A stretch of DNA of 64,000 bases, from contig JAUQVX010000001.1 in assembly GCA_039794565.1 (NCBI GenBank), positions 310,001 through 374,000 of the forward strand, in the 5' to 3' direction. The translations under genes and the position numbers were made by a program. Below the pieces are notes generated by a model, which was not told the DNA's origin, made no database searches, and was given only the letters and a program-made list of their open reading frames with translations. This stretch comes from Gloeomargarita sp. SRBZ-1_bins_9 (GTDB lineage Bacteria > Cyanobacteriota > Cyanobacteriia > Gloeomargaritales > Gloeomargaritaceae). Positions 1 through 64,000 of this stretch are shown in pieces; position 1 is the stretch's first letter, and every line of letters begins with the position of its first letter.

Positions 1-1
1 C

Positions 2-310
2 ATCGGCACCCCCACCTTTGGCAAGGGCGTGGTGCAGGCAGTCCACCGGCTCAGCGACGGGTCCGGGTTAACGGTAACAGTCGCCCACTACTACACGCCT
101 TCCGGCCGGGACATCACCCGCAAGGGTATCCATCCCAATCTGGTGGTCGAGATGAGCCGGGCGGAACGGCAATCCTTACCCCAGCGCTCTGCCGATGTGA
201 CGACCCGCCGAGACCCGGTTTATGCACGGGCAGTGGAGTGGTTAAGCCAGGTCTTGGCCAACCGCCGTAGCCGGGGGAACCATAGTCGCGCACCCCTCCC
301 CCGCAGTTAA
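2..310 (+). CDS. ctpA: Carboxyl-terminal processing protease (S41 family), C-terminal part
   Basis: The left edge cuts this gene, leaving the last 102 codons. The visible part begins at the conserved [11 protein letters not shown] segment, whose Lys is the general base of the Ser/Lys dyad in S41 tail-specific proteases. It is followed by the usual strand motif [14 protein letters not shown] found near the end of the protease core and by a basic tail. In cyanobacteria these periplasmic/lumenal enzymes process proteins such as the D1 precursor and envelope substrates. Which paralogue (CtpA, CtpB or CtpC) cannot be told from the fragment. It converges on psb28 with a 4-bp overlap of the stop codons. 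Confidence 0.85.
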
Positions 311-648
311 GCCTTGGTAAACTCCAAGCCCATTTGTCGGGCGTAACGGTCCATAAAGCGCATAAACCGCTCCCACTCCTCCGGCGAGCGCATGATATAG
401 CGGGCTTCGATGGCATGGGGTTTACCGTTGCGGAACTTGGCGTTGACCTCCCGTGTCACCAGCTCCCCTTCCTCATCCACCAGGTACATCCCGGTGATCT
501 CGCCGAGACCGGCCTCTGACCGTTCCAGGACTTTGGGCTGCTCAAACCGGAAACGGGCTGTGCCGTTGGTTGCATCCCGGGAACGGGTGAGATAGACCTC
601 GGGAACGGTTTCCTCGTCCACGCCGCGGATAAATTGAATGGATGCCAT
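307..648 (-). CDS. psb28: Photosystem II assembly protein Psb28
   Basis: Small soluble protein that binds the cytoplasmic face of PSII intermediates carrying CP47 and takes part in PSII assembly and repair. The 113 residues match the family along their length: an N-terminal IQFIRG strand, the [11 protein letters not shown] and [10 protein letters not shown] segments, the [20 protein letters not shown] block and the C-terminal [14 protein letters not shown] helix. I chose the ATG rather than a GTG two codons upstream because TGGTAGGTGG lies directly before it. It is monocistronic here, sitting between the protease and the Jag-like gene. Confidence 0.93.
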
Positions 649-672
649 AGCCACCTACCATTAACCGTTGGT

Positions 673-1149
673 CTAGCTTAGCGCGTTTCGTCTGGGTAAG
701 ACCACTAGGTAACGGTCCGGTTCCTGGCCGCGGCTGAGGGTTTCCAGGTCGGGGTACTGCTGAAATAGGGTGTGCACCTGCCGCCGCTCCGCTGCCGAGA
801 GATGGGGAATGGCCACCTCCTTGCCCGTCGCCCGTACCTGTTCCGCGATCCGGGCCACCAGGGCCGCCAGCTCCTTCTCCCGCTTGGCCCGGTAACCTGC
901 CAACTCCAGCGTGAAGGGAAACTGCTCCTCCGGGGGCAAGTGCAGGTTCAGGTTCACGTTGGCCAGGTATTGTAGGGCATCCAGCACGGCCCCCTGGGGT
1001 CCCAACAGGATAGGGATGTGCGCCGGGTCCTGGGGTTCAATCACCAACCACTGCCGCTGGGGGTCTATCCGCACCACCGCCTGAATTCGCGCCATGGCAA
1101 AAATGGCCTGTAGCCACTGCTGCCCCCGCGTCAACTGATCTGCTGACAT
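673..1149 (-). CDS. khpB: Jag/KhpB-like RNA-binding protein (KH + R3H domains)
   Basis: 158 residues. Residues about 20-75 form a KH-like domain in which LLGPQGAVLDALQYL replaces the usual IGRRGxTLDALQYL loop. Residues about 90-155 form an R3H domain (ERRQVHTLFQQYPDLETLSRGQEPDRYLVV). Proteins of this family (SpoIIIJ-associated Jag, KhpB) bind RNA and affect cell division and envelope synthesis. In many bacteria jag is next to yidC and rnpA, but here it stands alone after a divergent intergenic region. The Jag-N domain is absent, as is normal for cyanobacterial versions. Confidence 0.85.
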   Translation of the reverse strand: MSADQLTRGQQWLQAIFAMARIQAVVRIDPQRQWLVIEPQDPAHIPILLGPQGAVLDALQYLANVNLNLHLPPEEQFPFTLELAGYRAKREKELAALVARIAEQVRATGKEVAIPHLSAAERRQVHTLFQQYPDLETLSRGQEPDRYLVVLPRRNALS

Positions 1150-1254
1150 CCTTGCCGTTATCCTTATGCACCTTCCTTGTCCATTATGCCCATGGGCCTA
1201 CCCCTTGGCTTAAGAAACCCTTAAAGATGGGTCATGCCGGAGGTGACTTATGGT

Positions 1255-1286
1255 CAAATAAAAGCCGTTTTGTGGGACAAACGGCT
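1255..1286 (-). terminator. Candidate rho-independent terminator in a divergent intergenic region
   Basis: On the minus strand AGCCGTTTGT, a CCC loop and ACAAAACGGCT form a stem of 10 pairs with one bulged base, followed by TTTTATTT. There is no T-run on the plus-strand side, so it points leftward. It lies between two genes that diverge, so it is not at the end of either. It could end a small RNA or attenuate a long jag leader. A weak TTGATC-N15-TCTAAT promoter-like pair lies about 60 bp upstream of the stem on the same strand. Confidence 0.45.
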
Positions 1287-1406
1287 GCTATTACGTGACA
1301 CATTTCCCCAAAGATTTATTGAGACCGACCACAAACCCATTAGATTTGTTTATGATGGGGATCAAGAATAAACGTTAATAAACCCGTTTTGAGAGGATTA
1401 CCCAAA

Positions 1407-1577
1407 ATGCAATCAGGCGTTATTCGTTGTCCCAATTGTGGTCAGTATGCCCAGCGTTTTCTCCACAGGGAATCGGGTTGGCTGGAAACCCAATGTCCCC
1501 ATTGTGATTACCTAATGGTGCAACATCCCCACAGTGGCCAGGTGATCGAAGCCTATGCCCCCGGCCTGTACCCCTGA
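1407..1577 (+). CDS. Small zinc-ribbon protein conserved in cyanobacteria
   Basis: 56-residue protein with two knuckles, CPNCGQ near residue 9 and CPHCDYLMV near residue 32, giving a CxxC...CxxC zinc ribbon, and a C-terminal GQVIEAYAPG motif. I recall similar short proteins in many cyanobacteria, sometimes misannotated as PriA-like because of the ribbon. Function is unknown. The ATG has AGAGGA nine bases upstream. Almost the entire gene overlaps, antisense, the 3' end of the cellulose synthase gene on the opposite strand, so one of the two 3' ends is constrained by the other. Confidence 0.75.
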   Translation: MQSGVIRCPNCGQYAQRFLHRESGWLETQCPHCDYLMVQHPHSGQVIEAYAPGLYP

Positions 1578-3606
1578 CCAACGCCCGCAACAGCCAGCCC
1601 AGGGAACGCCATTCTCCTGGCACCTGTTGTTCCTGCCACTGGCCGGGTCGGCAAAACAGCAGGGGAATCAACTGCCGTTCCTGCTCCAGGGTGAGATGGG
1701 TCCAGGTCAGTTGCAGCTGTTGGTGGGGCTGGGGTTGCACGTGGGCGGTCAAGGTTAATCCGACTTCCGGAAGATGGACGGTCACCAGCCCAGCAGTCAA
1801 CCCTCCCTGGGTCAGAGTCACCACCGCCCCGAGTTCTGAGACCTGTTTGCTAACTCCCCAAGCGACCGTCGTCCCCTGGCGTAATTGCACCAGTTGTCTG
1901 AGGCTGAACCAGGGATAGGGGGAGGGACGGGGGGCATCCACCAGGGCCAGACAGGCCAGGCAGAGCATGAGCAGTTGGTAAAGACTTCCCAGCCAAACCC
2001 ACTGCCAGCCCTGGACGGTGAAGGACCAGAGCCAGCAGCCCAAGTTGATGGCCAGAAACACCAGCAACGGCCAGATGTAGGGCCAGTTCACCACATAGCG
2101 TTCGCTGCACAGGCCCTTGGGGGTGACCCGGAAGCCTTGGTCGAAGGGACGCCACAGGGTACGCCAGACCGTGACACTCAGGGGCCAGCAGGTCACCAGG
2201 GTGTACAGGTCGGAAAACACCACGGCCCGGCTCCGGCGGTTAAGCCAGGGCCAGACCAGGAATTGGGCCAGGTAGTAGGGCATGAAGAAATAGACCACCT
2301 CCGCTGGAGTTGCCCGCAGGGGCAGGGCTTGGAACAGCACCACCGCCAAGGGCAATACCAGAAAACCCAACCGCGCCCAGCAACCGAACCAGTGCAGCAA
2401 ACCTTCTAAGTGGGCTAGGCGCTGTTGCCAATTCAAGCCGGGGATGGTCAAGGGGTTGCAGTCCAAAAATAACCCCTGCAAGGTCCCCCGCGCCCAACGC
2501 AGCCGTTGGTGGATATGAGCCGCGATGTTTTCCGCCGCCAGCCCGGCGCTGAGTTTTTCCTCCAGATAAATGACTTGGTAGCCCAAGGCCGCCAGCTTGA
2601 CCCCGGTGAAATAGTCCTCGCACAGGGACCCGGTGACAAAACCGCCGATGGCCTCCAAAGGCGCCCGCCGCACCACAAACGACGTACCCGAGCAGGTTAC
2701 CCCCTGCACCCCATCCCGCATGGGTTCCACCTGCCGGTAAAAGACCTCCTCCTCGGGCGTCAGCACCCCCGTCAGTCCCAGGTTATAGGCAATGGGGTCG
2801 GGGTTGTAGAAGGTCTGGGGAGTCTGCACCAGAGCGACTTGCGGGTCCTGGAAAAAGCCCACCGTGCGGGTCAAGAAATTGCGGGTCGGCACAAAGTCCG
2901 CATCAAACACGGCGATCAATTCCCCCTGGGTCAGGGCCAGGGCGTGGTTGAGGTTGCCGGCTTTGGCATGGCGGTTATCGGGCCGGGTGAGGTAGTGACA
3001 ACCCAAGGCTTGGGCCAAGGCACGGATTTCTGGACGGCGGGTGTCATCCAGCAGATAGATGGTCTTGGGTTCGTAATCCAGGGCCTGGCAACCCAGGATG
3101 GTGCGCTTGAGGACAAATGCCGGTTCATTGTAGGTAGGGATAAAAATATCCACCCTAGGCCGGTAACGACCGCTGGTCACCGCTAGGCTGTACACATCCG
3201 CTTCCGGCCGCCGGTCCCGCGTCTGGACCATCAGAAGTAACTGAATCCATCCCCCCGCCGACCCCAATACCTCCAGCCCCAGCACCACCACCGAAAACAA
3301 CCACAGCCCCGGCGTTTCCCACCGCAGCGTCGCCATGACCCGCCAAAGGAGATACCGCCCCACCAGCACCAGAAAAATCGCCAGCACCCAAAAACGGGAC
3401 CATTTGCCGGGCCGGGGATAACAGCGGGTTATGACTCCACAAACGCCAACCATCCCCAGGGTAATGACCCACAGGGTCAAGGGGTCCTGCACCGGTACGG
3501 TTAACCCATCCCCCAGCCACGGCACCAGTGCCAGCAAAAACAACAGCAGCCATCCCCCTTTGCTCCGGCGCACCTTTGGCCGCGAACCTAACCGGACCGG
3601 CAGCAT
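1420..3606 (-). CDS. Cellulose synthase-like family 2 glycosyltransferase
   Basis: 728-residue inner-membrane processive beta-glycosyltransferase. N-terminal membrane helices (about 18-130) lead into a GT-A domain with LLDDTRR near 195, HAKAGNLNHAL near 223, the FDADF metal site near 245, GSLCEDYFT near 337 and QRLRW near 377. More membrane helices and a C-terminal beta-rich segment follow. That segment sits where PilZ occurs in BcsA, but the RxxxR motif is not evident, so c-di-GMP binding is doubtful. It resembles Tll0007-type cyanobacterial cellulose synthases (inference). No bcsB or bcsC is adjacent. GGAGGGGGTG precedes the ATG. The last ~50 residues look like read-through antisense to the zinc-ribbon gene. 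Confidence 0.87.
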   Translation of the reverse strand: MLPVRLGSRPKVRRSKGGWLLLFLLALVPWLGDGLTVPVQDPLTLWVITLGMVGVCGVITRCYPRPGKWSRFWVLAIFLVLVGRYLLWRVMATLRWETPGLWLFSVVVLGLEVLGSAGGWIQLLLMVQTRDRRPEADVYSLAVTSGRYRPRVDIFIPTYNEPAFVLKRTILGCQALDYEPKTIYLLDDTRRPEIRALAQALGCHYLTRPDNRHAKAGNLNHALALTQGELIAVFDADFVPTRNFLTRTVGFFQDPQVALVQTPQTFYNPDPIAYNLGLTGVLTPEEEVFYRQVEPMRDGVQGVTCSGTSFVVRRAPLEAIGGFVTGSLCEDYFTGVKLAALGYQVIYLEEKLSAGLAAENIAAHIHQRLRWARGTLQGLFLDCNPLTIPGLNWQQRLAHLEGLLHWFGCWARLGFLVLPLAVVLFQALPLRATPAEVVYFFMPYYLAQFLVWPWLNRRSRAVVFSDLYTLVTCWPLSVTVWRTLWRPFDQGFRVTPKGLCSERYVVNWPYIWPLLVFLAINLGCWLWSFTVQGWQWVWLGSLYQLLMLCLACLALVDAPRPSPYPWFSLRQLVQLRQGTTVAWGVSKQVSELGAVVTLTQGGLTAGLVTVHLPEVGLTLTAHVQPQPHQQLQLTWTHLTLEQERQLIPLLFCRPGQWQEQQVPGEWRSLGWLLRALVRGTGRGHRLRSPGHCGDVAPLGNHNGDIGFPANPIPCGENAGHTDHNWDNE

Positions 3607-3662
3607 AGCCCACCCCCTCCGGTATCCCTGATGGCAATACGGCTAGTCGTTAACAGGGGTTC

Positions 3663-3872
3663 TTAGCGGGACGGAAAGTCTGGCAAATTTCCCTTCTCCA
3701 ACTGCCGTAACATCCGCTGGGGCGCGCTCGCCTGGGCTACTTCCACCATCCGATCCAGGGGGGTTTCCGCCACGTACTTGAGGGCCGCCGCCAAATACTC
3801 TCGGTGCGGACAGGCATCCCCCAGCACACAGCCGTTGACGCAGGCTTCCGCACAGTTGACCGTCGGTTGCAT
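3663..3872 (-). CDS. Small Cys-rich cyanobacterial protein of unknown function
   Basis: 69 residues, MQPTVNCAEACVNGCVLGD and onward. Four cysteines (C7, C11, C15, C21) with a following His suggest a metal or Fe-S site (inference), then a helical region with the EYLAAALKYVAETPLDRM stretch. I recall related short proteins in other cyanobacteria but no assigned role. A longer reading with 29 extra N-terminal residues is possible, but that extension is Arg/Pro-rich and not family-like, so the internal ATG was chosen. It lies 56 bp upstream of the cellulose synthase gene on the same strand and may be cotranscribed with it. Confidence 0.65.
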   Translation of the reverse strand: MQPTVNCAEACVNGCVLGDACPHREYLAAALKYVAETPLDRMVEVAQASAPQRMLRQLEKGNLPDFPSR

Positions 3873-4000
3873 AGGATTGTTAACAATTCTAAACGTTCTA
3901 TACTCTAGCGATGGATGGGGACAGCTGGCAAATCGACGGAACCCCACGGGTCTAGGCAAGTCTTGGTAAAGTGCTAATGGATAGTTCAGGGAGCAAAGGC

Positions 4001-4585
4001 ATGGTGGGTGCGATGCTGCGGCGGACGCTGGTGGGTGTAGGTTTGGTTTGGGGATTGTGGGCAGGACCGGGGTGGGCTGCCGAGCGGATCCTGGTCCGTT
4101 TTGGGCCGATCAGCACGCTGGTGGAGGTCAAGGATTTACAGACCCTGGCGACTACTGGGCAAGCCTCCGAGCGTCTGGCGGCGTTACTCGGTTTGATGGG
4201 GTTGAAACCGGCGGACGCCCAGCGATTTTTGTCCCAAACCGTGCCCCTGTCCCCCGCCAATCTCGACCGGATTATGAACAGTTTCATCGGCAATTTGGTC
4301 TTGACCCAGGTGGCGACCTTTGTACAACCGGCCAATGGGGGGGACGGGGTGGCAGCCCTCAAAACCGGTCTTGCCCAGGCGGGGCAAAACAATTCCCTCA
4401 GTTTGCTGAGTCTGATCCAGAGCTACCCAGGGGACATAGCCCTAGACGCCCAACGGGGTATGGCCATCTACCGACAAATTCAAGCCGACGCCCAAAACCT
4501 GCCCCAGGTGCTGGCGGCCTTGGACGAAATCCTGCCCCTGTTGGCGCCGGGGTTTAAATTCAGTGCAAGTTGTACCCCTCGGTAG
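4001..4585 (+). CDS. Secreted DUF1400 protein
   Basis: 194 residues with a cleavable signal peptide (basic MVGAMLRR, hydrophobic core, GWA-AE cleavage near residue 27). The mature part has the pattern of DUF1400, which often forms the N-terminus of secreted alpha/beta hydrolases in cyanobacteria; here it occurs alone without the hydrolase domain. Segments such as ERILVRFGPIS, LSVxDLxxLA-like VEVKDLQTLA, and an all-helical remainder support this. GGGAG lies upstream of the chosen ATG. It is followed after 3 bp by dacA, so the two are likely cotranscribed. Confidence 0.75.
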   Translation: MVGAMLRRTLVGVGLVWGLWAGPGWAAERILVRFGPISTLVEVKDLQTLATTGQASERLAALLGLMGLKPADAQRFLSQTVPLSPANLDRIMNSFIGNLVLTQVATFVQPANGGDGVAALKTGLAQAGQNNSLSLLSLIQSYPGDIALDAQRGMAIYRQIQADAQNLPQVLAALDEILPLLAPGFKFSASCTPR

Positions 4586-4588
4586 AGG

Positions 4589-5248
4589 ATGGAACGCTGG
4601 GATGCCCTACTGGCCACAGGGATACTGGCGTTGTTGCCCTTTATTTGGCAAATCAAAGGGTTAGTAGTGGCCTCCCTGGGGGTCCTAGCGCTCCTGGCCC
4701 AGGCGCACCATTTATTCTGGACAGCCCAGGCCTTGGGATTGTTGGCCCTGTTGGTCGGAGTTGGCCCGACTTGGCCATGGCGACGCTCCGGCTGGTCTCC
4801 CCCGGTCAGTGACATTGACCTCCTGGTACAAACCGTAGCGGAATGTACCCAACGACGATGGGGAGCATTGCTGGTGCTGCTGCCACCTCGGGCCACGATT
4901 CCCAGTACCCTGCCGGGTTTGTCCATTCAGGCGCAACTTTCGGTGGAATTGCTCTTGAGTTTGCTCTCCCCCTTGAGTCCCCTCCACGATGGGGCGGTGG
5001 TTATCGGCAATGGCCAGGTGGTGGCAGCAGGGGTGATTGTGCCCATTTCCACCCAACCCTTGGCCTTAGGACTGGGCACGCGCCACCGGGCAGCCCTGGG
5101 GGTGACCGAGGGGCAACCGGACTGTTGGGCTGTGGTGGTTTCCGAAGAAACGGGGCAAATTGCCTTGGCCTGGCGGGGACAACTGTGGCCGGATTTGACC
5201 CTGGAGCAACTGCGCCTCCATCTGGAAAAAGGGAAAAATCGCCTATGA
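4589..5248 (+). CDS. dacA: Diadenylate cyclase CdaA/DacA (c-di-AMP synthase)
   Basis: 219 residues. Two to three N-terminal membrane helices (about 8-62) anchor a DAC domain (about 75-200) that condenses two ATP into c-di-AMP. Both catalytic signatures are present: DGA at 134-136 and RHR at 165-167, with VVSEETG near 184. In cyanobacteria c-di-AMP controls potassium homeostasis, osmoprotection and day-night metabolism. The start codon is 3 bp after the DUF1400 stop and uppS follows after about 30 bp. Linkage to uppS is common in cyanobacteria and ties the messenger to cell-wall lipid carrier synthesis. Confidence 0.93.
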   Translation: MERWDALLATGILALLPFIWQIKGLVVASLGVLALLAQAHHLFWTAQALGLLALLVGVGPTWPWRRSGWSPPVSDIDLLVQTVAECTQRRWGALLVLLPPRATIPSTLPGLSIQAQLSVELLLSLLSPLSPLHDGAVVIGNGQVVAAGVIVPISTQPLALGLGTRHRAALGVTEGQPDCWAVVVSEETGQIALAWRGQLWPDLTLEQLRLHLEKGKNRL

Positions 5249-5281
5249 TGCTCATACAGTCCCTCTCAGCCGGTGACCAGT

Positions 5282-6034
5282 ATGGTGACCCATTCGCAAC
5301 CGCAGCCGTCGCTTGTGACCCTACCTGAGGATTTGGACCCCCAACGGCTCCCGCGCCATGTGGCGGTGATTATGGACGGCAATGGCCGTTGGGCGCAAAA
5401 ACGGCACCTGCCCCGGGTGATGGGTCATCAACAGGGGGTGGCGGCCCTAAAGGAGCTGGTGCGCTGTTGCCGGGATTGGGGGATTCCCCATCTGACCTGC
5501 TATGCCTTTTCCACGGAAAATTGGGGGCGGCCGGCCCTGGAAGTGGAATTTCTCTTGACTTTGTTTGAGCGGGTGTTGCGCCAGGAACTGGACGAGCTGA
5601 TCCGCGAGCAGGTGCGCCTGGAATTTGTCGGTCACCTGGCGGCCCTCCCCCCACGCCTGCAGGCCCAAATCGCCGAAGCGGTGGAATTGACCCGCCACCA
5701 GGAACGGGTTCGGCTAACGGTGGCCACCAACTACGGCGGGCGCCAAGAGATCGTCCAGGCCTGTCGTGCCCTGGCCCGGCGGGTGCAGCGGGGAGAGTTA
5801 GACCCCGAAGACATTGACGAAAACCAATTTGCTCAACACCTGTACACCGCCTGCGACCCGGATTTGCTGATCCGCACCAGCGGGGAAATGCGGTTGAGCA
5901 ATTTTTTGCTTTGGCAGGTGGCCTATGCCGAACTCTACGTGACCGACACCCTGTGGCCGGATTTTGACCGCGCCTGTTTTCACCAAGCCCTGCGAGCCTT
6001 TCAGCAACGGCAGCGTCGGTTTGGCCGTCTTTAG
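5282..6034 (+). CDS. uppS: Undecaprenyl-diphosphate synthase (isoprenyl transferase)
   Basis: cis-Prenyltransferase that adds isopentenyl units to farnesyl diphosphate to make the peptidoglycan lipid carrier. Family motifs are complete: [15 protein letters not shown] with the catalytic Asp near residue 32, [29 protein letters not shown] and the C-terminal [25 protein letters not shown] run (quoted in part). Length about 250 is standard. A GTG three codons earlier is an alternative start. It is the third gene of the DUF1400-dacA-uppS unit. Confidence 0.96.
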
Positions 6035-6089
6035 CGCCCCCAAAAGCGCTTGCTGCCGATGGAATCGGGAAAAGGGGGTCGAAAAGAGG

Positions 6090-6113
6090 TATAAAAATAG
6101 TTAATTCATTAAC
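6090..6113 (+). promoter_or_regulatory. -10-like TATAAA with adjoining LysR-type palindrome before rbcR
   Basis: TATAAA is followed within five bases by GTTAAT-TC-ATTAAC, a perfect 6-2-6 palindrome at 6100-6113. It fits the TNA-N7/8-TNA pattern bound by LysR proteins and lies 25 bp before the rbcR start, so it could serve autoregulation. The sequence is visible; the role is inferred. Confidence 0.5.
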
Positions 6114-6138
6114 AGCGCCTTGCCCGAGGGCCACGGTT

Positions 6139-7101
6139 ATGAATGAATTACCTTTTACCCTGGACCAATTGCGCATCCTCAAGGCGATTGCCGCCGAGGG
6201 CAGCTTCAAGCGGGCTGCGGACAGTCTCTATGTCTCCCAACCGGCCGTGAGCCTACAGGTACAAAACCTCGAGCGCCAGTTAAACGTACCCTTATTTGAC
6301 CGGGGTGGTCGGCGGGCGCAGTTGACCGAAGCCGGGCATTTGTTGCTCCACTACGGGGACAAAATTCTGGCCCTGTGTGAAGAGGCCTGTCGCGCTCTCG
6401 ACGACTTGCAAAACCTCCAGGGGGGAACGCTGACCGTCGGCGCCTCCCAAACCACCGGCACTTACCTGATGCCCCGGTTGATTGGGCTGTTTCGCCAGCG
6501 CTATCCTCAGGTGTCGGTGAAATTACAAGTCCATTCCACCCGCCGTACCTGCTGGAGTGTGGCCAACGGGCAATTGGACCTAGCGATTATCGGGGGAGAA
6601 GTGCCGCCCGAGTTGCAGGATGCCCTGGATGTGCGGGCCTTTGCGGAAGACGAACTGGTGCTGATCTTGCCCCCCAAGCATCTGTGCAACTACGGTGACG
6701 TCATCAGCCGCGATGAACTCTACCAATTGCGCTTTATTACCCTGGAGACCCAATCCACCATCCGCAAAGTCATTGACAAGATTCTGAGCCAGTACAACAT
6801 TGACACGGGGCGCTTCCGCATCGAAATGGAACTCAACTCCATCGAGGCCATCAAAAATGCGGTGCAGTCGGGCCTAGGAGCAGCCTTTGTCTCCAGTTCG
6901 GCTATCACCAAGGAACTGGAACTGGGCACTTTGCGGCGGGTGCGCATCGAAAACATCACCCTGCGGCGGATTCTGTGGTTGGTGTCTAACCCCAACCGCT
7001 ACCAATCCCGGGCGGCGGAAACCTTCGTGCGGGAGATCCTGCCCCTGTTTCCCAACCTGCTCCCGGATGCATTGAAAATACCCATGGGGGTGCAGCCTTG
7101 A
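6139..7101 (+). CDS. rbcR: LysR-type regulator RbcR (Ycf30/CbbR family)
   Basis: 320 residues. An N-terminal winged helix-turn-helix (about 6-65, with [20 protein letters not shown]) is followed by a periplasmic-binding-like effector domain (about 95-300). The whole sequence closely follows cyanobacterial and plastid RbcR, the activator of Rubisco and carbon-fixation genes, including the [20 protein letters not shown] entry to the effector domain. Length is typical. It is transcribed with coaE, whose GTG start comes 4 bp after its stop. A perfect palindrome just upstream may be its own operator. Confidence 0.9.
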
Positions 7102-7105
7102 TGGG

Positions 7106-7681
7106 GTGATCATCGGCCTGACGGGGGGCATCGCCAGCGGCAAGTCCACGGTCACCCACTACCTCCAGGACCGATATGCTATTCCCGTTTACGATGCCGA
7201 TGTTTATGCCCGGCAGGCGCTGGCCCCAGGCACCTCCGCTTGGCAAGCCGTTGTGGGGCGCTATGGGGCAGCCGTACTCCAGGCCGATGGGCAGATCAAT
7301 CGCCGCTGGTTAGGGGAGCGGGTGTTTACCCAACCGGCCGAGCGACGGTGGCTGGAGCAACTCATCCACCCCTGGGTCCGCCGGTGTTACACCCAAATCA
7401 CCCTCCCCCCTGGGCCGGTGGTCTTCAGCATCCCCCTACTTTTTGAAGCCGCCATGACCGACCTGGTGCAGCAGATATGGGTGGTGTGGTGTACAACCCA
7501 GCAGCAGTACCAGCGCTTGATGCACCGCAACGGATTAACCCACGCCCAGGCCCATACCCGTATCCAGGCCCAACTGCCCCTAGCCCTAAAAATGCTCTGG
7601 GCCGACCGATTGTTGGATAACTCCGGAACGCTGGGCCATCTCTACCGACAAATTGACCGGTACGTAGCCGAGTTGAGCTGA
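7106..7681 (+). CDS. coaE: Dephospho-CoA kinase
   Basis: Final enzyme of coenzyme A synthesis, phosphorylating dephospho-CoA on the ribose 3' hydroxyl. The P-loop GLTGGIASGKST is at residues 4-15, followed by the DAD motif (VYDADVYARQAL) and the family's LIHPWVR and PLLFEA segments. 191 residues is normal. The start is GTG. The stop abuts the stop of the convergent hemerythrin gene without any gap. Confidence 0.95.
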   Translation: MIIGLTGGIASGKSTVTHYLQDRYAIPVYDADVYARQALAPGTSAWQAVVGRYGAAVLQADGQINRRWLGERVFTQPAERRWLEQLIHPWVRRCYTQITLPPGPVVFSIPLLFEAAMTDLVQQIWVVWCTTQQQYQRLMHRNGLTHAQAHTRIQAQLPLALKMLWADRLLDNSGTLGHLYRQIDRYVAELS

Positions 7682-8107
7682 CTACCCCTGGGCCTGGTGG
7701 ATCTCCTGGGCCAATCGGGTATCAATTTGGTAGATATGGTCCAGCAACCAGTCCCCAAGGGCTGCGTGAATTTTGCGAGCTTGTTCTTCACTGGCTCCAC
7801 TCTCGGTATATTCCCGATGCCACTGGTTCAGCATCTCCAGGAAACGAGCATGGGCTTTTTGATTCGTCTCCGCTATGGGACACTGGTGGCGAGACGCACA
7901 GCTTTCCTCTTGACCGAAATGCCATTCAGCGTAACCCTTGAGAAAAGCGATGAGTTTTTTCACCGCCGCCGCCCCCTGTTGCTGTTCAATGGCATCGGCT
8001 AGGTCATTGATGGCTTCAATGAGCTCCCGGTGCTGGTTATCGATCAGCGGCAAACCCACCTTGATCCGTTCATCCCACACGTAGCGGGGTAAAGTTCCTA
8101 GAGCCAT
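7682..8107 (-). CDS. Bacteriohemerythrin-like diiron protein
   Basis: 141 residues, single-domain hemerythrin. Candidate ligands of the oxygen-binding diiron centre are H26, H63, E67, H86, H124 and D129, in the DNQHREL, WHFGQEE, AHARF and DHIYQID motifs. The position four before H86, normally His, is N82 in the stretch CPIAETNQKAH, so one ligand may be missing or replaced; I believe some bacterial hemerythrins share this CPxAxxN variant. Such proteins bind or sense O2. It is the last gene of a leftward cluster, 24 bp after the roadblock gene, which suggests a signalling or oxygen-response role (inference). Confidence 0.85.
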   Translation of the reverse strand: MALGTLPRYVWDERIKVGLPLIDNQHRELIEAINDLADAIEQQQGAAAVKKLIAFLKGYAEWHFGQEESCASRHQCPIAETNQKAHARFLEMLNQWHREYTESGASEEQARKIHAALGDWLLDHIYQIDTRLAQEIHQAQG

Positions 8108-8131
8108 TGTGTGTCCTCCTCACCCCCGGAT

Positions 8132-8530
8132 TTAAGCAATGGAGATCGTATTGCTGCTGGCCGTGAGAAATTCCTGCAACCGGCTGACGAGATTTTTGAC
8201 CTCCAGGTTGATGACACCCAGTTTGGCCTGCCGGTCCGCCAGCACCACCAGTACAGCTTCCTCGGTGCAGTTGGTAATAATCGCCGAGCCTTGGTCCCCT
8301 TCCACCCACACCCGTTCAATCGCACCCCGGTTCAATTCCCGACCGATCCGTTCACTCAAAGACAGCAGGGCTGCCGCCATGGCCGACACCCGCTCCTCGT
8401 CCATCCCCGGCATCAAACAGGAAGCCAGCGCCAGACCATCGGGAGAAACCACCGTCGCCGCCTGAACATTGGCCACCGAACCGACAAATTGCTGCAACGT
8501 CGTCGTTAACTTCGCCACATTAATTGGCAT
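8132..8530 (-). CDS. Roadblock/LC7 domain protein (MglB-like)
   Basis: 132 residues forming one roadblock/LC7 fold: helix, the VQAATVVSPDGLALAS hairpin, a central helix with MAAALLSLSERIGREL, and the GSAIITNCTEEAVLVVLADRQAKLGVI sheet. Proteins of this family act as activators or scaffolds of Ras-like GTPases, as MglB does for MglA. The gene follows the Ras-like GTPase gene after 194 bp containing a TATAAT box, and precedes the hemerythrin gene. This supports a GTPase-partner role, though direct pairing is not shown by sequence. Confidence 0.88.
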   Translation of the reverse strand: MPINVAKLTTTLQQFVGSVANVQAATVVSPDGLALASCLMPGMDEERVSAMAAALLSLSERIGRELNRGAIERVWVEGDQGSAIITNCTEEAVLVVLADRQAKLGVINLEVKNLVSRLQEFLTASSNTISIA

Positions 8531-8572
8531 AACTTTGCCGCCTCCAAACCCATCGAAATAGTGTACTCTTTT

Positions 8573-8578
8573 ATTATA
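8573..8578 (-). promoter_or_regulatory. Candidate -10 box upstream of roadblock/hemerythrin genes
   Basis: A perfect TATAAT on the minus strand lies 43 bp before the roadblock start within an AT-rich 194-bp gap. No TTGACA-like -35 is apparent at 16-18 bp. It could give the last two genes their own promoter. Confidence 0.4.
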
Positions 8579-8724
8579 AAGATCAACGGTAGTCTTTATC
8601 CTATTTCTTTAGGATTTATTTATATCAAAAAATGGTCCAAATTTTCATGCCAACACCCCATTTTGACCCCTTTATTCAGGGGGCGTTAGGGTCAGGAATC
8701 TGGCTATTATAGGCTGCGATTTGT

Positions 8725-9270
8725 TTATGCCTTCGGCATCATCAACTGGCGATGATCGGTGTAACAAAGGCGCACCAGTTGCACCAAAGCAGCCACAACT
8801 GATGCCTTTTGGGTGGCATTTACCGGCAGCAGTAAGTTTGCATCAACCCCCAAAGCCATCCCCACATAGTCCAGCGGCCAGGCTTCGGGTAAATCCGTAT
8901 GGGTGACACCGACCAGATAGGGTAGTTTTACTCGCTGCTGTACAAACGTTGCCATACGACGTGCTGCCCGAAATGCCGCCGGTTGATGCCCCTGGACCAA
9001 AAGGATGTAGGCGTGGGCGTGGCGCAACAAGATTTCCCACATAAAATCAAACCGCTCCTGTCCGGGGGTGCCGTACACATGAAGACTCATGTTGGGGCCA
9101 AATGTGATGCGTCCAAAATCCATAGCCACCGTCGTGGTGGGTTTCAGTAGCCCAGTTTCATCCGTAGCCCGGCGGTCGGTATCCACTGGGGCAATATCAC
9201 TGACGGTCCGCACAAAGGTACTTTTTCCTGCCCCGACCGGACCGGTCACCACAATGCGCATGATGCCCAT
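8725..9270 (-). CDS. Small Ras-like GTPase (MglA/signal-relay type)
   Basis: 181 residues, one G domain. P-loop GPVGAGKST at 10-18, a switch region rich in Thr (PTTTVAMDFGRITF) with the conserved Thr, the YGTPGQERF switch II motif near 65, and THTDL near 120 in place of NKxD. This is the bacterial Ras-like superfamily that works with roadblock proteins. It lies 15 bp after the DUF4388 gene. The likely role is a nucleotide switch for surface motility, polarity or another two-state response; the exact target is unknown. Confidence 0.87.
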   Translation of the reverse strand: MGIMRIVVTGPVGAGKSTFVRTVSDIAPVDTDRRATDETGLLKPTTTVAMDFGRITFGPNMSLHVYGTPGQERFDFMWEILLRHAHAYILLVQGHQPAAFRAARRMATFVQQRVKLPYLVGVTHTDLPEAWPLDYVGMALGVDANLLLPVNATQKASVVAALVQLVRLCYTDHRQLMMPKA

Positions 9271-9285
9271 AGGAACGGGGTCCTC

Positions 9286-10062
9286 CTACCAATTACGCTG
9301 CAAAAACGTGAGGAGGTGCTGGAAAAAACTCTCCGGCAAGGGCGAAGAGGGCGCTACTGATGGAGTGAGATGGATATGGGGCAACTCCACCACCAGCCCT
9401 ACCACCAGCAGGCGAAAGGCCAACTTCTGAACCGCCAACACGGGAACCTGCCATTTTTGGGCGATATCTGCCAGGCTCATTTGCCCGTTGCTGTACTCCC
9501 AGAGCCGCCATTCTTGGCGATTGAGATGATAACGGGGCTGGCCGCCGGTGCTGAGTAAACCCGAACTGGGTTCTGGCAATTTATCCAGCAAATGCTGCCA
9601 ATCTTTTAAGGCCCGCAGCCCGGCCAGAACCACCTCCAGCGGTTGGGCCTGTAAACCCGTCAGGGCCAAGGGTGATAGTTGCACCTGGGGCTGAAAGTGG
9701 AATGGTGCATCGGGCAGGGCCAACAGCCGACAGATGGGGCGAATCACCTGCTGGCAGAACAACCAACGCTGTTGCGGCGCTTTTAAGAGTCCTTGTTCCA
9801 CCAACCAGCGGCCAAAGGGCTGGGTAATCCCCTGGCGACTGTACCAATGGCGCAGATGCTCGAGGGTTTCCGGTCGGAACCAACCCTGGAGAGCCATCGC
9901 CTGGTGCCAATTCCACGCTGGCAGGGACGCGCCCACGATTTGTCCATGGCAAAAACCGATGTGCCAGTGGGCCACTTGCAGCAGACCGGTGGTTTTTTCT
10001 TCCCCTAATAGACGCAATAAATCCGCTAGGGGAAATTCCGCTAATTGCCCCTGAATAGCCAT
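9286..10062 (-). CDS. DUF4388 (PATAN-type) protein
   Basis: 258 residues. The N-terminal region matches DUF4388: IQGQLAEFPLADLLRLLG, TTGLLQV, and the FCHGQIVGA hairpin. The remainder is helical and ends with a winged-helix-like segment (about 190-230, MSLADIAQKWQVPVLAVQKLAF). PATAN/DUF4388 domains occur in cyanobacterial response regulators and type IV pilus control proteins. AAGGAG seven bases before the ATG fixes the start over an upstream GTG. First gene of the four-gene signalling cluster. Confidence 0.8.
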   Translation of the reverse strand: MAIQGQLAEFPLADLLRLLGEEKTTGLLQVAHWHIGFCHGQIVGASLPAWNWHQAMALQGWFRPETLEHLRHWYSRQGITQPFGRWLVEQGLLKAPQQRWLFCQQVIRPICRLLALPDAPFHFQPQVQLSPLALTGLQAQPLEVVLAGLRALKDWQHLLDKLPEPSSGLLSTGGQPRYHLNRQEWRLWEYSNGQMSLADIAQKWQVPVLAVQKLAFRLLVVGLVVELPHIHLTPSVAPSSPLPESFFQHLLTFLQRNW

Positions 10063-10374
10063 CACTTTACTCCTTTAATACCGCAATAGTTTTGTCGTCG
10101 GTATGCGCGCCAGGACGAACCAAAACTACGGCTGGTCACTGTACATTTTCACTCTAAAAATTTCCCCTCTTAAATGCCCACCGTGTTTCCACGGAAGTCC
10201 ATTAACCCTTCACAATAATTTGCATTTGATCAAGTAACCATGGGAGTTCACAAAGATTTGTATCTTTCCATGGGGGCTAGGAAGGTATCCCTAGGGCAAA
10301 ATACTCAGCAGAACAAGTAGGAATCATCAGGGCCGTTGGGCGCAGCCCCTGCTTGCCCGTTAGAGGGGAGGGGC
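10063..10374. other. 312-bp intergenic region without a recognised gene
   Basis: The region holds AT-rich stretches and several short inverted repeats. AAAGAT-TTGT-ATCTTT (10252-10267) sits between two CCATGG palindromes; AGCCCCT and AGGGGCT bracket a GC-rich loop at about 10344-10376, just beyond the SDR stop codon, and might act as a weak leftward terminator. I see no tRNA, ORF of credible composition or mobile element in it. It should contain the promoter of the DUF4388 cluster. Confidence 0.5.
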
Positions 10375-11073
10375 TTAGAGAAAAACGTGACTCTCCGGTT
10401 GGATATTAATCTCGAGGGGGACGGCTGTCGGTTCAACTTGCAGAGCATACACGATAGCATCCGCAGCTGTTTCGGGCCGGAGCATTTTACTGCGGTCCAC
10501 CTTCAGGGCAATGCCCTCCCAAAAGGGGGTATCCACACCGCCGAAATAAAACAGGGTGACTTTGATGTTGTAGCGGCGCAGCTCATCCGCCAGGACTTTG
10601 GTGGCCCCCACCGCCCCGAACTTGGAAGCACAGTAGGCCGCCGCCAAGGGCATAGTATGTTTCCCCAAAATGCCGATGACATTGCAAATGTGCCCGGCGC
10701 GCTGGGTTTTCATCACCTGGGCCGCCGCCTGCATGGCATAGAAATTCCCCTGGAGATTCACCGCCAATTGACCGGCGAAATCCTCGGGGGTGAGCTTGTC
10801 CCAGGATTTGAACACGCCGGCGCCGGCGGCATTAATAAGCACATCCACCCGGCCAAAGGTGGCTACCGCCTGGGCCAGCAATTGCTCCACCTGGGCCGGC
10901 ACCGTAATGTCCGTGGGTACACACAGGGCCCCTGGCACCCCCAACGCCTGTAACCGGTCAGCTTGCCGGGCCGCCAAAACCAACTTGGCCCCCAAGGGCT
11001 GCAACCGGGAGACCACTGCGCGGCCAATGCCCCCCGTCGCCCCAATCACTACCACCACCTTGCCCTGGACCAT
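10375..11073 (-). CDS. Short-chain dehydrogenase/reductase
   Basis: 232 residues, classical SDR. Rossmann dinucleotide motif GATGGIGR near residue 10, DITVPAQV after strand 4, NAAGAGVF, a catalytic Ser region in NVIGILG, and the YCASKF (YxxxK) catalytic pair. It lacks an obvious glycine after the P-G motif, with YFGGVDTPFW at the substrate loop. Substrate cannot be predicted. The ATG at MVQGK was taken; an in-frame GTG nine codons upstream is possible. It diverges from the transporter gene. Confidence 0.88.
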   Translation of the reverse strand: MVQGKVVVVIGATGGIGRAVVSRLQPLGAKLVLAARQADRLQALGVPGALCVPTDITVPAQVEQLLAQAVATFGRVDVLINAAGAGVFKSWDKLTPEDFAGQLAVNLQGNFYAMQAAAQVMKTQRAGHICNVIGILGKHTMPLAAAYCASKFGAVGATKVLADELRRYNIKVTLFYFGGVDTPFWEGIALKVDRSKMLRPETAADAIVYALQVEPTAVPLEINIQPESHVFL

Positions 11074-11151
11074 CGTTACATTTCTTAAAACTTCTCCCAC
11101 TATAGCAGAAGGGTGGGCGTGTCACAATGGGCGGAAAGGGGGGATAGGACG

Positions 11152-12351
11152 GTGGGGCGCGCAATTCTCACGCTGGGGATCCTGCTAGTGACCTATGGGG
11201 GGTTGGCGCTCGGGAAATGGCCGGGGCTGGGGTTAAACCGACCGACGATTGCCCTGGTGGGGGCAGCGGCCTTGGTGGGGGTAGGCGCGATTGACCTGCC
11301 CCAGGCCTGGCGGGCGATGGATGCCCGGACGATGGTGTTTTTGCTGGGCATGATGGTGGTCAACGGGGCGCTCAGCCAGGTGGGGGTGTTTACCTGGGTG
11401 TGGCAGGTCCTGGTGCGGCACAGTCGCCATCCCTGGGGGTTACTGCTGTGGGTAACGGGGGGAACGGGGGTGCTGTCGGCCTTTTTGCTCAACGACACGC
11501 TGGCGTTGGTGGCGACGCCTTTAGTGGTGCAGGTGACCCAGGCGTTGGGGTTGAACCCGGTGCCCTATCTGCTGGCGTTGGCGGCGGCTACCAATATCGG
11601 GTCTGTGGCGACGATTAGCGGCAACCCCCAGAACATCCTAGTGGGAGCGTTTTCCGGCATCGGTTACGGGGAATTTGCCCGGGTGATGACGCCGGTGGCG
11701 GTGGTGGGGTTGGGGATTGTGGTGGGGTTAATCGGGCTGTTTTACCCGGAGGTGCGTTCTCGCAAGCGGTTTCCTTTACCCCCCTGGACCCCTGCCGCAA
11801 CCCCAACGCCGGAGTTTTGGGGGCACGTGCTGGTGACGGTGGGGTTATTGGGGGCGTTTGTAGCGGGGGTGCCCTTGGCGGAGGCAGCGCTGGTTACGGC
11901 GGCCATCTTCCTGTGTTGGCGGCGGGACCACCCCGAGGGATTGCTGGCCTGGGTAGATTGGGGTTTGTTGGTGTTGTTCGCCGGGCTGTTTATCTTGACC
12001 CAGACGACGCGCAACCTGGGCATTTTGCAGCCCTTGGCCCCTCTGGCCACCCAACCCTGGCAATTGATGGGCGTGGTCACCTTGCTGTCCAATCTCATTT
12101 CCAACGTCCCCACCGTGTTGTTGATGCATCCTCTGGTGCGGCCCGATGATACGCGGGGTTGGTTGATGCTGGCGGCGGCCTCCACCCTGGCGGGGAATTT
12201 GACCCTGTTTGGGGCGGTGGCCAATTTGATTACGGTGGAAGCGGCAAGGCGCGTTGGGTATGGCATTTCCTTTTGGACCCATTTGCGGTTGGGGGTGCCT
12301 TTAACCTTGCTTACCCTGGCGGTGGCCTATTGCGCCATTTACTGGCCCTAA
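11152..12351 (+). CDS. ArsB/NhaD-superfamily anion or sodium transporter
   Basis: 399-residue integral membrane protein with about 10-12 hydrophobic helices. The two inverted halves carry the family signatures: LNDTLALVATPLV and TNIGSVATISGNPQNILVG in the first, SNLISNVPTVLL and AGNLTLFGAVANLI in the second. Members export arsenite, exchange Na+/H+ or take up sulfate and other anions; substrate is not determinable. A purine-rich GGAAAGGGGGGA precedes the GTG chosen as start; an upstream GTG would add 13 polar residues. Confidence 0.85.
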   Translation: MGRAILTLGILLVTYGGLALGKWPGLGLNRPTIALVGAAALVGVGAIDLPQAWRAMDARTMVFLLGMMVVNGALSQVGVFTWVWQVLVRHSRHPWGLLLWVTGGTGVLSAFLLNDTLALVATPLVVQVTQALGLNPVPYLLALAAATNIGSVATISGNPQNILVGAFSGIGYGEFARVMTPVAVVGLGIVVGLIGLFYPEVRSRKRFPLPPWTPAATPTPEFWGHVLVTVGLLGAFVAGVPLAEAALVTAAIFLCWRRDHPEGLLAWVDWGLLVLFAGLFILTQTTRNLGILQPLAPLATQPWQLMGVVTLLSNLISNVPTVLLMHPLVRPDDTRGWLMLAAASTLAGNLTLFGAVANLITVEAARRVGYGISFWTHLRLGVPLTLLTLAVAYCAIYWP

Positions 12352-12417
12352 AGGCTGCCCATCACGCCCAAAAGCATAATTGTTTACCGGGCGAGTTCCA
12401 TCCCCCTGCATAACCCT

Positions 12418-13056
12418 TTACTTCATCAGATGGGACGGCAAAACCACATCCGGCAACAGGGGCCGCAAATCATCCACGGAAACCGCGCCATAGGTCAAGA
12501 TGGTGGGCTGGGGCACGGTGAAATCCACCAAGGTACTCCGGTGTTGATAGGGACAGGTTCCCCCATTGACAATGGCAGCTACCTGGGACTTAAAGTAACG
12601 CTCGACTTGGGCAAAGGTGGTGAATAACGTTTCCCCTACTTGGGCGCTGATGGCCACCAGGAAAAAGGGCATGGCCTGCACCAGTTCTGCAATGAACCCA
12701 TCGGGACAAGCCAAAAATACCGACGTAAACCCATCGGTGATGGTCGGGTCTACATGGGGCTTGGCCCGCACGATCAGGGTCACCGGATAGGGGAAATGGC
12801 ACAGCATCTGCCGGGCTGCCGGGGTGAGTTCCGCCACTGTTTCTGCCTGGGCAACACCGCTGGTCAAGAGGGTCAGGGGTTGGGGGGCAGGCAAACGCCT
12901 GATTTGTCGCAACTTGCGTACTGCCACCGGTGAGGTCCCCCGCGTCACCAACCCGTAAACCGTCGCCATGGGCAAGGCCACAATCTCGTCCCGTTCCCAC
13001 AACTCCCGCAGACGACCAAATGCCCGCCGCTCCGCCGGTAAAACTTCACAGGCCAT
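12418..13056 (-). CDS. Sua5/YciO/YrdC-family protein, divergent
   Basis: 212 residues with the YrdC-like fold pattern: ALPMATVYGLVT at the phosphate/ATP-binding start, a basic helix RKLRQIRRLPAPQPLTLL replacing the KxR...KGRP motif, and the C-terminal STLVDFTVPQPTILTYGAV segment typical of the SxxxD motif. Sua5/TsaC makes threonylcarbamoyl-AMP for t6A in tRNA. The substitutions in the KGRP region make it more like YciO-type paralogues of uncertain role. GGAGGG precedes the ATG. It follows the recombinase gene by 64 bp containing a palindrome. Confidence 0.75.
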   Translation of the reverse strand: MACEVLPAERRAFGRLRELWERDEIVALPMATVYGLVTRGTSPVAVRKLRQIRRLPAPQPLTLLTSGVAQAETVAELTPAARQMLCHFPYPVTLIVRAKPHVDPTITDGFTSVFLACPDGFIAELVQAMPFFLVAISAQVGETLFTTFAQVERYFKSQVAAIVNGGTCPYQHRSTLVDFTVPQPTILTYGAVSVDDLRPLLPDVVLPSHLMK

Positions 13057-13084
13057 AACCACCCTCCGCTGCCTTTAAAGCTTA

Positions 13085-13126
13085 GCCTATCTATCAGGCT
13101 ATCTATCAAATTGATAGATATCAATG
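13085..13126. repeat. Short direct and inverted repeats at the 3' end of the recombinase gene
   Basis: CTATCTATCA occurs twice in tandem (13088 and 13099 on). The second copy begins a palindrome TATCTATC-AAATT-GATAGATA (13100-13120), which overlaps TTGATA-GA-TATCAA. The block ends at the recombinase stop codon. It may be a terminator, an operator for the Sua5-like gene, or a recombination site; nothing in the sequence decides. Confidence 0.5.
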
Positions 13127-14056
13127 GGGAATCCGTAGGCGGGCGACGGCCTGACGTTGGGTGTGTTCTTCCCGCCGGTCGTAACGGATGGTGGTTTGCA
13201 CCTGGGCGTGACCAGCCAACTTTTGCACGGTGGCGATGTCCACCCCGGCGTCCAGCAGGTTGGAAATAAAGGTGCGTCGCAGGTCGTGGGGGCTAAAAGC
13301 ACTAACCCCTGCTTGGCAGCCCCGTTTGCGCAGGATGTGTAATACGGCCTGGTCGGTCATGGGGCGGATCACCACCTGGCCCCAGCGATTTACCGGACAC
13401 AAAAGCGGCCCGGCCACCCGACCCCGCACCGCCAACCAGCGCCCTAACCACACCTCGGCCCCCGGCGCCAGGTACACCCAGCGGTCCCTGTTGCCCTTGC
13501 CGGAGCGCACGTGCAGGCGACCCAGGTCCGGTTCGTAGTCCGCCAGGGCCAGGCCGACCACCTCCGAGCGCCGCAACCCCGTGCCCACCAGCAGCGCCAG
13601 CAACGCCCCATCCCGATACCCCGCCGGGCTGTTTTCCTGCTGGCAACAGCTCAGCATGGCTTGGATTTCCTCATCCCTGACCAGTCGGCCCCGCAGTAAA
13701 CTCTGCCCCTTGACGCTGGGCACATCTCCTGTCCGGTGATAGTCCTCCGCCGTGAGTAATCCCAAACGCCAACACTCCCGCAGGACACCTCGCAGGGCCG
13801 CCAAATGTTTATTCACCGTCGCCGGGGCGTAGCGTTCCGCCAACCAGGCGCGCAGAGCGGTTGTGTGGGGATAGCGCAGCTGCCACCAGGGAAAGTCCAG
13901 CGCCCCCCCCTTCCCCTGGCTCAGCCAGCGGGCCATCATCTCCAGGGCTTCCCGCAAAGTGCGCCGGGAACCCGGACTGACACGGGCCAGATACACCCAC
14001 ACCGGATGGGCCGTGGCCAGGGTTTCAGAAGGGGACGGAATGAGGGTGGACGACAC
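13121..14056 (-). CDS. Tyrosine recombinase (Xer/phage integrase family)
   Basis: 311 residues. A SAM-like core-binding domain (about 15-105) precedes the catalytic domain (about 125-305). The catalytic set is complete: R162 in GTGLRRSE, K187 in SGKGNRDR, H257 and R260 in PHDLRRTF, H283 in GHAQV and the nucleophile Y292. Length matches XerC/XerD. It is not flanked by phage or transposon genes, so it may be a chromosomal resolvase or a domesticated integrase. GGGGGATAA directly precedes its GTG and overlaps the end of an upstream small membrane gene. Confidence 0.93.
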   Translation of the reverse strand: MSSTLIPSPSETLATAHPVWVYLARVSPGSRRTLREALEMMARWLSQGKGGALDFPWWQLRYPHTTALRAWLAERYAPATVNKHLAALRGVLRECWRLGLLTAEDYHRTGDVPSVKGQSLLRGRLVRDEEIQAMLSCCQQENSPAGYRDGALLALLVGTGLRRSEVVGLALADYEPDLGRLHVRSGKGNRDRWVYLAPGAEVWLGRWLAVRGRVAGPLLCPVNRWGQVVIRPMTDQAVLHILRKRGCQAGVSAFSPHDLRRTFISNLLDAGVDIATVQKLAGHAQVQTTIRYDRREEHTQRQAVARLRIPH

Positions 14057-14239
14057 TTATCCCCCTTTGAGGGCTTTGAAAAACTCCTGGCGATAGCGGC
14101 CACTAAAGGCAAAAAATACCGGCCACAGCGCCGTCAACCAGAAGCGATTGCTACTGTAAAAAGTCCTGTCGAAACCGGCTAGAAACCGCCAGGCCCCTAG
14201 GATATAAACCACCAGCAAAAGCAGGGTCACCAGGTTCAT
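14057..14239 (-). CDS. Small membrane protein conserved in cyanobacteria
   Basis: 60 residues: one N-terminal membrane helix (about 3-22), a central GFDRTFYSSNRF stretch, a second hydrophobic part (WLTALWPVFFAF) and a basic tail SGRYRQEFFKALKG. I recall similar short cyanobacterial proteins ending in YRxxFxKALKG; role unknown. GGAGGG precedes the ATG. Its stop codon abuts the GTG start of the recombinase gene, so the two are probably translated from one mRNA. Confidence 0.65.
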   Translation of the reverse strand: MNLVTLLLLVVYILGAWRFLAGFDRTFYSSNRFWLTALWPVFFAFSGRYRQEFFKALKGG

Positions 14240-14360
14240 AGACCCTCCTTGCGTACCTCCAGCAGCTCACAATTAAACATTAAAACATTATAGGATGGGG
14301 CTTTCTCAAACTCAATTTTGCCGGTCGTCATGCTTATATCGGGGCAACAAAAAGAAGCCG

Positions 14361-15335
14361 TCAAGACACCTTAGCCGTACTCAACAAATACAAAACCGCC
14401 ATGCGCACCGCCACTCCATTTTGCACCTGTCGGGGCACCAGACTGATCTGGGGGTCATCCACCAAATCCGACGTGACCTCCACCCCCCGATTAACCGGAC
14501 CCGGGTGCAGCAGTTTCACCTGGGGATGACACAGGGACAGACGCTCCCGGGTAATGCCGTATTCCCGGTGATACTCCCGTAAAGAGGGCAAAAAGTTTTG
14601 TTGCATCCGTTCAGTTTGCAGTCGCAGGGCCATGACCACTTCGGCATCCTTGAGGGCCGGTTCCAGTTGCCAATGCACCTGCACCCCCAGATGGGTCAAC
14701 TCCTGGGGCACCAGGGTAGGGGGACCCGCCAGATGCACATCAGCCCCTGCCGCCCGCAGGCTGTAGATATTGGAACGGGCCACCCGGGAATGGCGAATAT
14801 CCCCCACAATCACCACCTTGCGGTGACGCAGCGCCGACAACTGGGGGGATGAGGGCGAAAACACCTGGCACAGGGTGAACAAATCCAAAAGCGCCTGGGT
14901 GGGATGCTCGTGTTGCCCGTCACCCGCATTGACCACCCCCACCGGCACCCCTAACCGGTCGCACTCCTGGGCAATTTGCTGGGGCACACCGCTGGCGGCA
15001 TGGCGGATGACCATCAGGTTGGTGTTCATGGCCAGCAGGGTCTTGGCCGTATCGAAAATCGTTTCCCCTTTGTTCAGGGCGGAAGTACCGGGGGAAAAGT
15101 TCAACGTATCAGCCGACAGGCGCTTAGCGGCCAGCTCAAAGCTGTTGCGGGTGCGGGTGGAGGACTCAAAAAACATCAGGGCCACCACTTTACCTTGCAG
15201 GGTCGGCACTTTGGGGGTGGGGCGGGTTAACACCTCGGCAAAACTGGCGCTGGTCTGCAGGAGAATCTCATACTCCCAGGGGGCCAGGTCCGCCAGGGAC
15301 AACAAATGCCGACGTTGCCATTGGGGAGCCGCCAT
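14361..15335 (-). CDS. pyrB: Aspartate carbamoyltransferase catalytic subunit
   Basis: Condenses carbamoyl phosphate with aspartate in pyrimidine synthesis. The carbamoyl-phosphate loop [38 protein letters not shown] and the C-terminal [12 protein letters not shown] motif are all present; about 324 residues is normal. A GTG two codons earlier is an alternative start (GGAG lies four bases before it). No pyrI partner is seen, as usual in cyanobacteria. carA, which supplies the first substrate, is elsewhere in this window. Confidence 0.96.
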
Positions 15336-15373
15336 CGGCACAATACTCCGGTAAAACCACTCACCTGCTTGCC

Positions 15374-15658
15374 ATGACCTTACCCCATCTGGTGCTCTAC
15401 AGCAAACCGGGCTGCCACCTGTGCGAGGGACTGCGGGAGAAATTGACGGCCATGGCCCCAGGGCAGTTTCACCTGGAGGAACGGGACATCACCACCCGCC
15501 CCGATTGGTGGCAGCGCTATCAGTATGAAATCCCCGTGCTGACCCTGCTGCACCAGGAGCAAGAAATTCCCCTGCCCCGCTTATCTCCCCGCCTATCGGT
15601 CGCCCAATGCCAAGCCCAACTCCAGCAGTGGCTGGCTCAGCTTACGCAGATGGCTTAG
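15374..15658 (+). CDS. Glutaredoxin-like protein (DUF836 type)
   Basis: 94 residues with a thioredoxin fold: [19 protein letters not shown] places a CxxC redox pair at residues 14-17, followed by [21 protein letters not shown] with the cis-Pro. This small family is common in cyanobacteria and is thought to act in thiol-disulfide exchange; partners are unknown. It diverges from pyrB and converges on plsY with a 17-bp overlap of 3' ends. Confidence 0.85.
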
Positions 15659-16271
15659 CTTCTCCCAAGCGGGGTTCCGTTCCCTGGCGCAACCGCTGAA
15701 TATTGCTCCGATGACACCAGACGATATAGGCGCTTCCCAACAGTACATAGAGTCGGTAAGGCCAAGGTAACCGCCACAGCAGCGCCAGGACCACCGCCGC
15801 CCCACAGGCCGTCAGGGACCCAAGAGAAACAATCCGCGTTATGGCCACCACCAGGACGAAGACCCCCAAAGCCCCCAGGGCCACCGGCCAGGCCAAAAGC
15901 AGCAGCAACCCCAGCCCCGTGGCCACCGATTTGCCCCCCTGCCAATTGATCCAGACCGACTTGCTGTGGCCCACCAGCGCCAGTAGGGCATAGGCCAACT
16001 CCCACCAAGGGCGTCCGTCACCCGGGTCCACCCCCGGCCAAGTTTGCCACACCCAGCGGGCACAGAGCACTGCCGTCATCCCCTTGAGCAGGTCAACGGT
16101 AAACACCACCAGGGCCGGCCCCTTCCCCAAAGTGCGCAATACATTGGTGGCCCCCGTCGAACCCGACCCCACTTGGCGCAGGTCAATCCCCGCCAAGCGC
16201 CCTGCGATATACCCCGGCGGCAGCGACCCCCACAGATAGGCCAGCAGCAGCAACAGCCCGTTGATCCCCAT
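15642..16271 (-). CDS. plsY: Acyl-phosphate glycerol-3-phosphate acyltransferase PlsY
   Basis: Integral membrane enzyme that transfers acyl chains from acyl-phosphate to glycerol-3-phosphate, the first step of phospholipid synthesis. About 209 residues, 5-7 helices, with the three family motifs: GSLPPGYIAGR, VGSGSTGATNVLRTLGK and the GGKSVATGLG loop. The ATG overlaps the stop of the upstream crr7-like gene as TGATG, so translation is likely coupled. An upstream-extended frame would run through crr7 and is rejected. Confidence 0.94.
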   Translation of the reverse strand: MGINGLLLLLAYLWGSLPPGYIAGRLAGIDLRQVGSGSTGATNVLRTLGKGPALVVFTVDLLKGMTAVLCARWVWQTWPGVDPGDGRPWWELAYALLALVGHSKSVWINWQGGKSVATGLGLLLLLAWPVALGALGVFVLVVAITRIVSLGSLTACGAAVVLALLWRLPWPYRLYVLLGSAYIVWCHRSNIQRLRQGTEPRLGEAKPSA

Positions 16272-16531
16272 CACCGCCGTTTCTCCAACCGCACCAGATA
16301 CCACTCCATGAACGCCCCCTCCCCCCATTCCAACCGGCAGGCCCGGTCCAGCAAGTATTGCACCCGTTCCTCCACCGTGGCGTACACCGCCAGTTCCGGG
16401 GTGACCTCCGGCATTTGCTCCAGCGCCTGGCGCAACCGCTCCCGCAACTCTGCCTCGGTGCAAATGACCTCCGGCGCGGTGGGGGTCAACACCACGTAAT
16501 GGTCGCCTTCGTAGAGCAAGGGGTTAGCCAT
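16271..16531 (-). CDS. CRR7-like protein (chlororespiratory reduction 7 / DUF3571)
   Basis: 86 residues. The sequence pattern LLYEGDHYVVLTP near the start, a central helix with TEAELRERLRQAL, VEERVQYLLDRACRLE and the terminal GAFMEWYLVRLEK agrees with what I recall of CRR7, named for plants lacking NDH-dependent electron flow and also present in cyanobacteria. Assignment rests on remembered pattern rather than a motif with known residues. It lies 7 bp after ycf37 and overlaps plsY by one base. Confidence 0.65.
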   Translation of the reverse strand: MANPLLYEGDHYVVLTPTAPEVICTEAELRERLRQALEQMPEVTPELAVYATVEERVQYLLDRACRLEWGEGAFMEWYLVRLEKRR

Positions 16532-16538
16532 GGAACGT

Positions 16539-17072
16539 TCAACTGGGAGTAGGGGCTAATCGCTTGCGCAATGAGGCCGCCCGCTGTTTGGCTGTGGGGT
16601 TATCCGGGGCAATCTGCAACACCTGCTCATACACCTCCAGCGCCTGGGCGGTCAAGTTTTTCTTTTCGTAGGCATGGCCCAGGTTATTCAACGCCGTGAC
16701 GTAATCCGGTTGGAGCTTCAGGGCTTCCCGGTACTGGCGAATGGCCAAGTCATATTGTTCTTGGCTGAAGTAGGCAAACCCCAGGGCGTTATAGACCTTG
16801 GCTAGGCCCACCGGGTCGTTTTCATCCCACCCTTTCAAGGCCTTTTGCAAGTAGTTGACGCTCTGGACGTAGAGTTTTTTGCGCAGGTAAATGCTGCCCA
16901 GTTCGTAGTAGTCAGCAGCCGTGGCCTCCCCAGCCGTCACTTGGCGCTGGAGTTCGGTTAGGCGTTGTTCCGTCGCCCGCGTGCGCAGCACCTGCCGGGT
17001 CACCAGGACCGCCGATACCCCCAGCAGCGTCAACAGCCCCACCAAGTACGTAATCTGCAGCGCCAGGTCCAC
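16539..17072 (-). CDS. ycf37: Ycf37-like TPR protein, photosystem I assembly
   Basis: 177 residues: an N-terminal membrane anchor (about 5-25), a linker with QRLTELQRQV, and three TPR units between about 53 and 165, including YNALGFAYFSQEQYDLAIRQ, YVTALNNLGHAYEKKNL and ALEVYEQVLQIAPDNPTAKQ (each shown up to 20 residues). The match to cyanobacterial Ycf37 extends through all repeats. Ycf37 binds PSI intermediates and helps trimer stability. It starts immediately before the stop of the upstream hypothetical gene, with no gap. Confidence 0.88.
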   Translation of the reverse strand: MDLALQITYLVGLLTLLGVSAVLVTRQVLRTRATEQRLTELQRQVTAGEATAADYYELGSIYLRKKLYVQSVNYLQKALKGWDENDPVGLAKVYNALGFAYFSQEQYDLAIRQYREALKLQPDYVTALNNLGHAYEKKNLTAQALEVYEQVLQIAPDNPTAKQRAASLRKRLAPTPS

Positions 17073-17354
17073 CTATGCCGCTCCCGTCGTCGCCTCTTGG
17101 GGTACGGTTAGGTCAATCACGTAATCCGGGCTGGTAAAAAAGCCCCGCAGCCTGTCCGCCTGCTCATTGTAAAAGGAATAGGACTGTAAGCCCCAATGAC
17201 CACTCATGCCGTTGACATCGCCGTTGAATTCGCCAGCGCCTTCATCCACCAACAGCGTCACGCAGTTGTTGCTAAAGGAGTTGCTGTCGTACAGACGTAC
17301 CCGCACGATGTAGTCCGTGTTGAACACCTGATTACCCACCCGAATCAGGGCCAT
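17073..17354 (-). CDS. Conserved hypothetical protein
   Basis: 93 residues, not recognised. It is soluble, beta-rich and acidic (IRVGNQVFNTDYIVRVRLYD, then LLVDEGAGEFNGDVNG), with a central Tyr/Gly-rich turn and a hydrophobic C-terminal strand. GGCGGAGGG just before the ATG fixes the start; a longer reading adds a membrane-like N-terminus but no better ribosome site. It directly precedes ycf37 on the same strand with no spacing, and the hli gene lies downstream on the far side, so a photosynthesis-related role is possible but unproven. Confidence 0.6.
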   Translation of the reverse strand: MALIRVGNQVFNTDYIVRVRLYDSNSFSNNCVTLLVDEGAGEFNGDVNGMSGHWGLQSYSFYNEQADRLRGFFTSPDYVIDLTVPQEATTGAA

Positions 17355-17461
17355 GGTCCCTCCGCCAGCGCTCCACTTCCCAGCATAAAACAAGAAAAAG
17401 CCCAGGAAAACCCCAGGCCCCAACAACGGTGTCAATTAGGACGGGACTGACAGGATGGGGA

Positions 17462-17608
17462 TTACATCAAACCCAACTGCGCCAAAATCCCCTTGCCGGT
17501 CAGCAATTCGGTCGCCACGCCAATCACAAACCCCAACATGGCCAACCGACCGTTCCAGGTTTCCGCAAAATTGGTAAAACCGAACTTAGGCGCTTGTTGC
17601 TCTTGCAT
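17462..17608 (-). CDS. High-light-inducible one-helix protein (Hli/Scp)
   Basis: 48 residues with a single membrane helix carrying the chlorophyll-binding signature FAETWNGRLAMLGFVIG (ExxNxRxAMxGF). Hlips bind chlorophyll and carotenoid, quench energy and assist chlorophyll delivery to PSII or PSI assembly complexes. GGAGGTGGTT precedes the ATG. The short acidic N-terminus (MQEQQAPKFGF) resembles HliC/D-type members. It has its own upstream region and is divergent from the DUF697 GTPase gene. Confidence 0.93.
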   Translation of the reverse strand: MQEQQAPKFGFTNFAETWNGRLAMLGFVIGVATELLTGKGILAQLGLM

Positions 17609-17697
17609 AACCACCTCCAACAGGGCCGACATTAACAAATGTAACCAAGTGTCCGACAATTGGCAACAAAATTTTACATTTTGCCGGGGGGGAAGCG

Positions 17698-18903
17698 ATG
17701 GGGACGGTGACGGCGGTCCAGGACTGGGTGGGGTTAAAGGGGGCGTGGTGTTATGCCCAGGCCCAGGCTTGCAGCAGTGGGGCTGCTCGGCGGCGGTTGA
17801 CGCAGGGGTTGGTGCAGGTGGTGGCCCTGGGGCTGGTGGGGCGCGGGAAATCGAGTCTGTTGAACGCCCTGGTGGGGGAGCCGGTGTTTGCGACAGGGGC
17901 GGTGCATGGGGTGACCCGGGGGGCGCAGTCGGTGCGGTGGTCGGTGGGGGGGCTGACGGTGGAGCTGGTGGATACGCCGGGGTTAGATGAGGTGGGGCAG
18001 ACCACAGCGGATCAGGTGTGGGCCTTGGCCCTGGGGGCGGAACTGGTGTTGTTGGTGCTCAGTGGCGACCCCAACCGGGAGGAATTGGGTATCCTCTCGC
18101 GGCTGGTGCGCTCCGGAAAACCGGTGCTGGTGGTGCTCAACAAAATGGACCAGTATCCCCCTGAGGCCCAGGCGCTGTTGTTGGCCCGCTGGCGGGAGGG
18201 AAAATTAGCCCGCTGGGTGGACCCCCAGGATGTGATTCCGGTGGCGGCGCAACCGACGGGCTGGCGGCGAACGCCCCAGGGTCAAGTGGTACGGCAACCC
18301 TTGACGCCCCAGGTGGAACCCCTCCGGCAGGCATTAGTGCGGCAATTGCCCCCCCTGGCCCCGGCCCTTCTGGCGTTGAATGCCCTACAGACCACAGCCC
18401 AATCCCCCCCTTTGGTGACGCCGCCGGCCCAGATTGAGGCATTGCTCTGGCGGGCCAGTGTCCACAAGGCTTTGGCGGTGGCGGTCAACCCCCTGTTTGG
18501 GGTAGATCTGTGCCTGGGGGCGGTGGTGGATGGGGCGTTGCTGGTGCGCTTGGCGCGACGGGCGGGGGTGACCCTGAGCACCTGGGAGGCGATGCAGTTG
18601 TTGCGGCTGATGGCTGGCAGTGTGGGGGGATTGGGACTGGGGAGCAGTTTGCTCAAAAGTGGCCTGGCGTTGGGGGGCGGGCTGGTTTACCTGACGGTGG
18701 CCGCGGGACAGGGTCTGCTGGCGGGCCTGGTGACCTATATGGTGGGTCGGTTGGGGTGGCAGTACCTGGTGCAGGGGAAAACCTGGGGGCCGGGCAGCCC
18801 GACGGCGCTCATCCAGCAATGGTTAGGGGAGATAGACCAGGGGGCGGTGCTCAGCCGTTTACGCCGCTATTTGCATTCCCCCCCCACCGATGGGCTACAG
18901 TAA
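17698..18903 (+). CDS. Era-like GTPase with C-terminal DUF697 membrane domain
   Basis: 401 residues. The G domain (about 38-215) has P-loop GLVGRGKSS, the switch Thr-Arg-Gly (GVTRGAQS), DTPGLDEV as G3 and NKMDQ as G4. Residues about 270-385 form the DUF697 region, rich in Gly and Leu, with membrane-like helices (AGSVGGLGLGSSLLKSGLAL). Such proteins are common in cyanobacteria; their role is unknown but suspected in membrane or envelope processes. It begins a rightward series with YtxH and DUF948 membrane proteins and the ribosome GTPase Der. Confidence 0.85.
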   Translation: MGTVTAVQDWVGLKGAWCYAQAQACSSGAARRRLTQGLVQVVALGLVGRGKSSLLNALVGEPVFATGAVHGVTRGAQSVRWSVGGLTVELVDTPGLDEVGQTTADQVWALALGAELVLLVLSGDPNREELGILSRLVRSGKPVLVVLNKMDQYPPEAQALLLARWREGKLARWVDPQDVIPVAAQPTGWRRTPQGQVVRQPLTPQVEPLRQALVRQLPPLAPALLALNALQTTAQSPPLVTPPAQIEALLWRASVHKALAVAVNPLFGVDLCLGAVVDGALLVRLARRAGVTLSTWEAMQLLRLMAGSVGGLGLGSSLLKSGLALGGGLVYLTVAAGQGLLAGLVTYMVGRLGWQYLVQGKTWGPGSPTALIQQWLGEIDQGAVLSRLRRYLHSPPTDGLQ

Positions 18904-18923
18904 TGCCAAAGGGGGGCAGGACC

Positions 18924-19229
18924 ATGCAGCGCAAGGCAACGGGAGCGTTTGTGGGCGGGTTGGTGATCGGCGGCCTAACGGGTTTGGTGACGGGGATGGT
19001 GTTGGCGCCCCGCTCGGGCCAGGAGACGCGGCGGCTCTTGCGCAAAGCAGCGGCGGCTCTCCCGGAACTCACTGCCGATGTCTCGGGGAACTTGCAACTC
19101 CAGGCCCAGCGGTGGACGGCGGCGCTCCAGCAACGGTGGCAGGACCAGTGGGTGCGCTTCCAACTGGCGGTGCAGGCAGGCTGGGAGGCCGGACGACAGG
19201 AACAGCGGCGACAACAAAACCGTGGCTGA
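18924..19229 (+). CDS. YtxH-domain small membrane protein
   Basis: 101 residues: short basic start, a Gly-rich membrane helix (AFVGGLVIGGLTGLVTGMVL), then the APRSGQETRRLLRKAA motif typical of YtxH proteins and an amphipathic helical tail rich in Gln and Trp. Linked in other bacteria to general stress, with no defined activity. It begins 20 bp after the DUF697 GTPase and its stop overlaps the start of the DUF948 gene, so the three are probably cotranscribed. Confidence 0.8.
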   Translation: MQRKATGAFVGGLVIGGLTGLVTGMVLAPRSGQETRRLLRKAAAALPELTADVSGNLQLQAQRWTAALQQRWQDQWVRFQLAVQAGWEAGRQEQRRQQNRG

Positions 19230-19659
19230 GGCGATCTTTTTTCTGGGGCTATCTCTTCTGCTGGTGGCCGTGTCCCTGACAGCGGTGCTCATTGCCCTGA
19301 TTCCGGCTGTGCAGGAGATTGCCCGCGCCGCCCGCAGCATCGAAAAACTGGCAGAGACCCTCAACCGGGATTTGCCCCCTACCCTGGATGCTATTCGCCT
19401 GACGGGGATGGAAATCAGCGATTTGACCGACGACGTCAGCCAGGGGGTGCAAAGCGCCAGCCGTCTGGTGGAACAGGTCAACCAGGGGGTGGAAAATACC
19501 AAGCAAAGCCTCCGGCGCACCCAGATAACTACGCGCAGCGTGTGGGTGGGGGTAAAGGCTGCTTGGCAAACCTGGCGACGAGCGCCCCAAACCCCTTACC
19601 GCTTACCGACGGATCGGCCATCCCTCCCGGAACCGGAATCTCCCCCACCCTCTGCCTGA
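19222..19659 (+). CDS. DUF948-type membrane-anchored protein
   Basis: 145 residues from a GTG that overlaps the YtxH gene by 8 bp. One N-terminal membrane helix (FFLGLSLLLVAVSLTAVLIA) is followed by a long heptad-like helical region with repeated D/S-V-x-x-G-V spacing (DVSQGVQSASRLVEQVNQGV), and a Pro-rich end. This matches the DUF948 pattern and often travels with YtxH. Function unknown; likely a periphery-facing coiled coil. Confidence 0.75.
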   Translation: MAEAIFFLGLSLLLVAVSLTAVLIALIPAVQEIARAARSIEKLAETLNRDLPPTLDAIRLTGMEISDLTDDVSQGVQSASRLVEQVNQGVENTKQSLRRTQITTRSVWVGVKAAWQTWRRAPQTPYRLPTDRPSLPEPESPPPSA

Positions 19660-19713
19660 CCGACTCAGTATCCTGGAAATAGGGTTGTTCGTCAGGATTC
19701 CCCAGTACGAACC

Positions 19714-21078
19714 ATGGCGTTACCGATTGTGGCGGTGGTGGGCCGTCCCAACGTGGGCAAATCTACCCTGGTGAACCGCATCGCCGGGGTCCGGGACGCC
19801 ATCGTGTTTGACCAGCCAGGCTTGACCCGGGACCGTCTGTATCGGCCGGCGTTTTGGCGAGACCGGGAATTTTTGGTGGTGGATACGGGCGGCCTGGTTT
19901 TTGACGACGACACGGAATTTCTCCCCCAGATTCGCCAGCAGGCCATGACGGCGGTGCAGGAGGCCCAGGCGGTAATCTTTGTGGTGGACGGGCAAACGGG
20001 ACCCACCGCCGGTGATGCGGAAATTGCCGCATGGTTGCGTCAGCAGCCCCGCCCGGTGATCCTGGCGGTGAACAAGTGTGAATCCGTGACCCAGGGGCTG
20101 ATCCAGGCGGCCCAGTTTTGGGAGCTGGGGTTAGGGGAACCCTATGCGATTTCCGCTGGGCACGGGATTGGGGTGGGGGATTTGCTGGATGCCTTGATGC
20201 CCCACCTGCCCCCGGCCACCGCTGTCGAGACGGGGGAGGCGATTCACGTAGCCATCGTGGGTCGTCCCAACGTGGGCAAATCCAGCCTGCTGAACGCCCT
20301 GGTGGGGGAAGAACGGGCCATTGTCAGCCCTATTCCAGGTACCACCCGCGACAGTGTGGACACCTGGGTGGAACGGGAGGGCCAGCGCTATTGCCTGATT
20401 GATACGGCGGGCATCCGGCGCAAAAAATATGTGGACTATGGCCCGGAGTTTTTCAGCATCAACCGGGCGTTTAAGGCCATTCGCCGGGCGGATGTGGTGC
20501 TGCTGGTGCTGGACATCACCGAAGGGGTTACGGATCAGGACCTCAAGCTGGCCGGACGGGTTATTAAAGAGGGTCGCGCCTGTGTGGTGTTGGCCAACAA
20601 ATGGGATGCCGTTCCCGACAAAGACAGCTACACCCTACCGCGTATGGAACAGGAACTGCGGCGGCGGATGTATTTTATGGATTGGGCGGATGTGTTGTTC
20701 ATCAGCGCTAAGACCGGCCAGCGGGTGGAAAAAATCTGGGAGCTAGTGCAAACGGCGGCCCAATCCCACCGGCGGCGGGTGAGCACATCGGTCGTTAACG
20801 AGGTGATCCAGGAAGCGGTGGCTTGGCAATCCCCGCCGGCCAATCGCCAGGGACGTCAGGGGCGCATTTATTACGGGACCCAGGTGCAGACCCAGCCCCC
20901 CACCATTGCCCTGTTTGTCAACGACCCCAAATTGTTCAAGGAAAACTACCGGCGCTATCTGGACCACCAGTTCCGGCAGCATCTGGGGTTCCGGGGGACG
21001 CCGATTCAGTTCCTTTGGCGGGGCAAAACGGAACGCCAGGCGCAGCGCCAGACCAGCGGTACAATGGAGCAGAAGTAG
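19714..21078 (+). CDS. der: Ribosome biogenesis GTPase Der (EngA)
   Basis: 454 residues with two tandem G domains, each starting GRPNVGKS (about 9-16 and 185-192), and a C-terminal KH-like domain (about 355-440). The motif sets DTGGL / NKCE and DTAGIRRK / NKWD are intact. Der binds the 50S subunit and is essential for its maturation. Standard length for the family. It follows the DUF948 gene by 54 bp. Confidence 0.97.
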
Positions 21079-21087
21079 GGCGTAACG

Positions 21088-21579
21088 ATGCAATACCTGG
21101 TGGCCCTGTTACCGGACCGTTTACAGGCAGAAGCTGCCTATTCGGCCCTCGAAGCGGCGGGCATTCCCCTGGAGACGGTGGCGCTGGTGGGACGGGGGTA
21201 CCGGAATGTGCAGGACTACCCCTTCGGCCAGGGGGGCTGGCGACTGCCTCTGCTGACCTATTGGCTGGTGCCCTTTGGGTTTGCCGCGGGCGTGGGGTTC
21301 AGTGTGTTGACCGGCCTAGAGACGTTTACCCGCTGGGCAGGGGTGTGGGGTAACCATCTTTTAGGGGGGCTGTTGGGGGCGCTGGCGGGTGGCTTGGGCA
21401 GTTTCTTCGTGGGGGGAGGGCTAGGTCAACTCTCCCAGTGGGGCCTGCCCAACTACGTCCAGGCGGTGGCCCAGGGCAAATATCTGGTGGTGGTGCAGGG
21501 GGCCAGCCTGATCCCCAAAGCCCGCACCATTCTTTTGCGCTACCAGCCTCAGGCCCTGAACGTCCTGGAAACCCGATGA
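21088..21579 (+). CDS. Conserved cyanobacterial membrane protein
   Basis: 163 residues, not recognised with confidence. An N-terminal alpha/beta segment (YLVALLPDRLQAEAAYSALE, then VALVGRG) resembles the domain of general-stress YflT/17M-type proteins, followed by two membrane helices that are very Gly-rich (GGLLGALAGGLGSFFVGGGL) and a C-terminal KYLVVVQG strand. This layout is common for cyanobacterial stress-related membrane proteins. It sits 9 bp after der and overlaps bioY (ATGA). Confidence 0.6.
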   Translation: MQYLVALLPDRLQAEAAYSALEAAGIPLETVALVGRGYRNVQDYPFGQGGWRLPLLTYWLVPFGFAAGVGFSVLTGLETFTRWAGVWGNHLLGGLLGALAGGLGSFFVGGGLGQLSQWGLPNYVQAVAQGKYLVVVQGASLIPKARTILLRYQPQALNVLETR

Positions 21580-22151
21580 CCTGGCTGCGGCAGTGCCTGT
21601 GGGCCTTGAGCGGTGTGCTTTTGCTGGTGCTGGGCACCTTTGTAGGGGTGTATGTCGTCAACCCGCCTTGGCAGTGGCCCACCCAGGGGATTTGGCTGTG
21701 GCCGGTGCTGAGTAGTTGGCAGGTGGCGGCGATGCTTTTGACGGCCTGTTTGGGGGGACGGGCGGCGGCGACGGTGGCGGTGGTGGCCTACCTGACCCTG
21801 GGGCTGATGGGCTGGCCGGTGTTTACGGCGATGGGGGGCTGGGGCGCTGTCTACCCCCCGGGGTTCGGCTACCTGCTGGGGATGATTCCGGGGGCTTGGG
21901 TTTGCGGCGATGTGGCGTTCCGATGGCCCTTAACCCTGGAGAACCTGGCGCTGGCGGGGCTGTTGGGCTTGTTGAGCTTACACCTGGTGGGCTGGGTCGG
22001 TTTGGCGCTCCACTACCCCCATTGGCCGGATTGGGTGAGTTGGGTAGCCCATTACAGTGGCACGCCCTTGGTGGGGCAATTGCTGGCCCTGGGCGGGGTG
22101 GCGGTGCTGGCCTACGGGGCGCGACGGTTGGGGGTGGCGGTGCGGTGGTGA
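21576..22151 (+). CDS. bioY: Biotin transporter substrate-binding subunit BioY
   Basis: 191-residue membrane protein with about six helices. It matches BioY, the S component of ECF-type biotin uptake: LGGRAAATVAVVAYLTLGLM, GWPVFTAMGGWGAVYPPGFG and GYLLGMIPGAWVCG reproduce the family's loop and binding-site region. BioY can work alone or with an ECF module encoded elsewhere. Starts by ATGA overlap with the previous gene and overlaps lspA by GTGA, so the three are tightly coupled. Confidence 0.88.
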   Translation: MTWLRQCLWALSGVLLLVLGTFVGVYVVNPPWQWPTQGIWLWPVLSSWQVAAMLLTACLGGRAAATVAVVAYLTLGLMGWPVFTAMGGWGAVYPPGFGYLLGMIPGAWVCGDVAFRWPLTLENLALAGLLGLLSLHLVGWVGLALHYPHWPDWVSWVAHYSGTPLVGQLLALGGVAVLAYGARRLGVAVRW

Positions 22152-22597
22152 AAAACCGGACGTTTTGGCTGGTGGCCGGGTTGGGCGTCATGTTGGATCA
22201 ACTCAGCAAGTGGGGGGTGGTGCAAGCCCTGGGTCTGGGGGAATCGTGGCCCCTGTGGCCGGGGGTACTGCATGTGACCTACGTGCTCAACACCGGCGCG
22301 GCGTTTAGTTTGTTTGTCCAGGGAACCCTCTGGCTGCGCTGGCTGTCAGTGGGGGTGAGCCTGGCCTTGGTCCTGTGGGCGGTGACCGGACCGCGTTTAT
22401 CCCTGGGGGAGCAGTGGGGCTATGGCTTGATCCTGGCGGGGGCGGTGGGGAATGGCATCGACCGGTTTCGCCTGGGGGCGGTGATTGATTTTATTGACGT
22501 GCGGGCCATCGGTTTTCCCATTTTTAACTTGGCGGACACCTGGATCAATATGGGTTTGGTTTGCCTGTTTTGGGCCTATCTGCGCCAGCGACGTTAA
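22148..22597 (+). CDS. lspA: Lipoprotein signal peptidase (signal peptidase II)
   Basis: 149-residue polytopic aspartyl protease that cleaves lipoprotein signal peptides after lipidation. DQLSKW near the start, NTGAAFSLF, the first catalytic Asp in GNGIDRF and the second in FNLADTWI are all present. The GTG start overlaps bioY. It would process the lipoprotein ZnuA encoded 5 kb downstream, among others. Confidence 0.95.
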   Translation: MKNRTFWLVAGLGVMLDQLSKWGVVQALGLGESWPLWPGVLHVTYVLNTGAAFSLFVQGTLWLRWLSVGVSLALVLWAVTGPRLSLGEQWGYGLILAGAVGNGIDRFRLGAVIDFIDVRAIGFPIFNLADTWINMGLVCLFWAYLRQRR

Positions 22598-22637
22598 CCC
22601 TGTTCCCTAGTTTTTAGGATCTTTTAGGCATGGACCA

Positions 22638-22666
22638 TGGGCAAATCCTAGGGATTCGTGTATAGT
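22638..22666 (+). promoter_or_regulatory. Candidate sigma70-type promoter
   Basis: TGGGCA and TATAGT are separated by 17 bp and lie about 60 bp upstream of the next start codon, after the end of lspA. Four of six -35 bases and five of six -10 bases agree with consensus. Confidence 0.4.
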
Positions 22667-22728
22667 AAAGGCGGGGCTCAGCATCGGTATTGGTACTCCT
22701 AAGGGCTGTCATTAGTGGAAAGGGTCTT

Positions 22729-23085
22729 ATGTCTCGCTACATGGGTTGGTTTACGTTGGATGTCCAGGCGCGCAACCCCCTCCCCCTGCTGGCCGAAACC
22801 CTGCAACGACGCTGTGACCTGAATGTGGTGTACCGTTCGGATGATTACTTGATGGCCCGTGAGACGCCCGGTTCCGTGCCCCCCTCCCGGTTCAACCGCC
22901 TGGTTACCGCCGAAATCCTGCTGGAGCAACACCCCCAACCCGGCCAGGTACGGCTACAGGTGGTGGTCAAGAATGAAGAACTCCCCCTGCATCGCCATAA
23001 CCACTGCCAGCAGGTGTTTGAGAAAATCCGCGCCGCCATTAGCGACCAGCAGGACTGGCAACTACTGGAGTTAGTCGCAAGCTAA
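22729..23085 (+). CDS. Conserved hypothetical protein
   Basis: 118 residues, not recognised. Soluble, mixed alpha/beta: MGWFTLDVQARNPLPLLAET, a basic central portion (RFNRLVTAEILLEQ) and a strand-helix end with LQVVVKNEELPLHRHNH. No metal or catalytic motif is clear, although the HRHNH cluster is notable. GGAAAGGG precedes the ATG. It has its own promoter-like sequence and stands between lspA and the rrf2-cysK pair, with 67 bp to the latter. Confidence 0.6.
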   Translation: MSRYMGWFTLDVQARNPLPLLAETLQRRCDLNVVYRSDDYLMARETPGSVPPSRFNRLVTAEILLEQHPQPGQVRLQVVVKNEELPLHRHNHCQQVFEKIRAAISDQQDWQLLELVAS

Positions 23086-23110
23086 AATCCCAACAAAATC
23101 CGGGGGAGAA

Positions 23111-23124
23111 CCGGTATATACTGG
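23111..23124 (+). promoter_or_regulatory. Palindrome overlapping the -10 box of rrf2-cysK
   Basis: CCGGTATATACTGG is a near-perfect 14-bp palindrome, containing TATACT, 29 bp before the rrf2 start. It is well placed for autorepression by the Rrf2 protein. Role inferred. Confidence 0.4.
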
Positions 23125-23152
23125 GGTAAGTGTGGCGGGCGGGGGATGAGCC

Positions 23153-23578
23153 GTGGAGTTGTCCTGCAAAACGGAGTACGCGCTATTGGCGTTAATGGCC
23201 CTGGCGGACAGCTATTGCCGGGATGAGCCGGTGCAAATTAGTCAAATTGCCCAGGACCAAGGCATTCCTGACCGTTACCTGGAGCAATTGCTGGCCGCCT
23301 TACGCCGGGGCAATCTGGTGCGCAGTCAGCGGGGGGCCAAAGGGGGCTATTTCCTAGCCCGTTCCCCTTGGCAAATCAATCTACTGGAGGTGTGGACTTG
23401 CTTAGAAGGACCGGTGTCTCCAACTCCACCGCCGACGACCCCTGAGCGAGCCGTTATCCAGCATCTCTGGCAGGAGACGCAGCGGGCTACCCAGGCCGTC
23501 TGGCAAAAGTACACCCTCAAGGACCTGTGCCAGCAGCGGGACAGCCTGCGCCAGCGGGACTTGATGTATTACATCTAG
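23153..23578 (+). CDS. Rrf2-family transcriptional regulator
   Basis: 141 residues. Winged helix-turn-helix with the family's opening ([16 protein letters not shown]), the [20 protein letters not shown] recognition region and the [13 protein letters not shown] wing. The IscR-type three-cysteine cluster is absent, so it probably does not carry an Fe-S cluster. It starts with GTG and ends 2 bp before cysK. In Bacillus the Rrf2 protein CymR forms a complex with CysK to sense cysteine; the linkage here suggests the same logic (inference). Confidence 0.9.
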
Positions 23579-23580
23579 CC

Positions 23581-24537
23581 ATGGCCATGCGCATTGCCAA
23601 CAGCATTACCGAACTCATTGGACGCACACCCCTGGTGCGACTCCAACGCATCCCCCAGGCGCACGGGTGTGTAGCCGATATCGTGGTGAAGCTAGAGAGC
23701 ATGAACCCGGCGGCCTCGGTCAAGGACCGGATTGGCCTGCACATGGTGGTGGCGGCGGAACGGGCGGGATTGATTGCGCCGGGGAAAACGGTGCTGGTGG
23801 AACCCACTTCCGGCAACACGGGCATTGCCCTGGCGATGGTGGCGGCGGCCCGGGGCTACGACCTGATCCTGACCATGCCGGAGACCATGAGTTTGGAGCG
23901 GCGGGCCATGCTGCGGGCCTATGGGGCGCAATTGGTCTTGACGCCGGGGATCGAAGGGATGGGGGGGGCGATTCGCAAGGCCCGGGAACTGGTGGAGACC
24001 ATCCCCAACGCCTACATGCTGCAACAGTTCCAAAACCCGGCCAACCCGGAAATCCACGAACTCACCACCGCTGAAGAACTCTGGCAGGACACGGAGGGGG
24101 CGATCGATATTCTGGTGGCTGGCGTGGGCACAGGTGGCACCATTACGGGGGTGGCCCGGGCGCTGAAGCCTCGTAAACCCAGTTTCCAGGCGATTGCCGT
24201 CGAACCGGCGGCCAGTCCGGTGCTGTCCGGGGGGCAACCGGGACCCCACAAAATTCAGGGCATCGGCGCGGGTTTTATTCCGGCGGTCCTACAAATGGAC
24301 CTGATCGACGAAGTGATTACAGTCACGGATGAGGAAGCCATTTTCTGGGGGCGGAAACTGGCGCGGGAAGAGGCCTTGCTATCGGGGATTTCCAGTGGGG
24401 CTGCTCTGGCTGCCGCCATCCAAGTCGCCCAGCGCCCGGAAAACACCGGCAAGTTGATCGTCATGGTCCAACCCAGTTTTGGCGAGCGGTATCTCAGCAC
24501 CCCCCTGTTCCAGGACCCGGCGCTATTAGGGGAATAA
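23581..24537 (+). CDS. cysK: Cysteine synthase A (O-acetylserine sulfhydrylase)
   Basis: PLP enzyme that makes cysteine from O-acetylserine and sulfide. [15 protein letters not shown], the PLP-binding Lys in SVKDRIG (K48), the PTSGNTGI loop, GTGGTITG phosphate site and the C-terminal [12 protein letters not shown] are all standard. 318 residues. A second ATG two codons on is an alternative start. It is cotranscribed with the Rrf2 regulator gene. Confidence 0.96.
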
Positions 24538-24593
24538 AAAAAACCGCAGCTCGATAAGCCACGGCCTTGGGGTTAGGAGTACAGCACCGGGGA

Positions 24594-25115
24594 CTAATTC
24601 GGGCAAACCGGTCGGTTGTTGGCGTTCAGGACAATCTTGCCCCCTTGACCACTGATGGTAATGGGCACCTTAGTGTCTTCACCCACCACCCGGAACATGT
24701 TGGGCCGTTCCGCTAAACAGGCTTGGACCCGGCTCACCCATCCGGCCAGGGCTTGGTTGTACTGGCGTTGGTGGGCCGGTAGGTCATCCAGGTTTTGCAC
24801 CCCATCGCCGGTGTAATCCCGAAAGGGAGCCGGAGTGAATTTATCGGTCAGAACACTGTTGGTGCCGATAGCAGCGTTTTGGTTGACCCCCAGACGAAAA
24901 TAGCCGGCGTCATAGTTCAAATTGGCCGGATACATGTAGGGTGCTTCTGGCGGAAAGGAAATGGGGATGCCTCCCCCCGGCATCAGGAAACTGGGGGACA
25001 CTTCTCCTTCTTCTGTGACTGTTCCCAACTTAGGGGTGGCCTGGGCGATTCCCGCCCCCAAAACCCAAGCGCAAGCCGTAGCCAACGATACAGAAAACCA
25101 ACTTTTAATTTCCAT
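24594..25115 (-). CDS. Secreted hypothetical protein
   Basis: 173 residues, not recognised. A signal peptide is clear (MEIKSWF, hydrophobic stretch, GIAQA-TP cleavage near residue 27). The mature part is Pro/Asn/Gly-rich with no membrane helix; it contains FRLGVNQNAAIGTNSVLTDK and a DYTGDGVQNLDDLP stretch similar to a calcium-binding dockerin or EF-hand-like loop (DxTxDGxxxxxD). Two cysteines may pair. Likely periplasmic or extracellular. It stands alone between cysK and the sugar transferase gene. Confidence 0.65.
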   Translation of the reverse strand: MEIKSWFSVSLATACAWVLGAGIAQATPKLGTVTEEGEVSPSFLMPGGGIPISFPPEAPYMYPANLNYDAGYFRLGVNQNAAIGTNSVLTDKFTPAPFRDYTGDGVQNLDDLPAHQRQYNQALAGWVSRVQACLAERPNMFRVVGEDTKVPITISGQGGKIVLNANNRPVCPN

Positions 25116-25243
25116 CGCCTCTCACTCCTCGTTTCGAGAAAACTAGCCAAATTGGACTCTATATCTTAAATACAATAGCGGTTTGACCGGGAATACACAA
25201 CTGCATTTTGCGATTGAATAGAAAGGGGAGTGTTTGGTACGGC

Positions 25244-26491
25244 ATGGCGGCGGTCACGTGGCAGGCCCAGGCCATCCGGCAGTGGAACGGCTGGCGCTGG
25301 GTGGCACACCTGGGGGGGGTGGCGGCAATCCTGCTGCTGGCAGCTCACCTCACCTGGGGGGAGGCCCGGTTCTGGCAGCATTGGCCCTATTTCCGCCTGG
25401 CGCTGTTGGTGGCGGCGATCTACGGCCTGGCGCTGGGGTTGGCGGTCCAGGTGAGTGACTTTCCCCGGGTGCAGCGGTCGCGGGTGGTGCTGGTAAGTGT
25501 GAGTGTGTGTTTCTTGGGGCTGTTGGGGCTGGTGGGAGTGACCCGCTGGTACTACTCCCGTACCTTTGTGGGGTTGAGCTATGTCTTGACGTTGGGGTGG
25601 CAGTGGCTGCTGGCGGGCTGGCGACGCCCATTGCGTTTGGGCCTGGTACCCGGAGAATTGACCCTGGCGTTGAGTCAGTTATCGGGGGTGCAGTGGCGCT
25701 GGCTGACTGCCCAGATGCCGGCTGTGTTGGGCTTGGATGGGGTGGTGGTGGATTTACACGCCCCTTTATCCCCAGAGTGGCTGCGGTTTTTGGCCGACTG
25801 CCGGTTACAGGGGATACCGGTGCACCATGCGGCGGCGGTCTGGGAGGGGTTGACCGGGCGGGTGTCCCTAGCCCACTGGAGCGAGGAGTTGTTGCCCACT
25901 CCCCCCAACCAGAGTTATCTGCTGCTCAAGCGCTGGGGGGAAGTGGCTCTGATTTTTTTACTCTCGCCGGTGCTGGTGCCCTTGGCGGCCTTGGTGGCCC
26001 TAGCGGTGTGGTGGGACTCCCCGGGGCCGGTGCTGTTTTGGCAGGAGCGCATGGGGCAGGGAGGACGCCCGTTTCGCATGGTCAAGTTTCGCAGCATGCA
26101 GGTGGCAACCCCCAGCACGGCTTTTGCCCGTCCGGGAGACCGGCGCCTGACGCGGGTGGGGAAATGGATTCGCCGCTTCCGCCTGGATGAGCTGCCCCAG
26201 CTTTGGCACGTGCTTACCGGGGAAATGAGCCTGATCGGTCCCCGCCCGGAACAGGTCCCCTTCGCCCGGGAATTTGCCCGCCGCATTCCTTACTACATGT
26301 GCCGTCATCTGGTCAAGCCAGGCATTACCGGCTGGGCGCAGGTCAACCAGGGTTATGCCGCTGGGGTGGAAGAAACCCGCCTGAAGTTGGAATACGACCT
26401 GTACTACGTGAAATATCTCTCCCTGTGGTTGGACGGGCTGATTTTGGCGAAGACCATCAGGACGGTCCTGACCGGGTTTGGCGCCCGCTGA
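25244..26491 (+). CDS. Polyprenyl glycosylphosphotransferase (bacterial sugar transferase)
   Basis: 415 residues. Four hydrophobic helices at the N-terminus and an unrecognised middle part precede the C-terminal catalytic domain (about 220-415), which matches initiating sugar-phosphate transferases: a re-entrant helix SPVLVPLAALVALAVWWDSPG, then WQERMGQGGRPFRMVKFRSM, RFRLDELPQLWHVLTGEMSL, GPRPEQ and VKPGITGWAQVN (each at most 21 shown in parts). It loads the first sugar-phosphate on undecaprenyl phosphate for exopolysaccharide or O-antigen synthesis. Its 3' end overlaps znuA by 35 bp on the opposite strand. ATG chosen; TTG starts upstream are possible. Confidence 0.88.
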   Translation: MAAVTWQAQAIRQWNGWRWVAHLGGVAAILLLAAHLTWGEARFWQHWPYFRLALLVAAIYGLALGLAVQVSDFPRVQRSRVVLVSVSVCFLGLLGLVGVTRWYYSRTFVGLSYVLTLGWQWLLAGWRRPLRLGLVPGELTLALSQLSGVQWRWLTAQMPAVLGLDGVVVDLHAPLSPEWLRFLADCRLQGIPVHHAAAVWEGLTGRVSLAHWSEELLPTPPNQSYLLLKRWGEVALIFLLSPVLVPLAALVALAVWWDSPGPVLFWQERMGQGGRPFRMVKFRSMQVATPSTAFARPGDRRLTRVGKWIRRFRLDELPQLWHVLTGEMSLIGPRPEQVPFAREFARRIPYYMCRHLVKPGITGWAQVNQGYAAGVEETRLKLEYDLYYVKYLSLWLDGLILAKTIRTVLTGFGAR

Positions 26492-27476
26492 AGGGGGTAC
26501 AGCTGCCCCCTAGACCCTGCACAATGGTACAGGTGTTGCTGATCAACATGCCCTGCACCGTCGCGGCGGGACTGTCCGGCGGCCCCAAACCATCCGTGTA
26601 CAGGGGGGTGGGGGCAATTTTCACCCCTGCCTCCTGAGCAACGGTGTTGATGAGTTTGGGGTTGAGACTGACTTCGGCAAAGATGGTGGGGACTTGCGCC
26701 TGTTTGATTTCCCGCGTCAATTGCGCCAACCGGGCGGGGCTGGGTTGCTCTTGGGTGCTGATGCCCTGGAGCGCGCCCAACAGTTCCAATCCATAGCTTT
26801 GGGCGAAATAAGCCAAGGCCTCGTGGGTAGTAACTAACTTGCGTTGGCGGGGGGGAATGGTTTGCACCTGCTGGCGTATCCACCGGTCGAGTTCCTGGAA
26901 TTCGTTCACCAGGTTACGGGTGTGGGTTTGGAACGTTTCCGTCTGAGCAGGATAGATTTGCGCCAGTTTTTCCCCGATGACTTTGGCCATGCGGGCGACG
27001 TTCTCACCGGTCTGAAAAACATGGGGGTCCGGGACCTTTTGTTCCTTCTCTCCATGGTGATGGTGGTGATGGTCGTGCCCATGATGGTGGTGGTCATGGG
27101 AACCCAGCAAGGGTTGGGGAACGGCCAATTCTCCTACCGGAACGCGGGTGACGCTGGCTGGCAGCGCGGCAATTAATCGCTCTAGGGCCGGTTCCAGGTT
27201 ATAGCCGTTGTAGAGGACGACCTGGGCGGTTTCCAGGGCCTGCCGGTCGGCCGGTGTGGGTTGGTAAGTATGGGCATCCACGCCGGGGGGAACCAGACAG
27301 GTCAGACGCACCCGCGTTTCAGCAATCTGGCGGGTTAAGTCGCAAATTACCGACGAAGTGGCCACGACCTGGGGAGCATCGGCAGGGGGCGTCGGGGATT
27401 CTTGAGCTTGCGGTTGCACAGCCCCACACCCGGCCACCAACAGCGCTAAACCAGTCAACCACCGCCGCAGCCCCAT
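26457..27476 (-). CDS. znuA: Zinc ABC transporter, substrate-binding lipoprotein ZnuA
   Basis: 339 residues. A lipoprotein signal (LALLVAG-C) anchors the protein. The cluster A-I fold has metal ligands in VDAHTYQPTPAD, in PHVFQTG, in TTHEALAYFA and a Glu/Asp in EVSLNPK. A His-rich acidic loop with about 12 histidines (HDHHHHGHDHHHHHHG) is typical of zinc-specific members and argues for Zn over Mn. The C-terminal end is unusual (GGSCTPFSGRQTRSGPS) and overlaps the sugar transferase gene. It diverges from znuC, with two Zur-like boxes between them. Confidence 0.9.
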   Translation of the reverse strand: MGLRRWLTGLALLVAGCGAVQPQAQESPTPPADAPQVVATSSVICDLTRQIAETRVRLTCLVPPGVDAHTYQPTPADRQALETAQVVLYNGYNLEPALERLIAALPASVTRVPVGELAVPQPLLGSHDHHHHGHDHHHHHHGEKEQKVPDPHVFQTGENVARMAKVIGEKLAQIYPAQTETFQTHTRNLVNEFQELDRWIRQQVQTIPPRQRKLVTTHEALAYFAQSYGLELLGALQGISTQEQPSPARLAQLTREIKQAQVPTIFAEVSLNPKLINTVAQEAGVKIAPTPLYTDGLGPPDSPAATVQGMLISNTCTIVQGLGGSCTPFSGRQTRSGPS

Positions 27477-27509
27477 ACAGACCCTCCCGGAACGCTCCAT
27501 AGTATAGAA

Positions 27510-27545
27510 TGATAATCGTTTTTACCAATACTGAGAATCATTCTC
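27510..27545. promoter_or_regulatory. Two Zur/Fur-like operator boxes between znuA and znuC
   Basis: TGATAAT-C-GTTTTTA (27510-27524) matches the left arm of a TGATAATNATTATCA Zur box, and GAGAAT-C-ATTCTC (27533-27545) is a perfect 6-1-6 palindrome of the same class. They lie between the two divergent starts, where a zinc-responsive repressor would control both genes. Binding is inferred. Confidence 0.65.
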
Positions 27546-27559
27546 GTGGAGGTGCGGGG

Positions 27560-28270
27560 GTGTTGGTGGTGGAGGGGTTGGCAGCGGGGTATGGAGGGCG
27601 GTGGGTGTTGCCGGAGGTGAGTTTTACGGTGGCGCCCCGGGAGATGGTGGGGTTAGTGGGGCCAAATGGGGCGGGCAAAAGCACCCTGCTCAAGGCCTTA
27701 TTGGGGTTAATTCCCCAGCGGCGGGGGCAAGTGTGGCTGGACGGACGACCCTTGTGGCGGCAGCGGCGGCGGGTGGCCTATGTACCCCAGCGTTCCCAGA
27801 TTGACTGGGACTATCCCATCACAGTAGAGCAGGTGGTGCGCCTGGGTTGTCAGGGGCCAGCCCAAGGCTCTGTCCAGCAAGCGTTACAGCAACTGGGCCT
27901 GGAACCGTTACGGCGGCGGCGCATTGGGGATTTATCGGGGGGGCAGCAGCAGCGGGTGTTTCTGGCGCGGGCGTTGGCCCAGGGGGCGGATGTGTTTTTG
28001 CTCGACGAACCCCTGACCGGTATAGATGCCCAGGCGGAGCAGGTCATGACCAACGTACTGCACCAACTGCGGCAACAGGGGGCGATGATTGTGGTGAGCA
28101 CCCATCACTGGGGGAAATTCCTCCAACAGATGAACCGGGTGCTTTTGCTCAACGGGCGGTTGATTGCTATGGGGCCGCCCCAGGAGGTGATGACGCCCGA
28201 CCACCTACAGGTCGCCTATGCCACCAGTTCTACCATGGACCTGCCCCGCTGTTCATCATGGTTTTGTTAG
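27560..28270 (+). CDS. znuC: Zinc ABC transporter, ATP-binding protein ZnuC
   Basis: 236 residues. Walker A GPNGAGKST, Q-loop PQRSQIDWDYP (the ...QxxxDWxFP signature of metal ABC ATPases), signature LSGGQQQR and Walker B FLLDEPLTG are all present. GTG start with GGAGGT six bases upstream; an ATG further up lies inside a Zur box. The C-terminus is odd: after TPDHLQVAY, where family members continue with a Gly-Gly, it ends ATSSTMDLPRCSSWFC, as if cut and joined to other DNA. The permease gene znuB, normally next, is absent here. Confidence 0.9.
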   Translation: MLVVEGLAAGYGGRWVLPEVSFTVAPREMVGLVGPNGAGKSTLLKALLGLIPQRRGQVWLDGRPLWRQRRRVAYVPQRSQIDWDYPITVEQVVRLGCQGPAQGSVQQALQQLGLEPLRRRRIGDLSGGQQQRVFLARALAQGADVFLLDEPLTGIDAQAEQVMTNVLHQLRQQGAMIVVSTHHWGKFLQQMNRVLLLNGRLIAMGPPQEVMTPDHLQVAYATSSTMDLPRCSSWFC

Positions 28271-28311
28271 GGACTTGACCGGTGTAGGTAAAAGGTTTTG
28301 ATGTCAACTCC

Positions 28312-28605
28312 ATGGCAGATTTGCTTGACGAGTTGCAGCAGCAACGGGAGGCCATCCTAAGAATGGCTAGGCGGTACGGTGCAGAGGACGTCCGTGTATT
28401 TGGCTCAGTTGCTGCCCGAACGGCAAGGGAGGATAGTGACATTGACCTATTAGTGAAGTTTGCGCCAGAATGCAGATTGATTGACCAGGTTCTACTGAAG
28501 CAGGAGCTACAACAACTGCTTGGATGCCGGGTGGATGTTGTCTCCAAAAACAGTATTTACTGGCTCCTGTGACGCCGGATATTAAGGGAAGCTATCCCTC
28601 TATGA
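28312..28605 (+). pseudogene. mntA: MNT-type nucleotidyltransferase antitoxin, premature stop
   Basis: MNT-domain protein with the GSxAxxTAREDSDIDLLV active-site pattern (FGSVAARTAREDSDIDLL). The reading frame stops with TGA at codon 87, but the same frame continues RRILREAIPL and ends with a TGA that overlaps the next gene as ATGA. RRRILREAIPL is the usual end of these proteins, so TGA replaced what was probably CGA. The 86-residue product may still fold, since the lost part is a C-terminal helix. MntA antitoxins inactivate HEPN toxins by AMPylation. Confidence 0.8.
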
Positions 28606-28709
28606 CTAAAGACCCGCGCGTGTACTTGGCTCACATGTTGGAATGTATTTTCAAAATTGAACGATATACCTACATCAAGCGGCCAATGAACCCCTGGCGA
28701 TATTTTTGA
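28602..28709 (+). pseudogene. HEPN (DUF86) toxin, 3'-truncated remnant
   Basis: Starts by ATGA overlap with the MNT gene. The first 23 residues (TKDPRVYLAHMLECIFKIER) match the first helix of HEPN RNase toxins, which normally have about 110-130 residues. It then diverges (YIKRPMNPWRYF) and stops at residue 35. The catalytic RxxxxH motif is lost, so no toxin can be made. The join probably marks a deletion. Confidence 0.75.
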
Positions 28710-28932
28710 TAATGGAAAATTCCGTTTCGGACCCCTTTAATTCACCACGTTGTTCACCAGTTCCCGGAGGTCAGCCCTAACCCAATTAAATAGTGCGTCG
28801 GTGCGGCTTTGGAAGCTGTGGCCCCAAAAGCTGGAATAGAAGATGGGATAGGGCAAAGGGCTTTCTCGCCGGATTCTTTGACCTGGCGCTCGCGGGAGTT
28901 GGCGTAAGCAGAATTTTGGGGGCAGCGTCGGC
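28710..28932. other. 223-bp region with no recognised gene
   Basis: Less GC-rich than most of the window. A minus-strand frame (ending LFNWVRADLRELVNNVVN) is open through it but I do not recognise it, and it begins inside queG. It may be remnant DNA from the event that removed znuB and truncated the toxin. Confidence 0.4.
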
Positions 28933-29871
28933 CTAGGCATGGCTCACCTTTTCAGTTGTCGGGGCAGCACGGGACATGCGCAACAAGGCTCGGGCGTTCC
29001 GCCGCCACATGGCCGGTTTGATCCGCCGCAGGGCTGACCCCCGCAAGGTGCGGTCCCAGGTGTTGTCGTCCATTTCAGCCCACGCCTGTAGGGATAGACG
29101 GGGTAACCGGGGCCGAAATTCGTCTATATCGGTGGGCTGGGCAAAGCGCTGGTTCCAGGGGCAAACCTCTTGGCAAATGTCACAACCGGCTAACCAGCCT
29201 TCTAACCGAGCAGCGATGTCCGCGGGTAATTCCGGTTGCCGGTTTTCAATGGTGTGGTAGGCAATGCAGCGCCGGCTATCCACGACGAAGGGACGGACGA
29301 TGGCCCCGGTGGGACAAGCGGTGATGCAGCGGGTACAGGTGCCGCAATGTTCGGTGTGGGGACCGTCGGGTTCCAGGGCTATGGTGGTTAAGATTTCCCC
29401 CAGCACTACCCAGGAGCCGTACTGCCGGGTGATCAGGTTGGCGTTTTTCCCCACCCAGCCCAAGCCCGCCCATTCCGCCCAGAGTTTATCTTCCACTGGC
29501 CCGGTGTCTACATAAACCCGGGTTTGGCAATCGGGGGCCTGTTGCCGGAGCCATCGCGCTAAAGCTTGCAGTCGCCGCCCCACCACCCGGTGATAGTCCC
29601 GCCCCCAGGCATAGCGTGCAATTTTGCCCACTGGGGGTTGCTCGCCGGGCCAGTAGTAGTTCATGGCTACAGCGATCACGGAGCGCACTCCCGGCAAGAC
29701 CTGTTCAATCCGCTGCCGCCGCCTATCCGTCAGCCAGTGCATGTCGGCGTGGTAACCTGCGGCTAGCCATTCCTGGAGATGGGAGCGGGGGGCTGGTTCC
29801 ACCGCAGCAATCCCCACCCGGTGAAACCCTAACCGGTGCGCCTGGGCCTTGACCTGCTGGGCGTCAATCAT
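28933..29871 (-). CDS. queG: Epoxyqueuosine reductase
   Basis: Cobalamin-dependent enzyme that reduces epoxyqueuosine to queuosine in tRNA, after QueA. 312 residues: N-terminal reductive-dehalogenase-like core and two [4Fe-4S] motifs, [12 protein letters not shown] near 179 and [11 protein letters not shown] near 232. The [20 protein letters not shown] segment (part shown) and GKNANLI near residue 142 are family landmarks. queA, the preceding step, is elsewhere in this window. Confidence 0.94.
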
Positions 29872-29938
29872 GCTCCCATTCTACGGAACTCTCCGGCGAT
29901 AGGAAGAGTCTGGAAGCAAGGTGTCGGAGAGACTAAAT

Positions 29939-30604
29939 ATGCTGAAGTGGATGGGGTTGACTGCTTTGTTGGTGGGGTTGGGGCAACCGGTGGCCTGGGC
30001 GGACATCAAAGAGCAGATTTTGCAGGTGACCGGCCAGGGAATGGTGACGTTGCCGACGCAACTGGCGGAGGTGGAAGTCGGGGTGGAAATCCAGGGCAAA
30101 AGCGCTAACCAGGTGCAGACGGAGATTGCCCAGCGACTCAACCGCTTGCTGCAAACCCTACAACGCCGGCAGGCCGAAAAAATTAGCACGACGGAGGTAC
30201 GCCTGAGTCCGGTTTATGGGGAAAAACAGGAGCTGGTAGGGTTTGTAGGGCGCAGTGGGTTGCAGTTTCGCCTGCCGATTCCCCAAACCGGCGCTGTTTT
30301 AGACGAACTGGTGGCCCAGGGTGCCAACCAAATCAGTCGGCTGCAATTTATCGCCAGTGACGCGGCGCTGGAGCAGGGACGCACCCAGGCTTTGCAACTG
30401 GCGGTCCAAGATGCCCAAAAACAGGCGCAAACGGTGCTGACGGCCTTGCAACTGACCCCCAAAGAAGTCATCAACATCCAGATACTCAGCACCAGCCTGC
30501 CTGTGCCCCAACCGGTGGTGTTCGCCGAAAAGCGCTTGGCCACCCCTATCGTCGGCGGCGAACAGATAGTCCAGGCTCAGGTGCGGCTAGACATCCGTTA
30601 CTGA
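29939..30604 (+). CDS. SIMPL-domain (DUF541) secreted protein
   Basis: 221 residues. Signal peptide with cleavage after VAWA near residue 22, then the SIMPL pattern: QVTGQGMVTLPTQLAEVEVG, KSANQVQTEIAQRLNRLLQTL, STTEVRLSPVY and a C-terminal EQIVQAQVRLDIRY strand. Members form periplasmic oligomers; in pathogens they relate to stress or signalling. GGAGAGACTAAAT precedes the ATG. It starts a rightward series that continues with ycf51 after 38 bp. Confidence 0.85.
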   Translation: MLKWMGLTALLVGLGQPVAWADIKEQILQVTGQGMVTLPTQLAEVEVGVEIQGKSANQVQTEIAQRLNRLLQTLQRRQAEKISTTEVRLSPVYGEKQELVGFVGRSGLQFRLPIPQTGAVLDELVAQGANQISRLQFIASDAALEQGRTQALQLAVQDAQKQAQTVLTALQLTPKEVINIQILSTSLPVPQPVVFAEKRLATPIVGGEQIVQAQVRLDIRY

Positions 30605-30642
30605 GCTAAGCTCATGAGTAGTAAGCGGAGAAAACGCCCCCA

Positions 30643-31185
30643 ATGACACCGGCTGTCACCATTCCTACCCCTGCTGAATTTGCCCAGGCGGCCCGCTGGG
30701 TGGGGGGACTGACGCTGCTGCTGGCAGGACTCACGGGGGTGGCCTTTGTCGCCCGCTGGGGGATTCGCTTCCGGTTGGTGGGGATCACGGCCTTTCTGGT
30801 GGTGGTGACGGGGGGGCTGTTTGCCCTAGGGTTAACGCCGGTGACCCGCACCCTGTTACCTGATGCCGTGCGCTATACGACGGTCTATGACAATGGAGCG
30901 ACCCAGGTGGTGATTGCTGTGCCCCGGGACATTACCCCCACCCAACTGCGCGCCACCCTGCAGCAGGCGGCTAACGATTTGTTTGCCTACGGGCGGCTGG
31001 TCAAGGGGGAACCGGTGCTGACCATTCGGGCGCGGACCTTGCTCCATCCTGAACCGGGGGTGACGGAGCCGGTGTACCTGGGCTATGTGCGACGGTCATT
31101 GCGCCAGCGAGAGGACCCGGCCATGGTGATAGAATTGAATACTCAGGCCTTGGCGCGCGTGGCAACGGCTCAGGCTGGTTCGTGA
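30643..31185 (+). CDS. ycf51: Ycf51-like membrane protein (DUF2518)
   Basis: 180 residues with two N-terminal membrane helices (about 20-38 and 45-66) and a soluble domain. The match to Ycf51 of cyanobacteria and red-algal plastids covers the whole length: RWGIRFRLVGITAFLVVVTG, TRTLLPDAVRYTTVYDNGA, TQVVIAVPRDIT and IRARTLLHPEPGV. Function is unknown. Its TGA overlaps the GTG start of the next gene. Confidence 0.88.
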   Translation: MTPAVTIPTPAEFAQAARWVGGLTLLLAGLTGVAFVARWGIRFRLVGITAFLVVVTGGLFALGLTPVTRTLLPDAVRYTTVYDNGATQVVIAVPRDITPTQLRATLQQAANDLFAYGRLVKGEPVLTIRARTLLHPEPGVTEPVYLGYVRRSLRQREDPAMVIELNTQALARVATAQAGS

Positions 31186-32297
31186 CGGCTGCGGCGATGG
31201 CGAACGAATTACTGGTGGCTCCTGGGCGGGTGCTCCGGGGGCGGCAACTGCTGAGTCACTACGGTCAGGAGTTGCTTTCCCTGGGGCGACGGTGGCTGCT
31301 GGTGGGGGGACCGACGGCCCTGTCGCTGGTGCAACCCCAACTCCAGGCGGTAGGAATTACCCCGGTCCAGGTGGCCGTAATCAAGGAATGTACCGAGGTG
31401 GCCCGGCAATCCCTGGGAGAAGCTATCCGCGCTGAGCGTATTGAAGGGGTCCTGGCCTGTGGTGGGGGTAAGGCGCTGGATGGAGGGAAACTGGTGGCCC
31501 ACGACCAGGGGATACCGGTGGTGACCATCCCCACGTCGGCGGCAACCTGCGCGGCTTGGACGGCCCTGAGCAATGTTTATTCCGAAGGGGGAGCTTTTCT
31601 GTACGATGTGCCCCTGCGCCAGTGTCCTATCTGGTTGCTGCTGGACTATGACCTGGTGCAAAGGGCGCCCCGGCGAACCCTGGTGGCGGGGATTGGGGAT
31701 GCCCTGGCCAAGTGGTACGAAGCGTCGGTAAGCGCCAGACAGGTGCCGGATACGCCGGTGCTGATGGCGGTGCAACAGGCCCGGGTTTTGCGGGATGTGC
31801 TTGTGCAAAAGGCGGTGGCGGCCTTGGACCAACCGGGCAGCGCGGTCTGGGAACAGGTGGTGGATGCGACGGTGCTGATGGCGGGTTTGGTGGGGGGGTT
31901 GGGGGGCGCACCCTGCCGAACGGTGGCGGCCCATGCGGTGCACAATGGCTTAACCCACTGGCCGGTGACCCACTGCTGGTTGCATGGGGAAAAGGTGGCT
32001 TTTGGCATTTTGGTGCAGTTGCGGCTGGAGGAAATGCAGGGACAGCGCTTAGCGGCTATTGCTCGGACCCAGTTGTTGACCCTGTATCGGCAAATCGGCT
32101 TGCCCTGCTCGTTGGCGGATTTGGGTTTGGGGGACTGGACGCCCCAGGAGTTGCAGGCTCTGGCGGAACGGATTTGTCATCCCCGGAGTGATATTCACCG
32201 TTTGCCTTTTGCCGTGACCCCGGCTCAGGTGGTAGAAGCTATGCGTACCACGACCCAGGCCTGGCCCCCCCAAACCGCCAGCTATGGCATCTCCTAA
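31182..32297 (+). CDS. Glycerol dehydrogenase-like (GldA) iron-containing dehydrogenase
   Basis: 371 residues of the iron/zinc-dependent dehydroquinate-synthase-like superfamily. The NAD site carries GGGKALDGGKLVA, followed by IPTSAATCAAWTALSNVYS, and metal ligands are expected at D168 region (GIGDALAKW), AHAVHNGLT and LHGEKVAFG. Substrate is uncertain; family members act on glycerol, glycerol phosphate or related polyols. The GTG start overlaps ycf51, and its end overlaps the MBL-like gene by 14 bp. Confidence 0.85.
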   Translation: MTAAAMANELLVAPGRVLRGRQLLSHYGQELLSLGRRWLLVGGPTALSLVQPQLQAVGITPVQVAVIKECTEVARQSLGEAIRAERIEGVLACGGGKALDGGKLVAHDQGIPVVTIPTSAATCAAWTALSNVYSEGGAFLYDVPLRQCPIWLLLDYDLVQRAPRRTLVAGIGDALAKWYEASVSARQVPDTPVLMAVQQARVLRDVLVQKAVAALDQPGSAVWEQVVDATVLMAGLVGGLGGAPCRTVAAHAVHNGLTHWPVTHCWLHGEKVAFGILVQLRLEEMQGQRLAAIARTQLLTLYRQIGLPCSLADLGLGDWTPQELQALAERICHPRSDIHRLPFAVTPAQVVEAMRTTTQAWPPQTASYGIS

Positions 32298-32949
32298 ACC
32301 GCTTTTGGAGGGTATCTGGGCGTTTCCTCCCAACCGCTATACCCTGGGTGGCACCAGTTATTTTCTGGAGGGGACGGTCCTGCAGTTGCAGGGCAATGTG
32401 TTGATTGACTGTCCGGAGCTGGGGTTTCAGGACTGGTGTCAGGCCCAAGGGGGGGTGCAATACCTGTTACTCACCCAGCGGGATGGGGCGGACCGGGTGG
32501 ACCGCTGGCAACAGGTTTTTCAATGCCCCGTTTATACCCAGCAGCAGGAGGCCTATCTGTATCCCGGTGTGTGGGTCAAACCTTTTGACCGCACCTGTGA
32601 GGTCACGTCTGGGCTAACGCTGATTTGGACGCCCGGCTACAGCCCCGGCAGCAGTTGTGTGTACCTGGAGCGGTTGGGGGGGGTGTTGTTTACGGGGCGG
32701 CATCTGTTGCCGAATGTCCAGGGGAAGTTGGCTCTCTACCGCACCCGCAAGACGTTTCACTGGCCCCGCCAACAGCGCAGTTTGCAAACCCTGAGAGAAT
32801 GGCTGGGTGACCGACCGGTGCATTACATCTGTCCGGGGGCGCATGGGGGTTTCCTGCGGGGCCAGGGCTATATCACCGTAAGTCCAGACCGGGATTGGTA
32901 TGATCTGGTACAGGGGCGTCCGCTGACTGACGTTCCACGGGTGGGGTAG
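32284..32949 (+). CDS. Metallo-beta-lactamase-fold protein lacking the metal motif
   Basis: 221 residues with the beta-lactamase fold pattern: NRYTLGGTSYFLEG, NVLIDCPELG, a LLTQRDGADRVDRW segment exactly where HxHxDH belongs, GLTLIWTPGYSPGSSCVYLE, and LFTGRHLLPN. The metal-binding histidines are replaced (TQRDGAD for THxHxDH), so catalysis as a hydrolase is unlikely. Similar variants appear to be conserved in cyanobacteria (recollection). Overlaps both neighbours, sharing 14 bp with the upstream gene and one base with the downstream gene. Confidence 0.75.
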   Translation: MASPKPLLEGIWAFPPNRYTLGGTSYFLEGTVLQLQGNVLIDCPELGFQDWCQAQGGVQYLLLTQRDGADRVDRWQQVFQCPVYTQQQEAYLYPGVWVKPFDRTCEVTSGLTLIWTPGYSPGSSCVYLERLGGVLFTGRHLLPNVQGKLALYRTRKTFHWPRQQRSLQTLREWLGDRPVHYICPGAHGGFLRGQGYITVSPDRDWYDLVQGRPLTDVPRVG

Positions 32950-34019
32950 TGGCTCGGCGTTTTTTGTTTGTTGGTTCGACTCAAGCCTACAGTGGCAAGT
33001 CCACCGCTATTTTGGGGATTGGGCGGCAGTTGCAGGCGAAGCATTGGCGCATCGGTTATGGCAAGCCGGTCGGCCACAGCCAAGTAACCACGGAGCCGGT
33101 GGCGTTGGATATGGATGGGCAATTGGCGGCTCAGGTGCTCCAGTTACCGCCTGACTGTCTGGCCCCAACGTTGGTGTTTTTACAGGATTGGCTCAAGCAA
33201 CCGGAACGTCTGCTCCAGGCACCATCCTTAACGGCGGCTTTAAGTGCTTACCGGAATCTGACGGCCTTGGATGCCCTGTTGTTGGAGGCGCCGGCCAATT
33301 TCCATGAGGGTTACTGTTTTGGGTTGGAGCTGGCCCGCATGATGCAGACGCTCAACGGGGCGGTTTTGTTGGTGGTGCGGGTGGAATCCCTGCTGGTGGT
33401 GGATGAGTTGCTCATGGCCCAGGCTCAGCTCGGCTCCCGCCTGCTGGGGGTGATTTTGAACGCGGTACCGGCCAACCAACCGGCGGTGCCAGAAATCCTG
33501 GTGCCCATGCTGGAGCAGCGGGGGATTCCGGTGCTGGGGGTCCTGCCCCGGAGCCGTTTGTTGCGCAGTGTGCGGGTGGGGGAATTGGCCCAACAACTGC
33601 AAGCGCAGGTGCTCTGTTGCCCGGACCGGTTGGATTTGCTGGTGGAACACCTGTCCATTGGGGCCATGAGTGTCAATGCTGCCTTGGATTACTTTCGCCA
33701 GGGGGTCAATATGGTGGTCATCACCGGCAGTGGGCGCACGGATATTCAAATGGCAGCCCTGGAGGCGTCCACCCAATGTTTGGTTTTGACGGGTCCCAAT
33801 GACCCCGACCCCATGGTAGTGGCCCGCGCCGAAGAAATGGAGGTGCCCATTCTGCGGGTGGATATGGATACCTTGACGGCGGTGGAAATTATTGAGCGGG
33901 CCTTTGAGCGGGTGCGTTTGCAGGAGCCGGTGAAAATTCAGTACGTGCAGCAGATGATCGCCCAGCATTTGCACCTGGACCGTTTGTTGCACCTGTGGGA
34001 TGCGGTATGCCCAGGGTGA
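32949..34019 (+). CDS. DRTGG-domain / phosphotransacetylase-like P-loop protein
   Basis: 356 residues. An N-terminal P-loop domain of the AAA_26/BioD type (VGSTQAYSGKST, with Lys and Ser of Walker A) is followed by a DRTGG domain (about 215-330), marked by MSVNAALDYFRQGVNMVVITG and the LTGPNDPDPMVVARAEEM stretch (parts). The same domain pair forms the N-terminus of bacterial phosphotransacetylases, but the catalytic PTA domain is absent, so this is likely regulatory or metabolite-sensing. Start GTG overlaps the MBL gene by one base. Confidence 0.82.
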   Translation: MARRFLFVGSTQAYSGKSTAILGIGRQLQAKHWRIGYGKPVGHSQVTTEPVALDMDGQLAAQVLQLPPDCLAPTLVFLQDWLKQPERLLQAPSLTAALSAYRNLTALDALLLEAPANFHEGYCFGLELARMMQTLNGAVLLVVRVESLLVVDELLMAQAQLGSRLLGVILNAVPANQPAVPEILVPMLEQRGIPVLGVLPRSRLLRSVRVGELAQQLQAQVLCCPDRLDLLVEHLSIGAMSVNAALDYFRQGVNMVVITGSGRTDIQMAALEASTQCLVLTGPNDPDPMVVARAEEMEVPILRVDMDTLTAVEIIERAFERVRLQEPVKIQYVQQMIAQHLHLDRLLHLWDAVCPG

Positions 34020-34207
34020 GGGTGGGTTCTGCTGGGACGGCCCAGCAGCCAGCGTGGGGTTGGCGCCATTTCCAGGTGAAATTTGTGTTTGTGGCAATGG
34101 TGGCCGTCTGTGACCCCCAGGTGTGGTTTTGGCTCAATGCCCAGCAACTGCGCAACCGGTGTTTATGGCAGCCCGGCTGGCAATCCCTACAAAAAATGCC
34201 CCCTTGA
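34007..34207 (+). CDS. Small Trp-rich protein (TIGR02450/DUF2389-like)
   Basis: 66 residues. Pattern GWRHFQVKFV, MVAVCDPQVWFWLNAQQLRN, CLWQPGWQSL resembles the short Trp-rich family conserved in cyanobacteria, whose members carry the RHFxV and WxPGW signatures. No function known. The ATG lies inside the last codons of the DRTGG gene (13-bp overlap), as is typical for this compact operon. An upstream GTG adds four residues but is not supported by a better ribosome site. Confidence 0.6.
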   Translation: MPRVRVGSAGTAQQPAWGWRHFQVKFVFVAMVAVCDPQVWFWLNAQQLRNRCLWQPGWQSLQKMPP

Positions 34208-34246
34208 ATGAGGGCGTCTTGGTGGCCAGCGAACGTTTCACGAAAT

Positions 34247-34834
34247 TCACGCCGCTTTGTAGTAATCAGGTTCGTTGCCGGGCTTCCATTTGATGTTGCA
34301 CCCCAGGCTGGCCTTTTGGTCAGGAGAGACCGGTTGACCGCTTAAGACCGCATCAATAGCAGCCCGTAGGTCCTTTCCCGTCACCGGTAGGTCATTGCCC
34401 GGGCGGCTGTCGTCAAATTGGCCGCGATAGACCAGCTTCCGCTCCCGGTCGAATAGGTAGAAATCGGGGGTGCAGGCGGCACGATAGGCCTTGGCCACCT
34501 CCTGGGTCTCGTCATAGCACAAGGGGAAGGTAAACCCCAATTCCTGGGCCATTTCTTTCAAAGATTCGGGCCGGTCGTCGGGATACTTTTCCGCATCGTT
34601 GGAACTGATGGCCACAATGCCAATGTCTTTGTCTTTGTAGTCCTGCCCCAGTTTCGCCAGCTCATGTTGGATATGTTTGACGTAGGGGCAGTGACGGCAG
34701 ATAAACATCACCAGTAGGGCGCTTTTGTCGGCAAAGCTGCTCAGACTAATGGTCTGACCTGTCACCACATCCGGCAGGGCAAAATCCGGCGCTGGTGTGC
34801 CTAATTCCAACATCGTCGAGGGTGTGCGTGCCAT
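34247..34834 (-). CDS. Thioredoxin-like/peroxiredoxin-type protein
   Basis: 195 residues of the AhpC/TSA-like thioredoxin fold: PAPDFALPDVVTGQTISLSS, then FICRHCPYVKH with a CxxC at the thioredoxin position, AISSNDAEKYPDD, and CTPDFYLFDRERKLVYRGQFDDSRPGN (parts). This family is common in cyanobacteria and plants. The catalytic Cys pair suggests reductase or peroxidase activity on organic or lipid peroxides, not shown. The start is the ATG after GGAGGTGGGAGC. It is downstream of glyQ by 11 bp and likely cotranscribed. Confidence 0.86.
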   Translation of the reverse strand: MARTPSTMLELGTPAPDFALPDVVTGQTISLSSFADKSALLVMFICRHCPYVKHIQHELAKLGQDYKDKDIGIVAISSNDAEKYPDDRPESLKEMAQELGFTFPLCYDETQEVAKAYRAACTPDFYLFDRERKLVYRGQFDDSRPGNDLPVTGKDLRAAIDAVLSGQPVSPDQKASLGCNIKWKPGNEPDYYKAA

Positions 34835-34845
34835 GCTCCCACCTC

Positions 34846-35745
34846 CTAAACCGGTTGCTTCGCTTTCATTATGCCGGTTGGCCGCAGCAAGGGAAACCCC
34901 AATTGTTCCCGCTGCTGGATGTACAGTTGGGCCACCTGGCGAGCTAACTGGCGAATGCGGGCGATGTAACGGGTGCGCTCGGTCACGGCAATCACCCCCC
35001 GCGCCTCCAGCAGGTTGAAGGTGTGGGAGCATTTGAGCACGTAATCCAAAGTGGGGGCCACCAACTGCTGGGCTAACAGGTGCTGGGCCTCTTTTTCATA
35101 CAGCGTGAAAAGTTGGAAGAGAATTGGGGGGTCGGCAGCCTGAAAATTGTAGGTACATTGCTCCACTTCGCTGTGCCGGTAAAGGTCTCCGTAGGTCACC
35201 TGGGCGTTCCAGCGGATGTCCCAAATGGTGTCCACATTTTGCAAATACATGGCCAGGCGCTCCAGCCCATAGGTGATTTCCACGGACACGGGTTGACAGT
35301 CAATGCTGCCGCACTGCTGGAAGTAGGTAAATTGGGTGATTTCCATGCCGTCGAGCCAGACCTCCCAGCCTACGCCCCAGGCGCCCAACGTCGGTGACTC
35401 CCAGTTGTCCTCCACAAACCGAATGTCGTGTTCCGCCGGAGCAATCCCCAGCCGTTGCAACGACGCCAGGTAAATGTCTTGGATGTCCGGGGGGGAGGGT
35501 TTGATCAGCACCTGGTATTGGAAGTAGTGCTGCAGGCGGTTGGGGTTTTCCCCGTAGCGCCCATCCCCCGGTCGTCGGCAGGGTTCGGCATAGGCCACGG
35601 CCCAGGGTTCCGGCCCCAAGGCCCGCAAAAACGTGTGGGGACTCATGGTGGCAGCGCCTTTTTCCAGGTCGTAGGGTTGGCCGATTACACACCCCTGCGC
35701 CCCCCAAAAGTCATGTAGGGCAGCAATCAGGTCTTGGAAATACAC
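34846..35745 (-). CDS. glyQ: Glycyl-tRNA synthetase alpha subunit
   Basis: 299 residues of the bacterial alpha2-beta2 class II enzyme. [57 protein letters not shown] and the catalytic [19 protein letters not shown] segment are hallmarks of GlyQ (parts). GTG start chosen, with AAGGGA seven bases upstream; a longer frame reading into the divergent kinase gene is rejected. The beta subunit glyS is not in the window, so it is encoded elsewhere, as is usual in cyanobacteria. Confidence 0.95.
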
Positions 35746-35803
35746 AGGCAGTCCCTTGCGCGTCTTGTGTCTATACTGAAGGGTTGTGGGTTTTCCTGGC
35801 AAG

Positions 35804-37126
35804 ATGCCCCGCCCCAAATTAGTAGTTCTGGACGACGACCCCACCGGCTCCCAAACGGTGCACAGTTGTTTGTTGCTGCTGCGTTGGGACCCCGCAACCC
35901 TACAAACCGCCTGGGCCGATGCGTCTCCGTTGTTTTTCATCTTGGGTAATACCCGTGCCTGTACCCCCGACAAGGCCGCCCAAATCACCCGGGAAATTTG
36001 TTGCCACCTGCGCCAAGTGGTAGGGGAGCGTCTCCTGGACCAGGCCATGATCATCAGCCGCTCGGATTCCACCCTGCGGGGCCACTATCCCCTGGAGGTG
36101 GAGGTCTTGAACGAGGAGCTGGGGCCGTTTGACGGACACCTGCTGATTCCCGCTTTTATTGAAGGGGGTCGGATCACCCGCAATAGCACCCACTACCTGC
36201 TCGTCAACGGCCAGCCGGTGCCAGTCGACCAGACTGAATTTGCCCGGGATACCGTCTTTGGCTACCCCTCGGCCTACCTGCCGGCCTACGTGGAGTACAA
36301 AACGGGGGGGCGTATCCGCCAAGAGCAGGTGCTACGCCTGACGCTCGAACACATCCGGTCGGGGCGCACAGAGGACCTGCTGCTGGGGTTGCAGAACAAT
36401 GCTTGTGCCGTGGTGGATGCCGAGACGGAGGAGGATTTGCAGCGGGTGGCCCAGGCCCTGTACCGGCTGCAGCAGCAAGGGAAACGTTTACTGTTGCGTT
36501 CGGCAGCAGGGATTGTCCGTGCCCTGGCCCAATTGCCCCCCCAACCGGTCGCGCCGGCAGCCATGTCAACCTACGTGCAAGGACAACGGCCGGGTGTGGT
36601 GGTGGTGGGTTCCCATGTGCAGTTATCCACCCAGCAGGTTGAGCATCTGTTGCGCCAGCCAGGGGTGCAGGGCATCGAACTGGCCATTACGGGTTTGTTA
36701 CAGGGACAGACGCCGGCGGAGGTGGTGGCCCAGGTATTGCCCCAGATTACGCAAGCCTTACACCAGGGGTTGACCCCCGTCATCTACACCCCGCGCCAGG
36801 AGTTAACCTTTCCCGACCAGGAGACCCGCTTACACTTTGGCGCCCAGGTAGCCCAGACCACGGCCCTGCTGGTGCAACAACTCCCCCCCGACATCGGTTT
36901 TTTGGTGAGCAAGGGGGGCATTACCTCCAATACCATCCTCAGCGATGGGTTGCAGTTGACAGCGGTGCGCCTGCTGGGGCAAATTGCGCCGGGGATCAAT
37001 GTCATTCGCACGCCCGCCGACCATCCCCGTTTTCCCCAGCTGCCGGTGGTCATTGTCCCCGGTAACGTAGGCGGCCCCGAGGTGCTGACGACCATCGTGC
37101 AGCGGTTAGACCCCCGGCAGGCCTAG
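35804..37126 (+). CDS. Four-carbon acid sugar kinase family protein (DUF1537/OtnK)
   Basis: 440 residues. N-terminal domain opens [12 protein letters not shown] and continues [35 protein letters not shown]-terminal domain has [12 protein letters not shown] and [14 protein letters not shown], the nucleotide-binding region. These are the DUF1537 landmarks; OtnK/DtnK phosphorylate four-carbon acid sugars such as 3-oxo- or D-erythronate derivatives. Natural substrate in cyanobacteria is unknown. ATG preferred; a GTG six codons upstream is possible. It converges on ybaB with a 21-bp overlap. Confidence 0.88.
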
Positions 37127-37450
37127 GTTGCCCGTGAGTTCGTCCATCTTGCGCTTCATGGTGGTAGTGGATTCGTCGTAGGCAGCCCGCAATGCCGCAT
37201 ACACCAACTGGGACAGTTCTTCGGCGCTTTTTTGCAGCGCATCGGGGGCAATTTCTACGCGGCGGGGTTCTTGGTTGCCGCTAAGCACCACCTTCACCAG
37301 GCCCTCGGCCGCTTCCCCCACAATTTCCATGGCATCCAGTTCCTGCTGCATCTGGATGGCCCCCTCTTGCACCTGCTGCGCTTTTTTGAGGGCCTCGGCA
37401 AACTCCTTCATCTTGCCCAGCCCAAAGCCAAAGCCTTTGCCCTGCGTCAT
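37106..37450 (-). CDS. YbaB/EbfC-family nucleoid-associated protein
   Basis: 114 residues with the pattern [20 protein letters not shown], a central short sheet ([20 protein letters not shown]) and C-terminal helix ending [18 protein letters not shown]. Such proteins bind DNA as dimers and shape the nucleoid. It is followed on the opposite strand by the kinase gene and diverges from secA across 80 bp. Confidence 0.93.
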
Positions 37451-37530
37451 ACCGTCTCTCCCAGTGTCTTTCCCTGTCCCAGCCTACCACGATGCTACGA
37501 TAAATAGTACTGAGCCAATGATGTTCACCC

Positions 37531-40311
37531 ATGCTGAAACTGCTGCTTGGCGACCCCAATCAACGGCGCTTGAACCAATACAAGCCCCTGGTGACGGAAA
37601 TCAACCTGCTGGAGCCGGAGATGGAAAAACTCTCCGACGAGCAACTGCGGGGGAAAACGGCGGAATTTCGCCAGCGCCTGGAACGGGGAGAGTCCCTGGA
37701 TGACCTGTTGCCGGAGGCCTTTGCCGTGGTACGGGAGGCGGGCAAACGGGTACTGGGGATGCGCCATTTTGATGTGCAGCTTTTGGGGGGCATCGTGCTC
37801 CACGAGGGACAAATCGCCGAGATGAAAACCGGTGAAGGGAAAACCCTAGTGGCGACCCTGCCGGCCTATCTCAACGCCTTGACGGGTAAAGGGGTGCACA
37901 TTGTTACGGTCAATGACTACCTGGCCCGGCGGGACGCGGAATGGATGGGTCAATTGCACCGGTTTTTGGGCTTGAGCGTGGGGTTGATCCAGCAGGGGAT
38001 GGATGCCACGGAGCGCCGTAAAAATTATGCCTGCGACATCACCTACGCCACCAACAGCGAAATTGGGTTTGACTATCTGCGGGACAACATGGCCACCAGC
38101 TTGGAAGAGGTGGTGCAGCGGCCGTTTTACTACTGCATCATTGACGAGGTGGACTCGATTTTGATTGACGAGGCCCGCACACCCTTGATCATTTCCGGGC
38201 AGGTGGCCGACCCGGAAGAACGGGAGAAAAAATACATCAAGGCGGCCTGGGTGGCGGCGCAACTCAAACGGGATGAACACTACGAGGTGGACGAAAAAAA
38301 TCGGAATATCCTGCTGACGGATGAGGGATTTTTGGAGGCGGAAAGATTGCTGGGGGTTAACGACCTGTACGACCCGGAAAACCCCTGGGCGCACTATGTG
38401 TTTAACGCCATCAAGGCCAAGGAATTGTTTATCAGGGATGTGAACTACATCGTCCGCAATGATGAGGTGGTGATTGTAGACGAATTCACCGGGCGGGTGT
38501 TGCCGGGGCGGCGTTGGAGCGATGGGTTGCACCAGGCGATTGAAGCCAAAGAAGGGGTCCCGATTGAGCCGGAAACCCAGACCCTGGCCAGCATTACCTA
38601 TCAGAATTTGTTTTTGCTGTATCCCAAACTGGCGGGGATGACGGGGACGGCCAAAACCGAGGAGGCGGAATTCAGCAAGATTTACAAGCTAGAGGTGATG
38701 GTGATTCCCACCAACCGCCCTAATATCCGCAAGGATTTGCCGGATGTGGTGTACAAGACGGAGAGGGCCAAGTGGTTGGCGGTGGCGGAGGAGTGCGTCC
38801 AACAGTACGCTATCGGGCGACCGGTGTTGGTGGGGACTACCAGTGTGGAGAAGTCGGAGCTGTTGTCGGCCCTGTTGCACGAGCGGGGGATTCCCCACAA
38901 TTTGCTCAACGCTAAGCCGGAGAATGTGGAGCGGGAGGCGGAAATCATTGCCCAGGCGGGGCGCAAAGGGGCGGTGACCATTGCCACCAACATGGCCGGA
39001 CGGGGGACGGACATCATCCTGGGGGGGAATGCGGAGTACATGGCCCGCTTGAAGATGCGGGAGTACTTCATGCCCCGGTTAGTGCGCCCAGAGGAGGACG
39101 ATGGATTCCGTGTACTGGCATCGGTTATGGGGGCACGGAGCAGCGGGGGTGTGGGTTTTGGTACGGGCAAGAAGGTGAAGACCTGGAAGGCATCCCCCAA
39201 TATCTACCCGGCGGAACTGTCCCCAGAAACAGAACGGGCGCTGCGGGCGGCGGTGGATTTTGCTGTGCAGGTGTATGGGGAACAAAGTCTGCCGGAGCTG
39301 GAGGCGGAGGAAAAAATCGCCATTGCTTCGGAAAAGGGGCCGACGGATGACCCGGTGATCGCCCGCCTGCGGGAGGTGTACAACCGGATTCGCCAAGAGT
39401 ACGAGGTCTATACCCAGGCGGAGCATGATGAGGTGGTGAAACTGGGGGGCCTGTATGTCATCGGCACGGAGCGGCACGAGTCCCGGCGGATTGACAACCA
39501 GTTGCGGGGGCGGGCGGGCCGGCAAGGGGACCCGGGGATGACCCGCTTTTTCCTAAGTCTGGAGGACAACCTGCTGCGGATTTTCGGCGGGGAACGGGTG
39601 GCGGCGTTGATGAATGCGTTTCGGGTGGAGGACGACATGCCCATTGAGTCGCCGTTTCTCACCCGGGCTTTGGAAAACGCTCAAAAGAAGGTGGAGACCT
39701 ATTACTACGACATCCGCAAGCAGGTGTTTGAATACGATGAGGTGCTCAACAACCAGCGGCGGGCTATCTATGCGGAACGGCGACGGATTTTAGAGGGGCG
39801 CGACCTGAAGGAGTTGGTGATCCAGTACGCGGAAAAAACGATTGATGACATCATCGCGGCCTACATCAACCCGGATTTGCCCCCCGACGAATGGAACCTG
39901 GCGGGTCTGGTGGACAAGGTCAAGCAATTTGTCTATCTGTTGAGCGACCTGGAGCCAAAGGATTTGGAGAATTTGACGTTGCCGGAAATCCAGGCGTTTT
40001 TACACGAGCAGGTGCGCGTTGCCTACGACCTGAAGGAGGCGCAAATCGAGCAAATTCGCCCGGGGTTGATGCGGGAGGCGGAGCGCTTTTTCATCCTGCA
40101 GCAGTTGGACAACCTGTGGCGGGAGCACCTGCAACAGATGGATGCGCTGCGGGAGTCGGTGGGGCTGCGGGGTTACGGCCAACAAGACCCCTTGATCGAG
40201 TACAAGATTGAGGGGTACGAACTCTTCCAGGACATGATGACCAATATCCGCCGCAATGTGGTCTATGCCCTGTTCCAGTTCCAACCCCAGGTGCAACCGG
40301 TGGCGGGATGA
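37531..40311 (+). CDS. secA: Preprotein translocase ATPase SecA
   Basis: 926 residues. Drives export through SecYEG in both thylakoid and plasma membranes. Walker [12 protein letters not shown] (near 105), DEVD Walker B ([10 protein letters not shown]), AGTGTDIIxGG-like [13 protein letters not shown], the arginine finger region [11 protein letters not shown] and the C-terminal PVAG tail as usual for cyanobacteria. A variable insertion region around residues 510-590 ([20 protein letters not shown]) lies inside NBD2, where cyanobacterial SecA carries extra sequence. Full-length. Confidence 0.98.
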
Positions 40312-40348
40312 GGTAAACTTGCCGATAACTGATCTCAGCGGTTTTGGC

Positions 40349-40376
40349 TTGACATGGGCAACCGGATTGAGATAAG
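40349..40376 (+). promoter_or_regulatory. Candidate sigma70 promoter upstream of the FkbM gene
   Basis: A perfect TTGACA -35 box at 40349 is followed after 16 bp by GATAAG as a weak -10. It lies about 30 bp before the ribosome site AGGGAG of the FkbM gene. Confidence 0.4.
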
Positions 40377-40406
40377 TTCAGTGACCAGCAAGAGGGAGTT
40401 GACTTA

Positions 40407-41195
40407 ATGGGTAATTTAGGCCGGGTCTTTAGTTCTCTGGGTCATGTTTTAAGAGGTGTAAAAGTCCAGGGAGATCAGGGTGAATGGGATGTTAGTGCCC
40501 TGCCTTTGATCATGGACATTGGTATGCATGAAGGTAAAGACACGCTTTTTTATCTCCGCAAGGGGTTTAGAGTGGTTGCAGTGGAGGCCAATCCTCAGTT
40601 TGTCAAGAATGTTCAATCCAAACTTACGGACTACATTGCTAAGGGTCAGCTGATCATAGAGAACTTAGCAATAGGAGACCGTGAGGGCGAAGTGACTTTT
40701 TATGTGAATTTGGACAACGATCAGTGGAGTAGCTTGAAGCGAGAATGGGGAACCAGACAAGGAACGCGTTATCAAGCGGCCCCAGTATCTGTTTGAGAAA
40801 TACGGAATGCCCTATTACCTGAAGGTGGATATTGAAGGCAGTGATATTGAGGTCGTTCGGGCATTACATGATTTCTCGGAGCGGCCTCGCTATATTTCGA
40901 TAGAAGAGAATCAGGCATACTACTTTGCTGAGCTGTGGGCAGTTGGATGTCGGTCCTTTAAGCTGGTGAATCAGAGCCATCTTTACAAGGTGAAGTGTCC
41001 AACCCCCCCCTGGAGGGTCTGTATGTAGATGCTACGTTTGATAGTGCTAGTTCTGGACCTTTTGGGGAGGAGGCGCCGGGTGAATGGATGAGTTTTGAGG
41101 TCGCTTTAGAGACATACTTCACCACTGTGCGCTCCCCCACTAAAGGTTATCTTGCAGGGAACTCCTGGTTTGACATCCACGGGCGTTTCGAGTAA
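40407..41195 (+). pseudogene. FkbM-family methyltransferase, two frameshifts
   Basis: Three successive frames carry collinear parts of one protein: MDIGMHEGKDTLFYLRKGF and VVAVEANP (SAM site) in the first; YYLKVDIEGSDIEVVRALHD (catalytic region) in the second; GPFGEEAPGEWMSFEVAL in the third. The first frame ends at TGA just before LFEKYGMPYY, where the sequence looks short by about seven codons plus a shift. The second break falls at an 8-C run (41003-41010); nine Cs would restore KCPTPPLEG. Codon use is AT-richer than the neighbours, as in transferred DNA. FkbM enzymes O-methylate sugars or polyketides. Confidence 0.8.
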
Positions 41196-41225
41196 CTTGA
41201 GACGGTATTGTCGTCGACGGTGAGG

Positions 41226-42323
41226 ATGCCCTATCCTGCTTGTCCCCCCAGCGACGGCGACTGGGAACTGGCCAGCTACGACTATCCCCTGCCCAAGGAA
41301 TTAATCGCCCAGTCCGCCAGGGTGCCCAGGGACCACGCCCGGTTGCTGGTGGTCTATCGGGATAGCCATCGCCACTGCCAGGTCTATGACTTGCCGGAGT
41401 TGTTGCGGCCAGGTGACCTGCTGGTGCTCAACAACACCAAGGTCATTCCGGCGCGACTGATGGGCCGACGACCCGGTGGGGGCCTGACGGAGTTTTTGTT
41501 GCTCGAGCCGGGGGAGGGGGAGACCTGGCGGGTGCTGGTGCGTCCCGGACGACGGGTGCGCCTGGGAATGCAGGTGACCTTTCCGGCTCAAGGGGAACCT
41601 CAACTGATTGGCGTAGTGCAGGCCCGGGACCCGGAAACCGGCGGACGCTGGGTGACGTTTCAGACGCCCAATGGTGCATTGCTCCAGACAACCCAGCTAT
41701 TCCCTCTCCTAGAGACCCTGGGCGAAGTCCCCTTGCCCCCCTATATCGAGCAGTTTCAGGGGGACCCGTCCCAGTACCAGACCGTCTATGCCCAGGTGCC
41801 CGGTTCGGTGGCCGCCCCAACCGCAGGGTTACATTTCACCCCCGAGCTATTGGAGCGACTCCAGGCGCGGGGCATTGCCCAGGGGATGATTACGTTGCAT
41901 GTGGGGGTGGGCACCTTTCGCCCGGTCAGCACGTCCGATATCCGGCAGCACCAATTGCATAGCGAGTGGATCGAAGTGCCGGCAGCGACGGTGGCCAAAA
42001 TTCAACAGACCCAGCAGCAGGGGGGGCGGGTGATAGCCGTGGGAACCACCGTGACGCGGGCTTTGGAGGCGGCAGCCCAGGGAGGCACCCTACAACCTAC
42101 TACCGGCAAGGCCAGTCTTTATATTTATCCCGGTTACCAGTGGCGCGTCATTGACGGGTTAATGACCAACTTTCACCTACCCCAGTCCAGTTTACTGATG
42201 CTGGTGAGCGCCCTGATTGGCCGGCAACGGCTGCTGCAGCTTTACCAGGAGGCCATCCGGGAGCGTTATCGCTTCTATTCCCTAGGGGATGCCATGCTGA
42301 TCCTCCCCGATATGGCACACTGA
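41226..42323 (+). CDS. queA: S-adenosylmethionine:tRNA ribosyltransferase-isomerase
   Basis: Transfers and rearranges ribose from SAM to preQ1 in tRNA, making epoxyqueuosine for QueG. 365 residues with ASYDYPLPKELIAQ, NNTKVIPARLMGRR, VGTFRPV near 240 and TTVTRALEAAAQGG, NFHLPQSSLLMLVSALIG at the end. The ATG used is preceded by a short purine run TGAGG; a TTG six codons earlier is less likely. It follows the FkbM remnant by 30 bp. Confidence 0.96.
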   Translation: MPYPACPPSDGDWELASYDYPLPKELIAQSARVPRDHARLLVVYRDSHRHCQVYDLPELLRPGDLLVLNNTKVIPARLMGRRPGGGLTEFLLLEPGEGETWRVLVRPGRRVRLGMQVTFPAQGEPQLIGVVQARDPETGGRWVTFQTPNGALLQTTQLFPLLETLGEVPLPPYIEQFQGDPSQYQTVYAQVPGSVAAPTAGLHFTPELLERLQARGIAQGMITLHVGVGTFRPVSTSDIRQHQLHSEWIEVPAATVAKIQQTQQQGGRVIAVGTTVTRALEAAAQGGTLQPTTGKASLYIYPGYQWRVIDGLMTNFHLPQSSLLMLVSALIGRQRLLQLYQEAIRERYRFYSLGDAMLILPDMAH

Positions 42324-42348
42324 AGGAAGCGCTCCTCGGGCAAAGGCG

Positions 42349-43515
42349 ATGCCAACCGTCCTTTCTCCCCTTACCCAGGTCCACAAATTCCTTAGCACCT
42401 GGCATGAGAGGGTGCCACTGCTGGACCGTTACCTCTTGCGCCTGTTCATTGGGCCGTTTCTGTTTGGTTTGGGGGCCTTCAGCTCCATTGGCCTGTCGGT
42501 GGGGGTGCTGTTTGAAACGGTGCGGCGGGTGGTGGAGTCCGGATTACCCTTGACCATCGCCTTCCAGGTTCTGGCGTTAAAAGCCCCCTATTTCATTGGA
42601 CTGGCCTTTCCCATGGCGACCTTGCTGGCGACCCTGTTGACCTACAGCCGCCTGAGTGCCAACAGCGAATTGATTGCCCTGCGGGCCTGCGGGGTGCCGG
42701 CGCGGCGCTGGGTGGTCCCTGCCCTCATCTTCAGCTTACTCACTACCGGCCTAACGTTTGTGTTTAATGAAGCAGTGGTCCCGGTCACCAACTATCAAGC
42801 GACCCTGCTGGTGCGGCAAGCCCTGGACAAGGACCGTCCCCGCATCGACCGCCGTCACATCATCTATCAAGAATTTGACCAGGCCACCGGCAAGGAATTA
42901 CAGCGGTTATTCTATGCCAGCCGGTTTGACGGGCGCTACATGCGGGGGCTAACAGTATTGGACTTTTCCCAGGAGGGCCTGCAGCAAATCCTGACGGCGG
43001 AAACCGGTTTTTGGAACGCCGAACGCCAAGCTTGGGAGTTTCACAACGGCACCATTTACCTGGTGGCCTACGACGCCAGTTACCGCAACATCATCCAGTT
43101 CAAAAAGCAAGAAATTACCCTTCCCAAGGCTCCCCTGGAGCTGGCCACCCAGCGGCGTAGCCCAGAGGAAATGAGCTTTTGGGAGGCGCGACGGTACTTG
43201 AAAATCCTGGAGAGTAGTGGTAATTTGGCCCAGATTCGCGAGTGGCAGGTGCGGATTCAACAAAAAATTGCCATCCCCTTTATTTGTCTGGTCATGGGCC
43301 TGGTGGGCACTGCCCTGGGGAGCTTGCCGCGCCGCAATTCCGGTGGCTGGGCCTTCAGCCTGAGCGTGGTGATTATTTTTATCTACTACTTGCTGATGTT
43401 TGTGGGGGATGTCATGAGCCAATCCGGATTGATTGCCCCTGTGGTGGGCGCTTGGTTCCCCAATGTCCTGGGGTTGGCCATGGGCGCCTATCTCCTGCGC
43501 AAGGCGGACCGCTAG
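42349..43515 (+). CDS. LptF/LptG-family permease (YjgP/YjgQ)
   Basis: 388-residue inner-membrane protein. Helices 1-3 (LLRLFIGPFLFGLGAFSSIG; APYFIGLAFPMATLLATLLT; a third near 125) and 4-6 near the C-terminus (IPFICLVMGLVGTALGSLP; FIYYLLMFVGDVM) bracket a beta-jellyroll domain in the periplasm. This is the fold of LptF and LptG, which with LptB move lipopolysaccharide from the inner membrane. Cyanobacteria usually have one protein serving both roles. The stop codon is 4 bp inside the ycf54 gene on the opposite strand. Confidence 0.88.
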   Translation: MPTVLSPLTQVHKFLSTWHERVPLLDRYLLRLFIGPFLFGLGAFSSIGLSVGVLFETVRRVVESGLPLTIAFQVLALKAPYFIGLAFPMATLLATLLTYSRLSANSELIALRACGVPARRWVVPALIFSLLTTGLTFVFNEAVVPVTNYQATLLVRQALDKDRPRIDRRHIIYQEFDQATGKELQRLFYASRFDGRYMRGLTVLDFSQEGLQQILTAETGFWNAERQAWEFHNGTIYLVAYDASYRNIIQFKKQEITLPKAPLELATQRRSPEEMSFWEARRYLKILESSGNLAQIREWQVRIQQKIAIPFICLVMGLVGTALGSLPRRNSGGWAFSLSVVIIFIYYLLMFVGDVMSQSGLIAPVVGAWFPNVLGLAMGAYLLRKADR

Positions 43516-43829
43516 GCGACACTGGCGAGGGGGTCGGGAATGGTGGCCGATGGCGCCTCAAAACTGCCGGTGAGCACGAACTCCAGCCGCAATTTCAAAA
43601 ACGTGGCAAAGTCGCGATTGGTGGTGACAATGGCCGCTGCCGGTTGGGGACATTTGGCCTTGACTTCGGCGAACTCCGGGGTTTCCAAAAAGGCCGGACG
43701 CCGCACCAAGAAAAAATCAATTTCTTTACCCTCCCGCTGGTAGTATTTCGTGCGCTCCCGGAGTACTTCTTCCAAAGGCTCAATTTCGGTAAGGAATTTC
43801 TCGCTGGCCAGAACGTAGTAGTACTGCAT
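43512..43829 (-). CDS. ycf54: Ycf54-type protein (Mg-protoporphyrin ester cyclase accessory)
   Basis: 105 residues, agreeing with Ycf54/DUF2488 from end to end: MQYYYVLASEKFL, EEVLRERTKYYQREGKEIDF, KCPQPAAAIVTTN and LKLRLEFVLTGSFEAPSATI. Ycf54 associates with the AcsF cyclase, which forms protochlorophyllide from Mg-protoporphyrin monomethyl ester, and is needed for its accumulation. A strong AGGAGG lies 15 bases before the ATG, which is long, so the start could be slightly upstream, though no in-frame start is visible. Confidence 0.92.
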   Translation of the reverse strand: MQYYYVLASEKFLTEIEPLEEVLRERTKYYQREGKEIDFFLVRRPAFLETPEFAEVKAKCPQPAAAIVTTNRDFATFLKLRLEFVLTGSFEAPSATIPDPLASVA

Positions 43830-43871
43830 GGATGTCCGTCGAATCCTCCTTAGGGCAGTTATTCTAGCATC

Positions 43872-44315
43872 TCAGGTCTGCTGTTCCGCTCGGGCTTGGC
43901 GATAGGCTTTCCAGGGGGCCTGGCCATTGATGGCCAAAATCCCCACCCCCACATCCGGCCAGGGGGAAGGGTAGGCAACGATGATGACCAGATTGGTCAG
44001 GGCGTCATTGCGAACCGAAAAAACAGCTGCCAGCGTCAAGCTGCCTCCCGGTGCCGAAAACGCAACAACGACAGGGGCCTAGGCTGGGGCGGCCAAGGTC
44101 GGTATAACTTCTGCACCAAGGAGGCCAACGTTGCCAACGCTGGAAACGGCAACAGTCCCGCCAGCCCCAGGGCCAGCCAACTTTGGTAGGGCCATCGCCA
44201 ACCCAACGCCCCAAACACCAGCAGACTCAACCGAACCAATGGCCCAGGCCACACCTGCCTCCACCAGAAAGTAGGTGCCGTTGAGCAGAGCCACCAGCAG
44301 CACCGTCCTCCGCAA
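43872..44315 (-). pseudogene. Cation diffusion facilitator (CDF) transporter remnant
   Basis: Segments of one CDF transporter appear in order but in different frames. VLLVALLNGTYFLVEAGVAW is helix 1. GWRWPYQSWLALGLAGLLPF is a later helix. VFSVRNDALTNLVIIVAYPS and WPDVGVGILAINGQAPWKAY form the end, closing at a TGA. The AD-S-x-D-metal-site segment usually after helix 1 (DSxDFxED) is missing, and the middle is deleted. It follows a LOG-family gene by 10 bp. The original start was near a TTG or an upstream ATG. Not functional as read. Confidence 0.75.
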
Positions 44316-44325
44316 CGCCTGCGCA

Positions 44326-45375
44326 TCAGCGCCATTCGGGGTGGGCAGTGGGTTCTCCTCCCAATTCGTTCAGCCGCCGGATGAGCTGATACAACCGCCC
44401 GTAGTCCCGCTGGTTAAACCGAAACACCAGGCGCGGCAAATGGTCCGTCTCATCGCCAATTTCTTCCGGGAACGCCCCCCGCTGGTACATCACCCCCTCC
44501 GTAACGATGTCGGCAAATTCCTCGTTCAACTGGGCCACCACCAGCTCCGGCAAAGGATGGTGTAACCGCAGGACCAACTCATCCCGCACGTACCGGCTGG
44601 AGTGATAGACCCGGTAAAACCGGCGGATCGTTTCACAGGCCACCGCCACCGAATCCGTAATCGTATACAGCTCCACATCGTCCGGGCTGATCAGGTGATG
44701 GCGCCAGAAATACTCCCGCACAAACCCATCCCAAGCTTTCCAGTAGGTGCCCTCCGGGTGCTCCAGCAGCACGATGGGAATCGGGGGGCAGCGACCGTTC
44801 TGGCACAGCGTCAGCGCTTCAAACACCTCATCTTGGGTGCCAAATCCCCCTGGAAAGGCACACACTCCGTCCGTCTCCCGCAGGAAAAACAACTTGCGGG
44901 TGAAAAAGTACTTGAAATGGATCAAGCGGGGGCTATCGCTGACAAATTCATTGCTGTTCTGTTCAAAGGGCAACTGGATGTTCAACCCAAAGGAATGCTC
45001 CGTGCCGGCCCCCTCGTTGCCCGCCTGCATGATGCCCCCCCCAGCCCCCGTCATCACCATAAATCCCTGGTCGCACATACACCGGGCAAACTGCACCGCT
45101 AGTTGGTAATCCGGTGTGTCGCGGCTAAGGCGGGCCGAGCCAAAAATGGCAATTTTGCGCACGTGGCGGTAGGGTTGAAACACCCGAAACCCCTGCTCCA
45201 TATCCTGAATGGCGCCGGCAATGATTTTCCAATCCAAGCGGTCCAGGGGCATTTGGGACAGGCGCAACAAAGACTCCACCGCCCGCCGCATCCATTTACC
45301 GTGTTTGGCCGTGTCTAATTGGGCCAGCCAGGCCAGGACATCCGGGGGCAGGGAGTCTGGTAATGCGTCTGTCAT
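44326..45375 (-). CDS. LOG-family protein (TIGR00730-like)
   Basis: 349 residues. The central Rossmann-like domain (about 70-270) has IAIFGSARLSRDTPDY, MTGAGGGIMQAGNEGA and the PGGFGTQDE motif of the LOG family. Members hydrolyse cytokinin riboside monophosphate or related nucleotides and are often misannotated as lysine decarboxylases. The extra N- and C-terminal segments here are typical of the larger bacterial type II members. It overlaps the DUF4330 gene as ATGA. Confidence 0.88.
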   Translation of the reverse strand: MTDALPDSLPPDVLAWLAQLDTAKHGKWMRRAVESLLRLSQMPLDRLDWKIIAGAIQDMEQGFRVFQPYRHVRKIAIFGSARLSRDTPDYQLAVQFARCMCDQGFMVMTGAGGGIMQAGNEGAGTEHSFGLNIQLPFEQNSNEFVSDSPRLIHFKYFFTRKLFFLRETDGVCAFPGGFGTQDEVFEALTLCQNGRCPPIPIVLLEHPEGTYWKAWDGFVREYFWRHHLISPDDVELYTITDSVAVACETIRRFYRVYHSSRYVRDELVLRLHHPLPELVVAQLNEEFADIVTEGVMYQRGAFPEEIGDETDHLPRLVFRFNQRDYGRLYQLIRRLNELGGEPTAHPEWR

Positions 45376-45893
45376 CCTGACCCCACCCGCACATCCATCA
45401 CCGACCCCCGCAGGTTGTATTGCGGCCCCTCCAGTTCCACCGGCACCCCCACCTTGAGTTTGGTATTCCCCAGCACAACGCCCCCATCCACCATCTGGGC
45501 ACTGCCGGTCAGGGTGATGCGCAGGTCCCGGACAAACTGACTTTGGGGGCGTTGGTCCGGTACGAACTTCACCGAGCCGTCCGGTTGAGGCACCTCCACT
45601 TGGGGGGAGAAAAAGGTGACGGCCTTGAGGCTCACCTGGCCAGCGGGCTGGTTACGTACGATAAAACTGGCCCTATCCCCTGGTCGGATAAGGGCTTCCG
45701 GTCGGGCTACGCTCAATCCCCGCACCATCAGGTCAATTTCCACCGGTTGACTAGGGCCTACCTGGGCCACCGACCCCGTCCCCCCCGGCACCAGGAAAAT
45801 GCCCACCAATACCAGGACCACCACCAGCACAGCCCCCAGGTCAATCACGCTCACCTTGCCGCCGATGCGTCCCTGTTGGTCTAACCAAGCCAT
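45372..45893 (-). CDS. DUF4330 membrane-anchored protein
   Basis: 173 residues: short cytoplasmic part (MAWLDQQGRIGGKVSVIDLG), one membrane helix (AVLVVVLVLVGIFLVPGG), and a beta-rich exoplasmic domain resembling the DUF4330 pattern with PAGQVSLKAVTFFSPQV and RDLRITLTGSAQMVDGG. The RIGGKVSVIDLGA start is a family landmark. Function unknown. It precedes the LOG gene with a 4-bp overlap, and is divergent from the oxidoreductase gene. Confidence 0.82.
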   Translation of the reverse strand: MAWLDQQGRIGGKVSVIDLGAVLVVVLVLVGIFLVPGGTGSVAQVGPSQPVEIDLMVRGLSVARPEALIRPGDRASFIVRNQPAGQVSLKAVTFFSPQVEVPQPDGSVKFVPDQRPQSQFVRDLRITLTGSAQMVDGGVVLGNTKLKVGVPVELEGPQYNLRGSVMDVRVGSG

Positions 45894-46052
45894 GGTGTAT
45901 CTCAACCCCCCTGAGTTCATTATCGGATGGAGTGGCCCGTTGTCCCACCGGATTTTTCATCTTAGCGATCTTGCCCCTGCCATGGCCGCTGCGCCGGTAT
46001 GTTAGGATGGGGCTGGACATTGGCCGTCTTGGTGTTTGAGGAGTTATCGCCC

Positions 46053-47096
46053 GTGCCCCATGTCCCCAATGTTGACGTGAGCTGCACCCGTCCCATTCGG
46101 GTTGGGGTGATTGGGGTGGGCAACATGGGGCAACACCACGTGCGGGTCCTGAGTTTTCTCAAGAATGTGCAACTGGTGGGCATTGCCGACATCAATGTTG
46201 AACGGGGTTTACAACTGGCCGGTAGATATCAGGTGCGGTTTTTTGAGGACTATCGGGATTTATTGCCCCAGGTGGAGGCGGTGTGCGTGGCGGTGCCGAC
46301 CCGTTTGCACTACGAGGTGGGCATGACCTGTATCCGCCAAGGCGTGCATGTACTGATGGAAAAACCCATTGCCGCCAGCATTGCCGAAGCCGAACGCCTG
46401 GTGAACGCGGCGGCCGAAGCCAACTGCATCCTCCAGGTGGGGCATATTGAGCGTTTCAACCCGGCGTTTTTAGAGCTGCAAAAACTCCTCCAGCAGGAGG
46501 AAATCCTGGCTTTGGAGGCCCACCGCCTGAGTCCCTATTCCCAGCGGGCTAACGATGTATCGGTGGTGTTGGACTTGATGATTCACGACATTGATCTGCT
46601 GCTAGAACTGACGGCGGCGCCGGTGGTGCAATTGACCGCTGCGGGTACCCATGCTGCCGGTTCGGGCTATTTGGACTATGTGACGGCCACCCTGACCTTT
46701 GACAATGGGGTGATTGCTTCCTTAACCGCCAGCAAAGTCACCCATCGCAAGGTACGCCGCCTGACCATTCACGGCAAAAATTCCCTCACCGAGGCGGACT
46801 TTTTGAACAACGAAATTCTCATTCACCGTCACTTGCCAGGGCACCACACGGGGCAAGTCCTCTACCGCCAAGATGAATGGGTGGAGCGGGTCTATACCAG
46901 CAACATCGAACCCCTACAGGCGGAATTGGAACATTTCGTCAATTGTGTCCGGGAAGGAAACCAACCCTCCGTGGGGGGAGAACAGGCCCTCAAAGCCCTG
47001 CGGTTAGCCACCCGCATTGAACAAATTGCCCTCCACAACCAGGTCTGGTCAACCCCCTGCAACGGTTTGGATCAGAAATCATTGGTAACGCCCTAA
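46053..47096 (+). CDS. Gfo/Idh/MocA-family oxidoreductase
   Basis: 347 residues. Rossmann motif GVIGVGNMGQHHVRVL, EKPIAASIAEAERLV with the catalytic Lys of the EKP motif, GHIERFNPAF, and LDLMIHDIDLLL with the HDxD-like motif. These enzymes oxidise sugars, inositols or related substrates with NAD(P); the substrate is undetermined. The start is taken as GTG with GAGGAG upstream. The frame remains open about 54 bp upstream. It converges on ccdA with a 4-bp overlap. Confidence 0.88.
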   Translation: MPHVPNVDVSCTRPIRVGVIGVGNMGQHHVRVLSFLKNVQLVGIADINVERGLQLAGRYQVRFFEDYRDLLPQVEAVCVAVPTRLHYEVGMTCIRQGVHVLMEKPIAASIAEAERLVNAAAEANCILQVGHIERFNPAFLELQKLLQQEEILALEAHRLSPYSQRANDVSVVLDLMIHDIDLLLELTAAPVVQLTAAGTHAAGSGYLDYVTATLTFDNGVIASLTASKVTHRKVRRLTIHGKNSLTEADFLNNEILIHRHLPGHHTGQVLYRQDEWVERVYTSNIEPLQAELEHFVNCVREGNQPSVGGEQALKALRLATRIEQIALHNQVWSTPCNGLDQKSLVTP

Positions 47097-47788
47097 ACCA
47101 ACTGGATCAACAGGGTGTACACCCCAAAGCAAAGTAAAATCACACCGCTGATCAGGGGAAACCAACGGGAGATGGGTCGCAACCGCAGCCAGTACTGCAC
47201 CGTGGCCGTAAAGGTCCCCGCCACCCACACCGGTAACGTGTACCCCAGGGTATAGGCCAGGAGTAACCCCACCCCCAGCCCGACCTTGCCTGTCCCGGCC
47301 ACCCAAGCCAACAACGTCGCCAGCACCGGTGTACTACAGGGGGAGGCCCCCAGCCCAAACGTCAAGCCCAAACCGTAGGAACGCCAGTGCCCCGTGCCCC
47401 ACTCCTGGGGGACCGCCCACCCCGGCAATGGCAACACCTCCAGCAACGCCAAGCCCATGACAATGGCAACACCCGCCACCAGTAAAGGCAAACCTTTCCC
47501 CCACTGGCCGTAGATCCGTCCCAGCAGCGCCGCCCCCAAACCCAGCCCTGTCAAGGTCGTCGCCAGCCCCAGCGTAAACCAGAGCGCCTGCCGCCAGTCC
47601 CCCCTACGGTCCCCCCCCAAACAGGCCACCGTCACCGGCAATAGGGACAACACGCAAGGGTTCAAACTGGTCACCAACCCCGCCCCCCACACCAAAGCCA
47701 CACTCCAGGGCGTCAAATGCTGCAACTCCTGGGTTACCCACCGGTCGGCCCACTGTTCCCACCAGTACAGGGTGCTGGCGATGTCCAT
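47093..47788 (-). CDS. ccdA: Cytochrome c biogenesis membrane protein CcdA/DsbD-like
   Basis: 231 residues, six membrane helices. The two redox-active cysteines are in NPCVLSLLPV near residue 44 and SPCSTPVL near residue 150. CcdA passes electrons from stromal/cytoplasmic thioredoxin across the thylakoid membrane to reduce apocytochrome thiols (with CcsA/CcsB, not in the window). N-terminus has a hydrophilic, Trp-rich lead (YWWEQWADRW). Confidence 0.93.
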   Translation of the reverse strand: MDIASTLYWWEQWADRWVTQELQHLTPWSVALVWGAGLVTSLNPCVLSLLPVTVACLGGDRRGDWRQALWFTLGLATTLTGLGLGAALLGRIYGQWGKGLPLLVAGVAIVMGLALLEVLPLPGWAVPQEWGTGHWRSYGLGLTFGLGASPCSTPVLATLLAWVAGTGKVGLGVGLLLAYTLGYTLPVWVAGTFTATVQYWLRLRPISRWFPLISGVILLCFGVYTLLIQLV

Positions 47789-47876
47789 CCCGGCCGTCCC
47801 CCTCTCAGAATCTACACAAATTGTAACAGAATGAGCCGTGGTCGGCGAATGCTATGATGCACCACAGGGAAGGGAC

Positions 47877-49046
47877 ATGGCAGCCATGGGAATGCCCACA
47901 CCACCGCCGGCTTTACTGGTGCTTGCCGATGGTACGGCGGTACGAGGGTACCGGTACGGGGCCAAGGGGACAGCAGTTGGGGAAGTAGTGTTCAACACCG
48001 GCATGACCGGTTATCAGGAGGTGATCACCGACCCCAGTTACTGCGGTCAGATCGTGCTGTTTACCTATCCCGAGTTGGGCAATACCGGCGTCAACCCCGA
48101 AGACGAGGAATCCAGCCGGGTGCAGGTGCAGGGGATCGTTGTGCGGCACGGGTGTACTCATCCCAGTAGTTGGCGGGCGACCGAGTCGTTACCGGCCTAT
48201 TTGGAGCGCTGGCAGGTGGTGGGGATTACCGGTGTAGACACCCGCATGCTCACCCGGCGCATCCGGGAACAGGGGGCCATGAACGGCGCCATTTCCACCG
48301 AAATTCTGGACCCCCAGGAACTATTAGACCTGGTGGCCCAAGCGCCCCCCATGACCGGTCTGAACTTGGTGCCCCAGGTGACCACGCCCCAGGTGTACGA
48401 GTGGCAAACGCCCACTGCCCCCGCTTGGGAATTTGCCGCGCCGCCGACCCGCTCCGACCCGCTGGTGGTGGTGGCCCTTGATTTCGGCATCAAATACAAC
48501 ATCCTGCGGCGTTTGGCCAGCTATGGCTGCCGGGTGATCGTGGTGCCGGCGACGACTCCAGCGGCGGAGATTTTGCGCTACGACCCGGATGGGATTTTTC
48601 TGTCCAACGGTCCCGGCGACCCGGCGGCGGTTACCGAGGGCATTCAAACGGTGCGGGAGCTGCTTGCCAGCGGGCGGCCCCTATTTGGGATTTGCCTGGG
48701 GCATCAGATTTTGGGGTTGGCCTCCGGCGGTCAGACCTACAAGTTGAAATTCGGGCATCACGGGCTGAACCATCCGGCGGGGGCCGGTCAGCGGGTGGCC
48801 ATTAGCAGCCAAAATCACGGCTTTGCCCTGGCGCCCGAATCCCTCCCCCCCCAGTGGCGCATCACCGATTGGAACCTCAACGACCGGACGGTGGCCGGGT
48901 TGCAGCATCAGGAGTTGCCCGTGTTTTCGGTGCAATATCACCCGGAAGCCAGCCCTGGCCCCCATGATGCTGACTACTACTTCGCCGAATTTGTCCGCCG
49001 CATGGAGCAGTACCGCCAGCAAAAACGCACCCGTTACAATAGTTAA
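47877..49046 (+). CDS. carA: Carbamoyl-phosphate synthase small subunit
   Basis: 389 residues. N-terminal CPSase domain ([20 protein letters not shown], partly shown) and C-terminal class I glutamine amidotransferase: nucleophile Cys in FGICLGHQ near 281, then His and Glu in [11 protein letters not shown]. Supplies ammonia for carbamoyl phosphate, used by PyrB and arginine synthesis. AGGGAAGGG before the ATG fixes the start, and TATGAT lies 19 bp upstream. carB is not in the window, as is common in cyanobacteria. Confidence 0.97.
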
Positions 49047-49073
49047 GGATTTTTTATTTTTTCATCCCTGGTC

Positions 49074-49574
49074 ATGGCGTCCCAGGCGACAACCCTGATG
49101 GTGGTGGACGGCTACAACGTGATTGGGGCCAGATGGAATTTACAGCGGGGGAACCTGGACGCCTACCGGCAGGAGTTGATCGAGCGCCTGTGCAACTACG
49201 GAGCGCAGCAGGGCTACGACATCCACATTATTTTTGATGCCCACCGGCGGCCGGAACCGGAGCGCTGGGACCGGGTGACCGACCGGGTGCAGGTGTGTTA
49301 CACGGGGTATGGGTCCACCGCCGACGCCTACATTGAACGGTTTTGTGCCCAGCAGCGGGGACGGGACCGGCGCGTGATTGTGGTCACCTCGGACCGGCTG
49401 GCCTGGATGACGGCCGGGGGCTACGGCGCCGAGTGGATGTCGTCCCGGTCCCTGTGGCAGGCTATGCTACAACCGCAACCAACGCCATCTACCTGCCAAC
49501 GGCCCGCGCGAGGATTGCCCAGGGCGGTGCAGCAACGCCTACGGCAATGGTTACAGAATCTACACAATCCATGA
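49074..49574 (+). CDS. YacP/NYN-domain ribonuclease-like protein
   Basis: 166 residues of the PIN-like NYN fold. MVVDGYNVIGARW gives the first acidic active-site residue, IIFDAHRRPEPERW the second region, and VVTSDRLAWM the third, as in Rae1/YacP RNases that cut mRNA in the ribosomal A site in Bacillus. Length and fold match YacP. 27 bp after carA, so probably cotranscribed. Confidence 0.88.
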   Translation: MASQATTLMVVDGYNVIGARWNLQRGNLDAYRQELIERLCNYGAQQGYDIHIIFDAHRRPEPERWDRVTDRVQVCYTGYGSTADAYIERFCAQQRGRDRRVIVVTSDRLAWMTAGGYGAEWMSSRSLWQAMLQPQPTPSTCQRPARGLPRAVQQRLRQWLQNLHNP

Positions 49575-49611
49575 GCTAAGATGGCGAGTGTGTATCCGAG
49601 GGGGTGGAGCG

Positions 49612-50079
49612 ATGATGGCTGTTCCTGACTGGCTCAAACCGGTGTTGCCCTTTTTCCATCCGGTGTTGATGTGGCTGTTGCTGGCTTTGAGTCTCTATGC
49701 CCTATACACGGGGATGCAGGTGATCCGCACCCGCACGGCCAAGGGGGAGGAAAAAAGCCGCCTGCTCAAGGGCAAGTTCCGGGAGGTGCACTTCCAGGTG
49801 GGGTCGCTACTGCTGGTGTTGATGGTCTGGGGTACCCTGGGGGGCATGGCGGTCACCTACATCAACAACCAGAAGTTGTTTCTCGGGCCGCACCTGCTGG
49901 TGGGGTTGAGCATGACGGGGTTGATTGCCTTTTCGGCCTCCTTGGCGCCGTTGATGCAGCAGGGCAAGGACTGGGCACGGGCGCTGCACATCACCATCAA
50001 CGGCTTGGTGTTGGGGCTATTCGGCTGGCAGGCGGTCACTGGTATGCAGATCGTCCAGAAAATCCTCACCCAGGGCTAA
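49612..50079 (+). CDS. DUF4079 membrane protein
   Basis: 155 residues with four membrane helices. FFHPVLMWLLLALSLYALYTG, KSRLLKGKFREVHFQVGSLL and GLSMTGLIAFSASLAPLMQQ with two central His residues (FHP, REVHF) that could be heme ligands, as in DUF4079 / cytochrome b561-like proteins (inference). Function unknown. Two ATGs occur in tandem; the first has GGAG four bases upstream. Confidence 0.82.
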   Translation: MMAVPDWLKPVLPFFHPVLMWLLLALSLYALYTGMQVIRTRTAKGEEKSRLLKGKFREVHFQVGSLLLVLMVWGTLGGMAVTYINNQKLFLGPHLLVGLSMTGLIAFSASLAPLMQQGKDWARALHITINGLVLGLFGWQAVTGMQIVQKILTQG

Positions 50080-50357
50080 TCGCCGTAGTAAAACGCGATT
50101 TCTTTGGGCTTGAGGGGGTCAAAACCGGCAGCCAGCAACTTGGCATTGAGGACCTCTTGGGGTAGGTGCTTGGCGCCGACACGGACAATGCGGGACCGCA
50201 TGGTATTGGTCACCCCACTGCGTTGCCGGTTGGCCTCCAAAGCCATGATCTCCCGGTAGAGAGCTAGTTGGGCCGGAGGAATCGGCGTGCCATCCAAATC
50301 TATCCCCTGGGCAATCGCCCGGTCCACCGCCTCGGCCCCTCGGGTTTCGGTGCTCAT
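50076..50357 (-). CDS. Conserved hypothetical protein
   Basis: 93 residues, not assigned. Charged and helical: EAVDRAIAQGIDLDGTPIPP, LYREIMALEANRQRSGVTNT, RSRIVRVGAKHLPQEVLNAK and the C-terminal FDPLKPKEIAFYYGD. I recall similar cyanobacterial proteins with the NTMRSRIVR motif, with no known role. It lacks signal peptide or membrane helices. It is convergent with the DUF4079 gene, overlapping by 4 bp. Confidence 0.65.
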   Translation of the reverse strand: MSTETRGAEAVDRAIAQGIDLDGTPIPPAQLALYREIMALEANRQRSGVTNTMRSRIVRVGAKHLPQEVLNAKLLAAGFDPLKPKEIAFYYGD

Positions 50358-50432
50358 ACCCATCTCCCAATAATTTTTTTCAGCATAGCGGGGCCGACCT
50401 ATCTGTAGCCCGGCACTTGGGGCCGTTGACCC

Positions 50433-51113
50433 TTACTGCATCGCCCGTTGGATGGTCTGGTGCAGGCGCTCGACCACCGGTGGCATGGGCAGTGTCGGAT
50501 CGTTGAACACCGTTTGGACGGTCAGGGGGGAGCGTCCGTAAAAGGCTTCCGTGCGGTCGCGGTTGTAGGAGATGCGCTGCCCGGCCAGGCTGACTCCGGC
50601 AAACAGACCGGCGCTGCGGGAGTAGGCATAAATATCCACATTGCCCGGAGCATCGGTAGGCATCACGGCGTTGCTGCCCACGGGTCCCGCCGCTACCCCC
50701 ACATCGCCCCCCAAACGCACCGACTGGCGCAATAGGGTGCGCACGGCCCGCTGGTTCAGAAATACCAAAATAATATCGGATGACCTGGCCCCCGCTTGTA
50801 AGCCCACACTGCCGCCGGCAATGTTCACAAAAATGGGATTGCTCCAGCGCCCATTGTCGTTTTTGATGGTGATGATCCCGCCGCCCCCCATGCCGCCAAA
50901 AATAAAGCCCGCGCTGGTGACCCCCGGCAAAATGGCAATTCCCTGGGCCTGGCGCAGCACGCTGCGGGGAATCCGTTGGTTGGGATTAGCCATGAAGGAA
51001 GCAAACGTGTCGGCGGCATTTTGGATTTGTTCTTCGAGATCGCTGGCGTAAGCTGGTAGGGTCACCGTAACCACCACCGCCGGTAGTAAACCCATCAGCA
51101 GACCGTAACGCAT
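50433..51113 (-). CDS. SYLF-domain (Ysc84-like) secreted lipid-binding protein
   Basis: 226 residues. Signal peptide with a PAYAS-D cleavage near residue 24. The mature protein matches the SYLF fold: AQGIAILPGVTSAGFIFGGM, GRWSNPIFVNIAGGSVGLQA, DIILVFLNQRAVRTLLRQSV, GSNAVMPTDAPGNVDIYAYS and SAGLFAGVSLAGQRISYNRD. SYLF proteins bind phosphoinositides and actin in eukaryotes; bacterial roles are unknown. GGGGTGAAAGGG precedes the ATG. Diverges from the PBP2 gene. Confidence 0.88.
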   Translation of the reverse strand: MRYGLLMGLLPAVVVTVTLPAYASDLEEQIQNAADTFASFMANPNQRIPRSVLRQAQGIAILPGVTSAGFIFGGMGGGGIITIKNDNGRWSNPIFVNIAGGSVGLQAGARSSDIILVFLNQRAVRTLLRQSVRLGGDVGVAAGPVGSNAVMPTDAPGNVDIYAYSRSAGLFAGVSLAGQRISYNRDRTEAFYGRSPLTVQTVFNDPTLPMPPVVERLHQTIQRAMQ

Positions 51114-51232
51114 CCCTTTCACCCCCAACCATCAACCCTGAGTCCTACCCGGCCAGACGATGAGGGGGGGGCAAAAGGTTCCCTTGGGTCCTGGCCTTTT
51201 GTGCTATGAAAAGAGGATAGATTGGGGGTGTG

Positions 51233-53017
51233 ATGCAGATGGTGCTGTGGCAGTCGGCCACCCAAGTAAGAGTTTCCCCCTGGACAGAGGTGGGTGTGGG
51301 GCGGGGGTCCCGGGCCTTGCTGTTGATGACGGCCATCACCCTGGTGTTGTTCGGCGGGATTGGGGGGCGACTGGCCTATTTGCAATTGATCAAAGGAGAA
51401 GAATTCCGGCAGATGGCGGACAACAACCGCATTCGCCTCATTCCCAAACCCCCGGACCGGGGCCGCATTTTTGACCGCCAGGGGCGTTTGATCGCCGGTA
51501 GCCGCCTGTCCTATTCGGTGTTTCTGTGGCCCATTGCCCAGCGTCCCCAGGAGTGGCCCCGCACCCTATCCCTGCTAGCCCGGCTGCTGGATATGCCCGA
51601 GAAGGAGATGCACAAGCGGCTCCAGCAGGCTGGGTATTACTCCCCCTATTTGTTGCGGCTGGCGCGGGGGATCGGTCCGGCCCAAATCACCGCCTTGATG
51701 GAACATAGCGACCGCCTGCCGGGGGTGATCCTCAACGCGGAACCGATGCGCTACTACCCCCATGGGGAACTATTTGCCCATGTGCTGGGCTATACCGGGG
51801 AAATCAGCGAACAGGAACTTAGAAGACGTCCCGATTACCGCCTGGGGGATGTGATCGGCCAGATGGGGGTGGAGGCGGCTTTGGAGCACCGACTGCGGGG
51901 GGAATGGGGGGGTCAGCAGGTGGAGGTGGACGCTCGAGGGCAGGTGTTGCGCATTCTAGGGAAAAAACCTTCGGTGGCCGGCCAAGATGTGACCTTGACC
52001 CTGGACGTGGATTTGCAACGGGCGGCGGCGCGGGCCTTGGGGGCTAGACGGGGAGCGATTGTGGCCCTCGACCCTCGGGATGGGGCAGTGCGGGCCATGG
52101 TCAGCTATCCCGGTTTTGACCCCAATATCTTTTCGGGGCGGGTGACCCCCCAGCAGTGGCAGGAGTTGCAACGCCGCAGCTTCCCCTTTCTCAACCGAGC
52201 GCTCCAGGTCTATCCCCCCGCCAGTACGTTTAAGGTGGTCACGACAACGGCGGCTTTAGAGTCGGGGCGCTTTAGTCCCCACACAGTGTTGCCGACCTAT
52301 CCCTTCATCACCGTGGGGGGCATCCAGTTTTGGGATTGGAACCGGGCGGGGTTTGGGCCGTTGGATTTTGTCGGGGCCATGGCCTGGAGCAGCGACACGT
52401 TTTTTTATCAGATCGCTCTGGGCACCAAAGCACAACCCATTATCGAATGGTCGCGCCGTTATGGATTCGGGGAAAAAACCGGGATTGAACTGGCGGCGGA
52501 GGAAGCCCCGGGACTGGTGCCCGATGAGGCCTGGAAACTCAAGACCCTTAAGGAACCCTGGTATATCGGCGATACGGTGAATATGTCCATCGGCCAGGGG
52601 TTTATGCAGGCATCGCCGTTGCAATTGGCGGTGATGTTTGCGGCGGTGGCTAATGGGGGGTATCGGGTGCGACCCCACCTGTACCGGGCGCCAGGGGAAA
52701 GTCCGGTCCGCACGCCCATCGGCCTAAGCCCCACGACCCTGGACATCCTGCGGCGGGGCCTGCGCCAGGTGGTGACCAACGGCACGGGTACGGTGTTGAA
52801 TGTGAGTCATTTGCCCCCCATCGCCGGTAAAAGCGGTACAGCCGAGGACCCCCCCCGCCTGAGTCACACCTGGTTTGGGGCCTACGCGCCGGCGGATAAA
52901 CCGGAAATCGTGGTGGTGGCTTTCGGGGAAAACTCTGGCGGCGGTGGTGGGAGCGTGGCCGGACCCATGGTGTTGCGGGTGTTGGAGGCCTATTTCGCCC
53001 AAAAACGGAGTCGCTGA
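51233..53017 (+). CDS. mrdA: Penicillin-binding protein 2 (elongation transpeptidase)
   Basis: 594 residues: one membrane helix (about 30-50), a dimerisation domain with RGRIFDRQG, and the transpeptidase domain. Active-site Ser is in PPASTFK (SxxK), the second motif is SSD, and KSGTAE is the KTG-like third motif. PBP2 with RodA builds cylindrical wall peptidoglycan. Tandem ATG/GTG starts lie within nine bases. It overlaps the next gene by one base (TGATG). Confidence 0.94.
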   Translation: MQMVLWQSATQVRVSPWTEVGVGRGSRALLLMTAITLVLFGGIGGRLAYLQLIKGEEFRQMADNNRIRLIPKPPDRGRIFDRQGRLIAGSRLSYSVFLWPIAQRPQEWPRTLSLLARLLDMPEKEMHKRLQQAGYYSPYLLRLARGIGPAQITALMEHSDRLPGVILNAEPMRYYPHGELFAHVLGYTGEISEQELRRRPDYRLGDVIGQMGVEAALEHRLRGEWGGQQVEVDARGQVLRILGKKPSVAGQDVTLTLDVDLQRAAARALGARRGAIVALDPRDGAVRAMVSYPGFDPNIFSGRVTPQQWQELQRRSFPFLNRALQVYPPASTFKVVTTTAALESGRFSPHTVLPTYPFITVGGIQFWDWNRAGFGPLDFVGAMAWSSDTFFYQIALGTKAQPIIEWSRRYGFGEKTGIELAAEEAPGLVPDEAWKLKTLKEPWYIGDTVNMSIGQGFMQASPLQLAVMFAAVANGGYRVRPHLYRAPGESPVRTPIGLSPTTLDILRRGLRQVVTNGTGTVLNVSHLPPIAGKSGTAEDPPRLSHTWFGAYAPADKPEIVVVAFGENSGGGGGSVAGPMVLRVLEAYFAQKRSR

Positions 53018-54603
53018 TGGGGAACCAACCGGTCGTCCTACTGGCCAGTCGCGAACCGATCCTGCGGTTGGGGTTGTCCTCCTGGCTGGAGCAGCAGGGG
53101 CTGGCCCAGGTGGAAACGACCGACCGCCCGGAGGAGTTGCAAAATCTCCTGAGCGAACGCCTACACGCCGGCCAACCCCTGGTGGATTTGTTGGTGTTGG
53201 ATTTGGAGTGGCCAGATATTCCCCTGTGCCAGTCCTTGAAGCGCCGTTATCCCCATTTGCCGATTTTGGCCCTAGGCCCCCCCGCCAGCCGGGACCAACT
53301 GCTGCACTACCAGCAACTGGGGTTGGCCGCCTATGTGGAGCGGACCGCCTCGGCCTTGACCCTATGGCACTGGATGCAGGCCCTGTTGAGCGGGTATTCC
53401 CCCTGGCTGCAACCGGAACAGGTTGGCCCCACTTGGCGAGCCCGGATCTACCAGCAAGGGTTGCAACAAATCGAAGCCGCCCTGTGGCAGTGCTACCAGT
53501 GGCAACAGCGCCCCCGTCCCTGGTGGGAACGGCAAATTATTCACGGTCGGCGGCGGGAATTGCAGGCAGCGCGGTGGTTGCTCACCTGGATCTGGCGACC
53601 GGGGCCGGTTTTAGCGCCTCCTCCCCAAGTGGTGCACCCGCCCTTGGCCCTGCCACCGAGTGAACGGATGAACCAAGTGCGCCAGGCCTTTAATCAGACC
53701 CTCCGCAACGACAGCGGTTTGCTCCTGGAAACGGACCTGCTGCGTTTTGAGAAACAGCGGGAACTGTGGAATACGGTCCTCAATCGCTGGGAGGCCATCC
53801 TGGCGGAACTGATCGAGGCGCAGGTCAGCGAAGCCGATGTGGTTTCCCGCTCTCTTGACCTGGTGCGCCGGCTGTGGCAGGAATCCCTGACGGACTTTGT
53901 CGGGCGGTACTACACAATTGACGGGCAGGATGTGCTGGCCACCCTTTTAGCCCAGCAACCGACGGTGGAAGCTCTGATCCTGACCAAAATTCCCCTGGTG
54001 CCCGACCTGTTGAGCTATCACCTGTTTCAGACGCCCCTGCGGATTGACGGGGTGATCTACGCGGCCAACAGCCAGATTGCGGCTGACTATGCGGCGGCAT
54101 TGCTGGAGAATTTGGTGATCCAGGTGGCCAATGCGGTGGTGCAACCCCTGATCAACTGTTTCCCCCACCACGAATCGGTTAAGCAGCGGTTTTACCGACG
54201 CACCCTCCTCTCCACCCGGGAAACCGAGCGGCTGCGCAACCAACTGTCCCAACGCTACCGCTGGCAAAAGTATTGGGAAGAACCCCGGGCCATCTTCGAA
54301 AGCCGGTATCAGCTCCTGCGCATCCAAAACCAGGCCATTGTCAACTATCCCATCTATGCCGGTCGCACGGCGGAACTGGCCCAATTGCGGGGCATTCCCT
54401 GGCTAGTCACCCTCTGGCTGGAATTCCAGGACGCCATCGCTCCGGTCCTGCGGGCCATTGCCAACTACCTGGGGCGCACCACTGCTTATTTGTTGACCCG
54501 GATCATCGGGCGGGGGTTGGGCCTCATTGGACGGGGCATCCTGCAGGGCATCGGCAGCACCTGGCAAAACAACCGCCCCCAGGAAAAAATAACCCCCTGG
54601 TGA
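53017..54603 (+). CDS. Ycf55/DUF3685 family protein with receiver-like N-terminus
   Basis: 528 residues. Residues about 1-125 follow the response-regulator fold, with VVLLASREPILRLGLSSWL and DLLVLDLEWPDIPLC carrying a DLE where the phosphorylation motif sits. The rest is the DUF3685/Ycf55 region, rich in Trp and helices (WYQ-like WHWMQALLSGYSPWLQ, SLTDFVGRYYTIDGQDVLAT, NYPIYAGRTAELAQLRGIPW). Function unknown; the receiver-like part may be non-phosphorylated. Its ATG overlaps the PBP2 stop, suggesting coupling to cell-wall synthesis. Confidence 0.82.
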   Translation: MGNQPVVLLASREPILRLGLSSWLEQQGLAQVETTDRPEELQNLLSERLHAGQPLVDLLVLDLEWPDIPLCQSLKRRYPHLPILALGPPASRDQLLHYQQLGLAAYVERTASALTLWHWMQALLSGYSPWLQPEQVGPTWRARIYQQGLQQIEAALWQCYQWQQRPRPWWERQIIHGRRRELQAARWLLTWIWRPGPVLAPPPQVVHPPLALPPSERMNQVRQAFNQTLRNDSGLLLETDLLRFEKQRELWNTVLNRWEAILAELIEAQVSEADVVSRSLDLVRRLWQESLTDFVGRYYTIDGQDVLATLLAQQPTVEALILTKIPLVPDLLSYHLFQTPLRIDGVIYAANSQIAADYAAALLENLVIQVANAVVQPLINCFPHHESVKQRFYRRTLLSTRETERLRNQLSQRYRWQKYWEEPRAIFESRYQLLRIQNQAIVNYPIYAGRTAELAQLRGIPWLVTLWLEFQDAIAPVLRAIANYLGRTTAYLLTRIIGRGLGLIGRGILQGIGSTWQNNRPQEKITPW

Positions 54604-54639
54604 CCATAACCAGAGGGTTGACTCAACCGTTGACAGTGC

Positions 54640-55872
54640 TTAACCCATGAACCACTCTTCCACCGCCTCTTCGCGGGTGTTGGTACGGCGCGACAGGGTG
54701 CGGCGGTCGAAGGTCATGTGGATTTCCCGGGTCTGCTCCCCATCGGCGGCCACTGCAAAGATGGGGAAGTCAATGTTGCCATCGGGGAAGCTCATCTGGA
54801 AGCGGAAGGTGCCGTCGGGATTGAGTTGAATTTTGCGGCCCCCCACCGTCACCGTCGCATCCGGTTCGGTCGCCCCATAGACAATCAACTCTGCATCCGC
54901 CACCAGCCAGAATTTGCGCGGGCGCATGGGGGGAACGGAAGCGGCCAAACCAATCCCCGACATGCCGATGCCCGAGAAGGTGGGCACCGCCCAGCGACCA
55001 ATCCCCGACGGGAAGACATAGGAACTGATGGCCAGCTCGGCGCTGCTGACCACCGAACCCGGTACGTGCTGCATGGAGCCGTACAGGGAACCTGCCACCC
55101 GCAGGGATTCTGCCGCCGCAGCCCGTTGCATCACCTCGTCGTACACCGGTGTCTCGGCGGTTTGGCGTTCCCCGGGGGGCACCAGTTGGAAGAACGTCCG
55201 ACCCCGCAGGTCCTCGTCAAACCCAATCGTGATGAAGTGGTCCTCAATCCAATCCGAGGGATACACCGGGGGAATCCGCACCGCCGCCGAACGGGCCAGC
55301 CGCAACCAGCGACCATCCGCCGTGCGATAGCCAATTTCCACTATGTAATCCCGGTCGCTCACGGGAATCGGCAAGTACCACTCCCGCGCCAGTTCATCAC
55401 AGGCGTACTCCTGCACACTATGGGGCGCCTGCACCTCCAGGTTGATATTGGTGACGTCATAGAGCCGCAGGGCCAATTGCTGGCCACCCTGTCTGCGCCG
55501 TTCCTCCCGGGCCTCATTGGGAATATCCCAGTAGGCATAGGCCCATTGAGGGTCACGGGGCATCAGGACAATGCGGCTTTCCCCATAGCCCCCAGGTAAA
55601 TCCGGCAGCCCTTGGTCCACATCCTGTAGGGCCGTTGCCGTCAGGGGTAGCGTCGGTTCTGAGGTCATGGCTTTGTCGGTCTCCACGGTGGTTTGCGCCT
55701 CCTGCATCTTAGGGGGTTGGTGGGAATAGGCGGTTTGTAACTCGGCCGCTCGAATCGCTGTCACCAAATAGGACTTCCGCATCCGGCTGTAGCGAGGAAT
55801 GCCTAACTCGCTGGCCAAACGCCGCAAGTCCCGTAGGGTCATCTCCTCTAGCGGCACATCGCGTTGAGTCAT
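54640..55872 (-). CDS. DUF4912 protein with Rho-N-like N-terminal domain
   Basis: 410 residues. The N-terminal 40 residues (EMTLRDLRRLASELGIPRYS, RMRKSYLVTAI) match the Rho termination factor N-like SAP fold. Residues 90-270 form the DUF4912 region, with SRIVLMPRDPQWAYAYWDIP, LALRLYDVTNINLEVQAPHS and WYLPIPVSDRDYIVEIGYRT. The C-terminus contains a beta-rich domain starting PRKFWLVADAELIVYGATEP, similar to Ig-like extensions. Common in cyanobacteria, function unknown; nucleic acid or sugar binding is guessed. It has its own promoter region between it and icd. Confidence 0.82.
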   Translation of the reverse strand: MTQRDVPLEEMTLRDLRRLASELGIPRYSRMRKSYLVTAIRAAELQTAYSHQPPKMQEAQTTVETDKAMTSEPTLPLTATALQDVDQGLPDLPGGYGESRIVLMPRDPQWAYAYWDIPNEAREERRRQGGQQLALRLYDVTNINLEVQAPHSVQEYACDELAREWYLPIPVSDRDYIVEIGYRTADGRWLRLARSAAVRIPPVYPSDWIEDHFITIGFDEDLRGRTFFQLVPPGERQTAETPVYDEVMQRAAAAESLRVAGSLYGSMQHVPGSVVSSAELAISSYVFPSGIGRWAVPTFSGIGMSGIGLAASVPPMRPRKFWLVADAELIVYGATEPDATVTVGGRKIQLNPDGTFRFQMSFPDGNIDFPIFAVAADGEQTREIHMTFDRRTLSRRTNTREEAVEEWFMG

Positions 55873-55991
55873 AGTCCGGAACCCGCCGTACGGGATCACA
55901 ACGTTACCTGGCAATTTAAGCAAAAAATCCCCCAGGATCAAGCACCGACGGTCACCTTGCCCCCCAAAAACGTCCGCCTATCCCCTAAGTG

Positions 55992-57431
<1,440 letters not shown>

Positions 57432-57490
57432 GGGGGTCAGTTTAGCCGATTGGGACCGAGAAACGGTAGAGACTATAGCCTATCAGGGGT

Positions 57491-58837
57491 TTACGACGCA
57501 ACGGCCATCGCCGGCGGCAGCGCTACTCCCGTCAAACTAAAGGCTCGCGCCTCGGTGATGCGTACCTGGACCAACTGCCCCGGTTCCGTTGCCCCCACGA
57601 CAAAGGTCAGGCGGTTGGTGCGGGTGCGGCCCATGCCTTGGGTCGGGTCCTTGGGATTCACCCCCTCGATCAGTACTTCCTCGACCCGTCCCAAATAGCG
57701 CTGGGACCGCCGAGCCGCTACCTGGGCCACCAGATGGTTCAACCGCTGTAGCCGGTCCTGTTTGACTTCATCGGGGACTTGGTTGGGCCAGGTCGCTGCC
57801 GGTGTACCCGGTCGGGGGGAATAGGCCGCCGTATTTACCTGGTCAAATCCCACCTCTTCGACCAGGCGCAGCGTTTGCCCAAACTGGGCCTCGGTCTCGC
57901 CGGGAAAGCCCACAATGGCATCGGCACTGATGGCCGCATCAGGAAGGTACTGCCGAATTTTCTCAATAATCTGCAAGTAGCGCTCCCGGGTGTAACCCCG
58001 CTGCATAGCCTTGAGGATGGCGTTGTCCCCGGATTGAAACGGGATGTGGAAGTGCTCGCACACCTTGGGCAGTTCAGCGCAGGCTCGGATCAACCGCTCA
58101 GTGAAATAGCGGGGGTGGCTGGTCACAAACCGGATGCGCTCGATCCCCGGCACATCGTGGATGAAATAGAGCAAATCCGTCAGGGTCACCCGGTAGCGTC
58201 CATCCGGTCGCGTCCCCAAATCCCGCCCATAGGCATCAATGTTTTGCCCCAGCAGCGTCACTTCCTTGTAGCCTTGCTCGGCCAGACCCGTAATTTCTGC
58301 CTTGATGGCCTCCGGTTGGCGGGATTGCTCCTTCCCCCGCACCAGGGGCACCACACAGTAGGTGCAGTGTTCGTTGCAGCCATAAATCACATTCACCCAG
58401 GCAGTGACGTGACTACTGCGCCGGGGCTTAGTAATGTCTTCCAAAATATCGATCTCATCGGTGGCCACCACCTGCTGCCCCTGTTCCACTTGTTCCAGCA
58501 GCTCCCCCAGGCGATTGGCATACTGCGGCCCCATCACCAAATCCAGCTCCGGCACCCGCCGCAACAGGCGCTCCCCCTCCTGCTGAGCCACACAGCCGGC
58601 CACCGCCAGTAAAAGATGGGGGTTTTCCCGTTTGCGTTTCGCCTGCCGCCCCAGGTAAGAATACACCTTCTGTTCAGCGTTATCCCGGATGGTGCAGGTG
58701 TTGTACAGCACCAAGTCCGCCTGGTCTTCTTCCTCCACCGGCTGCCATCCCAAGGCATCTAGGATCCCGGCCATCCGCTCCGAATCGGCCCGGTTCATCT
58801 GGCAGCCAAAGGTAACAATACAATACCTACGGGGCAT
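57491..58837 (-). CDS. miaB: tRNA-2-methylthio-N6-dimethylallyladenosine synthase
   Basis: 448 residues of the methylthiotransferase family. The N-terminal UPF0004 domain has [10 protein letters not shown] and CVAQQEGE cysteines; the radical-SAM motif is CNEHCTYC near residue 150; the TRAM domain is at the C-terminus ([12 protein letters not shown], ...). Adds a methylthio group to i6A37 in tRNAs reading U-starting codons. ATG at MPRRYC preferred to an upstream start. Confidence 0.96.
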
Positions 58838-58871
58838 GGGGAAAAAATCGCCAGGATTTCGCAACTATCTA

Positions 58872-59243
58872 TTATAGAGACGGGGGCGGGGGGGTGGCGA
58901 TAACCCGGTTGTGCTCGTCCAACAGGAGAACCCGGGGGGTGTGGTGCGGCCAGAGCTCAGGGGGTAAGGCGCCGTAGGTCATGATGATCAACCGGTCCCC
59001 CACCTGGCCGCAGTGGGCCGCCGCCCCGTTGAGTTCCACCCGTCCCGAACCCGCCGGCGCCGGTATGGCATAGGTCACCAATCGTTGCCCATTGCTGATA
59101 TTGGCCACCTGCACCTGCTCGTAGGGCAAAATCCCCGCCTTATCCAGCAAATCCCCATCAATGGCGATGCTGCCCAAGTAATCGGGGTGGGTGCCTGTCA
59201 GCCGCGCATTGTGCAATTTGCTCAGCAAAAACGTGCGCCACAT
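58872..59243 (-). CDS. panD: Aspartate 1-decarboxylase proenzyme
   Basis: 123 residues. Makes beta-alanine for pantothenate and CoA. The proenzyme self-cleaves at Gly24-Ser25 in YLGSIAID to form the pyruvoyl group; Lys9 region and [17 protein letters not shown] are conserved. Length slightly above usual with a Pro-rich tail. It is 3 bp after ppa, with miaB downstream at 34 bp, so probably in one transcript. Confidence 0.96.
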
Positions 59244-59246
59244 GGG

Positions 59247-59765
59247 CTACGACTGCTTCTGGTAGGCGGCAATTGCCTGGGCAATGAGGGGCTTAACAGC
59301 ATACACATCCTTCCACTCGCCGATGTCCACCTTCTTGTTCTCCAGGTTCTTGTAGGTGCGGAAAAACTCGGCAATCTCCGCCAGACGGTGGGCCGGCACA
59401 TCACTGAGGGACTTGTAACCGGCATAACGGGGGTCGTCCGCCGGCACGCACAACAATTTTTCGTCCCGCTCCCCCTGATCCACCATCTCCAACATGCCGA
59501 TGGGCCGCGCCACCACCAAGCACCCCGGAAACGTCGGCTCATCCATCATCACCAGTCCATCCAGCGGGTCCCCGTCCTCCCCCAACGTATTGGGAATAAA
59601 GCCGTAGTCGTAGGGGTACTGCACCGACGAGTACAGCACCCGGTCCAGCTTGATCACACCCAGGTCCTTATCCATCTCGTACTTATTGCGGGACCCGCCG
59701 GGAATCTCGATGATCAAATGCACCAGACCGTCGGCAGGCTGGGGGGGAATGCGACGCAAATCCAC
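59247..59765 (-). CDS. ppa: Inorganic pyrophosphatase
   Basis: 172 residues, family I. Motifs: [37 protein letters not shown], with the DGDPLD metal ligands and [34 protein letters not shown]. Hydrolyses pyrophosphate to drive biosynthesis. Hexameric bacterial type. It lies between panD and the acetyltransferase gene. Confidence 0.97.
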
Positions 59766-59774
59766 AGGCGTTCC

Positions 59775-60299
59775 TCAAACGGCAGAACATTCTTGATTGT
59801 ACCGGCAAACGGTTTTCCCCAGCAGCAGCCGCCGAGGACCCCCCAGCCAGGTTCGCCAGGTCCATTCCCACCGCTGCACCTGGTACCCCAACTGGGCATA
59901 CAGCCGCCGCGCCGCCTGATTGTCCTCCATCACGTGGAGATACACCTGCTCCTGGGGCCAAGCTTGCACCGCCTCCTCGGCCACCTGCAACAAAGCCCGC
60001 CCGATACCTTGCCGCCGGTAAGCCGGAGACACCGCCAAATTAGCCAGGTAAATATAGGGCACCTGCAACCATTGCCGCTGGCTGAGTTCCACGGCCCCCA
60101 CCAGGTGACCATCCCGCCAGGCCCCGATCCAGAGAATCCGGCTCCCCTCCCGCTCCAGGCGTTGGCGGATATCCTGTTCAATGGTGCGTTGCCACAGACC
60201 GGCCCACCAACCCCCTGGATTTAGCGGCGGTGGGAAACACTCGGCCAGCAACGCCGCCAGGGGACCCACATCCGGCAGGTCCAACGGTCGAATGTCCAA
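59775..60299 (-). CDS. GNAT-family N-acetyltransferase (RimI-like)
   Basis: 174 residues. GNAT fold: LVGAVELSQRQWLQVPYIYL, then LAVSPAYRRQGIGRALLQVA with the acetyl-CoA pyrophosphate loop RRQGIG, and YLHVMEDNQAARRLYAQLGY with the Asn and Tyr of the family. Close to RimI-type protein acetyltransferases but the target is uncertain. No ATG or GTG is available; a TTG at MDIRPLDLP is most plausible, directly after the thiC stop. An ATG further upstream would overlap thiC by about 95 bp. Confidence 0.8.
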   Translation of the reverse strand: MDIRPLDLPDVGPLAALLAECFPPPLNPGGWWAGLWQRTIEQDIRQRLEREGSRILWIGAWRDGHLVGAVELSQRQWLQVPYIYLANLAVSPAYRRQGIGRALLQVAEEAVQAWPQEQVYLHVMEDNQAARRLYAQLGYQVQRWEWTWRTWLGGPRRLLLGKTVCRYNQECSAV

Positions 60300-60301
60300 C
60301 C

Positions 60302-61675
<1,374 letters not shown>

Positions 61676-61690
61676 TCACCTCTGGAAATA

Positions 61691-61772
61691 TTAGCTTCCC
61701 TCCGCCGGCATGACCCGGTTCAGGTTCTCAGGGTATGCTCTCAGCCCCCAAAACAGGGACACCCCTAGCTAA
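61691..61772 (-). promoter_or_regulatory. TPP riboswitch (THI element)
   Basis: On the minus strand the leader contains the TPP aptamer consensus: GGGGTGTCC, GGCTGAGAG, ACCCTGAGAACCTGAACCGG and GGTCATGCCGGCGGAGGGAA. The ends TTAGCT and AGCTAA form P1. It lies 18 bp before the thiC ATG, close enough to mask the ribosome site when TPP binds. Regulation by thiamine pyrophosphate is established for thiC elements of this kind. Confidence 0.96.
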
Positions 61773-61783
61773 ACGTATCCGCT

Positions 61784-61789
61784 ATTTTA
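61784..61789 (-). promoter_or_regulatory. Candidate -10 box for the thiC leader
   Basis: TAAAAT on the minus strand lies about 12 bp before the TPP aptamer, placing the transcript start at its 5' edge. No good -35 is apparent. Confidence 0.4.
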
Positions 61790-61858
61790 ACACGGGTTTT
61801 CGGGGATGGGCAGGAATTTTCGCTATGGTGGTGGTAGGGGGACGTTGGAGATCACCTG

Positions 61859-61981
61859 ATGGACGTAAAAACGGTGGTGCTGGGATTGACGGTCCTATTT
61901 ACCCTGGCGACGTTGTACTTCGGCACCCGCAACGGCTTCTACGACACGGATAACTATCACGGCAACGGTTCGGCCCATTGA
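61859..61981 (+). CDS. Small single-helix membrane protein
   Basis: 40 residues: a membrane helix (VVLGLTVLFTLATLYFG) followed by a polar tail TRNGFYDTDNYHGNGSAH. I recall similar short cyanobacterial proteins ending in DSDxYHGNGSAH, perhaps photosystem-associated, but no named member I can defend. GGAG lies nine bases before the ATG. Its TGA overlaps the next ATG (TGATG), indicating translational coupling to the MBL protein. Confidence 0.6.
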   Translation: MDVKTVVLGLTVLFTLATLYFGTRNGFYDTDNYHGNGSAH

Positions 61982-63501
61982 TGCTGGGGTGCCGGGTTTA
62001 CAGTCCGGGCCATGGGGGGGCGGGGATTTGTTTGGTAGGGCATTTGGGGCCGTACCGCGTCATGTTGGACTGCGGTTTATCCCGGTTAGACCCCTACTTT
62101 GACCTGACGCCGCCGGCGGACTGGGTGATTTGCTCCCACGCCCATCCCAACCACGCCCGGGGCATGCTGGCCCTGCACCGCGGGTTTCCCGATTTACCCA
62201 TCTATACGAGCGAAGTAACCCGGCGGTTGCTGCCCTTGAACTGGCCTGTACAGGAGGGGTTAACGGGGTTGGGCATCGAGTTGCCCTGGCGGTTGCCGGT
62301 GCATCTGGCGCCCGATCTGACCGTGGAGTTGATTCCGGCGGGGCATTTACCGGGAGCAGCTTTGGTGTGGCTCCAATACCAGACGCCAGAGCGGGTCTAT
62401 TCCCTGCTCTACACGGGCAACTGTTGCCTAGCCAACACCCGCCTTGCCGAAGGGTTGCGCCTGGAGGAGCTGCGGGGCCTGCACCCCGATGTACTCATCT
62501 TGGATGCCCCGGCCGGCACGCGCAAATATCCCCGGCGCAAGCAACAGGAACACCATTTAGCGGAATGGGTGGTGTGGGCCTTGACCCGGGGGCAGCGGGT
62601 GTGTATTGTCGCCGGCGCCATTGGGGACGCCCAAGAAATCCTGCTCATCCTGCGCACCCACTACCTGTTAACGGGCCGGCCGGTGCGGATTGGCGTGGAC
62701 CCGGCGGTTGCCCGGGGCTGTGATGTCCTCCTGGAACTGCTGGCCTTTTTACCCACCCCCGTACAGAACTTTGCCCGCCACCAGAGCCTTTTTTGGGACG
62801 ACCGGGTATATCCCCAGAGTCACCGTTGGCAGCCGTCAGAGGCCCCGGATCCCTTCGATATTTTGCTCTGTAGCGACCTACCGGACTGCATCGGCAATAG
62901 CGATCAGCGGTGGTGGGTGCTGTGGCCAGAGGAGGTGCCCCTACCCCGGGAAGTTCCCCACCAGACCTACCGCCTGTCGGCCTACAACGACAGCGGGACA
63001 ACCCTACAATTGCTACACACCCTGCGCCCCCAGCATCTGGTTCTGGTGCATGGGCTGCCCCACTACTTGGGTGACCTAGCCGGATTAGAGGAAGTCCGCA
63101 ACCGCTATCACGTCCATGTTCCCTTACCGGGGGCCTGGTTGGACTTACCCGTAGGGAGTTGGGTGAGGCATCCCGCGCCGGAACCAGCCGGAAGCTATGA
63201 GGGGGAAATCCAGGAAACCCCCAGCGGCATTCGCATCGAACTGCCCCGTACCCTGACAACCGACCCCCGCTGGCAGCCCTTCAGTACCACCGGTCTGGTG
63301 GAGGCTCGTTGGCAAGGGGAAGAGCTGGTGCTACGGGGCTTGACCCCCAAGGAGGTCCTAGCGGTAACCCCCACCCCCGGTCGCGCCTGCGCCCACTGTC
63401 GCTTCTACCGGGGCCAACGCTGCACCCAACCCGAATCGCCCTTGATGGGCCTACAGGTGGCCCCCGACGGCTACTGCGACGCCTTCACACCCGCTACTTA
63501 A
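61981..63501 (+). CDS. Metallo-beta-lactamase/beta-CASP-like protein with C-terminal Cys motif
   Basis: 506 residues. The MBL domain has VMLDCGL and SHAHPNHARG near residue 50, where HxHxDH becomes HAHPNH (Asp replaced by Asn), then PAGHLPGA and LYTGNC. A beta-CASP-like insertion follows, with the RHQSLFWDD and VLVHGLPHY segments. The C-terminus has CAHCRFYRGQRC and a final GYCDAF, a CxxC...C...C set that may bind zinc or Fe-S. RNase J/CPSF-like relatives cut RNA; this variant may use altered metal binding. Coupled to the small membrane gene. Confidence 0.78.
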   Translation: MLGCRVYSPGHGGAGICLVGHLGPYRVMLDCGLSRLDPYFDLTPPADWVICSHAHPNHARGMLALHRGFPDLPIYTSEVTRRLLPLNWPVQEGLTGLGIELPWRLPVHLAPDLTVELIPAGHLPGAALVWLQYQTPERVYSLLYTGNCCLANTRLAEGLRLEELRGLHPDVLILDAPAGTRKYPRRKQQEHHLAEWVVWALTRGQRVCIVAGAIGDAQEILLILRTHYLLTGRPVRIGVDPAVARGCDVLLELLAFLPTPVQNFARHQSLFWDDRVYPQSHRWQPSEAPDPFDILLCSDLPDCIGNSDQRWWVLWPEEVPLPREVPHQTYRLSAYNDSGTTLQLLHTLRPQHLVLVHGLPHYLGDLAGLEEVRNRYHVHVPLPGAWLDLPVGSWVRHPAPEPAGSYEGEIQETPSGIRIELPRTLTTDPRWQPFSTTGLVEARWQGEELVLRGLTPKEVLAVTPTPGRACAHCRFYRGQRCTQPESPLMGLQVAPDGYCDAFTPAT

Positions 63502-64000
63502 CCACGCGCCAGAGTTTGATGGTGTTGTCGCGACTGCCGCTGGCGAGCCACTGCTGGTCCGGGCTAAAGGCCAGACAAGTCACCCCCTTTTCGTGGCCCT
63601 TTAAGGTCATCAACGGCGCATAGGTTTGGCCGTCCCAGATGCGGATATCCCCTTCCCAACCGCCGCTGGCCAGATAGCGTCCCTGGGGACTGTAGGCCAT
63701 CGCCCGCACCCCCTCCCGATGGCCCGTCAAGGTGGCAATGGGGTCGCCGTTGTGCAAATGCCACAGGTGCACGGCCGTATCCTCCCCCCCTGCTGCGATC
63801 ACTCGCCCGTTGGGACTGACCACCACCGCATTGAAGCCACTGCCGCTAAAACTACTCGGCCCTACGATGTTGCGCAGGGGGTCACCCCCATCCGTCAGCC
63901 ACACCTTCACCGTATTATCCCAACTGGCACTGACCAGCAACCGCCCGTCCCCCGTGAAGGCGACCGAACGGACATAGCTGCCGTGCCCCCTCAAGGTCGT
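63494..64000 (-). CDS. WD40-repeat protein, C-terminal part
   Basis: The right edge cuts the gene; 168 residues remain, made of four WD40 blades: GSYVRSVAFTGDGRLLVSAS with DNTVKVW, then AVHLWHL, GDIRIWD and DNTIKLWRVVK at the end. The GH...SPDG and D-x-W-style endings repeat about every 42 residues. Cyanobacterial WD40 proteins often have a kinase or other N-terminal domain, which would lie to the right. The end overlaps the MBL gene by 8 bp. Confidence 0.9.
   Translation of the reverse strand, partial: TTLRGHGSYVRSVAFTGDGRLLVSASWDNTVKVWLTDGGDPLRNIVGPSSFSGSGFNAVVVSPNGRVIAAGGEDTAVHLWHLHNGDPIATLTGHREGVRAMAYSPQGRYLASGGWEGDIRIWDGQTYAPLMTLKGHEKGVTCLAFSPDQQWLASGSRDNTIKLWRVVK

Follow-up and report, generated by a model that had tools for sequence, protein, structure and literature searches.

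A conserved GTPase, roadblock and DUF4388 gene trio is coupled to hemerythrin or protoglobin genes in cyanobacteria: a putative gas- or redox-responsive switch

Genes for a small Ras-like GTPase, a roadblock protein and a DUF4388 protein form a conserved trio in cyanobacteria, which is coupled to a single-domain protoglobin, to a variant hemerythrin or to both of these iron proteins. In the Gloeomargarita DNA analysed here (64,000 nucleotides, hereafter the window), the trio stands with the hemerythrin, and we consider it reasonably probable that the products of the four genes work as a single signalling module in which an iron protein provides a gas or redox input to the GTPase switch. As judged against the open-access literature, the module is a new form of the small-GTPase/roadblock systems, with a likely gas/redox input. 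A link between a Ras-like GTPase switch and iron proteins that probably sense gas or redox state has hardly been described in bacteria, and we know of almost no inputs to the bacterial GTPases of the GTPGQ type.

As the earlier note had claimed, the four genes are all present on one strand, the minus strand (open reading frames and Pfam). The features are as follows.

9286..10062, minus strand: DUF4388 (PATAN-type) protein with a C-terminal winged helix, 258 aa (open reading frame, PF14332)
8725..9270, minus strand: small Ras-like GTPase, 181 aa (open reading frame, Pfam, motif conservation in 42 sequences)
8531..8724, minus strand: AT-rich spacer between the GTPase and roadblock genes (alignment with G085 and G074)
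8132..8530, minus strand: roadblock/LC7 (MglB-like) protein, 132 aa (PF03259, E=2.9e-18)
7682..8107, minus strand: bacteriohemerythrin-type four-helix protein, 141 aa (PF01814, NF033749, alignment)

The DUF4388 gene starts with the ATG at 10062, which is preceded by AGGAG; the open reading frame program placed the start at GTG 10065. The intergenic gaps are 15 nt (DUF4388/GTPase), 194 nt (GTPase/roadblock) and 24 nt (roadblock/hemerythrin). The flanking genes are unrelated to the cluster according to Pfam, with an SDR dehydrogenase upstream and a convergent dephospho-CoA kinase downstream. Close by, at 13121-14056 of the window, is a gene for a tyrosine recombinase of the phage integrase family. 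In the source genome (2.2 Mb, 21 contigs), one copy each of the roadblock and hemerythrin families and five DUF4388 matches were found. A 20-nt block in the spacer (8604-8623, ATAAATAAATCCTAAAGAAA) is identical in two related genomes, G085 and G074 (the latter of the same genus), and the rest of the spacer is weakly conserved. The spacer is a possible candidate for a promoter or operator of the roadblock-hemerythrin pair; no sigma-70 consensus was found in it, and scans of its surroundings for sigma-70 promoters and terminators gave nothing above shuffled sequences. Because the gap is AT-rich and holds the conserved block, two transcription units (DUF4388-GTPase and roadblock-hemerythrin) may be as likely as one.

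The spacer between the two gene pairs, and a gene order unlike that of most other cyanobacteria, could be taken as signs that the four genes are chance neighbours. The probability of this is practically nil, since the combination is conserved in cyanobacteria and recurs in other phyla. The earlier note had proposed functional linkage from gene order and called for a comparison across cyanobacteria. In that comparison, for which four protein searches (roadblock, GTPase, DUF4388 and hemerythrin) over the same 194 cyanobacterial genomes were combined, the proposed linkage held. Roadblock was present in 80 of the 194 genomes; among these 80, the GTPase gene was beside it in 74, the trio of roadblock, GTPase and DUF4388 was together in 68 (13 families, 32 genera), and all four genes were together in 20 (5 families, 8 genera). 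The gene order varies while the gene set stays: the commonest cyanobacterial order is roadblock-GTPase-DUF4388, with or without a final hemerythrin, and the group of four genomes to which the window belongs has DUF4388-GTPase-roadblock-hemerythrin, one of the four with an additional DUF4388 gene. In a relative of the window organism (L151), two DUF4388 genes (1746-2852 and 509-1294) lie on either side of the GTPase gene, and thus the shuffled order in the window may stem from duplication and loss. The hemerythrin family was found in 34 of the 194 genomes, 32 of which also have roadblock. At the locus itself, hemerythrin is present in 20 of the 68 trio genomes, and in some others it is at an unlinked site; hence it is not obligatory to the module. 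The module as a whole is dispensable within the genus, since the near-complete genome of another member (G035) gave no match to its roadblock, GTPase, DUF4388 protein, globin or hemerythrin.

The earlier note had likened the GTPase and the roadblock protein to the MglA/MglB motility system. The window GTPase (Pfam ATP_bind_1, 2.1e-15; Ras, 4.4e-5) has the motifs GPVGAGKST (G1), TTV (G2), YGTPGQ (G3) and THTD (G4). YGTPGQ and TTV are present in all 42 GTPases compared, the Thr of the latter replacing the Arg of MglA group 1, and the PDG motif, with the Asp-Gly pair of the coupled MglB homologues of groups 2-5, is present in all 42 roadblock proteins. At G4, [TS]HxD predominates, deviating from NKxD and also from the [NT]KxD of group 5. 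MglA groups 2-5 with MglB-like partners, group 5 being reported from cyanobacteria and some of its genes lying near PATAN genes, are described in passages of Wuichet & Sogaard-Andersen 2014 (PMC4316618). By these passages, the window system shares with groups 2-5 the GTPGQ, the Thr for Arg, the Asp-Gly roadblock and the PATAN/DUF4388 neighbour, and differs from them in G4; their gene-neighbourhood passages mention no protoglobin or hemerythrin partners, which are present here. The motifs thus fit the mechanism published for groups 2-5. The Myxococcus and Thermus MglA/MglB (group 1) have in common with the module a small GTPase and a roadblock protein, and the roadblock protein has a distant match to MglB (6H5B, E=0.06). 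However, identity with group 1 is excluded by YGTPGQ in place of TVPGQ and by the Thr in place of the intrinsic Arg finger before the switch Thr, and the roadblock protein is far closer to other roadblock structures (7F8M, 9JUE and CvnB5, 3LEQ) than to MglB. An MglA/MglB-type polarity system is therefore very improbable; strict group-1 membership is refuted, and a functional analogy is still conceivable.

The hemerythrin is a variant of its family. It matches PF01814 (E=1.1e-13) and NF033749 (bacteriohemerythrin, 90.3 bits, over the cut-off of 84), and its predicted fold is a normal four-helix bundle that matches DcrH-Hr (2AVK, TM 0.82). The metal site of bacteriohemerythrins is described by a seven-ligand motif, H-HxxxE-HxxxH-HxxxxD (PMC9388753). 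In the alignment with DcrH-Hr, six of the seven ligands are kept (H26, H63, E67, H86, H124 and D129), and the first His of HxxxH is replaced by N82. By established hemerythrin numbering, the His expected at this position coordinates Fe1 along with two others; both His of Fe2, where O2 binds, and both bridging acids are kept. Thus, the name of oxygen-binding diiron protein, given to it in the earlier note, is unproven, since one canonical diiron ligand is missing. Among 40 aligned cyanobacterial hemerythrins, N82 is present in 39, C76 in 40 and C70 in 36. A bacteria-wide scan gave 85 hemerythrins, 69 with Asn, of which 67 have C76, and 16 with His, of which one has it; because of this distribution, the Asn-Cys pair is, at the sequence level, a conserved feature of a subfamily and not decay. 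C76 might stand in for the missing ligand, serve as a redox switch or just contribute to packing. An obligatory C70-C76 disulfide is doubtful, since some Asn-type sequences have C76 without C70. In a 2008 list of single-ligand deviations, His to Asn accounts for 7 of 71 alterations, and the portion of that text considered here does not tie these to Cys or to a GTPase (PMC2556348). The window protein thus shares the four-helix fold and six ligands with DcrH-Hr and other bacteriohemerythrins; unlike DcrH-Hr, it has the Asn and two conserved Cys, and it is stand-alone and coupled to the GTPase cluster, whereas DcrH-Hr is fused to an MCP.

In relatives, the cluster usually has a further iron protein. 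Gene-neighbour clustering revealed a gene of about 184 aa, mostly directly upstream of roadblock, in 23 of about 40 loci; its product is a protoglobin (PF11563, relatives at 7.8e-24 and 3.6e-19), of which the best PDB match is Tlr1989 (8H17, E=1.3e-89). A globin of the Tlr1989 type is present in 48 of the 194 genomes, all 48 of which have roadblock, as against none of the 115 genomes without roadblock; Fisher p-values for this co-occurrence overstate independence, the genomes being mutually related, but the pattern itself is very strong. Furthermore, 46 of the 52 globin genes are adjacent, within 2.5 kb and on the same strand. No protoglobin was found in the genome of the window, nor a Tlr1989-type globin in its three closest relatives. 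Searches of the open-access literature, with most subscription journals outside their scope, found no paper on Tlr1989 and no relevant paper on hemerythrin together with roadblock. At 11 loci (L113, L114, L115, L119-L121, L124-L127 and L147), the cluster also has a family of about 160 aa (for example L120:5187-5675) with a conserved CSAGEP-like motif, to which no convincing Pfam match and no PDB match was found; this family is a candidate for a further input protein of the cluster.

The coupling of iron proteins to roadblock extends beyond cyanobacteria. In a scan of GTDB genomes, the Asn-type hemerythrin was found in Chlorobi (L196 and L197) in the order DUF4388-hemerythrin-roadblock-GTPase, with two roadblock genes in Acidobacteria, where it follows them, and in a genome of the Thermoanaerobaculia (L203, L205 and L198 together), and in Verrucomicrobia either in the order protein kinase-unknown-roadblock-protoglobin-hemerythrin-GTPase (L210, L215 and L221) or directly after roadblock (L213 and L214). 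The verrucomicrobial protoglobin matches PF11563 at 6.8e-23. In the same scan, none of 16 His-type hemerythrin genes adjoins roadblock; of 31 Asn-type genes outside cyanobacteria, 19 were without roadblock in the stretch examined, some of them on short contigs. In simple trees, with support values not considered, the Chlorobi roadblocks are placed alongside the roadblocks of the window's group, a position that gene transfer could explain. Two of the verrucomicrobial gene runs (L210:1835-3804 and L215:1593-3646) start with a Ser/Thr protein kinase followed by a gene of about 183 aa, which is perhaps a divergent roadblock; its counterpart in L226 falls just below the Robl_LC7 cut-off. The hemerythrins at L210:4989-5558, L215:4813-5445 and L221:4977-5555 have a proline-rich tail, at the end of which a motif resembling KKWWQ(F/I)GR is conserved. 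A Bacteroidetes contig (L225:666-2928) has three clustered hemerythrin genes, one of the Asn/Cys type and two of the His type with Cys at 70.

In one phylum after another, it is with roadblock that the iron proteins are paired, and the simplest model is therefore that a gas/redox protein acts on roadblock, and roadblock on the GTPase. MglB acts as a GAP-like regulator of MglA. In the proposed mechanism, the GTPase would be the switch, under GAP-like regulation by the roadblock dimer. A cytoplasmic signal (O2, NO or another redox signal) would be bound by, or react with, the hemerythrin or elsewhere the protoglobin, and this iron protein would, through direct contact, alter the action of roadblock on the GTPase. 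In the window's Gloeomargarita group, the hemerythrin would be the sole iron-protein input, because protoglobin is absent and the hemerythrin gene is 24 nt after that of roadblock. The DUF4388 and winged-helix protein may then relay the state of the GTPase; the motor of the type IV pili is the most plausible target, and transcription a less certain one. For the sensory (gas/redox) input as such, we see the balance as slightly favourable. The O2- or redox-type input that the earlier note had suggested is strengthened by the usual presence of protoglobin in the cluster. Points against the proposed module are the lost iron ligand of the hemerythrin, the many trio loci that have no hemerythrin, the 194-nt spacer, the deviating G4 motif and the absence of all these genes from G035.

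Two known systems support an iron-protein input as analogies, not as proof. HGbRL of Methylacidiphilum infernorum is a natural fusion of a globin with roadblock/LC7 that is proposed to relay a ligand signal (PMC4476040). The module likewise joins a globin with roadblock/LC7, in separate proteins; however, the globin of HGbRL belongs to the HGbI/flavohemoglobin-like group and not to the protoglobins, and no hemerythrin or DUF4388 is mentioned in that report. The actinobacterial G protein systems CvnA-D (conservons) have as accessories CvnE, a cytochrome P450, or CvnF, a GAF protein, which are thought to be sensory inputs (PMC13343842). Both the conservons and the module are GTPase-roadblock operons with stand-alone accessories; unlike in the conservons, the accessories here are globin and hemerythrin, plus a DUF4388 protein, and Pfam detected no CvnA histidine kinase or CvnC among the ten genes around the cluster.

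Alternatively, the trio could be a motility or polarity switch with other inputs, such as chemoreceptors or light, and the hemerythrin and globin could be passengers under shared regulation, which would serve in O2 buffering or NO detoxification close to the pilus machinery and would not act on the switch. The scattered occurrence of hemerythrin at the trio loci and its unlinked sites elsewhere are compatible with such passengers, as are the MCP genes of the source genome (four MCP-domain matches); storage or detoxification roles have also been proposed for single-domain hemerythrins and protoglobins, in passages of two papers (PMC2556348; PMC4020757). However, the globin was never found without roadblock, on which a detoxifier should not depend, the linkage of iron proteins with roadblock recurs in four phyla in differing orders, and a globin-roadblock fusion exists in nature. 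We thus regard passengers as unlikely and prefer the iron proteins as inputs. More tentatively, and with somewhat less than even confidence, we propose a multi-phylum class of gas/redox-sensing small-GTPase systems, in which the hemerythrin with C76 and N82, with or without protoglobin, would act in trans on roadblock to set the Ras-like GTPase; such a switch would serve aerotaxis or redox responses and would involve neither a receptor kinase nor a chemoreceptor. If an iron-protein input is right, GTPases of the GTPGQ type would gain a definite input that is open to experiment, namely O2, NO or redox state by way of heme and non-heme iron proteins, and a hemerythrin subfamily would be defined with an altered iron site that is conserved, not decayed. 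The transformable Thermosynechococcus would then be a test organism, in which one module member, Tlr1989, is already solved.

The output of the module would involve the DUF4388 protein, which is likely the effector or scaffold of the switch. Its DUF4388 domain (PF14332, E=1.6e-19) is present in all 33 relatives; a weak winged-helix match (HTH_47, 7e-4) recurs as HTH_47 in 15 of them, and TrmB matches in 6. The winged helix may bind DNA under control of the GTPase, so that the output would be gene expression and not pili, as proposed for group 3 MglA, the neighbourhoods of which encode a receiver-like and winged-helix protein according to parts of PMC4316618. Such an output is compatible with the gas/redox input that we prefer, and the many winged-helix matches among the relatives agree with it. 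However, the helix that would have to recognise DNA (PVLxVQKxxFRL) consists largely of hydrophobic residues and has few basic ones, and Foldseek of the whole protein (AlphaFold model, pLDDT 92.6) against the PDB gave nothing significant, with GATOR1 subunits and PilB N-terminal domains at noise level. Winged helices often serve protein contacts, which also counts against DNA binding, and control of gene expression appears to be a rather improbable output.

A pilus motor is suggested as the target by PATAN-REC regulators (PixE and relatives), whose binding to PilB1 of Synechocystis is cited in a passage of PMC9090330. The window protein has the PATAN/DUF4388-type domain in common with these; unlike them, it has a C-terminal winged helix, and no match to a receiver domain was found in it. 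The source genome has PilT- and PilB-type motors, but co-occurrence with type IV pili is uninformative on the output, because PilB-type genes are present in 188 of the 194 cyanobacterial genomes; the control of surface behaviour, as the earlier note put it, is thus still conjecture. By analogy, type IV pili are plausible, and we offer pilus or motility control as a guess that is more doubtful than the sensory input. The PilB N-terminal domain (T2SSE_N) was not seen among the 25 families listed for the DUF4388 protein at loose Pfam cut-offs. Residues of about 83-107 of the DUF4388 protein (window 9286-10062) form a helical insert of the DUF4388 domain, PLGxxLxxQGxLxxEQLxxLFxxQ, which we take to resemble the PilB N-terminal/MshEN repeat.
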